A DNA stretch of 36,466 bases from Bacteroidaceae bacterium (GTDB lineage Bacteria; Bacteroidota; Bacteroidia; Bacteroidales; Bacteroidaceae), in the NCBI GenBank assembly GCA_017614895.1, contig JAGAAZ010000138.1, forward strand, positions 1 through 36,466, given 5' to 3'. The stretch's first letter is position 1; each line of letters starts with the position of its first letter. Positions 1-36,466 of this stretch are shown here, in pieces. The notes below the pieces were generated by a model. The model did not search any database and had not been told where the DNA came from. It worked only from the letters and a program-made list of their open reading frames with translations. The position numbers and the translations under genes are program-made.

Positions 1-20
1 AACTTTGTCCTCGGTAAACA

Positions 21-84
21 TTAGCGATATTCTTTAGTAATACTTGTTTGTTTGCAGCTACAAAGTTACTAAAAATATCGCTAA
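21..84. repeat. Long inverted repeat upstream of the restriction gene
   Basis: The left arm at 21-40 (TTAGCGATATTCTTTAGTAA) is matched by its reverse complement at 66-84, with one base missing in the right arm; the spacer is 25 nt. As RNA it would form a stem of about 19 bp. It has no T-run on either side, so it is a poor intrinsic terminator. It could be an operator for a restriction-modification control protein, a structured leader, or the end of a mobile repeat. What lies to the left is outside the window. Confidence 0.7.
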
Positions 85-1015
85 TTACCTAATAATAAGG
101 CATTTATTTTGCAATTATTTTCGTCGAACTCACGTTAATTACGAATATGATTGCAGGGAAGAACTAAACTTCTTGCAAGAAGAATGTGGCACTCACACAC
201 AACTATCACATGCATCCAATATCTGTACAAAGTCAGGTAAAGGAGTGAAAGCAAAAGAAAAAAGGGCTTTAGAAAACGTTATTCCCATCTATGCAGAATA
301 TTTGGGAAACCAAAAAGAACTAAAAGGATACTCGAACGATGTTATAAAAGAACGAGTAAGGTTACTCAATGAATATTATCGAGATTACAACCATTTGCAA
401 TTAGATAGTGTATTTAGCTCTCAAGGCAAGTTCCGTTCTACCATTCTGGAAGAGTTTATGTATATTCTCTTTAGAGATTATGTGGCAAATTTGAAACGCA
501 AATACAAAGATGCTGACAACCTCATACAAGGTGGTGCGGCAAAAGCATATACAAATTTATATTTTACAGCATCAGGCATTGAAAACTTCGTGAAAGAGCC
601 TAATGTGGAGATAAATGTAAAAGACCAAGACTTTGCCATATACAGAAAGGTCGAGTTGAGTATTGATGGCAAAAGTAAAGAGATTAAAGTTCCTATTGTT
701 GCCGTCGAAAACAAGACATATCTTGACAAAACCATGCTTGAAGGTGTGATAGCTACAGCTGAAAAACTGAAGTCAGGGAATCCTTATACACGTTTTGTGG
801 TTGTCTCGGAAAACTATGACGTAGACTTAAAAGTCGACCCTATTTATTCTCGTATTGACCAAATATACGTACTTCGGAAGTCTAAAAGGAAAGAGTATTT
901 CTCTCCTATAGACGCTGATGTCGTCATTCGCTTTTTCAATGAAACCAAACAGCACATTGAGCGTCCGTGGTCAAACATTGAAGCGAAAATGAGAGAAGAA
1001 GGAGTTATCATGTAA
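44..1015 (+). CDS. Probable type II restriction endonuclease, Bpu10I-like
   Basis: Likely a DNA-cutting enzyme of a type II restriction system. The second half carries an acidic pair around residues 194-196 followed by VPIVAVENKTYLDKTML, where E222-x-K224 fits the ExK half of a PD-(D/E)xK nuclease site. This arrangement resembles the Bpu10I restriction endonuclease family as I remember it. The start is uncertain: the only in-frame ATG (44) lies inside the inverted repeat at 21-84, and the first 50-60 residues look unlike coding sequence. A start near the GTG at 245, or a non-ATG codon just before residue 55, is more plausible. No methyltransferase is visible, so the partner is probably left of the window. 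It sits beside two toxin-antitoxin loci, which suggests a defence or accessory island. Confidence 0.55.
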   Translation: MFVCSYKVTKNIANYLIIRHLFCNYFRRTHVNYEYDCREELNFLQEECGTHTQLSHASNICTKSGKGVKAKEKRALENVIPIYAEYLGNQKELKGYSNDVIKERVRLLNEYYRDYNHLQLDSVFSSQGKFRSTILEEFMYILFRDYVANLKRKYKDADNLIQGGAAKAYTNLYFTASGIENFVKEPNVEINVKDQDFAIYRKVELSIDGKSKEIKVPIVAVENKTYLDKTMLEGVIATAEKLKSGNPYTRFVVVSENYDVDLKVDPIYSRIDQIYVLRKSKRKEYFSPIDADVVIRFFNETKQHIERPWSNIEAKMREEGVIM

Positions 1016-1131
1016 AAATAACGTATAGCTATATTAAAGAATCAGACACAAAGGGACAGGTTATTTGATACACTCCAAATGGAATATAATCAAGTGTCCT
1101 CGTCGTTAACTAAAAAGACTTATCAATATTA

Positions 1132-1473
1132 TCAAGCCAACACTTCTTCTGCTACCATACTTGGAAATGCTTCCTGTTCATCATAGATGAGGTTGATGCC
1201 AAGGGCATCTTCCAATTTGGAAAGTATGTCAAGCGACATGTTCTCTTTGCCTTTCAGTATTTTTGAGACATATTGCTGGGTGCAGTTCATGCGTTCTGCG
1301 AGAGCCTTTTGAGTAAGGTTCTCTTGCTTCATTTGCAACAACACCTTGACTGCAATCTTTTGTGAATGTTGCAGCCACGACCAATTATCACGTCTCCACT
1401 CTGCCTCCTCACGCCATGTGGATGGCGTCTGACTCTGGTGAGCTTCGAGAAATTCACGTGTCTTCTTTTTCAT
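1132..1473 (-). CDS. HigA-like antitoxin, XRE-type helix-turn-helix
   Basis: DNA-binding protein of 113 residues. Residues about 51-105 form a Cro/C1 helix-turn-helix: LTQKALAERMNCTQQYVSKI is the turn region, followed by KGKENMSLDILSKLEDALGI. A basic N-terminal stretch of about 45 residues precedes it, as in Bacteroides antitoxins encoded second in their operon. The ATG follows a purine-rich AGGAGGA stretch, a good Shine-Dalgarno for this phylum. It lies 20 nt downstream of a deleted toxin gene (1494-1747) and shares its promoter. It probably represses that promoter. With no intact partner it is an orphan antitoxin, which can act as a simple regulator or protect against a related toxin elsewhere. 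Confidence 0.8.
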   Translation of the reverse strand: MKKKTREFLEAHQSQTPSTWREEAEWRRDNWSWLQHSQKIAVKVLLQMKQENLTQKALAERMNCTQQYVSKILKGKENMSLDILSKLEDALGINLIYDEQEAFPSMVAEEVLA

Positions 1474-1493
1474 AAGAGGTTCCTCCTTTCCTT

Positions 1494-1747
1494 TTATTGT
1501 AACAATGACAGGAAATCCACAAATCCGTCAGCATCAATAGCCTGATTATTGATCAGAAATTTACGCACCTGCTCCATCTTGTTCAGTTCCTTGAGTGTAT
1601 GTTCACGTTCCTGCATCGTACGTGTCAACTTGATCGCTCCACCGGATCGCTCCATTGTGCAAAAAGCGTTTGCAAGGCATTGTCCGCTATCCCTTCATAA
1701 CGTACAGCCCAGAGGGTATTATTATCTAAAATCTTGTCGAATGTCAT
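1494..1747 (-). pseudogene. Internally deleted toxin gene of a toxin-antitoxin pair
   Basis: Reading down the minus strand from ATG 1747 gives 34-35 residues starting MTFDKILDNNTLWAVRYEG and ending QWSDP, then the frame closes. From 1643, in another frame, 49 residues starting GGAIKLTRTMQEREHTLKEL run to TAA at 1494, just ahead of the antitoxin. From memory, the intact Bacteroidales family is about 165-175 residues, begins with the first block and ends with the second. About 80-100 central residues appear lost through a deletion that also broke the frame. The junction sits between two copies of GGAGCGATC (about 1650 and 1640). Family identity is from memory, so the toxin function is an inference from context. 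Confidence 0.7.
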
Positions 1748-1769
1748 GCTTTATATGTTATATTTTTTA

Positions 1770-1801
1770 CAAAGATACAAAGTTTTCACGATAAACAACA
1801 A
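1770..1801 (-). promoter_or_regulatory. Promoter of the truncated toxin / antitoxin unit
   Basis: On the minus strand TATCTTTG (1777-1770) matches the Bacteroidetes -7 element TAnnTTTG exactly. TTG trinucleotides 18-21 bp upstream (1796-1801) can serve as the -33 element. The toxin remnant starts about 23 nt downstream, so the antitoxin is probably still transcribed. Confidence 0.6.
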
Positions 1802-1910
1802 CTGACAGTTGTATTGATTTGATAGATTTCGACTATATAATTGAAAAAGAAAGGGGAACAGTGCCCATTTGCCACCTCTACATTACATCTTCAGTACGCA
1901 TTTCCTTCAT

Positions 1911-1970
1911 CCTAGGCTCGTACCACTCTCGTCCAAACAAGCCCCTGGAACAAGGTAGTAGCAGCCTAGG
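1911..1970. repeat. Imperfect inverted repeat in a gene-free stretch
   Basis: The arms are 1911-1934 and 1947-1970. Both outer ends carry CCTAGG, and 17 of 24 positions match when one arm is reverse complemented; the spacer is 12 nt. The surrounding 1802-2277 holds no convincing gene on either strand. It may be an intergenic repeat or a remnant. Confidence 0.45.
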
Positions 1971-1997
1971 AGCTGGGTAGAACGAGGGATCACCCTT

Positions 1998-2049
1998 GGA
2001 TATTCCTATGATATCCCTACCATTGCCGAATGATATTCCTACGATATCC
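1998..2049. repeat. Two copies of a dyad-symmetric 19-bp element
   Basis: GGATATTCCTATGATATCC at 1998-2016 and TGATATTCCTACGATATCC at 2031-2049 differ at two positions. Each has GATAT/ATATC half-sites, and their starts are 33 bp apart, close to three helical turns. This would suit a dimeric regulator or an intergenic repeat. Nothing else supports a function. Confidence 0.5.
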
Positions 2050-2277
2050 AACAATAAGACAATACTCCTTACATTGGGAAAATGTATATCAGGGACGTGG
2101 CGTTTGATTCAACGTAAAAAATGAAGACAAGCTGGGGGCGCGAATCGCAACGTCAGGTCATGTCTATATTCGAAGATGGCGAAGAAAAAGGGGGAGCCAT
2201 TTTGTCCACCCCTATAGGAAAACAAAGAACAACCTTTGTCCAAACACTCTATTAATTCAACATAGAAACCTAAGTTA

Positions 2278-2697
2278 TTAACCGAGTTGCCTTTCAAAAG
2301 TGGCAGCATCTACGATACGACAAGTGGCTACTTCTTTCAGCACCAATAAATCTTGGTCACCTGTAACCAGATAATGAGCATGGGCTTCTATAGCTAATGC
2401 CAGCAAATAATCATCGGCTTCGTCTCTGCAAAGCTTTACATTCTGAGTAGGTTCGAATCTCTCACCAATAATCTGCATAAACTCCATGAGAGATTCCACT
2501 TCTTCTGTAGGAAAGTATTTGATAAACTTAGGTCGTGCTGTGACTTCACGGATCTCAGCAAGCAAATCATCGCAAATGACCAATTGAATGCGTTCATCGC
2601 TCAACAAGTCAACAAGCCGAGAAAGCCTTCTGCCAATTAGAAAGCTAATCCAGCAATTGGTGTCCACAATAACACGAAGTTTAGGCTTTCTTGGCAT
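2278..2697 (-). CDS. PIN-domain toxin, putative RNase
   Basis: 139 residues from the ATG at 2697; a GTG start at 2706 would add three. This is a PIN-family ribonuclease of the kind found as the toxin of two-gene modules. Acidic metal-binding positions are visible: D12 in VIVDTNCWISFL, E48 in DDLLAEI, D95/D96 in DEADDYLLALA and D114/D116 in VTGDQDLL. The length and the VDTN start fit the 'putative toxin component, PIN family' group. It overlaps the end of the upstream antitoxin gene by 17 nt, so the two are co-translated. The catalytic set looks complete and the toxin should be active unless neutralised. Confidence 0.85.
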   Translation of the reverse strand: MPRKPKLRVIVDTNCWISFLIGRRLSRLVDLLSDERIQLVICDDLLAEIREVTARPKFIKYFPTEEVESLMEFMQIIGERFEPTQNVKLCRDEADDYLLALAIEAHAHYLVTGDQDLLVLKEVATCRIVDAATFERQLG

Positions 2698-2902
2698 AAC
2701 GCTCACGTCTTACAGCCTTTACTTCGGCCAGGATATCTTCCTCGGAAATTTCATCGGTTCGGAATGTGTCAAGGAAGTAGTTCAATTCCTTACGGATGTT
2801 TTGACGTGTCAAAGCCTTGCCTATCCGCAATTGGGAACGTACAGGCATCTGCTGAAGCAATAGCAGCATCTGGTTGTAACTGATGTCAATTGTTGCGTTC
2901 AT
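2681..2902 (-). CDS. Antitoxin partner of the PIN toxin
   Basis: Small protein of 73 residues, first gene of a two-gene unit with the PIN toxin. The sequence is largely helical, with a DEISEEDILAEVKAVRRERYAKKA tail split by charge; this resembles antitoxins that wrap around a PIN partner through an amphipathic C-terminal helix. No clear DNA-binding fold can be assigned by eye, although the N-terminal MNATIDISYNQMLLLLQQM could be a short strand-helix unit. The role is inferred from position, size and overlap with the toxin. Confidence 0.7.
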   Translation of the reverse strand: MNATIDISYNQMLLLLQQMPVRSQLRIGKALTRQNIRKELNYFLDTFRTDEISEEDILAEVKAVRRERYAKKA

Positions 2903-2927
2903 CTTAATATAAGATTAAATTCGATGG

Positions 2928-2935
2928 CAAAGGTA
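2928..2935 (-). promoter_or_regulatory. Promoter -7 element of the PIN toxin-antitoxin pair
   Basis: On the minus strand TACCTTTG (2935-2928) is an exact TAnnTTTG. The antitoxin ATG (2902) lies 26 nt downstream. TTGG sequences 17-21 bp upstream could act as the -33 element. Confidence 0.6.
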
Positions 2936-3032
2936 GGCATTATTTTTTAATCCAACCAAGTTTTTATAATAATAAATCTTAAAAAGGCAAGCCATTTTCT
3001 GGGTGCTTGTCTATTTTTAACGGATTTTTCCG

Positions 3033-3040
3033 TACCTTTG
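3033..3040 (+). promoter_or_regulatory. Promoter -7 element of rnpB
   Basis: TACCTTTG matches TAnnTTTG exactly. Transcription would begin about 6 nt downstream, at the first base of helix P1 of the RNase P RNA (about 3046), so promoter and RNA end agree. Confidence 0.65.
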
Positions 3041-3045
3041 CCGAC

Positions 3046-3510
3046 CGAAAGCAGCCGGACGGTCTGTCGCTGGCGACTCTACGGAGTCGAAAGAGGAAAG
3101 TCCGGGCAGCATAGGGCATCCCACTTCCTAATGTAGAAGCAGTCCGCGAGGGTTGAGTAATGCAGAAGAAAATAACAACAGCTTCGGCTGAAATGGTGAG
3201 AAGGTGAGGTAAGAGCTCACCAGCGGCATGGTGACATGTCGGCTGTGCATCTTGGGAGCTGCAAGTTCATGTAAACCACCCGACAGAGGGTAGCCCGCCC
3301 GAGTTGACGAAGGTCTGAGCAGCAATGCAACAGGGCCGGGGCTCATACGGTGGAGGGTAGAACGCTTGAGCCATGAGGTGACTCATGGAGTAGATAAATG
3401 ACAGACACATGTCTTAATTGAAAATTGAAAATTGAAAGTTGAAAAATTGGAAATTAGAAATTGACAATTGGCATGAACAGAACCCGGCTTATAGCCCGAC
3501 TGCTTTCTTT
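3046..3510 (+). ncRNA. rnpB: RNase P RNA, bacterial type A
   Basis: Catalytic RNA of RNase P, which matures tRNA 5' ends. The universal core is plain: AGAGGAAAGTCCGGGC near 3090-3107 is the 5' half, and ACAGAACCCGGCTTATAG near 3477-3494 is the 3' half that closes helix P4. Helix P1 forms from GAAAGCAGCCGG (3047-3058) with CCCGACTGCTTTC (3495-3507). A T-run follows and probably ends transcription. At about 465 nt it is longer than the usual 350-400. Much of the excess is a run of AT-rich heptamers (3416-3471) just before the 3' core, where helix P19 normally lies. Ends are set from P1 pairing. Confidence 0.95.
3416..3471 (+). repeat. Eight tandem heptamers inside rnpB
   Basis: Units are AATTGAA x3, AGTTGAA, AAATTGG, AAATTAG, AAATTGA and CAATTGG. 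The array lies between GATAAATGACAG and the 3' P4 strand of RNase P RNA. The units are close relatives of those at 15048-15075, 8321-8348 and 24088-24122. The run can fold only weakly on itself, so it probably forms a floppy extension at P19. Confidence 0.85.
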
Positions 3511-3547
3511 TTTTGTGATAAAGTATGTTAAACAATAAATACGGATA

Positions 3548-3582
3548 TTAAACTTTGCAAGTTTAACGAGTTCTAAAACTCG
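3548..3582 (+). promoter_or_regulatory. Two abutting palindromes upstream of the efflux operon
   Basis: TTAAACTT-TGC-AAGTTTAA (3548-3566) is immediately followed by CGAGTT-CTAA-AACTCG (3567-3582); both have perfect arms. They lie 22-56 nt before the start of the channel gene. The first contains AAACTTTG, close to a -7 promoter element. They could be an operator for a local repressor or two small RNA hairpins. No regulator gene is adjacent. Confidence 0.55.
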
Positions 3583-3603
3583 GATAACATCAACAGACAA
3601 ACA

Positions 3604-4944
3604 ATGAATAGAAAACACTTATTGGCTACCCTATCCATCCTGCTGACTGGCACTGCGGCATGGGGGCAAAAAGTCTGGACGCTGCAAGAATGCCTGGATT
3701 ATGCCCTTGCCAACAACATCCAGTTGCAGCAGAAAAGGATAACGGCAGCTTCTGACCATGAGGATGTGTTGCAGAGTCAGGCAGCATTGTTCCCCTCTGT
3801 GTCGTTCAGCACCAACCAAAATGCTTCGTGGCGACCTTTCGCCGAGACAACCATTAACCTTTCTGGTGGAACGATGACCACCAACCGAAACTCGGTTTCG
3901 TACAATGGTTCCTATGGCATCAATGCCAACTGGACGGTGTGGAACGGCAATCGCAACATAAACACCATCAAGCAGAACAAGTTGACGGAGAAGATGGCTG
4001 AGTTGGGCATCGAACAACAGGCCAACAGCATTCAGGAGCAGATTGCGCAGCTGTATGTACAGATTCTGTATGAAACAGAGGCTGTGAAAGTGTGCAGAGA
4101 AATCATCAAGTCGAGCATGATGCAGCGTGATCGTGCCAAGACGATGGTGGAGGTGGGACACCTTGCCCGTGTTGACCTCGTGCAGTTGGAGGCACAGGTG
4201 AGCCAAGATCAGTATTCGTTGGTGCAGGCTCAGTCACAATTGGCCAACTACAAACTGCAACTGAAGCAACTTCTGGAGATTCACGACGATGAGGGTTTCG
4301 AGATTGCTGTTCCAGAAGTGAGCGATGCACAGGTGTTGTCAGTACTTCCCAACGAGCAGGCTGTCTATAACGCAGCTCTCGAAAGCCGTCCTGAAATTCA
4401 GTCGAGCAAATTGAGCATCGAATCTTCTGAAATCGCCATTCAGACAGCTCGTGCAGGATATAAGCCCACCGTTTCAATGACGGCTGGCATCGGTTCGAAC
4501 AACTCATCGGGTCAGCACACAGATTTCTTCAAACAGGTAAAGACCAACATGAACAATTCGTTGGGTCTTTCTGTGTCTGTACCAATATTGGATAATCATC
4601 AGGCTCGCACCAACATCCGCAAAGCAAAGTACGCTTTGCAAACCAGCGAACTGAATCTGCAAGAACAACAGAAGCAACTCTACTCCACCATTGAAAACTA
4701 TTGGTTGAACGCCACCACATCTCAACAGCAGTTCATCTCCGCCAGAAACAACGTGAAGAGCATGCAGGAGAGCTATGATCTGGTCAGCGAACAGTTTAAC
4801 CTCGGACTTAAGAACATCGTAGAGCTGACTACTGGTAAGAACAACCTGCTGCAGGCCGAACAACAACTGCTGCAAACCAAATACACCGCATTGCTGAACA
4901 GCGCCATGCTGAATTTCTATGCAGGAGAAAGCATTAAATTTTAA
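3604..4944 (+). CDS. TolC-family outer membrane efflux channel
   Basis: Outer membrane channel of a tripartite efflux system. The 446 residues begin with a signal peptide (1-22, ending AAWGQ). WTLQECLDYALANNIQLQQKRI opens the first helical repeat, as in most TolC-family proteins. Two similar halves follow, rich in long amphipathic helices (LEAQVSQDQYSLVQAQSQLANYKLQL and LNLQEQQKQLYSTIENYW) separated by barrel strands. Length is normal for the family. It heads an operon with adaptor, ATPase and permease genes, in the same order as many MacAB-TolC-type loci of Bacteroidetes. Substrate cannot be read from the sequence; macrolides, lipids and peptides are all exported by relatives. Confidence 0.92.
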   Translation: MNRKHLLATLSILLTGTAAWGQKVWTLQECLDYALANNIQLQQKRITAASDHEDVLQSQAALFPSVSFSTNQNASWRPFAETTINLSGGTMTTNRNSVSYNGSYGINANWTVWNGNRNINTIKQNKLTEKMAELGIEQQANSIQEQIAQLYVQILYETEAVKVCREIIKSSMMQRDRAKTMVEVGHLARVDLVQLEAQVSQDQYSLVQAQSQLANYKLQLKQLLEIHDDEGFEIAVPEVSDAQVLSVLPNEQAVYNAALESRPEIQSSKLSIESSEIAIQTARAGYKPTVSMTAGIGSNNSSGQHTDFFKQVKTNMNNSLGLSVSVPILDNHQARTNIRKAKYALQTSELNLQEQQKQLYSTIENYWLNATTSQQQFISARNNVKSMQESYDLVSEQFNLGLKNIVELTTGKNNLLQAEQQLLQTKYTALLNSAMLNFYAGESIKF

Positions 4945-4948
4945 GAGA

Positions 4949-4980
4949 CTTCAATTATTCAATTTTTCAATTCTTCAATT
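4949..4980 (+). repeat. Four tandem octamers in the channel-adaptor gap
   Basis: CTTCAATT, ATTCAATT, TTTCAATT and CTTCAATT fill most of the 46-nt gap between the channel and adaptor genes. The adaptor start follows 10 nt later, so the array occupies the expected ribosome-binding zone and keeps it AT-rich and unstructured. Confidence 0.85.
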
Positions 4981-4990
4981 CTAAAAGATA

Positions 4991-6265
4991 ATGAAAACAA
5001 GCAATATATTCGCAACGCTCATCATTGCAACCACCCTCGCTGCATGTAGCGAAGGGACAAAGGTGGAGTACTCCACTGCTCCTGTAGAGAAGCAGAACAT
5101 CAGCACCAGCATCACTGCCACGGGTACGATTGAACCTGTGACAGAGGTAGAAGTAGGTACACAGGTGTCTGGTATCATCGACCGCATCTATGTGGACTAC
5201 AATTCTGAGGTGCATCGTGGTCAGGTCATTGCTGAACTCGACAAGACCAACCTCCTCTCCAAACTGGCATCAGCACAGAGCAATCTTTCTAATGCACAGT
5301 CTTCACTCAACTATCAATCAGCTAATTATAAGCGCTACAAAACCCTCTACGAAAAGGGACTTGTATCTGCCAACGACTACGAGAATGCCAAACTGAGTTA
5401 CGAGCAGGCTGTACAGCAAGTGAGAGTGCAGCAGCAGAATGTGACCGAGGCACAAACCAACCTTGGCTATGCTACCATCACATCGCCTATTGATGGCGTG
5501 GTGCTCTCCAAGGAAGTGGAAGAAGGACAGACGGTGGCTTCTGCTATGACCACCCCTACCCTGTTCATCATCGCTCAGGACTTGACCGACATGCGTGTGA
5601 TTGCTGACATTGACGAGGCTGATATTGGTGGTGTGAAGGAAGGTCAGCGTGTTACCTTCACTGTGGATGCATTCCCAGACGACATCTTCGAGGGTGCTGT
5701 CACTCAGGTGCGCCAACAGGCCACAACAGAAAGCAACGTGGTCACCTACGAAGTAGTCATCTCTGCTCCTAACGACCAACTGAAGCTGAAGCCAGGACTC
5801 ACAGCCAATGTGACGATCTATACATTAGAGAAGAATGGCGTGTTGGCAGTTCCAGCAAGAGCATTGCGTTTCACTCCTAACGAGGCTCTCTTGCAGGAAG
5901 GCGAGACTGTGGAAGACGTGCAGGCTCCTTTCAAGGTGTGGACCAAGGAAGGCAATGTCTTCAAGGCACATAAAGTGGAAGTCGGCACCAGCAATGGTCT
6001 GCTCACAGAAATTGTTTCAGGCGTGAAGGCTGGTACTGAGGTGCTCACCGATTTTGAAATCATCGGTGGTAAGGAAGAAGAGACTACAGAGAATACTACT
6101 TCTAATCCATTCATGCCTCGTCCACGTGGCGGTAATAGAAACCGTACTGGTGCAGCTGGGGCTGGTGGTGCTGGTGCAAATGGTGCTGGTGGTGCTGGTG
6201 CTTCAGGCGGTAATGCTGGTGGCTTCGGTGGTGGTAACAGACCCAGTGGCAATTTCTCCAGATAA
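4991..6265 (+). CDS. MacA/HlyD-type periplasmic adaptor lipoprotein
   Basis: Membrane fusion protein that links an inner membrane MacB-like transporter to the TolC-like channel. 424 residues. A lipoprotein signal ends with LAAC (C19). Residues about 50-95 (VEVGTQVSGIIDRIYVDYNS) form the first lipoyl half; LDKTNLLSKLASAQSNLSNA through VRVQQQNVTEAQTNL is the coiled-coil hairpin; TITSPIDGVVLSKEVEEGQTV is the second lipoyl half, followed by beta-barrel and membrane-proximal domains. The last 48 residues or so are almost entirely Gly, Ala, Asn and Arg, a low-complexity tail unusual for the family that ends in NFSR. It precedes the ATPase by 21 nt. Confidence 0.92.
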   Translation: MKTSNIFATLIIATTLAACSEGTKVEYSTAPVEKQNISTSITATGTIEPVTEVEVGTQVSGIIDRIYVDYNSEVHRGQVIAELDKTNLLSKLASAQSNLSNAQSSLNYQSANYKRYKTLYEKGLVSANDYENAKLSYEQAVQQVRVQQQNVTEAQTNLGYATITSPIDGVVLSKEVEEGQTVASAMTTPTLFIIAQDLTDMRVIADIDEADIGGVKEGQRVTFTVDAFPDDIFEGAVTQVRQQATTESNVVTYEVVISAPNDQLKLKPGLTANVTIYTLEKNGVLAVPARALRFTPNEALLQEGETVEDVQAPFKVWTKEGNVFKAHKVEVGTSNGLLTEIVSGVKAGTEVLTDFEIIGGKEEETTENTTSNPFMPRPRGGNRNRTGAAGAGGAGANGAGGAGASGGNAGGFGGGNRPSGNFSR

Positions 6266-6286
6266 TCAACAACAGAAAGATAAAAG

Positions 6287-7051
6287 ATGAACGAACAGAA
6301 AGAAAATCGTAAAGTTGTCATCGAACTCGACAACGTGAAGCGCTACTTTCAGGTCGGCTCTGAGACCGTGAAAGCCCTGCGTGGTGTCAGCTTCAAGATT
6401 TACGAAGGCGAGTTCGTGACCATACAAGGAACCTCTGGTTCGGGTAAATCAACCTTGCTGAATCAGCTGGGATGCCTCGATACGCCCACCTCTGGCGAAT
6501 ATTATCTGGATGGTACTCCTGTCCGCAAGATGTCCAAGAACCAACGTGCCAAACTGCGCAACAGGAAGATTGGTTTCGTATTCCAGAACTATAACCTCTT
6601 GGCAAAAACCACAGCTGTGGAGAACGTGGAGTTGCCACTGATGTATAATAATAAGTATTCAGCCAAGCAACGTCGCGAAGCAGCTATCAAGGCCTTGCAG
6701 GAAGTGGGACTGGGTGACCGTCTCGACCACAAGAGCAACCAGATGTCGGGTGGTCAGATGCAGCGTGTCGCCATTGCCCGTGCTTTAGTCAACAACCCTG
6801 CCGTACTCTTGGCTGACGAGGCAACAGGTAACCTCGACACCCGCACTTCTTTCGAGATGCTGGTGCTCTTCCAGAAACTCCATCAGGAGGGACACACCAT
6901 CATCTTCGTGACCCACAACCCTGAAATCGCCACCTTCGCCTCACGCAACATCAACCTGCGTGACGGCAAGATTCGCGAGGATACCATCAACCCCAACATC
7001 AAGTCGGCAGCTGAAGCTCTTGCAGCCCTGCCCAAACCACAAGACGACTAA
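6287..7051 (+). CDS. MacB-type ABC transporter ATPase subunit
   Basis: ATP-hydrolysing subunit of 254 residues, LolD/MacB/FtsE branch. Visible motifs: Walker A GTSGSGKST (48-56), Q-loop Q100 in FVFQNYNL, signature MSGGQMQR (153-160), Walker B VLLADEAT (173-180) with catalytic E178, D-loop GNLD, and H-loop H210 in IIFVTH. In MacB proper, ATPase and permease are fused; here they are separate genes, which is common in Bacteroidetes. It works with the permease 44 nt downstream. All catalytic residues are present. Confidence 0.94.
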   Translation: MNEQKENRKVVIELDNVKRYFQVGSETVKALRGVSFKIYEGEFVTIQGTSGSGKSTLLNQLGCLDTPTSGEYYLDGTPVRKMSKNQRAKLRNRKIGFVFQNYNLLAKTTAVENVELPLMYNNKYSAKQRREAAIKALQEVGLGDRLDHKSNQMSGGQMQRVAIARALVNNPAVLLADEATGNLDTRTSFEMLVLFQKLHQEGHTIIFVTHNPEIATFASRNINLRDGKIREDTINPNIKSAAEALAALPKPQDD

Positions 7052-7070
7052 CCAGCCCACGCGCTGGGCG
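7050..7070. repeat. 21-bp repeat also found inside mutS2
   Basis: AACCAGCCCACGCGCTGGGC plus a final G occurs here, between the ATPase and permease genes, and again at 26517-26537 inside mutS2. In both places AAGACGA lies just upstream, three bases further away here. The core GCCCA-CGCGC-TGGGC can form a small hairpin. An exact 21-bp match at two sites in 36 kb suggests a dispersed element. Confidence 0.75.
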
Positions 7071-7095
7071 TATGTCCTAAAACTTAGAAAATTCC

Positions 7096-8322
7096 ATGAA
7101 TATATTAAACTTATTCAAGGTCAGCATCAACGCTGTGGCGAACAACAAGATGCGTTCGTTCCTCTCCATGCTCGGTATCATCATCGGTGTGGCAGCTGTC
7201 ATCATCATGATGTCTATCGGACAGGGCTCAAAAGAGAGCATCCGTAAGGAACTCTCTACGATGGGCACCAACCTGCTCACCATCCGTCCTGGAGCCGATA
7301 TGCGTGGTGGTGTGCGTCAAGACCCATCTGCCATGCAGACCCTCAAAATGGCTGACTACCAGCGCATTGTTGATGAGAAGAAATTCGTCAGCTATGTGTC
7401 TCCTGAGGTAACATCCGCAGGACAGGTCATCTATGGAAATAATAATACAAACGCCACCATCTATGGCGAATCGACGGAATACCTTGACATCAAGCAATGG
7501 GGTTTGGAAGAGGGTGTCAACTTCACGGAGGAAGATATCCGCAAGGCATCTAAGGTTTGTATAGTTGGTACCACTATTGTCAAGGAACTTTTTGGCGAAG
7601 GCAGGGAAAAGGAGGCCATCGGCAAGAACATCCGTTTCAAGTCCATTCCTCTGCGCATCGTAGGTGTGCTGGAGAGCAAAGGTTATAACTCATGGGGTAT
7701 GGACCAGGACAATGTCATCATTGCGCCTTACACCTGTGTGATGAAACGTATCGCTGCACAGACCTACTTCTCTTCCATCGTCTGCTCTGCACTCACAGAG
7801 GAACTTTCTGATGCAGCCATTGAGGAACTCACCCAAATTCTGCGCAGTAACCACAAGCTCAAAGCTGAAGCTGTGGATGACTTCACCATCCGTTCACAGG
7901 CAGAGATGATGGAAACCATGTCCTCCACAATGGACACCGTCACCGTCATCCTCGTTGTGGCAGCGGCATTCTCATTACTCGTGGCTGGTATTGGCATCAT
8001 GAACATCATGCTGGTCTCTGTCACAGAACGTACCAAGGAAATTGGTTTGCGTATGGCAGTAGGTGCAACAGGTTTAGTGATCTCGCTCCAGTTCCTGATT
8101 GAGTCTGTGCTCATTTCTCTCACAGGCGGATTATTAGGGGTGGTCTTAGGCTGTTTGGCGGGACAATTTGTTGTCCCGTTGATGGGTATGCCATCCAGTA
8201 TCCCTGCTTGGTCCATCTACGTGTCCTTCGCTGTCTGCACCATCATCGGCGTCATCTTTGGATACATCCCTGCCCGTAAAGCAGCCAACATGGATCCAAT
8301 CGAAGCCATCAGACACGAATAG
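7096..8322 (+). CDS. MacB-type ABC transporter permease
   Basis: Inner membrane permease of 408 residues with the MacB/FtsX architecture. TM1 lies at about 21-45 (MRSFLSMLGIIIGVAAVIIM). A periplasmic domain of about 220 residues follows. Three C-terminal TM segments come next: VILVVAAAFSLLVAGIGIMN, the LISLTGGLLGVVLGCLAG region and YVSFAVCTIIGVIFGYIPAR. The hallmark VTERTKEIGLRMAVGA and the terminal ARKAANMDPIEAIRHE are both present. The transporter is mechanotransmission type: it drives substrate from the periplasm through the TolC-like channel. The stop codon TAG overlaps the start of a heptamer array. Confidence 0.93.
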   Translation: MNILNLFKVSINAVANNKMRSFLSMLGIIIGVAAVIIMMSIGQGSKESIRKELSTMGTNLLTIRPGADMRGGVRQDPSAMQTLKMADYQRIVDEKKFVSYVSPEVTSAGQVIYGNNNTNATIYGESTEYLDIKQWGLEEGVNFTEEDIRKASKVCIVGTTIVKELFGEGREKEAIGKNIRFKSIPLRIVGVLESKGYNSWGMDQDNVIIAPYTCVMKRIAAQTYFSSIVCSALTEELSDAAIEELTQILRSNHKLKAEAVDDFTIRSQAEMMETMSSTMDTVTVILVVAAAFSLLVAGIGIMNIMLVSVTERTKEIGLRMAVGATGLVISLQFLIESVLISLTGGLLGVVLGCLAGQFVVPLMGMPSSIPAWSIYVSFAVCTIIGVIFGYIPARKAANMDPIEAIRHE

Positions 8323-8348
8323 TTGAGAGTTGACAGTTGATAGTTGAG
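8321..8348 (+). repeat. Four tandem heptamers between permease and DUF3256 genes
   Basis: AGTTGAG, AGTTGAC, AGTTGAT and AGTTGAG. The same unit AGTTGAG appears on the minus strand inside uvrA (24088-24122). The first unit overlaps the permease stop codon. Confidence 0.85.
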
Positions 8349-8360
8349 AATTTAAGGTAT

Positions 8361-8951
8361 ATGAAAATTATAAGATTATTAAGCTTTCTGTGTTTTCTGT
8401 GCTTTCTGTGTGAGACAACCCACGCACAGTCGCTGAAAGATCTCTTTCTCAAGATGCCGCAAGAGGTGTGTCCTGTCCTGTCTGAGTACAATCGTTTGGA
8501 GATTGTGGACAACCAAAAGAACGATAAGACGATGCAGACACGCAACCTCTTCCGCACTTTCTCCGAGATGAAGGAATTGACGGATGACTATGCGCATCTG
8601 GTCATTTCCAAAAACTCCGAGAAAGAGTTTAAGATGCTGACCAAGAATGATGGCACGCGCATCATCATGGTCATCAGTACCGTCTTATGTGATGGCACCC
8701 CTGATTCCTTCGTCGCTTTCTACTCTACCGACTGGAAGCCTCTACGCACACTTGACTACTATACCCTCCCCCCTATCGACAACTTCCGAAAAGTCACCAT
8801 TGACAAGGCAACGGACCAACTGACTGTGACCACTACCAATGCACCTCTCCTGCTCAGTAATAAAGACAACAATCAGCCCCAAAAGCCTTACACCTTGACC
8901 AACACCTTCCGATGGTCAACAGAGGAAAGTCGATTTATCCTGAACGATTAA
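8361..8951 (+). CDS. Exported DUF3256-family protein
   Basis: 196 residues from the ATG at 8361; a TTG start at 8337 would place the heptamer array in the coding sequence and is less likely. A signal peptide (1-22, ending THAQ) precedes SLKDLFLKMPQEVCPVLSEYNRLEIVD. That block and the TDDYAHLVISKNSEKEFKML strand match what I recall of DUF3256, a Bacteroidetes family of unknown function, probably periplasmic. It follows the efflux operon by 38 nt and may be co-transcribed. Three 9-bp repeats (8384-8410) encode the LCFLCFLCE part of the signal peptide. A strong terminator closes the unit. Confidence 0.75.
   Translation: MKIIRLLSFLCFLCFLCETTHAQSLKDLFLKMPQEVCPVLSEYNRLEIVDNQKNDKTMQTRNLFRTFSEMKELTDDYAHLVISKNSEKEFKMLTKNDGTRIIMVISTVLCDGTPDSFVAFYSTDWKPLRTLDYYTLPPIDNFRKVTIDKATDQLTVTTTNAPLLLSNKDNNQPQKPYTLTNTFRWSTEESRFILND
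8384..8410 (+). repeat. Three tandem nonamers encoding part of a signal peptide
   Basis: CTTTCTGTG, TTTTCTGTG and CTTTCTGTG. The 9-bp period keeps the reading frame and gives LCF-LCF-LCE in the hydrophobic core of the DUF3256 protein's signal peptide. This is a different repeat family from the 7- and 8-bp arrays. Confidence 0.85.
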
Positions 8952-8975
8952 CAGGCAACAGATAGCATAAATGAA

Positions 8976-9012
8976 AAACGCCCCGCAAATGCAGGGCGTT
9001 TCTTTTTGTTTA
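8976..9012. terminator. Bidirectional terminator between DUF3256 gene and glnN
   Basis: AAACGCCCCGC-AAAT-GCAGGGCGTTT (8976-9001) forms a stem of 11 positions with one mismatch, followed by a T-rich tract on the plus strand and preceded by AAAAA, which serves the minus strand. It separates two converging genes. Confidence 0.9.
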
Positions 9013-9017
9013 AAATC

Positions 9018-11207
9018 CTATCGAATGAAGAGTAGTTCACGGTACTTAGGAAGTGGCCATGCTTCATCATCAACAATCGTTTCGAGTTTATCGACGTGAT
9101 AGCGGATCTCCTCCAAAAGAGGCGCTACGGTATCATGATAGGCAATCGCTTTCTCACGTTCAGACTCAATGCGATTTGCCACCTTACGGGCTTCGACCAT
9201 CTTTTCCACATTTTCCACGATGAAACTTTCGTGGTCGGAAATGAGTTCGATAAGGTGAAGGTTCTCCTTGGAAATCTTCTGCGTCTTATCAGCAGGGAAG
9301 ATGTCACGAACCTTATGTACATTATCAATGAGCACAGACTGGTAGCGCGTCACCACTGGGATGATGTGATTGAGACAGAGGTCACCAAAGATGCGTGACT
9401 CAATCTGTATCTTCTTCGTATAAGTCTCCCACTTGATTTCGTTGCGAGCCTCCAGTTCGAAACGAGTCATCACGTTCGTCTTCTCAAACATCTTGACAGA
9501 TTCTTCCTTCAAATAGTTGTCAAACACGATAGGAGCAGATGTCTCGCAGTCCAAACCACGCTTGGCAGCTTCTTCCTTCCATTCCTCACTGTATCCATTA
9601 CCATTGAAAATGATAGGCTTGATATGCTTGATGTCTTCACGCACCACCTTCAAGATGGCAGCTTCCTTCGCCTCACCTTTCTCGATGAGGGCATCCACAC
9701 GAGTCTTGAAATCCATCAGGGCTTCAGCCACTGCCGAGTTGAGCATCAGCATCGCGGAAGCGCAGTTGGCTTCACTACCGACAGCACGGAACTCAAAACG
9801 ATTTCCTGTGAAAGCGAACGGACTCGTTCTGTTGCGGTCAGTATTGTCGATGAGCAGTTCAGGAATGGATGGAAGATCCAGTTTGAATGCTTTCTTTCCA
9901 GCCATCGAGAGGTTATCATCGTCAGCCTTCTCCACATGTTCGAGCAGGTCTGTCACCGTCTTGCCCAAGAAGGAAGAAATGATGGCAGGAGGCGCCTCAT
10001 TGGCACCCAAACGATGTGCGTTGGTCGCACTCATGATAGAAGCCTTCAGGAGTCCATTATGGTCATACACAGCCTTCAACGTCTCGACAATGAACGTGAC
10101 GAAACGCAGGTTGTCCATCGGAGTCTTGCCTGGTGCATGGAGCAAAACACCCGTGTCGGTAGCCAGCGACCAGTTCTCATGCTTACCCGAACCGTTCACA
10201 CCCTTGAAGGGTTTCTCATGCAACAGGCAACGGAAACCGTGCTTACGTGCCACACGCTTCATGATCGCCATCATCAGCATGTTGTGGTCCACAGCCAGAT
10301 TCGTCTCTTCAAAAATTGGTGCCAACTCAAACTGATTGGGAGCCACCTCGTTATGGCGTGTCTTGCAAGGAATACCCAGTTGCAAAGCCTGAATCTCGAT
10401 GTCCTTCATGAACTCCTCCACACGGGCAGGGATGGAACCGAAGTAGTGGTCATCCATCTGCTGATTCTTGGCAGAGTCATGTCCCATCAACGTGCGACCT
10501 GTCATCACGAGGTCAGGACGTGCAGCGAAGAGTGACTCATCCACCAGGAAGTACTCCTGTTCCCAACCAAGGTTGGAAATCACCTTCTTCACGTCGGGAT
10601 AGAAATATTGAGCGACAGCCGTTGCAGCTTTATCCACTGCATGAAGCGCCTTCTTGAGTGGCACTTTATAGTCAAGCGCTTCCCCTGTATAGGAGATGAA
10701 AATCGTAGGAATCAACAATGTGTCGCCAATGATGAAGACAGGCGATGTAGGATCCCAAGCCGAATAACCACGTGCCTCGAAGGTGGAACGGATACCACCA
10801 GATGGGAACGAACTGGCATCAGGTTCCTGCTGCACAAGGAGTTTGCCTTCAAACTCTTCCACCATACCACCCTTTCCATCGTGCTCCACAAAGCCATCAT
10901 GCTTCTGAGCCGTACCTTCAGTCAAGGGTTGGAACCAGTGCGTATAATGTGTGACTCCATTCTCAATCGCCCATTTCTTGATGCCCTGAGCCACCTCATC
11001 AGCGATAGCACGGTCAAATGGTGCACCATTATCAATCACGTCACACATCTTCTCATACACCTCCGTGGGCAGATACTTAGCCATCTTCTGCCTATTGAAG
11101 ACATACTTGCCAAAATACTCACTCGGACGTTCCGCTAGTTGCTCCACATACACAGGAGCACGTTTGAACGCCTCATCTACCACTTTGAATCTAAGTCTTG
11201 CAGCCAT
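9018..11207 (-). CDS. glnN: Glutamine synthetase type III
   Basis: ATP-dependent synthesis of glutamine from glutamate and ammonia in the cytoplasm. 729 residues is the size of the GSIII class, much longer than GSI. MAARLRFKVVDEAFKRAPV and the N-terminal GSIII region precede the catalytic domain. Conserved blocks are GWEQEYFLVD (214-223, metal-binding Glu), RHNEVAPNQFELAP (285-298 region) and KGVNGSGKHENWS (335-347, ATP and metal binding). GSIII is the usual enzyme in Bacteroidales. It is a single-gene unit with its own promoter and terminator. Confidence 0.96.
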   Translation of the reverse strand: MAARLRFKVVDEAFKRAPVYVEQLAERPSEYFGKYVFNRQKMAKYLPTEVYEKMCDVIDNGAPFDRAIADEVAQGIKKWAIENGVTHYTHWFQPLTEGTAQKHDGFVEHDGKGGMVEEFEGKLLVQQEPDASSFPSGGIRSTFEARGYSAWDPTSPVFIIGDTLLIPTIFISYTGEALDYKVPLKKALHAVDKAATAVAQYFYPDVKKVISNLGWEQEYFLVDESLFAARPDLVMTGRTLMGHDSAKNQQMDDHYFGSIPARVEEFMKDIEIQALQLGIPCKTRHNEVAPNQFELAPIFEETNLAVDHNMLMMAIMKRVARKHGFRCLLHEKPFKGVNGSGKHENWSLATDTGVLLHAPGKTPMDNLRFVTFIVETLKAVYDHNGLLKASIMSATNAHRLGANEAPPAIISSFLGKTVTDLLEHVEKADDDNLSMAGKKAFKLDLPSIPELLIDNTDRNRTSPFAFTGNRFEFRAVGSEANCASAMLMLNSAVAEALMDFKTRVDALIEKGEAKEAAILKVVREDIKHIKPIIFNGNGYSEEWKEEAAKRGLDCETSAPIVFDNYLKEESVKMFEKTNVMTRFELEARNEIKWETYTKKIQIESRIFGDLCLNHIIPVVTRYQSVLIDNVHKVRDIFPADKTQKISKENLHLIELISDHESFIVENVEKMVEARKVANRIESEREKAIAYHDTVAPLLEEIRYHVDKLETIVDDEAWPLPKYRELLFIR

Positions 11208-11236
11208 AAATTGATGTCTTTTTTGCTATTTGGCTG

Positions 11237-11244
11237 CAAAGTTA
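11237..11244 (-). promoter_or_regulatory. Promoter -7 element of glnN
   Basis: On the minus strand TAACTTTG is an exact TAnnTTTG, 29 nt before the glnN ATG. It sits in the 152-bp divergent region shared with the secreted-protein gene at 11360. Confidence 0.6.
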
Positions 11245-11265
11245 TAACTTTTTAACCAAAAAACA

Positions 11266-11296
11266 TTGCTAATTCTTCATTTATTCCCTATCTTTG
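11266..11296 (+). promoter_or_regulatory. Promoter of the secreted-protein gene
   Basis: TTG (11266-11268), 20 bp, then TATCTTTG (11289-11296): a good Bacteroidetes promoter. Its gene starts at 11360, leaving an untranslated leader of about 60 nt. Confidence 0.65.
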
Positions 11297-11359
11297 TGCC
11301 GAATTTATATAAACACCAAATTGTATATACATTATCTAACTAAATAAAACCAAAAGCGC

Positions 11360-12127
11360 ATGAAGAAACTATTACTCATTGCAGCTCTTGCACTTGGTTG
11401 CATGAGCGCATCTGCTCAGCAGACACTGACACTGAGCACTTACAAAGGAACAGACTTGGCAAAGTATGACGGTCAAACGGTAAACGTGTCTGTCAGTCGT
11501 TATCTCTTCAAGGGATGGAACACCATTTCTTTCCCCTTCGCCATGACCAAAGATCAAGTGAACGAAGCATTCGGCAGCGACTGCAAGCTGGAAAAATTCG
11601 TGGGCGTAGAGAACGATGGCGTATATGTGAAGCTCAACTTCCAAGACTGCAAGGATGAAGGCATTCAAGCCAACACCCCTTACATCCTCTTCTACACAGG
11701 CGAGAACGAGAGCAAGCAAATCAAGCTGGAGAACGTGCTCATCGAGGCAGGTGGTTCATCCATAGCCTTCACAGTTGCAGGCACTGGCGAAACTGTGACA
11801 ATGACAGGTGTTGATCATGAGTTGTCTCCTGCAGGAAGATTTGGCATCCTTGCTAAGGACAACTTTGAAGCTTCCTTCGTCAATACAGATGCTGTAGCCA
11901 GCAATTTCTATGCCACCCGTTGCTACGTGGAGGTGTCCAGCGGCAACTCTACGCAGTTGAAGACTAATCACCTCGCAGCAAACGAAGTGACGAGCATCAA
12001 GTCTGTTGCCCAGGCAAACGACAAGGTGGAAGTATTCAATCTTTCAGGTATCAAGGTGGCTGACAGCATCGAAGGTCTCGAGCCTGGCATCTATGTCATT
12101 AACGGCAAGACTGTGGCAGTAAAATAA
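11360..12127 (+). CDS. Secreted protein with a type IX-like C-terminal tail
   Basis: 255 residues of unknown function. The signal peptide is 1-19 (ending ASAQ). The body is beta-rich, with a VSRYLFKGWNTISFPFAMT block typical of Prevotella surface proteins. The last 40 residues, VEVFNLSGIKVADSIEG then LEPGIYVINGKTVAVK, have the pattern of the type A sorting domain read by the type IX secretion system: a strand ending in a GxKV turn, then PGIYxxNGK and a final basic strand. The protein is therefore probably exported and anchored to the surface. It stands alone between its promoter and a terminator. Confidence 0.7.
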   Translation: MKKLLLIAALALGCMSASAQQTLTLSTYKGTDLAKYDGQTVNVSVSRYLFKGWNTISFPFAMTKDQVNEAFGSDCKLEKFVGVENDGVYVKLNFQDCKDEGIQANTPYILFYTGENESKQIKLENVLIEAGGSSIAFTVAGTGETVTMTGVDHELSPAGRFGILAKDNFEASFVNTDAVASNFYATRCYVEVSSGNSTQLKTNHLAANEVTSIKSVAQANDKVEVFNLSGIKVADSIEGLEPGIYVINGKTVAVK

Positions 12128-12150
12128 GCCACAAAACGACAAAATAACAT

Positions 12151-12196
12151 AAAAAAGGGAGAATTTTCGTTTCAGCAACGATTTTTCTCCTTTTTT
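12151..12196 (+). terminator. Terminator after the secreted-protein gene
   Basis: AAAAAAGGGAGAA (12151-12163) pairs with TTCTCCTTTTTT (12185-12196) with one bulged G, ending in a T-run. It lies just ahead of the trp promoter and insulates it. Confidence 0.75.
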
Positions 12197-12197
12197 A

Positions 12198-12229
12198 TTT
12201 GTCAGTTTGAAAGGAAAGCATTTACTTTG
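12198..12229 (+). promoter_or_regulatory. trp operon promoter
   Basis: TTTG (12198-12201), 20 bp, then TTACTTTG (12222-12229), one mismatch from TAnnTTTG. Transcription would begin near 12235, giving a leader of about 215 nt before trpB, which contains the attenuator. Confidence 0.6.
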
Positions 12230-12278
12230 CAGTCGAATTCAGTTTAGAAGGTTGAACGAATTTCAAATCATAGAGACA

Positions 12279-12338
12279 ATGACAAAGAAGTTTAACGCAT
12301 ACTGGTGGTGGCGCAGCTTGGGATTCAAAAAATCGTAA
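12279..12338 (+). CDS. trpL: trp leader peptide with three Trp codons
   Basis: A 19-codon reading frame, MTKKFNAYWWWRSLGFKKS, sits alone in the trp leader. Three consecutive TGG codons (12303-12311) are far beyond chance in such a short frame directly ahead of a trp operon. A ribosome starved for charged tRNA-Trp would stall there. The stop codon (12336-12338) lies within the strand of RNA that can compete with the terminator (12332-12340), so normal completion would cover it. No Shine-Dalgarno is seen, as usual in this phylum. Function follows from the classic attenuation model; the peptide itself probably has no role. Confidence 0.88.
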   Translation: MTKKFNAYWWWRSLGFKKS

Positions 12339-12420
12339 GTCCATTGGTCGTACCCCTATGCAACACAACTACAAGCATAGCAAAACAAAGAGCCTGTCGT
12401 ACTTACGATAGGCTCTTTTT
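12332..12420 (+). promoter_or_regulatory. Transcription attenuator of the trp operon
   Basis: The terminator hairpin has 14-bp arms 12387-12400 and 12405-12418 (AAAGAGCCTGTCGT / ACGATAGGCTCTTT, one G-U pair) with loop ACTT and a run of T. ATCGTAAGT (12332-12340), which overlaps the leader-peptide stop codon, is perfectly complementary to ACTTACGAT (12401-12409), the loop and start of the right arm, so the two structures exclude each other. A small hairpin CTATGC/GCATAG (12356-12380) lies between. Stalling at the Trp codons leaves 12332-12340 free, breaks the terminator and lets transcription reach trpB. Reaching the stop codon favours termination. Confidence 0.88.
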
Positions 12421-12451
12421 AGTTGACATAATAAATTCAAAACAATAATAT

Positions 12452-13651
12452 ATGACGTATCAAGTAAATGACGAAGGCTTCTACGGACAGTTCGGAGGAG
12501 CTTACATTCCAGAGATTCTCTACAAGACGGTGGAGGATTTGAAAAAGGCTTACCTGCCCATCTTGGAAAGCGAGGAATTCAAGCAGGAGTATCATGCCTT
12601 GCTGAAGGACTATGTGGGTCGTCCTTCCCCACTCTACTTTGCCAAGCGCATGAGTGAGAAGTATGGTTGCCAGCTCTATCTGAAGCGTGAAGACCTGAAC
12701 CATACGGGTGCGCACAAGATCAACAATGCACTGGGTCAGATTCTTCTGGCCAAGAAGTTGGGTAAGAAGCGCATCATTGCCGAGACAGGAGCTGGTCAGC
12801 ATGGTGTGGCAACAGCTACGGCTTGTGCGCTGATGGACATGCCCTGCACGGTATATCAGGGTGCACTGGATGTTCAGCGTCAGCACGTGAATGTGGAACG
12901 CATGAAAATGTTGGGCGCGACAGTTGTTCCTGTGAAGAGTGGCAACAAGACTTTGAAGGATGCCACCAACGAGGCGATTCGCGACTGGTGCTGTCACCCT
13001 GCCGACACATTCTATATTATAGGTAGTACGGTGGGGCCTCATCCTTACCCCGATATGGTGGCAAGGCTTCAGTCGGTCATCTCAGAGGAAATTAAGTGGC
13101 AGTTACAGGAAAAGATTGGTCGTGACTATCCCGATTACCTGATGGCATGTGTGGGAGGAGGAAGCAACGCTGCTGGCACGATCTACCACTATCTTGACGA
13201 TGAGCGTGTGAAGATTATCCTCGGCGAAGCTGGAGGTCATGGAATTGATTCAGGCGAAACTGCTGCCAGCATGCAGGTGGGCACAGTGGGCATCCTGCAC
13301 GGAAGCCGCATCAAGCTCATGCAGACAGAGGATGGTCAGATTATCGAACCTTACTCCATCTCAGCAGGTCTCGACTATCCTGGCACAGGTCCAATCCATT
13401 GCAACCTCTACGAGACGGGACGTGCTCAGGTGCTCCCAGCCAACGATGACGAAGCGCTCGCCGCAGCCTTCGAACTGACGCGCATGGAGGGCATCATTCC
13501 AGCCCTCGAAAGTGCGCACGCTCTGGCTTTGCTCCCCAAAGTGAAAGACCAGTTCACCAAGGACACTGTGGTTGTACTGACTGTCAGCGGACGAGGCGAC
13601 AAAGATCTGGACACTTATCTCAAACATCAATCAGAAATCAAACTCAACTAA
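12452..13651 (+). CDS. trpB: Tryptophan synthase beta chain
   Basis: PLP enzyme that joins indole and serine to make tryptophan. 399 residues, normal length. The PLP lysine is K89 in HTGAHKINNALGQ. E111 in AETGAGQHG is the catalytic acid, and GGGSNA (235-240) is the phosphate loop for PLP. YGQFGGAYIPE near the start and SGRGDKDLDTY near the end are typical of the TrpB1 class that works with TrpA. First structural gene of the operon, 113 nt after the leader peptide and directly under attenuator control. TrpA is the last gene of the same operon. Confidence 0.97.
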   Translation: MTYQVNDEGFYGQFGGAYIPEILYKTVEDLKKAYLPILESEEFKQEYHALLKDYVGRPSPLYFAKRMSEKYGCQLYLKREDLNHTGAHKINNALGQILLAKKLGKKRIIAETGAGQHGVATATACALMDMPCTVYQGALDVQRQHVNVERMKMLGATVVPVKSGNKTLKDATNEAIRDWCCHPADTFYIIGSTVGPHPYPDMVARLQSVISEEIKWQLQEKIGRDYPDYLMACVGGGSNAAGTIYHYLDDERVKIILGEAGGHGIDSGETAASMQVGTVGILHGSRIKLMQTEDGQIIEPYSISAGLDYPGTGPIHCNLYETGRAQVLPANDDEALAAAFELTRMEGIIPALESAHALALLPKVKDQFTKDTVVVLTVSGRGDKDLDTYLKHQSEIKLN

Positions 13652-13652
13652 T

Positions 13653-15047
13653 ATGTTTACTTATCATACAGCATCTAAAAAGATTCTCGGCGATCTGAAC
13701 ACACCTGTCAGCGTGTATCTGCGGGTTCGCGATGCCTACCCACAGAGTGCATTGATGGAGAGTTCAGACTATCACGACGGGAAGAACAGCCGCTCATTCA
13801 TCTGCGTACATCCTATCGCCAGTGTGTCTGTTGAACATGGTGTGGGCGTGATGAAATTCCCGAATGGCAGCGAGACACGCAAACCCATCACAGACGAATA
13901 CGACACGGCACAACTGATCAATGAATTTCTCCAAAGCTTCTGTATCGAGGGCAAGGACAAGAGCGACTGCGGCATCTTTGGCTACACCACCTTCAACGCT
14001 GTTCGCTACTTTGAGCACATCGACGTGAAAGACGAGACACAAGACAAAAACGATGCACCCGACCTCGAATATATCCTCTATAAGGACTACATTGTGTTCG
14101 ACCACTTCAAGAACGAGTTGAAACTGATTGAATTGCTCGAAGAAGGTGAGGAAGATGACCTCAACCAGCTGGAGCACGACGTGAACAACCGTCCTTATCA
14201 GAAGTATGGCTTCAAGCCTGTAGGTGAGTATTGGTCAACACTGACAGACGACGAGCATCGTGAGAACATCCGTCGGGGCATCAAGCATTGTCTGCGTGGC
14301 GATGTGTTCCAGATTGTGCTCTCACGCCGATTCAAGCAGAAATACGAGGGCGATGACTTCAAGCTCTATCGTGCTCTGCGCAGCATCAATCCATCTCCCT
14401 ACCTCTTCTATATGGACTTTGGCGGTTTCCGTATCTTCGGCTCCAGCCCTGAAACCCATTGCCGCATTGAGGAAGGTAGAGCTTACATCGACCCCATCGC
14501 TGGCACAACCAAGCGTACGGGTGATGCAGAGCAGGACAAGCAGAATGCGCTCTATTTGAAGAACGATCCCAAAGAGAATGCTGAGCACGTGATGCTCGTA
14601 GATTTGGCTCGTAACGATTTGAGCCGCAACTGCCACGATGTGAAGGTGGATTTCTATAAAGACATGCAGTTCTACAGCCATGTCATCCATTTGGTGTCGC
14701 GTGTGAGTGGCGAACTCAACGAGGGAGCTGACCCTGTGAAAGCATTCATCGACACTTTCCCTGCTGGCACACTCTCTGGTGCACCCAAGGTTCGTGCCAT
14801 GCAGCTCATTAGCGAATATGAGCCTCACAACCGTGGTGCTTACGGAGGCTGTGTGGGCAGCATCGGATTCGACGGCAGTCTTAATCAGGCTATCACTATC
14901 CGCACCTTTGTCTCACGCAACAACGAATTGTGGTTCCAGGCTGGTGGCGGCATCGTTGCCAAAAGCAATGTAGAGTATGAATTGCAGGAAGTGAACAACA
15001 AACTCGGTGCGCTTCGCAAAGCTATCAGCATCGCTGAACAACTTTGA
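13653..15047 (+). CDS. trpE: Anthranilate synthase component I
   Basis: Makes anthranilate from chorismate using ammonia supplied by TrpG. 464 residues. The N-terminal ALMESSDYHDGKNSRSFIC has the LxES...S pattern of the tryptophan feedback site, so the enzyme is probably inhibited by its end product. C-terminal chorismate-binding motifs: PYLFYMDFGGFRIFGSSPE, DPIAGTTKRTGD, VDLARNDLSR, GTLSGAPKVRAMQLI and RGAYGGCVGSIGFDG. It starts 1 nt after the trpB stop, so the two are likely coupled. Confidence 0.96.
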   Translation: MFTYHTASKKILGDLNTPVSVYLRVRDAYPQSALMESSDYHDGKNSRSFICVHPIASVSVEHGVGVMKFPNGSETRKPITDEYDTAQLINEFLQSFCIEGKDKSDCGIFGYTTFNAVRYFEHIDVKDETQDKNDAPDLEYILYKDYIVFDHFKNELKLIELLEEGEEDDLNQLEHDVNNRPYQKYGFKPVGEYWSTLTDDEHRENIRRGIKHCLRGDVFQIVLSRRFKQKYEGDDFKLYRALRSINPSPYLFYMDFGGFRIFGSSPETHCRIEEGRAYIDPIAGTTKRTGDAEQDKQNALYLKNDPKENAEHVMLVDLARNDLSRNCHDVKVDFYKDMQFYSHVIHLVSRVSGELNEGADPVKAFIDTFPAGTLSGAPKVRAMQLISEYEPHNRGAYGGCVGSIGFDGSLNQAITIRTFVSRNNELWFQAGGGIVAKSNVEYELQEVNNKLGALRKAISIAEQL

Positions 15048-15075
15048 AAATTGAAAGTTGAAAATAGAAAATTTC
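15048..15075 (+). repeat. Heptamer array in the trpE-trpG gap
   Basis: AAATTGA, AAGTTGA, AAATAGA and AAATTTC fill the 32-nt gap between trpE and trpG. The units match the AATTGAA array in rnpB. Most trp gaps here are shorter or AT-poor, so this array stands out. Confidence 0.75.
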
Positions 15076-15079
15076 GATT

Positions 15080-15643
15080 ATGAAAGTAGTGATTATAGAT
15101 AATTATGACTCGTTTACGTATAATCTGAGTCATCTCGTCAAGGAACTGGGCGCAGAAGTGACGGTCTATCGCAACGACCAGTTCCAGATGGAGCAACTGG
15201 AAGCATTCGACAAAATCATCCTCTCTCCTGGTCCTGGCATCCCCTGCGAGGCAGGACTCCTGCTCGATGTCATCAAGGCCTACGCTGGCAAGAAACCCAT
15301 TCTGGGTGTGTGCCTCGGTCATCAGGCCATTGGCGAAAGCTTTGGAGGTCATCTGACCAACCTTTCCGAGGTCTATCATGGTGTGGCAACTCCTGCCACC
15401 ATCACCGTCAAGGACTATCTCTTCGATGGGCTTCCTGAACGCATCGAGGTGGGACGCTACCATTCGTGGGTGGTTGATACGGAAGGACTGCCCGATTGTC
15501 TTGAAGTCACCAGTGTCAGCGACGAGGGCTACATCATGTCGCTCAGACATAAGGAGTATGACATTCGTGGCATTCAGTACCACCCTGAGAGCGTATTGAC
15601 AAAAGAAGGTAAAACAATCATCAATAACTGGTTAAAACACTAA
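15080..15643 (+). CDS. trpG: Anthranilate synthase component II, glutamine amidotransferase
   Basis: Class I glutaminase of 187 residues that feeds ammonia to TrpE. Nucleophile C78 in GVCLGHQAIGE; catalytic H168 and E170 in YHPES; oxyanion block LSPGPGIPCEAGL at 49-61. Length is normal for a stand-alone TrpG; there is no fusion to TrpD. Some bacteria share this subunit with folate synthesis (PabA role); the operon context says the tryptophan role dominates here. Confidence 0.96.
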   Translation: MKVVIIDNYDSFTYNLSHLVKELGAEVTVYRNDQFQMEQLEAFDKIILSPGPGIPCEAGLLLDVIKAYAGKKPILGVCLGHQAIGESFGGHLTNLSEVYHGVATPATITVKDYLFDGLPERIEVGRYHSWVVDTEGLPDCLEVTSVSDEGYIMSLRHKEYDIRGIQYHPESVLTKEGKTIINNWLKH

Positions 15644-15651
15644 CACACAAT

Positions 15652-16647
15652 ATGAAAAAGTATCTTTTACAACTCATCGAGGGCAATACCCTCACACAAG
15701 AGAACACCCACGAGATTATGGTCAACATCGTGGAGGAAAAGTATAATGTCCAGCAGATTGCCGCCCTGCTGATGGCTTTGCAGACTCGTGGCGTAACGGT
15801 TGACGAACTCTTAGGTTTTCGTCAGGGACTGCTCGAGACAGGCAAGTACATGGACTTCTCGGAGTATGACACCCTTGACATCGTAGGTACGGGTGGTGAC
15901 GGCAAGAATACCTTCAACATCTCCACCTGTTCTGCCTTCGTCATTGCAGGCGCAGGCTACAAAGTGACCAAGCACGGTAACGGAGGTTCCTCCTCTGTGA
16001 GTGGCGCCAGCAATGTGCTGCAAGGTCACGGCGTAAAGTTCACAGACGACATCAACCAGCTGAAGCGTTCACTCGACGAGGTGGGCATCTGCTACTTCCA
16101 CGCCCCCCTCTTCGCATACGGCATGAAGTTCGTAGGTCCTACCCGTAAGGCACTGGGCATCCCCACCTGCTTCAACCTGTTGGGTCCTCTCGTCAACCCC
16201 TGCCATCCGAAAAACTCCCTGCATGGTACAGCCAACCAGGCACAGCTGCGCCTCTACACTAACCTCCATCAGAAGATTGGCGACAACTTTGGCGTCATCA
16301 CTTCTTATGATGGTTACGATGAGATTTCACTCACCAGCGGCTTCAAGATTTGCACCAACGACTTCGAGAAAGTGCTCACTCCTGTGGATTTGGGCTTAAA
16401 GTATGTCAAGCAGAGCGACATCTTTGGTGGCGAGACAGCAGAGGAAGCCATGAAGATTTTCGACAGCGTCTTGGAAGGCACTTCTACCGAGGCACAGAAG
16501 AACGTGGTCATCGCCAACGCAGCCTGTGGCATCAGCATCATGGACAAGAACATGTCAATGGCTGACTCTGTGGCTATGGCACGCGAGTCACTCAACAGCG
16601 GCAAAGCCCTCCAGACCTTCAAGAAATTCGTCGAACTGAACTCATAA
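15652..16647 (+). CDS. trpD: Anthranilate phosphoribosyltransferase
   Basis: Transfers phosphoribose from PRPP to anthranilate. 331 residues. PRPP-binding loops GTGGDGKNTFN (79-89) and KHGNGGSSSVSG (107-118) are intact, and the helical N-terminal domain (EIMVNIVEEKYNVQQIAALLMAL) is typical. It begins 8 nt after trpG. Confidence 0.96.
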   Translation: MKKYLLQLIEGNTLTQENTHEIMVNIVEEKYNVQQIAALLMALQTRGVTVDELLGFRQGLLETGKYMDFSEYDTLDIVGTGGDGKNTFNISTCSAFVIAGAGYKVTKHGNGGSSSVSGASNVLQGHGVKFTDDINQLKRSLDEVGICYFHAPLFAYGMKFVGPTRKALGIPTCFNLLGPLVNPCHPKNSLHGTANQAQLRLYTNLHQKIGDNFGVITSYDGYDEISLTSGFKICTNDFEKVLTPVDLGLKYVKQSDIFGGETAEEAMKIFDSVLEGTSTEAQKNVVIANAACGISIMDKNMSMADSVAMARESLNSGKALQTFKKFVELNS

Positions 16648-16678
16648 CACCCTATTCAACTCCATTCGACTTAACCCC

Positions 16679-17476
16679 ATGGATATACTCGAAGAAATCG
16701 TCGCCCACAAGCGCATCGAAATAGAGCAACAAAAGACCATCGTGCCCCCACCCTCTTTGTATTACAACGTGGAGCAGATGATGGCTGACAGCACACAACC
16801 ACGGCGTTCCATGCGTGAGAGCCTTGCTGCATCAGCTTCAGGCATCATTGCCGAGTTCAAGCGTAAAAGTCCCTCGAAGGGATGGATCAAGGAAGAAGGC
16901 AAACCCGATGTCATTCCAGCCTCATACAGCCAGAACGGAGCCAGCGCCATCTCCATCCTCACGGATGAGAAGTACTTTGGCGGCAACCTCCGCTATGTTC
17001 GCATCGCCCGACCAACAGTCACCTGCCCCATCCTGCGCAAGGACTTCATTGTGGATGAGTACCAGCTCTACCAGGCCAAGATGATTGGTGCCGATGCTGT
17101 CCTGCTCATTGCAGCCGACCTCTCACAAAAAGAGTGCAAGACGTTAGCGAAGAAAGCCCACGAACTGGGACTCGAAACCCTGCTCGAAGTGCATTCAGAG
17201 GCTGAACTCGAATACGTGGGTGACTGCATCGATATGGTGGGCGTGAACAACCGCAACCTCGGCACCTTTCACACCGACGTGGCGAACTCCTACCGCCTCG
17301 CCTCACTCCTTCCCAAGGACTACCTCTTGGTCAGCGAGAGTGGCATCAGCAATCCACAGACTGTGCGCGAACTACGTCAGGCAGGCTTCCGAGGCTTCCT
17401 CATCGGTGAGACCTTCATGAAGACCCCCGACCCAGGTGCTGCTCTCAAGGAGTTCATCACCCAAGTCACTCAATAA
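16679..17476 (+). CDS. trpC: Indole-3-glycerol phosphate synthase
   Basis: Closes the indole ring by decarboxylation of CdRP. 265 residues, a (beta/alpha)8 barrel. GIIAEFKRKSPSKGWI carries catalytic E59 and K61 and the phosphate-binding SPS; LRKDFIVDEYQ carries the general-acid lysine; LLEVHSEAELE, GVNNRNL and LVSESGISNP carry later active-site residues. Not fused to TrpF, unlike in E. coli. Confidence 0.95.
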   Translation: MDILEEIVAHKRIEIEQQKTIVPPPSLYYNVEQMMADSTQPRRSMRESLAASASGIIAEFKRKSPSKGWIKEEGKPDVIPASYSQNGASAISILTDEKYFGGNLRYVRIARPTVTCPILRKDFIVDEYQLYQAKMIGADAVLLIAADLSQKECKTLAKKAHELGLETLLEVHSEAELEYVGDCIDMVGVNNRNLGTFHTDVANSYRLASLLPKDYLLVSESGISNPQTVRELRQAGFRGFLIGETFMKTPDPGAALKEFITQVTQ

Positions 17477-17497
17477 CCCATTAATTCCATCAAGCCC

Positions 17498-18122
17498 ATG
17501 ATCATCAAAGTTTGTGGTATGCGTGATCCCGACAACATCCGTCAAATAGACGAGCTGGGATGTGTCGATTGGATGGGATTCATCTTCTATCCCCCTTCCT
17601 CACGGAATGTAGAACAAGTGCCCGAGTATCTGCCCAAGCATTGCAAACGGGTAGGCGTTTTCGTCAATGCCACACATGAAGAGATACGACAGCGACAAGA
17701 AGCTTTCGGATTAGAAATCATCCAGTTGCATGGCGATGAAACACCCGGCTACTGTCAGGCACTCCGTACCCTTCTCCCTAAGGGCACGCAGCTCATCAAG
17801 ATGATCCAGATAGCATCGTCCAAGGATCTGGAACGCATCGCAGCCTACGAGGGCATTGTCGATTACTTCCTCTTCGAGACCAAGTGTCAGGGCTATGGAG
17901 GCAGTGGACAACAGTTCGACTGGAACATTTTGAAAGGTTATCAAGGGCATACCCCTTTCCTTCTCACAGGCGGCATTGGTCCCCAAGATACCGAGAAGGT
18001 GCGAACGTACCTCACCTCTCACCACTAAATGCAACGGCATCGATCTCAACTCCCGTTTCGAAACCTCCCCTGCCCTCAAGGACGCAAAACTGATCAAAGA
18101 ATTCATCAATAAAATCAAGTAA
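17498..18122 (+). pseudogene. trpF: Phosphoribosylanthranilate isomerase, frameshifted near its 3' end
   Basis: Isomerises PRA to CdRP in tryptophan synthesis. As read, translation stops after 176 residues (...EKVRTYLTSHH) at 18026-18028, short of the usual 200-210. The rest of a TrpF C-terminus continues one frame over from 18030: CNGIDLNSRFETSPALKD to TAA at 18120-18122, one base before trpA. The break lies in CTCACCT-CTCACCA (18011-18024). Removing seven bases there gives VRTYLTTKCNGIDLNS, with a spacing between GGIGP and GIDLNS that looks normal. C6 in KVCGMRD is present; E127 in LFETKC occupies the usual catalytic Asp position. The loss removes the phosphate-binding end of the barrel, so the short form is probably inactive. 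A sequencing error is possible. Confidence 0.85.
18011..18024 (+). repeat. Heptamer pair at the trpF frameshift
   Basis: CTCACCT then CTCACCA. The unit CTCACCT is identical to that in the array at 29779-29806. Six of seven positions match between the two copies. Loss or gain of one unit shifts the reading frame by one. Confidence 0.7.
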
Positions 18123-18123
18123 T

Positions 18124-18897
18124 ATGAACAGAATCAATCAACTTTTCGCCACCAAGCGCGAGAAAATCCTTTCAATATACTTCTGTGCTGGACATCCCAC
18201 ACTGGAAGGTACTGCTGACACCATCCGCACATTGGAACAGAAAGGTGTCGATATGATAGAGGTCGGAATCCCATTTTCCGATCCAATGGCTGACGGTCCA
18301 GTCATTCAGGACGCTGCCACCAAAGCCCTGCGCAACGGCATGAGCCTAAAGAAACTCTTCTCACAGCTCGAAGGCATCCGTCCTGAAGTCAAGATGCCTC
18401 TCATCCTCATGGGCTACCTCAACCCTATCATGCAGTTTGGCTTCGATGCCTTCTGCCAGCGATGTGTAGAAGTAGGCATTGACGGTGTCATCATCCCCGA
18501 CCTTCCTTTCAAGGACTATCTCGAAGAGTATAAACCCATCGCAGATAAGTACGACATCCGCATCATCATGCTCATCACCCCTGAGACCAGCGACGAGCGC
18601 ATCCGCTTCATCGATGAGCACACCGACGGCTTCATCTACATGGTCTCCTCAGCTGCCACCACTGGTGCACAGAAGGAGTTTGGCGACCAGAAGCAAGCCT
18701 ACTTCTCGCGCATCAAGGCGATGAACCTCAAACACCCCTGCATGATAGGCTTCGGCATCAGCAACTACCAGACACTCTACACAGCCCAGCAAAACGCAGC
18801 TGGTGCCATCATTGGCTCCAAGTTTGTCAACCTCCTCGAAGAAACTCAGAACGCAGCCCAAGCGATGGACAAGCTGCAAGATGCCCTGAAACCATAA
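18124..18897 (+). CDS. trpA: Tryptophan synthase alpha chain
   Basis: Cleaves indole-3-glycerol phosphate to indole, which passes to TrpB. 257 residues. Catalytic E46 in DMIEVGIPFSDPMADGP and D57 in the same block. VIIPDLPFKDY and YMVSSAATTGAQK form barrel loops, and MIGFGISN and GAIIGSKFVNLL bind phosphate. Last gene of the operon; its ATG lies one base after the ancestral trpF stop, so translation of trpA may depend partly on ribosomes finishing trpF. Confidence 0.96.
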   Translation: MNRINQLFATKREKILSIYFCAGHPTLEGTADTIRTLEQKGVDMIEVGIPFSDPMADGPVIQDAATKALRNGMSLKKLFSQLEGIRPEVKMPLILMGYLNPIMQFGFDAFCQRCVEVGIDGVIIPDLPFKDYLEEYKPIADKYDIRIIMLITPETSDERIRFIDEHTDGFIYMVSSAATTGAQKEFGDQKQAYFSRIKAMNLKHPCMIGFGISNYQTLYTAQQNAAGAIIGSKFVNLLEETQNAAQAMDKLQDALKP

Positions 18898-18983
18898 ATA
18901 AAACCAGCCTTGCATTACCAGAGCCAAAATCAAGAATAAAGTGTTAAAAATAATTAAATCATCATACATGAATCCAATTATTG

Positions 18984-19088
18984 TTGCATGGAATAATAAA
19001 AGTATGTATCTTTGCAACGTGTTTTTCATGGTATTAGATTTATTTTAAGGTTAGTAAAGATTGCTTGTCGTGAGATAAGCAATTTTTT
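18984..19088 (+). ncRNA. Small-RNA-like transcription unit
   Basis: TTG (18984-18986), 20 bp, TATCTTTG (19007-19014) forms a full promoter. About 40 nt later, TTGCTTGTC-GTGA-GATAAGCAA (19061-19082) with TTTTTT forms a complete terminator. The stretch between (about 19018-19060) contains GTTTTTCATGGTATTAGATT and AAGGTTA, a string I recall recurring in many Bacteroidales genomes next to such promoters and terminators. No reading frame fits. The predicted transcript is about 70 nt. It may be an independent small RNA or a leader. The family name is not certain from memory. Confidence 0.6.
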
Positions 19089-19089
19089 G

Positions 19090-19125
19090 TTAGGGTGAAT
19101 CACTATGCGTAGTGACTCACCCTAA
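19090..19125. terminator. Long hairpin at the end of the VanW gene
   Basis: TTAGGGTGAATCACTA (19090-19105) and TAGTGACTCACCCTAA (19110-19125) form a 16-position stem with one mismatch and loop TGCG. It overlaps the VanW stop codon on the minus strand. No T-run follows on the minus side, so it may end transcription poorly or instead protect the 3' end of the mRNA. Confidence 0.55.
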
Positions 19126-19949
19126 TATTTTTCTTGAATCTCCATGTCTGGAGGGCATTCATACATCACTCTGGCGTGGTTGGTGCGAATGAGTTGACTT
19201 TCAATACATTCGCCTGTGTTGCGATCGATAGTGTCCCGATAGACTTTTCCGTTGCGATAGACCACTCCATTCTCTCTGGAGAAATATTCGCCTTCTGCGT
19301 GGATGTGGAAGGTGTGGGGCAACTGTTCGACAGCAAGGAGTTCGCCACAGAGGTACTCATCATCAACATGGAGACGGAGCTGGTACGTGTTGTCGGTATT
19401 GTTCTTGACCCGATAATCAATGTAATTGTAGGAGATGCTGGTGCCTGTACCGAAAGGTATTTGGCGACCGTGGTCAGGAAAGAGGTCGAGGGCATCATGG
19501 TGATGATGCTCCGTAATGGTCAATTCGCTGTGGAGAACCATCCAATGGATGAGATTGGAGAGCTGACACATTCCACCCCCGATGCCTTTTGCTGGCTTTC
19601 CATGGGTTATGGTAAGTCCTTCCTTATAGCCCTTGCTTTCAGTAGTGCGTCCGATAAGTTTCCATACCGAAAAAGTTTCCCCTGGACGAATCAGCAGTCC
19701 ATTAATGTGCTTCACAGCCAATGCGAGGTTGACCGCCTTGTTCTCTTGTAATTGCATATCAACATTGCCTAGCCGACGACGGATAAGGGAGTTGTGGCGA
19801 TAGATGACCACGGGCAAAGAATTACAGGTCCGTTCTTTGGCAAAACGAACGCCCTTGAACACATCCCACAGATGTCGTTTCATGATTTCTTTCTCCATGG
19901 AAAGACGATAGGTGAATGGAGATATTTCACAGAATAGTTTTCGTGCCAT
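19122..19949 (-). CDS. VanW-family protein
   Basis: 275 residues. The VanW core is clear: GLLIRPGETFSVWKLIGRTTESKGYKEG, then GGGMCQLSNLIHWMVLHSELTITEHHHHDALDLFPDHGRQIPFGTGTSI. VanW proteins occur in some vancomycin-resistance clusters, but most are chromosomal with unknown function, probably in envelope or peptidoglycan biology. No van resistance genes are near, so resistance should not be inferred. No signal peptide is visible. Third gene of an envelope operon, 6 nt after the barrel gene. Confidence 0.85.
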   Translation of the reverse strand: MARKLFCEISPFTYRLSMEKEIMKRHLWDVFKGVRFAKERTCNSLPVVIYRHNSLIRRRLGNVDMQLQENKAVNLALAVKHINGLLIRPGETFSVWKLIGRTTESKGYKEGLTITHGKPAKGIGGGMCQLSNLIHWMVLHSELTITEHHHHDALDLFPDHGRQIPFGTGTSISYNYIDYRVKNNTDNTYQLRLHVDDEYLCGELLAVEQLPHTFHIHAEGEYFSRENGVVYRNGKVYRDTIDRNTGECIESQLIRTNHARVMYECPPDMEIQEKY

Positions 19950-19955
19950 TGCCGT

Positions 19956-20675
19956 TTATTTGATATTGTCACCCTTGGTGCGAACAAGGTCAATGAGATA
20001 AGTCATCTTGACCAAAATAGTCTGATTGGCAGAACGACCAAACTTACCACGCTTACTATTGTCGTACATATCACCCAACCCATAATAATAACGACCTTGC
20101 AGAAGGATGTGACCAATAGGTGAGGAAAATTCCAAACCCAGACCTCCAGCAATACCATAGTCAAACCGACGGTCAGGGTCTTTGCCGTACTGATAAACTA
20201 CGCCATTAGGACGATTGGATGTATCCCATGTGGCTCCACCCCGATGTTCCTTACCCGAGAGGTATAGTCCCACCTGCGGACCTGCCTCAAAAAGAAACTT
20301 CAAACCACGACGCTCACGTCCCCACCCCATCTGCATTAGAATGGGCATCTCAATGAAATGCCAGTCACGCTTATAAGTATTATAGGAACCATCGTCGATA
20401 ACTTCCTTCCAACCCAAATTATTATACTGCACTTCAAGTTCAACGGCACAGATAGTGGTGAAGTATTTCTCGCAGACATAACGGGAGGAAAAGCCAAACA
20501 TGGGAGAACCTTTCTGAGTCTGCTTGATCTTAGGGACGAAATCCATCGTGTTCATGGTATAGCCACCCGTGAAACCAATGGAAAGATCATTACGATGCTC
20601 CCCCACCTGAGCAAAGGCATGGGACACCATGAAGAATCCGATGAGGAATAATATGAAAGATCGGGTAACCTTCAT
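19956..20675 (-). CDS. Outer membrane beta-barrel protein, PorT-like
   Basis: 239 residues with a signal peptide (1-22, ending HAFAQ). Alternating strands such as LSIGFTGGYTMNTMDF, FIEMPILMQMGWG, LKFLFEAGPQVGLYLSG and FDYGIAGGLGLEFSSPIGHILLQGRYYYGLGDMYD are typical of the eight-strand outer membrane barrels of Bacteroidetes (PorT-like). Function unknown. It is 4 nt downstream of the LysM gene and 6 nt upstream of VanW, so the three proteins probably act together at the envelope. Confidence 0.8.
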   Translation of the reverse strand: MKVTRSFILFLIGFFMVSHAFAQVGEHRNDLSIGFTGGYTMNTMDFVPKIKQTQKGSPMFGFSSRYVCEKYFTTICAVELEVQYNNLGWKEVIDDGSYNTYKRDWHFIEMPILMQMGWGRERRGLKFLFEAGPQVGLYLSGKEHRGGATWDTSNRPNGVVYQYGKDPDRRFDYGIAGGLGLEFSSPIGHILLQGRYYYGLGDMYDNSKRGKFGRSANQTILVKMTYLIDLVRTKGDNIK

Positions 20676-20679
20676 CGGC

Positions 20680-22308
20680 TTATCTCACAAACACGCTACC
20701 ATCACTACGATGGGTCACAATCATCATGGAACGGTTCTGATAGCCTGACCATGCATTCTTCTTCTCAAACATCATCGGGAACTCCATCGAGACGTATGAG
20801 AAGTTGTGGATATTCTCATAGAAAGCGGATCCGAAGTCATGGATTCCCTTGATGAAATAGGCACCAATATCATAACCCAGTTCCCCGTATTTTGGGAAGC
20901 TGTTGTACTGATCCTGATTAAACCAACGGCGAAAACGACCATTGAACTGCTGTGTGCGGCTCGACAAACCGTTGCTGTAGAAAGAGGTGAAGAACTGACA
21001 TTGGTACTTGCCCAGATACTTGTCATACTTTCCTACCAGAGTCTGCCATTCAGGGAATCCGAACAGCTGGACCGTGTATTCGGAGGTGAGTTCTAGTCCG
21101 TCTATTTTCTTACAGAGGTTTTCGAAGGCTGCAGCAGAACCGCTCGTCGGAACGATGACATTATTAGTTCCCTTCTTCAGCGCATCACGAATAGTTGCAA
21201 GATCAGACACAGAGCCACTGCTGTATTTGATGCCCTTTGCATCGAGGTCCTTCTTGAAATCAGCAATGTAGGACATATTGTCGCCTCGGTCATTCATACT
21301 GATAAAGATGATGTTGTGATCTTTATGGATGAGGCAGAAGCGATTAAAGACCTGATTATACATCAAGGAATTGTGCGAATTGACCTGAAAGGTTGTGGGA
21401 TGCTCATTGACCAACGAGAGTTCGTTAGATAAAGGCACCACATGGGCGATACCGTTCTGATGAGCAAAGTCTGCCACGCTCTTCACATTCCACTGGCGGA
21501 TTGGGCCTACGATGAGTTGCATGTCCTTCATCTCCGGCTTTTGCAGAATGGTGGCAACAGGCGTGGCTGGACTCACTTCGTCGTAGGCAAACACCTCGAC
21601 ATTGTATCCGTGCTGCTTCAACGAATCGACTGCCAAAAGGAATCCTTGGTATAAGTTGATCATCTTCTGCGACTCTGCACTCACTTTCTCCTCATTTTTA
21701 GAGAATGGCAGGATGACTGCCGCCTTGATGGTCGGATACATCGTCACCTTGGGCTTGGCAGCCTCTTCTGCCGCACGGCGCTGTTCTTCCTGATACTCTG
21801 TATCCTCTGCTATCGTGTATGGAATATTGAGCACGACCCCCTTTTTCAGTTTGTTTTTCTTCAAATCGGGATTGGCATCGACAAGCTGATCCACCGTGAT
21901 GCCATACTGACGGGAAATAGAATAGAGCGTTTCCTTCTTCTGCACCTCATGCAAGGTCTTGTAACGAGGGCGGTTAGGGGTTGATGGCACTTCTATTCCT
22001 TGCTGTGCTTGGACTTGCTGACGAACCTGCTGCAACACCTGCTGCTGAATGGTCTGCTGCTGAGGCTGCGTGGTGACTGGCGTGTTGACCGTCTTCTGAG
22101 CACCAGCTGGCACGTTGATGTTCTGTCCCGCCATGATGTGGTCGGCATCCAGTCCTGGATTAATTTGAAGCAGGGATGCCACAGTGACATTGTACTGCCG
22201 CGCAATGCTATAGAGAGTTTCGCCAGACTGTACTTCATGCTTTTGTGTCTGCGCAAACATTGCCACAGCCATCACAAAAGTCATCAACAATAAAACTGTT
22301 CTTTTCAT
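20680..22308 (-). CDS. LysM protein with a periplasmic-binding-like domain
   Basis: 542 residues. Signal peptide 1-20 (MFAQ). LysM 1 at about 23-68 (HEVQSGETLYSIARQYNVTV) and LysM 2 at about 119-164 (HEVQKKETLYSISRQYGITV) are joined by a Gln-rich linker (81-103). A charged linker follows. From about 190 (YPTIKAAVILPF) a type I periplasmic-binding fold of about 350 residues runs to the end (LIVGPIRQWNVKSVADFAHQ, NVIVPTSGSAAAFENL). LysM binds peptidoglycan; the second domain may bind a peptide or sugar ligand or be a structural relic. Operon leader for the barrel and VanW genes. Confidence 0.85.
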   Translation of the reverse strand: MKRTVLLLMTFVMAVAMFAQTQKHEVQSGETLYSIARQYNVTVASLLQINPGLDADHIMAGQNINVPAGAQKTVNTPVTTQPQQQTIQQQVLQQVRQQVQAQQGIEVPSTPNRPRYKTLHEVQKKETLYSISRQYGITVDQLVDANPDLKKNKLKKGVVLNIPYTIAEDTEYQEEQRRAAEEAAKPKVTMYPTIKAAVILPFSKNEEKVSAESQKMINLYQGFLLAVDSLKQHGYNVEVFAYDEVSPATPVATILQKPEMKDMQLIVGPIRQWNVKSVADFAHQNGIAHVVPLSNELSLVNEHPTTFQVNSHNSLMYNQVFNRFCLIHKDHNIIFISMNDRGDNMSYIADFKKDLDAKGIKYSSGSVSDLATIRDALKKGTNNVIVPTSGSAAAFENLCKKIDGLELTSEYTVQLFGFPEWQTLVGKYDKYLGKYQCQFFTSFYSNGLSSRTQQFNGRFRRWFNQDQYNSFPKYGELGYDIGAYFIKGIHDFGSAFYENIHNFSYVSMEFPMMFEKKNAWSGYQNRSMMIVTHRSDGSVFVR

Positions 22309-22340
22309 CGTTATTTAAATGTTCATTTCCTTTCGGAGGG

Positions 22341-22348
22341 CAAAATTA
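22341..22348 (-). promoter_or_regulatory. Promoter -7 element of the LysM operon
   Basis: On the minus strand TAATTTTG is an exact TAnnTTTG, 32 nt before the LysM gene. A TTTGG about 17 bp upstream may be the -33 element. Confidence 0.55.
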
Positions 22349-22434
22349 GTAAAAAAAAGCCATTCCAAACAAATTAAACTCGGGTGTTTATCGTTTTTAT
22401 GATGAAATAACACCTTTTTATAAAAGAGATTGAG

Positions 22435-22442
22435 TAATTTTG
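22435..22442 (+). promoter_or_regulatory. Promoter -7 element of the lipoprotein gene at 22463
   Basis: TAATTTTG, exact match to TAnnTTTG, 20 nt before the start codon. It is the plus-strand half of a divergent region with the LysM operon. Confidence 0.5.
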
Positions 22443-22462
22443 CATCAAATTGAGAACATAAA

Positions 22463-23368
22463 ATGAGAAATAAAAGAAAACAAGCCTTCGTTCTGTTCAC
22501 CCTTCTCGGCATGCTCATGCTGTCTTTTTTCGCATGCAGCAGCGACGATGACGATACGGGCATTTTTATGAGCAACACCAGACAAGCGACGGACGCGGCA
22601 GACAGTACCGAAACGGACAGTACTCATACATATGTCATTCCTGATGTGCCTGAAGAAACGGGGGCGGCACCATACATCATGCTCTATTCCATCGACGACG
22701 AAGACACGGTCGTGGTCACTCAGGGAGCTTCGCAAACCACGCAAGCCCCTGTGGAGCTGAACCTCTTTGCCAACATCGGCAATCCCGACGGATACAAGTA
22801 CATCTGCGAATGGAAAGTGTGGAGCACGAAGGATGGTGGCGGCGAAGAGAATCCTCTGGTGACGCGCTTTGAGGAGAACACCACCTACACCCTCACGCAG
22901 TCGGGCGGTTACGGCATCAAGCTCTACATCACCTTCACGCAGGGCACCGACACCATCGAGTATGAAAGCGACATCATCAGCATCGTCATCAGCGAGTCGC
23001 AACTGACTTGCCCCGACGCTTTCACGCCCAACAACGACAGCATTAACGACACCTACCGCATCACGGCGCAGTCTATCGTGAAGCTCGACGCCAAGTTCTT
23101 CAATCGATGGGGCGTGAATCTCCACACTGCCACCCTTGAAAATGCTCAGCACGTGGAGGGCGAACCCAACAAGCTGGTGCTCTGGGACGGCAAATACAAC
23201 GGCAAAGTAGTGGAGAATGGCGTCTATTATCTGAACCTTGAGGCAGTGGGCAGCGATGGGCGGAAATATAAGATCAAGAAGGCCATTAGTGTCATGAAGG
23301 GCTTCCGCGAGGGCAGTGAAGAATCCGGAAGCAGCGGAGGCTCTGGTGGCGGCGGAGTCAGCATCTAA
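22463..23368 (+). CDS. Lipoprotein with a gliding-motility-type C-terminal domain
   Basis: 301 residues. Lipoprotein signal with FFAC (C25) followed by SSDDDD, a surface-export-like acidic run. A beta-sandwich middle (EWKVWSTKDGGGEEN, GYGIKLYITFTQGTDTIEYESDI) leads to CPDAFTPNNDSINDTYRI and FFNRWGVNLHTA, then LVLWDGKYNGKVVENGVYYLNLEA. That series is the hallmark of the gliding-motility-associated C-terminal domain (type B type IX sorting). It is unusual for such a domain to be on a lipoprotein and to be followed by a Gly/Ser tail (EESGSSGGSGGGG). It ends 16 nt before uvrA and may be co-transcribed with it. Confidence 0.8.
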   Translation: MRNKRKQAFVLFTLLGMLMLSFFACSSDDDDTGIFMSNTRQATDAADSTETDSTHTYVIPDVPEETGAAPYIMLYSIDDEDTVVVTQGASQTTQAPVELNLFANIGNPDGYKYICEWKVWSTKDGGGEENPLVTRFEENTTYTLTQSGGYGIKLYITFTQGTDTIEYESDIISIVISESQLTCPDAFTPNNDSINDTYRITAQSIVKLDAKFFNRWGVNLHTATLENAQHVEGEPNKLVLWDGKYNGKVVENGVYYLNLEAVGSDGRKYKIKKAISVMKGFREGSEESGSSGGSGGGGVSI

Positions 23369-23384
23369 TGAGGGAGGACAGCCA

Positions 23385-25976
23385 ATGATAAAGATTGAGG
23401 GGGCGAGGGTGCACAACCTGAAGAATGTAGATGTGGAGATTCCTCGCAACAGCTTGACAGTCATCACCGGACTGAGCGGCAGCGGCAAGTCATCGCTGGC
23501 ATTCGACACCATTTTCGCTGAAGGTCAACGCCGCTACATCGAGACCTTCAGCGCATATATCCGTAATTTCTTGGGTGGCATGGAACGTCCCGATGTCGAT
23601 AAGATCAGCGGACTCTCGCCTGTCATCAGCATCGAGCAGAAGACCACGAACAAGAATCCACGTTCCACCGTCGGCACCGTCACAGAGATCTATGACTATC
23701 TGCGTCTGCTCTATGCCCGAGCCGGCGAGGCGTTCAGCTATGAGACGGGCGAGAAGATGGTCAAATACACCGAGGAGGACGTACTGCACCTCCTCCTGGA
23801 GCAATACAACGGACAGCGCATCTACCTTCTGGCACCCGTGGTGCAGAGCCGCAAAGGACATTACCGTGAACTCTTCGAGAGCATCCGCAAGAAGGGCTAT
23901 CTCTATGCCCGTGTGGATGGTGAACTGATGGAGGTGACTGAGGGCATGAAGGTCGATCGCTACAAGACCCACGACATCGAGGTGGTCATTGACAAGCTTG
24001 CCGTCAATGACAAGGACGAAGAGCGATTGAAGAAGAGCCTCGAGGTGGCGATGAAGATGGGCGAAGGACAGATCATGATTCTCACCCCTAAACTCTCAAC
24101 TCTCAGCTCTCAACTCTCAACTGTAAAACATTTCTCCAAGAAGCTCATGTGCCCCACTACAGGTCTCTGCTATCGCGACCCAGCACCCAACAACTTCTCG
24201 TTCAACTCTCCGCAGGGAGCCTGTCCCCACTGCAAAGGTCTGGGCATCGTGCCTGCCGTCGATGTGGAAAACGTCGATTATCAGGAGATGGCTGCCTACG
24301 TGCAGAGCCTCGGCATCGAGGAGCAGAAAGCCTGGGCGGAGAAGTGGGCTGAATCGGTCGATAAGATGGTCGTGTGTCCCGAATGCGGCGGCAAACGACT
24401 GAACCGCGAGGCGCTGCACTTCCGCATCGATGGCAAGAATATCGCTGAGGTGTGCGACATGGAACTCTCCGACCTCTACGACTGGATCATCACCGTCGAA
24501 GAGCGCATGGAGCCCAAGCAGCGTGCCATCGCCCACGAGATCATCAAGGAAATCAGCACACGCCTGAAGTTTCTCCTCGACGTCGGACTCAACTACCTCA
24601 ACCTTTCACGTGGGTCAGCAACCCTCTCGGGCGGCGAGAGCCAACGCATCCGACTCGCCACACAGATTGGCACCAAGCTCGTCAACGTGCTCTACATCTT
24701 GGATGAACCGAGCATCGGACTCCACCAGCGTGACAACGTAAGACTCATCAACTCGCTCAAGCAGCTGCGCGACGAGGGCAACACCGTCATCGTCGTCGAG
24801 CACGACAAGGACATGATGCTCAATGCCGACTACATCGTCGATATGGGTCCGCTGGCTGGTCGCAAAGGCGGCGAAGTCGTCTTTCAAGGCACGCCACAGG
24901 AAATGATCCTGACTGACACGCTCACCTCCCGATTCCTCAATGGCAAAGAGATAATTGAAGTGCCCACGGAACGAAGAAAAGGCAATGGCAAGAGCCTGCG
25001 CATCATCGGGGCGAGAGGCAACAACCTCAAGAATGTCACCGTCGAGATTCCCCTCGGCATGCTCGTCTGCATCACAGGTGTGAGCGGCAGCGGCAAATCC
25101 ACCCTCATCAACGAGACCTTACAGCCTTACTTGAGCCAACACTTCTATCGTTCCCAGAAAGAGCCTCTTCCGTTCGATGCCATCGAGGGCGTGGAGAACA
25201 TCGACAAGGTGGTCAGCGTCGATCAGTCACCCCTCGGACGCACACCCCGAAGCAACCCCGCTACCTATACCGATGTCTTCACCGACATCCGAAAACTCTT
25301 CGTTGAGATGCCCGAATCGAAGATGCGTGCCTACAAACCGGGACGCTTCTCGTTCAATGTGGCTGGCGGACGTTGTGAAGTGTGCGGTGGCAACGGCTAC
25401 AAGACCATCCAGATGAACTTCCTGCCCGACGTGCTCGTGCCCTGCGAAGTATGTCACGGAAAACGTTACAATCGTGAAACCCTCGAGGTTCGCTTCAAGG
25501 GCAAAAGCATAGCCGATGTGCTCGACATGACCATCAATCAGGCAGTCGAGTTCTTCGAGAACCAGCCCAAGATTCTGCAAAAAATCAAGGTGCTGCAGGA
25601 TGTCGGACTCGGCTACATCAAGCTCGGACAACCCTCCTCCACCCTCTCCGGCGGAGAAAGCCAACGCGTGAAACTTGCCACCGAACTCGCCAAGAAGGAC
25701 ACGGGCCGCACCCTCTACATCCTCGACGAACCCACCACGGGCCTCCACTTCGAGGACATCCGCACCCTCATGCAGGTGCTCAACCGCCTCATCGACAAGG
25801 GCAACACCGTCATCGTCATCGAACACAACCTCGACGTCATCAAACTTGCCGACCACATCATCGACATCGGTCCTGAGGGCGGACGAGAAGGGGGCACCGT
25901 CGTCGTGACTGGCACCCCAGAATCTGTTGCTGCAAGCGGCAAGGGCATCACAGCAGCATTTCTTGACCTGAAATAA
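23385..25976 (+). CDS. uvrA: Excinuclease UvrA, short form
   Basis: Damage sensor of nucleotide excision repair. The start is set at MIKIEGARVHNLKNV (23385); an earlier in-frame start would overlap the upstream gene. 863 residues, about 80 fewer than common UvrA. Two ABC modules: Walker A GLSGSGKSS (29-37) and GVSGSGKST, each with LSGGESQR and LDEPSIGLH or LDEPTTGLH. Zinc cysteines: CPHCKG (280-283), CPECGG (331-334) and CEVCGG...CEVCHG. The first cysteine pair, usually after RLLYARAG, is missing (SYETGEKMVKY instead), and the CxxC spacer near 284-331 is short. The UvrB-binding region (about 120-230) is present. Residues about 235-246 are encoded by a heptamer array. Confidence 0.93.
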   Translation: MIKIEGARVHNLKNVDVEIPRNSLTVITGLSGSGKSSLAFDTIFAEGQRRYIETFSAYIRNFLGGMERPDVDKISGLSPVISIEQKTTNKNPRSTVGTVTEIYDYLRLLYARAGEAFSYETGEKMVKYTEEDVLHLLLEQYNGQRIYLLAPVVQSRKGHYRELFESIRKKGYLYARVDGELMEVTEGMKVDRYKTHDIEVVIDKLAVNDKDEERLKKSLEVAMKMGEGQIMILTPKLSTLSSQLSTVKHFSKKLMCPTTGLCYRDPAPNNFSFNSPQGACPHCKGLGIVPAVDVENVDYQEMAAYVQSLGIEEQKAWAEKWAESVDKMVVCPECGGKRLNREALHFRIDGKNIAEVCDMELSDLYDWIITVEERMEPKQRAIAHEIIKEISTRLKFLLDVGLNYLNLSRGSATLSGGESQRIRLATQIGTKLVNVLYILDEPSIGLHQRDNVRLINSLKQLRDEGNTVIVVEHDKDMMLNADYIVDMGPLAGRKGGEVVFQGTPQEMILTDTLTSRFLNGKEIIEVPTERRKGNGKSLRIIGARGNNLKNVTVEIPLGMLVCITGVSGSGKSTLINETLQPYLSQHFYRSQKEPLPFDAIEGVENIDKVVSVDQSPLGRTPRSNPATYTDVFTDIRKLFVEMPESKMRAYKPGRFSFNVAGGRCEVCGGNGYKTIQMNFLPDVLVPCEVCHGKRYNRETLEVRFKGKSIADVLDMTINQAVEFFENQPKILQKIKVLQDVGLGYIKLGQPSSTLSGGESQRVKLATELAKKDTGRTLYILDEPTTGLHFEDIRTLMQVLNRLIDKGNTVIVIEHNLDVIKLADHIIDIGPEGGREGGTVVVTGTPESVAASGKGITAAFLDLK
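24088..24122 (+). repeat. Five heptamers inside the uvrA coding sequence
   Basis: CTAAACT, CTCAACT, CTCAGCT, CTCAACT and CTCAACT, the reverse complement of the AGTTGAG units at 8321-8348. The frame stays open and gives KLSTLSSQLSTV, a likely surface loop between the UvrB-binding region and the first zinc module. Confidence 0.85.
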
Positions 25977-26137
25977 ACTCTCAAAATGTTTTTTGAAAGT
26001 GATAATAATCATGTGTTTAAAGCACCACTGCAACGAGCAGAGAAAAGGAGTGTGAAGGGTTGACCATGTTCTTCTCATGTTTTTGCTTGCAAAGACAAAT
26101 CCTTTTCCCCACTCCGCCAAATATTCCCTTGACTTTT

Positions 26138-26168
26138 TTTGCCGTTTCGTGAAATCTCCGTACCTTTG
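26138..26168 (+). promoter_or_regulatory. mutS2 promoter, near-leaderless
   Basis: TTTG (26138-26141), 19 bp, TACCTTTG (26161-26168) is a textbook Bacteroidetes promoter. The mutS2 ATG is at 26174, where transcription is expected to begin, so the message would have almost no leader. Confidence 0.7.
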
Positions 26169-26173
26169 TGCCC

Positions 26174-28756
26174 ATGATTTATCCGAACACATACGAACAG
26201 AAGATTGGCTTCGACCAAATCAGGGCGCGGCTCACGGGGCTGTGCCTCTGTCCGCTGGGCGAGGGACGGGTGAAGGAGATGGGATTCTCCGACCGGTTTG
26301 AGGAGACACGTCGGCAGGTGAAGCAGACGATGGAGATGGTGCGCGTGCTGGAGAGTGACGAGGATTTTCCTGACCAAAACTTCTTTGACGTGCGTGCCTC
26401 GCTGAAGCGCATCCGCATCCAGAACACGTGTCTGGAGGTGGAGGAACTGTTCGACCTGCAACGCTCGCTCAATACCATTCATAACGTGGTGACATTCCTG
26501 CGCCGCTGCCAAGACGAACCAGCCCACGCGCTGGGCGAAAGTCTACATTCGACAAGCGGAAAAGAGGGAATTCCCTTCTACCCTCACCTTTATGCGCTGA
26601 CACAGGAAGTGAAGACCTATCCGCAGATGGTGAAGCGCATCGACCAGATTCTGGACAAGTTCGGTCATGTGAAGGATACGGCATCGCCTGCCCTCTTGCA
26701 AATCCGTCAGGAACTGGCGGCAACGGCAGGCAGCGTGTCAAGGGCCTTGCAGAACATCCTCCGCTCGGCAAAGGGCGAAGGGCTCATCGACAAGGACGTG
26801 TCCCCCACCCTGCGCGACGGACGTTTGGTCATCCCTGTGGCTCCGGCATTGAAACGGAAGATTCGCGGCATCGTGCACGACGAGTCGGACACGGGCAGAA
26901 CGGTCTTCATCGAACCTGCCGAGGTGGTGGAGGCAAACAACAAGATACGCGAGCTGGAGAGTGAGGAGCGGAAGGAAATTCACCGCATCCTCCTGGAGTT
27001 CACCCAGACGGTTCGCCCCGAGGTGGAGGACATGCTCAGGAGCTACGAATTCCTGGCGTTGATTGACTTCATCCGCGCTAAGGCGAAGTTCGCCATCATC
27101 ACGAAGAGCACCGAGCCTCGCATGGAGAACAAACAAGTACTGGACTGGGCAATAGCCGTGCATCCGCTGCTGGATTTGAAGTTCAACACCTATAATATGG
27201 AACATCGGGAGGAAGAACCCCGCAAGGTTGTGCCCCTCGACATCACCCTGACACAGAAGCAGCGCATCCTGCTCATCTCTGGACCGAACGCTGGCGGCAA
27301 GTCGGTCTGCCTGAAGACGGTGGGACTGCTACAATATATGTACCAGTGTGGTATGCCCGTACCGGTGGCGAAGAGCAGCATCTTCGGCATCTTCCGCAAC
27401 ATCTTCATCGACATCGGCGACGAGCAGAGTCTGGAGAACGACCTCTCGACCTACTCTTCCCACCTGCTGAACATGAAGAACATGATGAAGCAATGCGACG
27501 GGAAGAGCCTCATCCTCATCGACGAGTTCGGTGGTGGCACGGAGCCTCAGATTGGTGGTGCAATGGCGGAGGCGATGCTGAAGGTGTTTAACAAGAAACA
27601 TACATTTGGCGTCATCACCACCCACTATCAGAACCTGAAGCATTATGCCCAAGAGACCGACGGCATCGTGAACGGCGCCATGCTCTACGACCGCCAGCTC
27701 ATGCAGCCCCTCTTCCAGCTCTCCATCGGCAACCCAGGCAGCTCGTTCGCCATCGAGATTGCCCGCAAGACGGGCATCCCCGACGAGGTGATCAAGGATG
27801 CCAGCGAGATTGTCGGCAAGGACTACACCAACTCCGACAAATATCTGCAGGACATCGTGCGCGACAAACGTTATTGGGAACAGAAACGCCAAAGCATCCA
27901 TCAGCACGAGAAACAGATGGAGCAGACCATCCAACGATATGAGGAGGACATCCAGAAGCTGCACGACCAGCGCAAGGTCATCATCGCCCATGCCAAGGAA
28001 GAGGCTGAGCAGATGCTGAAGGAATCGAACGCCAAGATCGAGCAGACCATCAAGGATATCAAAGAGGCGCAGGCAGAGAAAGAACGTACCCGCATCATCC
28101 GTCAGGACCTCGCCGACTTCAAGCAGGACATCCGCGAGATTGACCCCGACATTGCCGATGAAAAAATCAGACGGCAAATGGAGAAACTAGTTACGAGAAG
28201 GAAACGGAAGGAAGAAAGGAAGAATAAGGGAACTGAGAAATCCGCTCATCCTCAGCAGACCATCGGTGAACCGATCCATGCCGAGGCTCAACCCCTCCAA
28301 GTCGATGGTTACGTCAGGATGAAAGGTCAGACCACGATTGGGCAGATCCTGAAAATCAGCGGCAACGAAGCCACGGTTATCTTCGGTCATCTCACCACGA
28401 ACGTGAAGCTCGACCGTCTCGAACCTGCAGAGGCTCCCAAGAAGGAGAAGAACGTGGCTGCGACCTTTGTCAGTGTGCAGACCCGCAACGAAATTCGCGA
28501 CACAACGCTCAACTTCAAGGAGCAGCTCGACGTGCGTGGTATGCGTGGCGACGAAGCCATCCAAGCCGTCACTTACTTCATCGACGACGCCCTGGTCGCC
28601 AGAGCCTCTCGAGTGAAGATTCTGCACGGAACAGGGACGGGCGCCCTCAAGACCGTCATCCGCCAATACCTTAACACGATGCCTCCCGTTGCCGACTTCT
28701 ACGACGAGGACATCCGCTTCGGAGGTGCTGGCATCACCATCGTAGAACTCGTATAA
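26174..28756 (+). CDS. mutS2: Endonuclease MutS2
   Basis: 860 residues from the ATG at 26174. MutS-like protein acting on recombination intermediates or collided ribosomes, not mismatch repair. N-terminal and core domains at 1-360; ATPase with Walker A GPNAGGKS (370-377), Walker B LILIDEFGGGTEP, and GVITTHYQNLKHYA. A long coiled coil (about 540-690) follows, then a KOW-like linker and a C-terminal Smr nuclease domain from about 785 (LDVRGMRGDEA) with the ILHGTGTGALK core. LDVRG, the Smr motif that often reads LDLRG, is retained. A 21-bp repeat (26517-26537) encodes part of a likely insertion after LRRCQ. First gene of a run with PD40, phosphorylase and mnmE. Confidence 0.93.
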   Translation: MIYPNTYEQKIGFDQIRARLTGLCLCPLGEGRVKEMGFSDRFEETRRQVKQTMEMVRVLESDEDFPDQNFFDVRASLKRIRIQNTCLEVEELFDLQRSLNTIHNVVTFLRRCQDEPAHALGESLHSTSGKEGIPFYPHLYALTQEVKTYPQMVKRIDQILDKFGHVKDTASPALLQIRQELAATAGSVSRALQNILRSAKGEGLIDKDVSPTLRDGRLVIPVAPALKRKIRGIVHDESDTGRTVFIEPAEVVEANNKIRELESEERKEIHRILLEFTQTVRPEVEDMLRSYEFLALIDFIRAKAKFAIITKSTEPRMENKQVLDWAIAVHPLLDLKFNTYNMEHREEEPRKVVPLDITLTQKQRILLISGPNAGGKSVCLKTVGLLQYMYQCGMPVPVAKSSIFGIFRNIFIDIGDEQSLENDLSTYSSHLLNMKNMMKQCDGKSLILIDEFGGGTEPQIGGAMAEAMLKVFNKKHTFGVITTHYQNLKHYAQETDGIVNGAMLYDRQLMQPLFQLSIGNPGSSFAIEIARKTGIPDEVIKDASEIVGKDYTNSDKYLQDIVRDKRYWEQKRQSIHQHEKQMEQTIQRYEEDIQKLHDQRKVIIAHAKEEAEQMLKESNAKIEQTIKDIKEAQAEKERTRIIRQDLADFKQDIREIDPDIADEKIRRQMEKLVTRRKRKEERKNKGTEKSAHPQQTIGEPIHAEAQPLQVDGYVRMKGQTTIGQILKISGNEATVIFGHLTTNVKLDRLEPAEAPKKEKNVAATFVSVQTRNEIRDTTLNFKEQLDVRGMRGDEAIQAVTYFIDDALVARASRVKILHGTGTGALKTVIRQYLNTMPPVADFYDEDIRFGGAGITIVELV
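26517..26537 (+). repeat. Second copy of the 21-bp repeat, within mutS2
   Basis: Identical to 7050-7070. Here it is translated in frame as part of DEPAHALGES, in a stretch (DEPAHALGESLHSTSGKEGIP) that looks like an added loop between two helices of the MutS2 core. Confidence 0.7.
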
Positions 28757-28770
28757 ACGACATATTATAT

Positions 28771-30075
28771 ATGAAGAAAATCATCACATTGATACTCGCC
28801 TGTGCTGCCCTCACAGCCTCTGCACAGATCGACAGCATCTCCACTTTGATCAGTTTCCAAACGACCAAAAGCAAACAGCAGATGGAAACCAATCAACAGG
28901 TGGAAGCCGAACAGCAAGTGGACTGTTACCCCTACCTCACCCCTATCTCTTCGTATGAGGAACTGAGCACGGAGGTGATGCAGCTGCAGTTCGGCAAGGC
29001 CGATGCTGCCGCCAAGAAGCTCATCGCAACCGCCAAGCGCAGACATGAATCGACAGCCGACTTCGACAAAATTATCAGCATCTGCCACAAAGGAGAGAAC
29101 GGTCTTCGTGGTGTTGACCGCGTAATCATCGTCGATAGCGTCGTGGTCGACAAGAAGGACTTCCTCAAGGCTTATCCCATCTCTGCCGACCTCGGCATCC
29201 TAACCCTCTCCGACAAAGGCGACATCGTGCAGTATCAGACCCAGCTCAACGGTATGGTGCTCCGTCCCGAAGGGACTGACAGCACCGACCTGCAACTGAC
29301 GCGCTATTATCTCGAGAACGAACGCCTCACCGAAGGTACTGCCATTGAGGGACTCGGCATTGACGGTGACATCAACTACCCCTTCCTCATGCCCGACGGA
29401 CAGACCTTCTATTTCGCAGCTCGCTCTGACGACGGCTATGGGAACTACGACCTCTACGCTACCCGTTATGACAGCGACTCCAAGCGTTTCTATCAGGCGG
29501 AGAACATGGGATTCCCCTACAATTCTTACGCCAACGACTACATGCTGGTCATCGACGAAGCCGCCCACCTCGGATGGTTTGCCAGCGACCGCTACCAGCC
29601 CTACGACAAGGTCTGCATCTACACATTCATCCCCAACGACTCGCGCCAGACCATCGACTACGAAACAACCGACATCGACGAACTCCGTGCCGCTGCATCC
29701 CTCCTGTCCCTCGCCGCCATCCCTATGACCGACGAGCAGAAACAGGCAAAGGTACAAGCCAAACAACGCATTAAGCAGCTCACCTCTCGCCTCTCACCTC
29801 TCACCTCACAAAAGGATTTCGAGTTTGTCCTCAATGATACCCGTACCTGCTATACCCTCGACGACTTCAAAACCTCCGAAGCCCAGCAGCTCTGCCGTGA
29901 ATGGATACAGAAGACCAAGAACTTGACTGCCCTCAACGAACAACTGCAGCAGATGCGAGAGACATCCCCCACCAATCGACAACCCATCCTCAACCTTGAA
30001 GCTCGCATCAAGGAACTACAAGCAGAAACACACAATCTCGAGAAGCATATCCGAACTGTTGAACTCGTAAAATAA
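28771..30075 (+). CDS. Exported protein with PD40-like beta-propeller strands
   Basis: 434 residues, signal peptide 1-18 (ending TASAQ). The central part has INYPFLMPDGQTFYFAARSDDGYGNYDLYATRYD and DYMLVIDEAAHLGWFASDRYQPYDKVCIYTF, spaced like the PD40/WD40-like blades of Bacteroidetes envelope proteins. The C-terminal third is helical and ends in a Gln/Glu-rich coiled coil. Residues about 337-349 (LTSRLSPLTSQ) come from a heptamer array. Function unknown. It begins 14 nt after mutS2 and is 9 nt before the phosphorylase gene. Confidence 0.65.
   Translation: MKKIITLILACAALTASAQIDSISTLISFQTTKSKQQMETNQQVEAEQQVDCYPYLTPISSYEELSTEVMQLQFGKADAAAKKLIATAKRRHESTADFDKIISICHKGENGLRGVDRVIIVDSVVVDKKDFLKAYPISADLGILTLSDKGDIVQYQTQLNGMVLRPEGTDSTDLQLTRYYLENERLTEGTAIEGLGIDGDINYPFLMPDGQTFYFAARSDDGYGNYDLYATRYDSDSKRFYQAENMGFPYNSYANDYMLVIDEAAHLGWFASDRYQPYDKVCIYTFIPNDSRQTIDYETTDIDELRAAASLLSLAAIPMTDEQKQAKVQAKQRIKQLTSRLSPLTSQKDFEFVLNDTRTCYTLDDFKTSEAQQLCREWIQKTKNLTALNEQLQQMRETSPTNRQPILNLEARIKELQAETHNLEKHIRTVELVK
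29779..29806 (+). repeat. Four heptamers in the PD40 gene
   Basis: CTCACCT, CTCGCCT, CTCACCT and CTCACCT. The unit equals that at the trpF frameshift and, reverse complemented, is one base from AGTTGAG. In frame it encodes LTSRLSPLTS within the C-terminal helical region. Confidence 0.85.
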
Positions 30076-30084
30076 AATAGCCGT

Positions 30085-30954
30085 ATGAGAACATTCCCTC
30101 CATCCGAACTGATCATTAACGCTGACGGCTCAGCGTTTCACCTGCATCTGCGTCCCGAACAACTTGCCGACCGCGTCATTCTCGTGGGTGATCCCGACAG
30201 AGTGAACACTGTGGCAGAACACTTCTCGAAACAGGAGTGTGAGGTCAGCAGCCGCGAGTTCCACTCCATCACGGGCACCTATCAGGGCAAGCGCATCACC
30301 GTCCTCTCCACAGGCATCGGCTGCGACAACATCGACATCGTGATGACCGAACTGGATGCCCTTGCCAACATCGACTTCAACACCCGCACAGAGAAGCCCA
30401 ATCACAGGACGCTGACCATCGTACGCATCGGTACCTGCGGAGGTCTGCAACCCTTCACACCCACAGGCTCTTTCATCGCCTCGGTGAAAAGCATCGGTTT
30501 CGATGGGTTGCTCAACTACTATGCAGGAAGGAACGACGTGTGCGACTTGGCATTGGAGGAAGCCTTCAAGCAACACATGAATTGGAATCCCATCAAAGGC
30601 GCTCCCTACGTGGCGATTGCCGACCCAAACCTCATTGACCAAATAGCCCAAGACGATATGGTGCGTGGTTACACCATCGCCTGCGGAGGTTTCTATGGTC
30701 CGCAAGGCCGTCAGATCCGTCTGAAGATTCAAGACCCCGACCAAAACAAGAAAGTGGAAGCCTTCGAGTATGACGGTCTCCACATCTGCAACTTCGAGAT
30801 GGAAAGTTCCGCCCTCGCCGGTCTCTCCTCACTGCTCGGTCATCGCGCCATGACCTGCTGCATGGTCATCGCCAACCGCTACACCACCGAGATGAACACC
30901 GAATATAAAAACACCATCGACACTCTCATCCAAAAGGTACTCAACAGAATTTAA
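30085..30954 (+). CDS. Nucleoside phosphorylase, uridine phosphorylase-like
   Basis: 289 residues, PNP/UDP family. Splits nucleosides with phosphate for salvage. ADRVILVGDPDRV (phosphate binding), STGIGCDNIDIV, RIGTCGGLQ, and NFEMESSALAGLSSLLGH, in which the Glu of EMES contacts ribose, are all present. The Bacteroidetes version is most like uridine phosphorylase, but base specificity cannot be read with confidence. It ends at 30954, and mnmE starts at the next base. Confidence 0.85.
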   Translation: MRTFPPSELIINADGSAFHLHLRPEQLADRVILVGDPDRVNTVAEHFSKQECEVSSREFHSITGTYQGKRITVLSTGIGCDNIDIVMTELDALANIDFNTRTEKPNHRTLTIVRIGTCGGLQPFTPTGSFIASVKSIGFDGLLNYYAGRNDVCDLALEEAFKQHMNWNPIKGAPYVAIADPNLIDQIAQDDMVRGYTIACGGFYGPQGRQIRLKIQDPDQNKKVEAFEYDGLHICNFEMESSALAGLSSLLGHRAMTCCMVIANRYTTEMNTEYKNTIDTLIQKVLNRI

Positions 30955-32223
30955 ATGAAGGAAACGATTTGCGCTATCGCTACTGCTACAGGAGGTGCAT
31001 TAGGAATTATCCGCATATCGGGAAACCAAACTCTTGAGATTCTTTCCCGCATATTCACCAAGGACTTGACTAAAGCCAAACCCAACACTATCCATTATGG
31101 TCACATTGCCGACATCGACGAGGTGCTGGTGTCCGTTTTTCGTGTTCCCCACTCCTACACAGGCGAAGACTCCGCAGAAATCTCATGTCACGGTTCCCGA
31201 TATATCCTCAACAAAGTCTTGGAACTCTTGGTGCAAAACGGCTGTCGACTCGCTAACCCTGGTGAGTTCACACAACGTGCCTACCTCAACGGAAAGCTTG
31301 ACCTCAGCCAAGCAGAAGCTGTAGCTGACCTCATTGCTTCCTCCAACAAGGCAACCCACGACATCGCCCTCTCCTAGCTGCGAGGTCATTTCTCCTCCGA
31401 ATTATCTCTTCTTCGCGACCAGCTCCTGAAACTCACCTCCTTATTAGAACTCGAACTTGATTTCTCCGATCACGAAGATCTCGAATTTGCCGACCGCACC
31501 GAACTCTTGGAACTTGCTCAAAAGATAGATGCACGCATCACCCATCTTGCTGACACTTTCCACACCGGTAACGCCCTCAAGAACGGCATTCCCGTCGCCA
31601 TCGTTGGTGCTCCTAATGTGGGTAAATCAACCCTCCTCAATGCCCTTGTCGGTGAGGAACGAGCCATCGTCAGCGACATCCAAGGAACCACCCGCGATGC
31701 CATCGAAGACACCATCCAACTGGGTGGCATCACCTTCCGATTCATCGACACAGCAGGCATCCGCCACACCGATGACCACGTTGAACGCCTCGGCATCGAC
31801 CGCTCCCTCGGAGCAGCCCAACGTGCCGCCATCATCCTGATGATGACCGAACCCGGTGTTCCCTACCCCGACATCCCAGTCCGCCAAGACCAAACCGTCA
31901 TCCGCATCGAAAACAAGACCGAAACCTTCCAAGCCAAATATGGCATCGGACTCGACAATCTCCGCCAACAGCTCATCGATGCAGCCCCCAAAACCGCGGA
32001 CACCGACATCATCATCACCAATGCCCGCCACTACGAAGCCCTCACCCTCGCCCACGACTCCCTCCTCCGCGTCATCGAAGGCCTCCATCAACAACTCAGC
32101 GGAGACCTCCTATCCGAAGACCTCCGCCTCACCCTCAACCACCTCGCCGACATCACTGGCGGTCAAATCACCCCCCAAGAAACCTTGAACAACATCTTCA
32201 GCACATTCTGCGTGGGGAAATAG
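30955..32223 (+). pseudogene. mnmE: tRNA modification GTPase MnmE with an internal TAG
   Basis: With MnmG, MnmE modifies the wobble uridine of several tRNAs. The frame runs 140 codons, meets TAG at 31375-31377, then stays open in the same frame to TAA at 32221, for 422 codons in all. The TAG falls between IALS and LRGHFSSELSLLRDQL, where relatives have Gln; CAG to TAG is one transition. N-terminal folate-binding domain ([45 protein letters not shown]) and G domain (GAPNVGKST at about 218-226, GTTRD, DTAGIR) are intact. G4 reads NKTE rather than NKxD. The C-terminal FCxGK is kept (FCVGK). TAG serves as a true stop elsewhere here (permease, VanW), so recoding is unlikely. Confidence 0.88.
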
Positions 32224-32226
32224 GCT

Positions 32227-32253
32227 GTAACTAATTGAAGTACAATTAGTTAT
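32227..32253 (+). terminator. Hairpin just after mnmE
   Basis: TAACTAATTG-AAGTA-CAATTAGTTA is a perfect 10-bp stem 4 nt after the mnmE stop codon. It is A/T rich and lacks a clear T-run, so it would be a weak terminator. Confidence 0.45.
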
Positions 32254-32408
32254 AACATTATATTAAAGTATTTTAACAAGCCAACGAAACAAAACAGAAA
32301 TTAAATGTAATTATCTATAGGACAGTGAATTGTCCACATTTTTAATCAAGTTTCATGATTACATTCCGCATAAGATTTCGTTAGGAGTGATGGAAAAACC
32401 GTTCAAAA

Positions 32409-32474
32409 ATCTGCAAATATCTGAGACTCATTTTGAGGGTTGTTTACACCCCATATTTTCAGATATTTGCAGAT
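32409..32474. repeat. 16-bp perfect inverted repeat with a structured spacer
   Basis: ATCTGCAAATATCTGA (32409-32424) and its exact complement (32459-32474) flank 34 nt. The spacer can form two smaller stems (CTCA-TTT-TGAG, and GGTTGTTTACACC with short ends), giving a three-way-junction shape. The gap 32254-32619 around it holds no convincing gene. It may be a structured RNA, a miniature mobile element or a protein site. Confidence 0.6.
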
Positions 32475-32619
32475 GTTATCATTTTACCAAATCAACATCC
32501 AGTCTTGCCTTTGAACAAGAAATGACACCGAACAAACACAGAGGGCGCTTATAGGGAACTTATGAGGTATGTTGGAGGTGCATTGGAGATAAGCATGACA
32601 AAGAGATGAGAAGAACATA

Positions 32620-32651
32620 ACAAAATCGAGGCAAAAAAGCCCCGATTTTGT
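32620..32651 (-). terminator. Terminator-like hairpin after the surface cluster
   Basis: ACAAAATCGAGGC-AAAAAA-GCCCCGATTTTGT forms a stem of 13 positions with one mismatch. Read on the minus strand the loop is TTTTTT. It lies downstream of the minus-strand lipoprotein cluster and the barrel remnant. Confidence 0.6.
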
Positions 32652-32665
32652 AAAATATCCATTCA

Positions 32666-32746
32666 TCAGAATCTCATGCCCAATGCGGCATTGATGTACA
32701 GTCGTTCTGGTATCCGTATGTTCTCAAACTTCAACTCTCTGGCTTC
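32666..32746 (-). pseudogene. Orphan C-terminal strands of an outer membrane barrel
   Basis: Overlapping and following the stop of the P-loop lipoprotein gene, another minus-strand frame reads EARELKFENIRIPERLYINA then ALGMRF and stops (32666-32668). IRIPERLYINAALGMRF, ending in Phe, has the pattern of the last two strands of TonB-dependent or related outer membrane barrels in this phylum. No start codon or upstream barrel exists in this frame; the residues before it are out-of-frame sequence of the neighbouring gene. It looks like a fossil left by deletion or replacement. Confidence 0.5.
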
Positions 32747-33597
32747 AGAACGGCTTGAGTCTGTTCGTCGGTCAATTTGCCAGAGTTGATATAACTCCAC
32801 ATGATCATGTAGAGCTTGTTCTGCATGTCGGCATCCATCGTGTAGTCCCACATCTTCGCATCCTCCTTGCTCACTTCCTTGCCGCCGCTGTTGTGGCTGT
32901 TGTCCAGATAGTGGACTTCCATGTCGGGGTAGTGCTCATCGAAGTACTCGATGCGTCCATGGTAAGAGGGGAAGCTTGTGATGAAGGTGTAATAACGGAT
33001 GGCACGGTTGGTAACCGTGAGACGCTCCATGCAGTTGGTGAAGGCTGTCTCGGCATCGTTATATACATAGATAACGGAGGGTGTAAATCCCTTTGCATTG
33101 CTTCGAGCCACTTTTTTGTCGAAACTTGACACGTCAACGTATGCACCATCATAGATGACACCCATCTGGCTGGCTCTCTGCTGAAGTTCGGGATTGTTCC
33201 TCAAACTTGCCGACTTTCCACAGCCGTACATTCCCATGGTGAAAAGTATTGTTTTGTTGTCGGCTGCGGTGGCGCGTTCCATCAGGCGTGCAAACACCTC
33301 ATCGTCGATGACGTGGCTGGCATCCTTGTAATCCATCACATTCAGACCTGTATAGCCGATCTTTGAGAGCATGGCTCTGGTTGCATCGGGATCCAGCAGG
33401 TTTCCACAGTCAGCCATATACACATCAACAAGTGAGTCCAGGTGCGCCTCTGTCCATTCCACGGCAGCCTCGCCAGTCAGGACGAGAGGCTCTGTTTTTT
33501 TGACTTCGTCATGGTCATCGTTGCTACACGATGTGAACACACTTGTGCCGCAGAGAGTCAGGATGGCGGCAAGCATCCATAATAATGTCTTTTTCAT
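32731..33597 (-). CDS. Lipoprotein with a P-loop, zeta-toxin/kinase-like domain
   Basis: 288 residues. Lipoprotein signal with SC at C24 (VFTSCSNDDHDE). A helical region follows (VEWTEAHLDSLVDVYMADCG). Residues 116-129, TILFTMGMYGCGKS, are a strand plus Walker A (G122-x4-GKS). Downstream come GVIYDGAYVDVSSFDKKVA (149-163), KGFTPSVIYVYNDAETAFTN (169-188) and ERLTVTNRAIRYY (191-203): a strand-Asp, a strand, then an Arg-rich helix, the order seen in zeta toxins and small-molecule kinases. An exported P-loop kinase is unexpected because ATP is scarce outside the cytoplasm. Assignment is by eye; a structural search is needed. Last gene of the minus-strand cluster, 35 nt after the fimbrillin-like gene. 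Confidence 0.6.
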   Translation of the reverse strand: MKKTLLWMLAAILTLCGTSVFTSCSNDDHDEVKKTEPLVLTGEAAVEWTEAHLDSLVDVYMADCGNLLDPDATRAMLSKIGYTGLNVMDYKDASHVIDDEVFARLMERATAADNKTILFTMGMYGCGKSASLRNNPELQQRASQMGVIYDGAYVDVSSFDKKVARSNAKGFTPSVIYVYNDAETAFTNCMERLTVTNRAIRYYTFITSFPSYHGRIEYFDEHYPDMEVHYLDNSHNSGGKEVSKEDAKMWDYTMDADMQNKLYMIMWSYINSGKLTDEQTQAVLKPES

Positions 33598-33632
33598 TTA
33601 TATCAAGAATTAGAGAATTTGAGAATAGTTGT

Positions 33633-34931
33633 TTAGAATGCGAGGATTGCACGGAAATAATTTATATCGTATGGATCTATAGCATCCTTGAAACTAATAC
33701 CATTATCACTCTTGGAGACAGAATATCCACCATCAGAGCTATCATGTTTAGCCCAATAATCGCGTTGATCATCCAGTGGAGAACCACCTGCTGCGGAAAG
33801 CTTTGAGTTGAGCGCGTTATAGCTATGGCAGTTTGCAATGATATTGTTCCAATCTGACTGGGTTGGAACACGCCATGAGCCTCCCGAAACAAATGCTTTT
33901 CCCGTTGCTGTTGTTTGGGCAGTGCCCAAGGTAATTTTACCTTCATCAGCTAATGCAAAAGCGATACCATGACCTGTTCCGCTGACGTAGGCTATCATGG
34001 CGACTGCTGTATTTCCTGTAGGCACATCACTGGCTTTGGCATAGACATTACCATCTGAACCCACAACACTGCCTACGTAGTGGGGTGTAACTTCAGGGAG
34101 CGTGATGGGATATGCCTTAACCTTCATAGGTACTGTTATCACGTAGTACTGACCATGAGAGAAACTTACGGCCGTTTTACGATAGGTGTAGATTCCCTCT
34201 GCCGTTGTGGCAGTCAATATCAGGTTTCCTGTTATGCCACGCAGGGCACAGTAAATCTCGTTCGTAGTTTCGCTTGGGGTGATGACAATGTCGTCCATAG
34301 TGCTTTTGCCCGACTTCAGCCCACTGGCAGAAATGCGCAGGCTGGTAGGGTTGACGGGGTCGGCGCCATTTTTAAGTATGAACTTCACAATGGCTTGTTG
34401 GTTGGTGAACGTCACCGAAGAAGCAGCATCGACGTTGTCACCATCAATGGTGATATTGGTTGCTGCAGTAGCGTAGTTGTATTTTGCAGAAATGTCGGCA
34501 AGCGTTCCAACCTGACCCGTGTACGACCATTCCTGACGGGGGTACTGGAGATTCAGTTTCGGATTTTCTGGAATACTGATTTCTATGGATATGGCTCCAT
34601 TCAACTTTGCCGTAGCGGCATTGGCATTGGGTGTCAAAGAACCTGTGAACCATTTGTTATCGTAACTGACGTAAACATGCTCTGTCGTTGCCCACTCAGC
34701 ATTTAACCCTTCGCTGGATTCGGTCAAGACACGAGTGCTGGCATGATTGTCAGCATCTTCAAATCCCGCTTTTGTGGCATCCACAGTCATGAAATAGGTC
34801 TTTCCAGCCACTATACCTTTCTGCTCCACAGAATCATCATCTGACGAACAAGCGATAAAGGTCACCACAGCCATCAGTAGGGCTGCCAAACTTAAACTCT
34901 TGAACTCTTGAACTTTTGAACTTTTCATCAT
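33633..34931 (-). CDS. Fimbrillin-like lipoprotein with a C-terminal FISUMP-like domain
   Basis: 432 residues from MMKSSKVQ (34931), chosen because GGGGAGG lies just upstream. Signal ends FIAC (C28), then SSDDDS. Residues about 40-250 resemble Mfa/fimbrillin lipoproteins: YFMTVDATKAG, WATTEHVYVSYDNKWFTGSL, SVTFTNQQAIVKFILKNG, ISASGLKSGKST, HGQYYVITVPMK. The last 150 residues (YVGSVVGSDGNVYAKASD, GGSWRVPTQSDWNNII, RDYWAKHDSSDGGY, YFRAILAF) resemble the Fib_succ_major type domain. Probably a surface adhesin or pilus-like subunit. Octamer repeats (34891-34922) encode SSKVQEFKSLSL in the signal peptide. Confidence 0.75.
   Translation of the reverse strand: MMKSSKVQEFKSLSLAALLMAVVTFIACSSDDDSVEQKGIVAGKTYFMTVDATKAGFEDADNHASTRVLTESSEGLNAEWATTEHVYVSYDNKWFTGSLTPNANAATAKLNGAISIEISIPENPKLNLQYPRQEWSYTGQVGTLADISAKYNYATAATNITIDGDNVDAASSVTFTNQQAIVKFILKNGADPVNPTSLRISASGLKSGKSTMDDIVITPSETTNEIYCALRGITGNLILTATTAEGIYTYRKTAVSFSHGQYYVITVPMKVKAYPITLPEVTPHYVGSVVGSDGNVYAKASDVPTGNTAVAMIAYVSGTGHGIAFALADEGKITLGTAQTTATGKAFVSGGSWRVPTQSDWNNIIANCHSYNALNSKLSAAGGSPLDDQRDYWAKHDSSDGGYSVSKSDNGISFKDAIDPYDINYFRAILAF
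34891..34922 (-). repeat. Four tandem octamers in the fimbrillin signal peptide
   Basis: On the plus strand: CTTAAACT, CTTGAACT, CTTGAACT and TTTGAACT. On the coding strand AGTTCAAG units give KSSKVQEFKSLSL. The 8-bp period resembles the array at 4949-4980. Confidence 0.85.
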
Positions 34932-34944
34932 TGTGTCCTCCCCA

Positions 34945-35097
34945 TTATTCTGATTCACCCCATTCTTCAGTTTTAGCCTTGTGGTAATTCTGGAGTGTTG
35001 CATCCACGCCTGGACTCCCCTGCAGCATACTAACCCGCTGTCGGAGAGCAGTAACCCTGATGGTGGGTTTCAGATAAGTTTTTCTTTTTGTCTTCAT
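34945..35097 (-). CDS. 50-residue small protein, coupled to the phosphatase gene
   Basis: ATG at 35097-35095 overlaps the phosphatase stop codon (ATGA); TAA is at 34947-34945, 13 nt before the fimbrillin start. The protein is MKTKRKTYLKPTIRVTALRQ then RVSMLQGSPGVDATLQNYHK and AKTEEWGESE. A basic start, YxKPxxxV, a short hydrophobic stretch, then GSPG and an acidic tail match a pattern I recall in many short Bacteroidales proteins of unknown function encoded near surface lipoproteins. No signal peptide is obvious. The stop-start overlap and good spacing to the next gene support a real gene. Confidence 0.7.
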   Translation of the reverse strand: MKTKRKTYLKPTIRVTALRQRVSMLQGSPGVDATLQNYHKAKTEEWGESE

Positions 35098-35948
35098 TTT
35101 GCCATTGTCTTTTGTCCGTTCTGGATGATGATGCCACGGCTGTTGTCATCAGCAGGCAAACCGCTGATGGTGTAAGCCCGGGTGGTGGCAGGGTGCTCTA
35201 TAAGCTTAGCCTCGGAAACACCCACTGCGCCGTCGATAATCTTTTGGTACTCGGCACGGGCCTTCTTCAGCTGAGCCTGATATTCATCTGTGCTGACCAC
35301 GTTAGCAAACATGGCTGTGGCAAGAAGCAGCGAAGCATCGGTGTCGCTCTTCCAATGGTGACCGCAGATGACACGATTGTAAGCATAATCCTGAGCACGA
35401 ACCATAATCTCGGGTGTCTTCTCTGGCATCACAGTGCAGAGTGCCAAAGCGAACATATAACCACGAGAGGAGTGGCCTGAAGGATAGCTGAAGGTCTTGG
35501 CCTCCTCCTCGTCTGTTTCGGGTTTCAGCGACGGATCGTGGAAAGTGGCGAAGGGACGTATGCGCTGGTATTTTTTCTTCACTGTGGTATTAGCCTTGCT
35601 GGCATCAGAGACGACACGCTCACACAACAGAATAATCTCAGGAGTGCTCTCCCTGCTCAATTCAATACCAATCACTTTATTATCAAATACTTCATAGAGT
35701 TGTGCAGCCTCATCGAAGAGCGCCTGCTCGCTGACACCATCAATTTCGCGCAGTTCGCGTCCATGCTGATAGTGGAAGAAGTCGTATGCAAATTCTCCAC
35801 TGGTCAGTGATGGTGGCGCCTGAATGAAAGAGTAGAAATCTTCATCGAGGTCGTTTACCACGAAAGGCTCGGGAAATTTTTGTTCCTGAGCGCACAAACG
35901 AGTCACTGTTGAAATGGCAACGATAGCCAATAAAAATATTTTTTTCAT
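35094..35948 (-). CDS. Secreted class A acid phosphatase, PAP2 superfamily
   Basis: 284 residues, signal peptide 1-20 (LCAQ). The complete signature K-x6-RP ... PSGH ... R-x5-H-x3-D is present: K124/R131-P132, PSGH 156-159 (with SSR after), R192, H198 and D202 (NRVICGHHWKSD). H159 and H198 are the acid-base and nucleophile pair. It should release phosphate from monoesters in the periplasm or outside. The last 28 residues (RAYTISGLPADDNSRGIIIQ then NGQKTMAK) resemble a degenerate type IX sorting tail. Second gene of the surface cluster, 24 nt after the lipoprotein gene, overlapping the small-protein gene. Confidence 0.88.
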   Translation of the reverse strand: MKKIFLLAIVAISTVTRLCAQEQKFPEPFVVNDLDEDFYSFIQAPPSLTSGEFAYDFFHYQHGRELREIDGVSEQALFDEAAQLYEVFDNKVIGIELSRESTPEIILLCERVVSDASKANTTVKKKYQRIRPFATFHDPSLKPETDEEEAKTFSYPSGHSSRGYMFALALCTVMPEKTPEIMVRAQDYAYNRVICGHHWKSDTDASLLLATAMFANVVSTDEYQAQLKKARAEYQKIIDGAVGVSEAKLIEHPATTRAYTISGLPADDNSRGIIIQNGQKTMAK

Positions 35949-35972
35949 ATTGCTTGCTTTTAAATGAGTGAT

Positions 35973-36431
35973 CTATTTGAGAAATACTGGTGTATAGAGG
36001 TCGCTGGTTCCTGTGGGTGACAGGGAAGCATCGAAGCGTGTCCAGTAAGTAGTGAAGATGCGGTGAAGCTGGTCACAGTAATAATACAAAGTGATGGATT
36101 CACCAGACGTGTCAGCGGCGATTGTGAGGGGGAACATCCACTTTCCGTCCACCTGTTTGGGTTGAGCCACACCACGCACCTCGTCATCAATCTTAGCGCA
36201 GACCAAGTCAGCATCAGAGACATAGCTCTGGAGCGTGTCTTGAAGATAGATATCCACGCTCATGACCTGCTCATATAGGTCGAAATTGGGGACGGCCCAA
36301 TCAGGACGGGCTTCTTCACCTTTTTGAATCTCCAGGGAAGGGGGATTCGGTTGGTCATCGTCGTTCGATGAGCAGCCCCACGCCATGAAGGCGAGGGCTG
36401 CTATAGCTAATATAGTCTTTTTCATTTTCAT
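35973..36431 (-). CDS. Small lipoprotein of unknown function
   Basis: 152 residues. Lipoprotein signal ends AWGC (C20) with SSNDDDQPNPP after it. The rest is beta-rich: NFDLYEQVMSVDIYLQDTLQSY, DADLVCAKIDDEVRGVAQPK, WMFPLTIAADTSGESITLYYYC. DDEVRGVA followed by a short strand is a pattern I recall in Bacteroides and Prevotella surface proteins with Ig-like domains. First visible gene of the cluster; its promoter may lie beyond the window edge, since only 35 nt remain. Confidence 0.6.
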   Translation of the reverse strand: MKMKKTILAIAALAFMAWGCSSNDDDQPNPPSLEIQKGEEARPDWAVPNFDLYEQVMSVDIYLQDTLQSYVSDADLVCAKIDDEVRGVAQPKQVDGKWMFPLTIAADTSGESITLYYYCDQLHRIFTTYWTRFDASLSPTGTSDLYTPVFLK

Positions 36432-36466
36432 ACGATTTTTTACTTAATAAAAACAACTTGTCCATT

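Follow-up and report, generated by a model that had tools for sequence, protein, structure and literature searches.

Kinases depend on ATP and are assumed to work in the cytoplasm. The locus described here raises the question of what a kinase made with a lipoprotein signal does and on which substrate it acts. The window, that is the whole stretch of DNA analysed (36,466 nucleotides), comes from a Prevotella-like bacterium, and the gene in question is a 288-aa ORF on its minus strand (32731..33597) which Pfam, AlphaFold, Foldseek and a profile match place as a putative exported P-loop kinase lipoprotein of the zeta_1 type.

The zeta_1-type kinase and its active site

The sequence-only reading had proposed a Walker A motif and a zeta-like kinase in this ORF, and structure prediction, fold search and conservation, all tests set beforehand, bear this out. 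When the AlphaFold model (pLDDT 81.8, pTM 0.80) was searched with Foldseek, ranks 1-6 were the gonococcal zeta_1 structures 6epi, 6eph and 6epg with a probability of 1.00 and TM by query of 0.62-0.67, and the family profile matched 6EPH with an E of 1.2e-9, nearly the whole mature protein being aligned. This match spans chain residues 23-264 of 401 and the window kinase stops there, without the C-terminal OB-fold domain of the gonococcal enzyme, ng_zeta1. The ORF also passes the Pfam Zeta_toxin model (PF06414; 25.9 bits, cut-off 22.3), but on its own this is weak support because 131 of the 247 genomes sampled contain a hit above that cut-off. The single protein found no match in PDB sequences by phmmer, whereas the profile did, and for the window kinase the NCBIfam scan named no zeta family and the PHROGs search gave no useful named family. 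The ORF encodes a lipoprotein whose P-loop kinase domain is genuine and of the rewired gonococcal zeta_1 type; kinase activity is predicted. Streptococcal zeta/PezT and AvrRxo1 (PF06414), at Foldseek ranks 7-11 and 13-16, belong to the same P-loop kinase superfamily, but the window kinase differs from them in the order of its elements, in the short stretch from the P-loop to the second acidic motif and in its export signal. AvrRxo1 is, by its NCBIfam name, a type III effector, and the NCBIfam XopAJ/AvrRxo1 model matched L070 at 9.9e-6, below its cut-off.

As in ng_zeta1 of Neisseria gonorrhoeae (6EPG/6EPH/6EPI; PMC5923241), the catalytic Asp precedes the P-loop, Asp71 (33385..33387, minus strand) being aligned by the profile with catalytic Asp56. 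The Walker A motif GMYGCGKS occupies residues 122-129 (33211..33234, minus strand) with Lys128 at the position of K115, and in residues 192-198 (33004..33024, minus strand) Arg192 and Arg198 correspond to Arg175 and Arg181. Asp150, which follows Walker A in the chain, is the equivalent of Glu133, and this position is Asp or Glu in the family. GxxxxGK[ST] is present in 39/39 distinct homologues with Gly122, Gly127 and Lys128 invariant; Asp71, Arg74, Asn86 and Arg198 are each kept in all 39, and Arg192 is R in 38 and K in one. It had been expected that a conserved GKS would be followed downstream by a conserved Asp and Arg; GK[ST] and the Arg are kept, whereas the catalytic Asp comes before the P-loop in the chain. 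Lys59 and Asn75 of ng_zeta1 bind the carboxyethyl group of UNAM (PMC5923241). The first of these positions is Arg74 here, and the invariant Asn86 is aligned two positions off the second, in a low-confidence part of the model (model residues 58-64, window kinase residues 83-89) where pLDDT is below 50.

A chance Walker A is ruled out, as all 39 homologues keep the motif and the median dN/dS over the 182 unsaturated of 190 kinase gene pairs is 0.15, which indicates purifying selection. Excluded from the kinase counts were L028-L030, L058-L065 and L069 (either the gene of the window itself or duplicates of others in the set) and L033-L050 and L052-L057, which match essentially in the signal peptide only; alignment A1 was made without L016. 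Across the class, a narrow kinase profile found its own genome alone (1/395), and a broader one found three other weak matches across the phylum (E 3.6e-4 to 9.0e-4) that look unrelated by eye. A phage- or plasmid-borne source of the relatives was rejected, none being present in the viral contigs, plasmids or phages searched.

The conserved residues also bear on the reading that the protein is an adhesin or sensor which binds or hydrolyses ATP and is not a kinase. The fimbrillin-like neighbours would suit it, and the surface P-loop lipoprotein OppA of Mycoplasma hominis is described as an ecto-ATPase with a Walker motif of importance for adhesion (PMC3179953), although there the ATPase lies within a peptide-binding protein, unlike the zeta-type kinase. 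We regard this reading as improbable, since the acceptor-side residues Asp71, Arg74, Asn86 and Arg198 are as conserved as the P-loop and ATP binding alone would not need them.

Export signal and location

The lipoprotein signal, which had also been noticed earlier, held up on comparison with the relatives, export signals being assigned by pattern and by eye. It covers residues 1-24 (33526..33597, minus strand), with the lipobox FTS-C24 at the lipid-attachment Cys24 and then the acidic stretch SNDDHDE. Each of the 28 type A proteins begins with a signal-like stretch and has S or T and acidic residues after a Cys, and in 19 of the 28 this reads as C-X-K-(D/E)2, which is described as optimal for surface export in Capnocytophaga (PMC5080379); vesicles of Bacteroides are reported to be enriched in lipoproteins with such an acidic signal (PMC6222051). 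The two other kinase subfamilies have their own, different signal-like N-termini, and N-terminal likeness was seen in signal peptides only (compare the shared N-terminal region of SitA). No acidic motif follows the Cys in L051 or in the type B lipoproteins picked out by pattern, and these relatives therefore may face the periplasm. The window kinase itself probably sits outside the inner membrane, and a surface location is predicted. That it is instead an intracellular kinase with a misread start was rejected and we give it hardly any credence: ATP-using enzymes are usually cytoplasmic, but signals are present in three subfamilies, including all 28 type A proteins with their Cys and acidic residues.

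The operon and its exchangeable last gene

Five ORFs were confirmed, all on the minus strand, and their spacing, from which together with the strand a link had been drawn, is operon-like. The first operon gene visible before the contig end encodes a 152-aa lipoprotein (35973..36431), which falls just beyond the range first noted, and 24 bp separate it from the gene of an exported class A acid phosphatase of 284 aa (PAP2/PhoC-like; 35094..35948), which overlaps by 4 bp with the gene of a 50-aa protein (34945..35097). A lipoprotein gene of 432 aa follows (33633..34931; the ORF opens at 35003, the likelier start being MMKSSKVQ at 34931), 35 bp before the kinase; it is fimbrillin-like by look only, because no Pfam family exceeds its cut-off. 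The phosphatase matches Pfam PAP2 at 5.8e-15 and NCBIfam PhoC at 7.1e-33, the latter under the equivalog cut-off. The class A signature is K-X6-RP / PSGH / (S/N)R-X5-H-X3-D, and it is matched by the phosphatases of the window, L008 and L138, whereas those of L202, L203 and L204 fail the pattern in that HR replaces (S/N)R.

The order of 152-aa lipoprotein, acid phosphatase, 50-aa protein and fimbrillin recurs in relatives. Homologues of the fimbrillin lie within the operon in L137, L202, L203, L204, L209 and L213, relatives of the 50-aa protein are found in L137, L204, L209 and L213, and in L202 and L204 the operon is joined by an exported 5'-nucleotidase, a gene not in the window. At E 1e-6 homologues of the 152-aa lipoprotein occur in 26 of the 45 genus genomes, own included; L210 is outside the operon counts, though its genome has such a match. 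Among the 27 orthologous kinase loci the phosphatase adjoins the kinase only in L008, and a fimbrillin-like gene lies directly after the kinase in L014 and about 2 kb from it in L010. No other window gene was found at E 1e-6 in 24 of the 27, which counts against the explanation we prefer, although absence is not always shown because several loci end close to the kinase. The fixed five-gene system expected from the window is rejected, as only parts recur: four genes do recur together, with the kinase as an optional addition at the end of this recurrent operon.

In L137 the kinase slot of the operon is filled by a Tas1-like exported alarmone synthetase lipoprotein, and in L138 such a gene, which is outside the window, adjoins the phosphatase gene. 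The Tas1-like profile A3 matched 6OX6 at E 8.2e-18, the model (pLDDT 67) found 6ox6 at 5.7e-10 and 8vx3 at 3.4e-5 in Foldseek, the lipobox TSC is present in 6/6 of these lipoproteins, and the Pfam scan of them gave no family over cut-off. The product is a RelA/SpoT-type synthetase domain related to Tas1 with an export signal. Of the 27 orthologous loci, 6 have a Tas1-like lipoprotein gene no more than about 5 kb from the kinase, and on the kinase tree these neighbours are spread out, needing 6 changes, of which supported branches force at least 3. The domain occurs in 7 of 301 family genomes; there was no overlap between these 7 and the 15 kinase genomes, which counts against our preferred reading, and a kinase was absent near all five of the Tas1-like loci fetched. 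A shared hot spot of surface genes would explain the neighbourhood equally well.

That one slot takes two folds of toxin type is reminiscent of a polymorphic effector system, and the main rival to our preferred reading is that the kinase is an antibacterial or anti-protist toxin shown on the surface or on outer membrane vesicles and active only inside the cytoplasm of a neighbouring or predatory cell, with its plentiful ATP and UDP-sugars. Its closest characterised relatives, zeta_1 and, for its exchangeable neighbour, Tas1, are toxins; such an acidic signal marks lipoproteins that are enriched in vesicles of Bacteroides (PMC6222051); and the SitA proteins of myxobacteria are described as outer membrane lipoprotein toxins whose toxin domains vary among members (PMC5562445). 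SitA proteins are also described as having cognate sitI immunity genes and as being transferred by outer membrane exchange, whereas no convincing immunity gene was found for the window kinase. Nor does an antitoxin gene adjoin it in the style of epsilon/zeta, where the toxin is cytoplasmic, unlike the predicted export in three subfamilies here: the fimbrillin lies upstream, and downstream on the same strand there are only 60- and 37-aa ORFs, with a terminator-like hairpin of 13 pairs (32620..32651, minus strand) inside the former. A search of 32200-32760 gave two terminator-like sites where 0.2 would be expected. When ORFs of 25-150 aa in the 500 bp behind the kinase were compared over the 27 loci, only five cross-locus matches came up, each between two loci, and among ORF clusters (at least 60 aa, at least two loci) the sole one below 100 aa, c13, is from two loci. 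The multi-TM protein c1, present at seven loci, may be an unusual immunity gene, and for the exported alarmone synthetase SaEAS the authors likewise found no immunity gene (PMC12691689). On balance a displayed toxin is doubtful, though it deserves serious attention.

Possible chemistry outside the cell

The kinase fold, the kept active site, the export signal, the recurrent operon and the exchange at its end are supported by computation. Our best reading, to which we give a probability of about 0.45, is that the exported kinase acts on extracellular nucleotides or sugar nucleotides as the optional last gene of an exported phosphate/nucleotide operon. The route that we infer, in surface location, catalysis, substrate class and source of ATP, is that the kinase would cross the inner membrane by its lipoprotein signal, be lipidated at Cys24 and, by its acidic export signal, probably reach the outer face of the outer membrane and vesicles. 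There it would fold as a zeta_1 type and bind ATP from lysed cells of the habitat at its P-loop, Asp71 would activate the acceptor hydroxyl, Asp150 with Arg192/Arg198 would position the phosphates, and the gamma-phosphate would end up on a hydroxyl group of the sugar in a sugar-nucleotide or nucleoside-like substrate. The operon would thus serve phosphate and nucleotide chemistry outside the cytoplasm, with its class A acid phosphatase, sometimes a 5'-nucleotidase, and a Tas1-like synthetase that can replace the kinase. In seven proteins a kinase is fused to a nucleoside-hydrolase-like domain, with the acid cluster in 7/7. Such a domain, together with the 5'-nucleotidase, the phosphatase and the Tas1-like synthetase beside or fused to relatives, points more to nucleotides.

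Another substrate that was considered is a surface glycan or oligosaccharide, the kinase tagging sugars freed by glycan-degrading enzymes and the phosphatase stripping the tag. A GH53 galactanase gene adjoins two of the three type C kinases (L108 and L109, the latter by eye) and another is within 2 kb of L051 (L117), which suits such a substrate, and zeta_1 phosphorylates sugar C4'-OH groups (PMC5923241). Zeta_1 uses UDP-sugars, not free glycans, and a Pfam scan of seven recurrent neighbour clusters from loci of the window type (c1, c2, c4, c5, c6, c10 and c18) found no glycan-degrading enzyme; we consider glycans an unlikely substrate.

For action on extracellular nucleotides there are precedents. 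Exported alarmone synthetases work outside the cell at low substrate, and their Sec signals are reported mostly for clusters of Streptomyces, Vibrio and Shewanella (PMC12691689); like the kinase, they and Tas1/Apk1 (6OX6, 8VX3) are ATP-dependent, nucleotide-modifying, of a toxin-type fold and leave the cytoplasm, but their fold and chemistry are unrelated to those of a zeta-type kinase. The main text of that paper is without the words lipoprotein, Prevotella and zeta, and by its account it was not until 2025 that the enzyme responsible for the extracellular alarmone synthesis long reported in Streptomyces was identified. OppA is described as using extracellular ATP, as is proposed for the kinase, and that 2011 paper called it the only P-loop NTPase localised on the surface (PMC3179953). 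Our literature search found no exported zeta-type kinase. More tentatively, the last gene may be an exchangeable ATP-spending transferase of a surface operon, either a zeta_1-type kinase or a Tas1-type pyrophosphokinase, that rewrites nucleotides and sugar nucleotides outside the cell, in the company of exported phosphatases, nucleotidases and nucleoside hydrolases. If true, this would be an extracellular nucleotide modification system for signalling, scavenging or disarming neighbours, and we found none described in this phylum.

The kinase resembles a type of internal bacterial toxin yet would be displayed outside, which hints at a little-known extracellular nucleotide chemistry. What its targets are, and whether it acts in the milieu or inside neighbours, has become a testable question. 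Conserved and selected exported zeta-type kinases that share a slot with an alarmone synthetase suggest that extracellular ATP-spending chemistry is broader than thought.

Fold and active site of the kinase

The Pfam Zeta_toxin model matches the 288-aa kinase (minus strand, 32731-33597) above cut-off over residues 143-223, and as this model passes its cut-off in 131 of 247 sampled genomes, other evidence counts for more than the Pfam match. Twenty-seven orthologues, 53-65% identical, were found in Prevotella, Prevotellaceae and Bacteroidales records; in three cases the record title refers to a stomach compartment of goat or yak, and many titles carry RUG, which stands for rumen. The AlphaFold model, for which 27 sequences (the window and 26 loci) were the input, had a pLDDT of 81.8 and a pTM of 0.80. 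When it was searched against the PDB with Foldseek, ranks 1-6 were chains of the Neisseria gonorrhoeae zeta toxin zeta_1 (E 1.3e-8 to 5.4e-8, probability 1.00, TM by query 0.62-0.67), ranks 7-11 and 13-16 were streptococcal zeta, PezT and AvrRxo1, and rank 12 was an adenylate kinase. A 14-member profile aligned with zeta_1 at E 1.2e-9 (17-256 against 23-264). The P-loop, zeta-like fold that the sequence-only reading had proposed is borne out. The kinase is a member of the zeta-fold kinase superfamily and not a toxin-antitoxin zeta. Another open frame in the window's genome, of 209 aa, also matches the zeta family (L090, G000:C63:6927-7400; Pfam, E 1.8e-10).

The account of zeta_1 in PMC5923241 describes a subclass in which two blocks trade places along the chain, and gives Asp56 as the likely base, Lys115 as the P-loop lysine and Lys59, Asn75, Arg175 and Arg181 as further site residues. 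By profile alignment, zeta_1 Asp56, Lys59, Lys115, Glu133, Arg175 and Arg181 correspond to Asp71, Arg74, Lys128, Asp150, Arg192 and Arg198 of the window kinase, and Asn86 lies two alignment positions away from zeta_1 Asn75. Conservation was scored in 39 distinct proteins, namely 28 of type A, which is the window form (282-353 aa as listed), seven of type B (649-662 aa), three of type C (285-311 aa) and one further relative, L051. Asp71, Arg74, Asn86, Gly122, Gly127, Lys128, Arg198 and Asn236 were each present in all 39; Arg192 was R in 38 and K in one, Asp232 was D in 38 and T in one, and position 150 was D in 15 and E in 24. The Walker A motif, as GxxxxGK[ST], and the downstream arginines, which the first reading had singled out for a check, are kept in the homologues; the downstream aspartate of that reading, Asp150, is the second acidic residue and it is Asp71 that is equivalent to the base. 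Among 20 type A genes the median dN/dS was 0.15 (range 0.07-0.31; 182 unsaturated of 190 pairs).

Export signals and forms of the kinase family

Export signals were judged by pattern and by eye. In all 28 type A proteins the N-terminus resembles a signal sequence, with a Cys and then S or T and acidic residues, and on this pattern the kinase is predicted to be an exported lipoprotein, in agreement with the first reading. The lipobox pattern matched 26 of the 28, the exceptions being L006 and L016, which were missed because their listed ORFs begin far upstream. C-X-K-(D/E)2 occurs in 19 of the 28, and the window kinase has C-S-N-D-D. The optimal surface export signal described for Capnocytophaga is C-X-K-(D/E)2-X and that proposed for B. 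fragilis is SDDDD (PMC5080379), and in Bacteroides a correlation of vesicle packing with surface exposure is described (PMC6222051). The first 30 or so residues of the kinase (1-31) are up to 74% identical to the signal peptides of many otherwise unrelated ORFs of relatives (L033-L050 and L052-L057), as if signal sequences were shuffled among lipoprotein genes.

Type B proteins (L031, L032, L071 and L074-L077) carry a nucleoside-hydrolase-like domain N-terminal to the kinase. PF01156 matched the three that were scanned at E 2.1e-5 to 2.3e-4, which is under its cut-off, and the acid cluster ILDxDFGSSTDD is present in all seven. The lipobox pattern is found in five of the seven and is absent from L071 and L077; as those five and L051 lack acidic residues straight after the Cys, these six may lie on the periplasmic side. 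By eye, the signal peptide of type C proteins lacks the lipobox Cys. GH53 galactanase genes adjoin two type C kinases (L108, 10554-11579, by Pfam; L109, 7991-9016, by eye), and another (L117, 12200-13471, by Pfam) is less than 2 kb from L051. In five of the 27 orthologous loci (cluster c3: L002, L010, L013, L020 and L021) a giant protein, glycine-rich in part, is encoded upstream of the kinase; it has 2,200-2,600 aa, except in L010, where the copy is cut at 661 aa.

Profile A2 detected the kinase in 15 of the 399 genomes searched from the window's family and in six of 45 from its genus; in the phylum sample of 296 genomes there was no believable match apart from the genome itself, and the narrower profile A1 found only that genome among 395 of the class. 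Our partly narrow literature search, covering few subscription journals and no preprints, looked for bacterial P-loop or zeta kinases that are exported, secreted, periplasmic or on the surface, and among the matches listed there was nothing on such a family.

The gene group and its conservation

The window is one entire contig (36,466 bases) of a genome that is 83% complete. Five minus-strand ORFs stand head to tail, encoding a 152-aa lipoprotein, a 284-aa phosphatase, a 50-aa protein (34945-35097), a fimbrillin-like lipoprotein (start taken at 34931) and the kinase, with successive junctions of 24 bp, a 4-bp overlap, 13 bp and 35 bp, so that the linkage first proposed from strand and spacing holds in the window. 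The visible operon begins at the 152-aa gene, 35 bases past which the contig ends. Located 3' of the kinase are a 13-pair terminator-like hairpin, only short ORFs and then the convergent mnmE (plus strand, 30955-32223), which is broken by an in-frame TAG at 31375-31377 with both parts in one frame. The own genome has no second full match to the C-terminal part of mnmE, only three weaker partial matches on contig C9, and the interrupted gene is either a pseudogene or an assembly error.

The idea of a conserved five-gene order held in part: the other four genes recur in relatives, but the kinase is mostly found without them. Of the 27 orthologous loci, L008 has the phosphatase as a neighbour of the kinase, 124 bp away. 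In L014 the kinase is directly followed by a fimbrillin-like gene, and in L010 such a gene precedes it at a distance of about 2 kb; the other window genes were not found at E 1e-6 in the remaining 24. One flank is shorter than 2.2 kb in L003, L005, L008, L010, L012, L017, L023, L024 and L026, so part of these absences is unproven; even so, a fixed five-gene system is not supported and we rejected it. A HAD-like lipoprotein (Pfam just under cut-off) is near the kinase in four of the 27 loci and is common, being present in 17 of 45 genomes.

Homologues of the 152-aa lipoprotein occur in 26 of 45 genus genomes and those of the phosphatase in 24, the own genome being included in both, with more distant 260-aa relatives counted for the former and the wider family for the latter. 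Among 23 regions fetched from relatives, which were picked for strong matches or for a Tas1-like gene and hence do not give unbiased frequencies, 17 contain the 152-aa gene. It shares an operon with the phosphatase in four of these (L138, L202, L203 and L204), shares one with the fimbrillin in six (L137, L202, L203, L204, L209 and L213) and has neither in reach in ten. An exported 5'-nucleotidase (PF02872, PF00149) follows it in L202 and L204; the best NCBIfam names were ecto-5'-nucleotidase and UshA, all under their equivalog cut-offs. A 48-50 aa protein before the fimbrillin recurs in L137 (8166-8312), L204 (8649-8801), L209 (6192-6344) and L213 (9564-9716), and in four of the five copies, that of the window included, its gene overlaps the preceding stop by 4 bp.

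A Tas1-like lipoprotein and the probable role of the kinase

Six of the 27 loci (L002, L007, L010, L018, L021 and L025) encode another exported lipoprotein, about 235 aa long, at most about 5 kb away from the kinase and in four of them directly beside it. Its profile matches the type VI effector Tas1 (PDB 6OX6) at E 8.2e-18, and its model, with a modest pLDDT of 67, matches Tas1 and then a Streptomyces exported alarmone synthetase. The Tas1-like domain is rare, being present in seven of 301 family genomes, two of them with weaker matches in longer proteins, and in one of 45 genus genomes. If the genes were independent, co-location in at least six of 27 loci would have a probability of 3e-5 even when the gene is counted anywhere in the genome, a figure to be taken as a guide only, the loci being related and the base rate coming from another sample. 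Against an association, the seven genomes do not overlap with the 15 that carry the kinase, though these numbers are small. The six loci are scattered on the kinase tree (six changes, at least three forced by supported branches), and therefore one inherited block of the two genes was rejected as the cause of the co-location.

The Tas1-like gene is also found at the position of the kinase. The order in L137 is 152-aa gene, 50-aa gene, fimbrillin and Tas1-like gene, the last 39 bp after the fimbrillin, compared to 35 bp for the kinase in the window; in L138 the Tas1-like gene comes after the phosphatase. Of five Tas1-like loci fetched, two show this operon and two do not, and L139 starts 322 bases before the gene; the kinase was not found in the fetched stretch of any of the five. 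In L135 (1498-3117, minus strand) a Tas1-like domain stands at the end of a 539-aa protein that has no obvious export signal; by its look this may be a MuF toxin, the phage head type that is known from other alarmone synthetases. Work on polymorphic toxins reports RelA/SpoT toxin domains that are delivered in other ways (PMC3482391).

A real, conserved and exported kinase of zeta_1 type is well supported in its fold and export; its function we infer. The neighbours and fusion partners, an acid phosphatase, a 5'-nucleotidase, a nucleoside-hydrolase-like domain and an alarmone synthetase, share the theme of nucleotides outside the cytoplasm. This theme and the known UDP-sugar substrates of zeta_1 are the reason why our leading reading, with a probability of roughly 0.45, is that the kinase would be an ectokinase acting on sugar nucleotides or similar compounds; the type B fusion of the two domains in one exported protein may tell the substrate. 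The same relatives would also fit an antibacterial or anti-protist toxin shown on the surface or on outer membrane vesicles, but no convincing immunity gene was found in the kinase loci, the shared neighbour clusters or the short downstream ORFs, and we consider a toxin the main rival reading but a less likely one. For the ectokinase, it is relevant that an exported ATP-dependent enzyme can suit low substrate outside the cell, as shown for the exported alarmone synthetase (mBio 2025, PMC12691689); its authors allow for a role in signalling as well as for uptake by other cells. The same choice applies to the window kinase.
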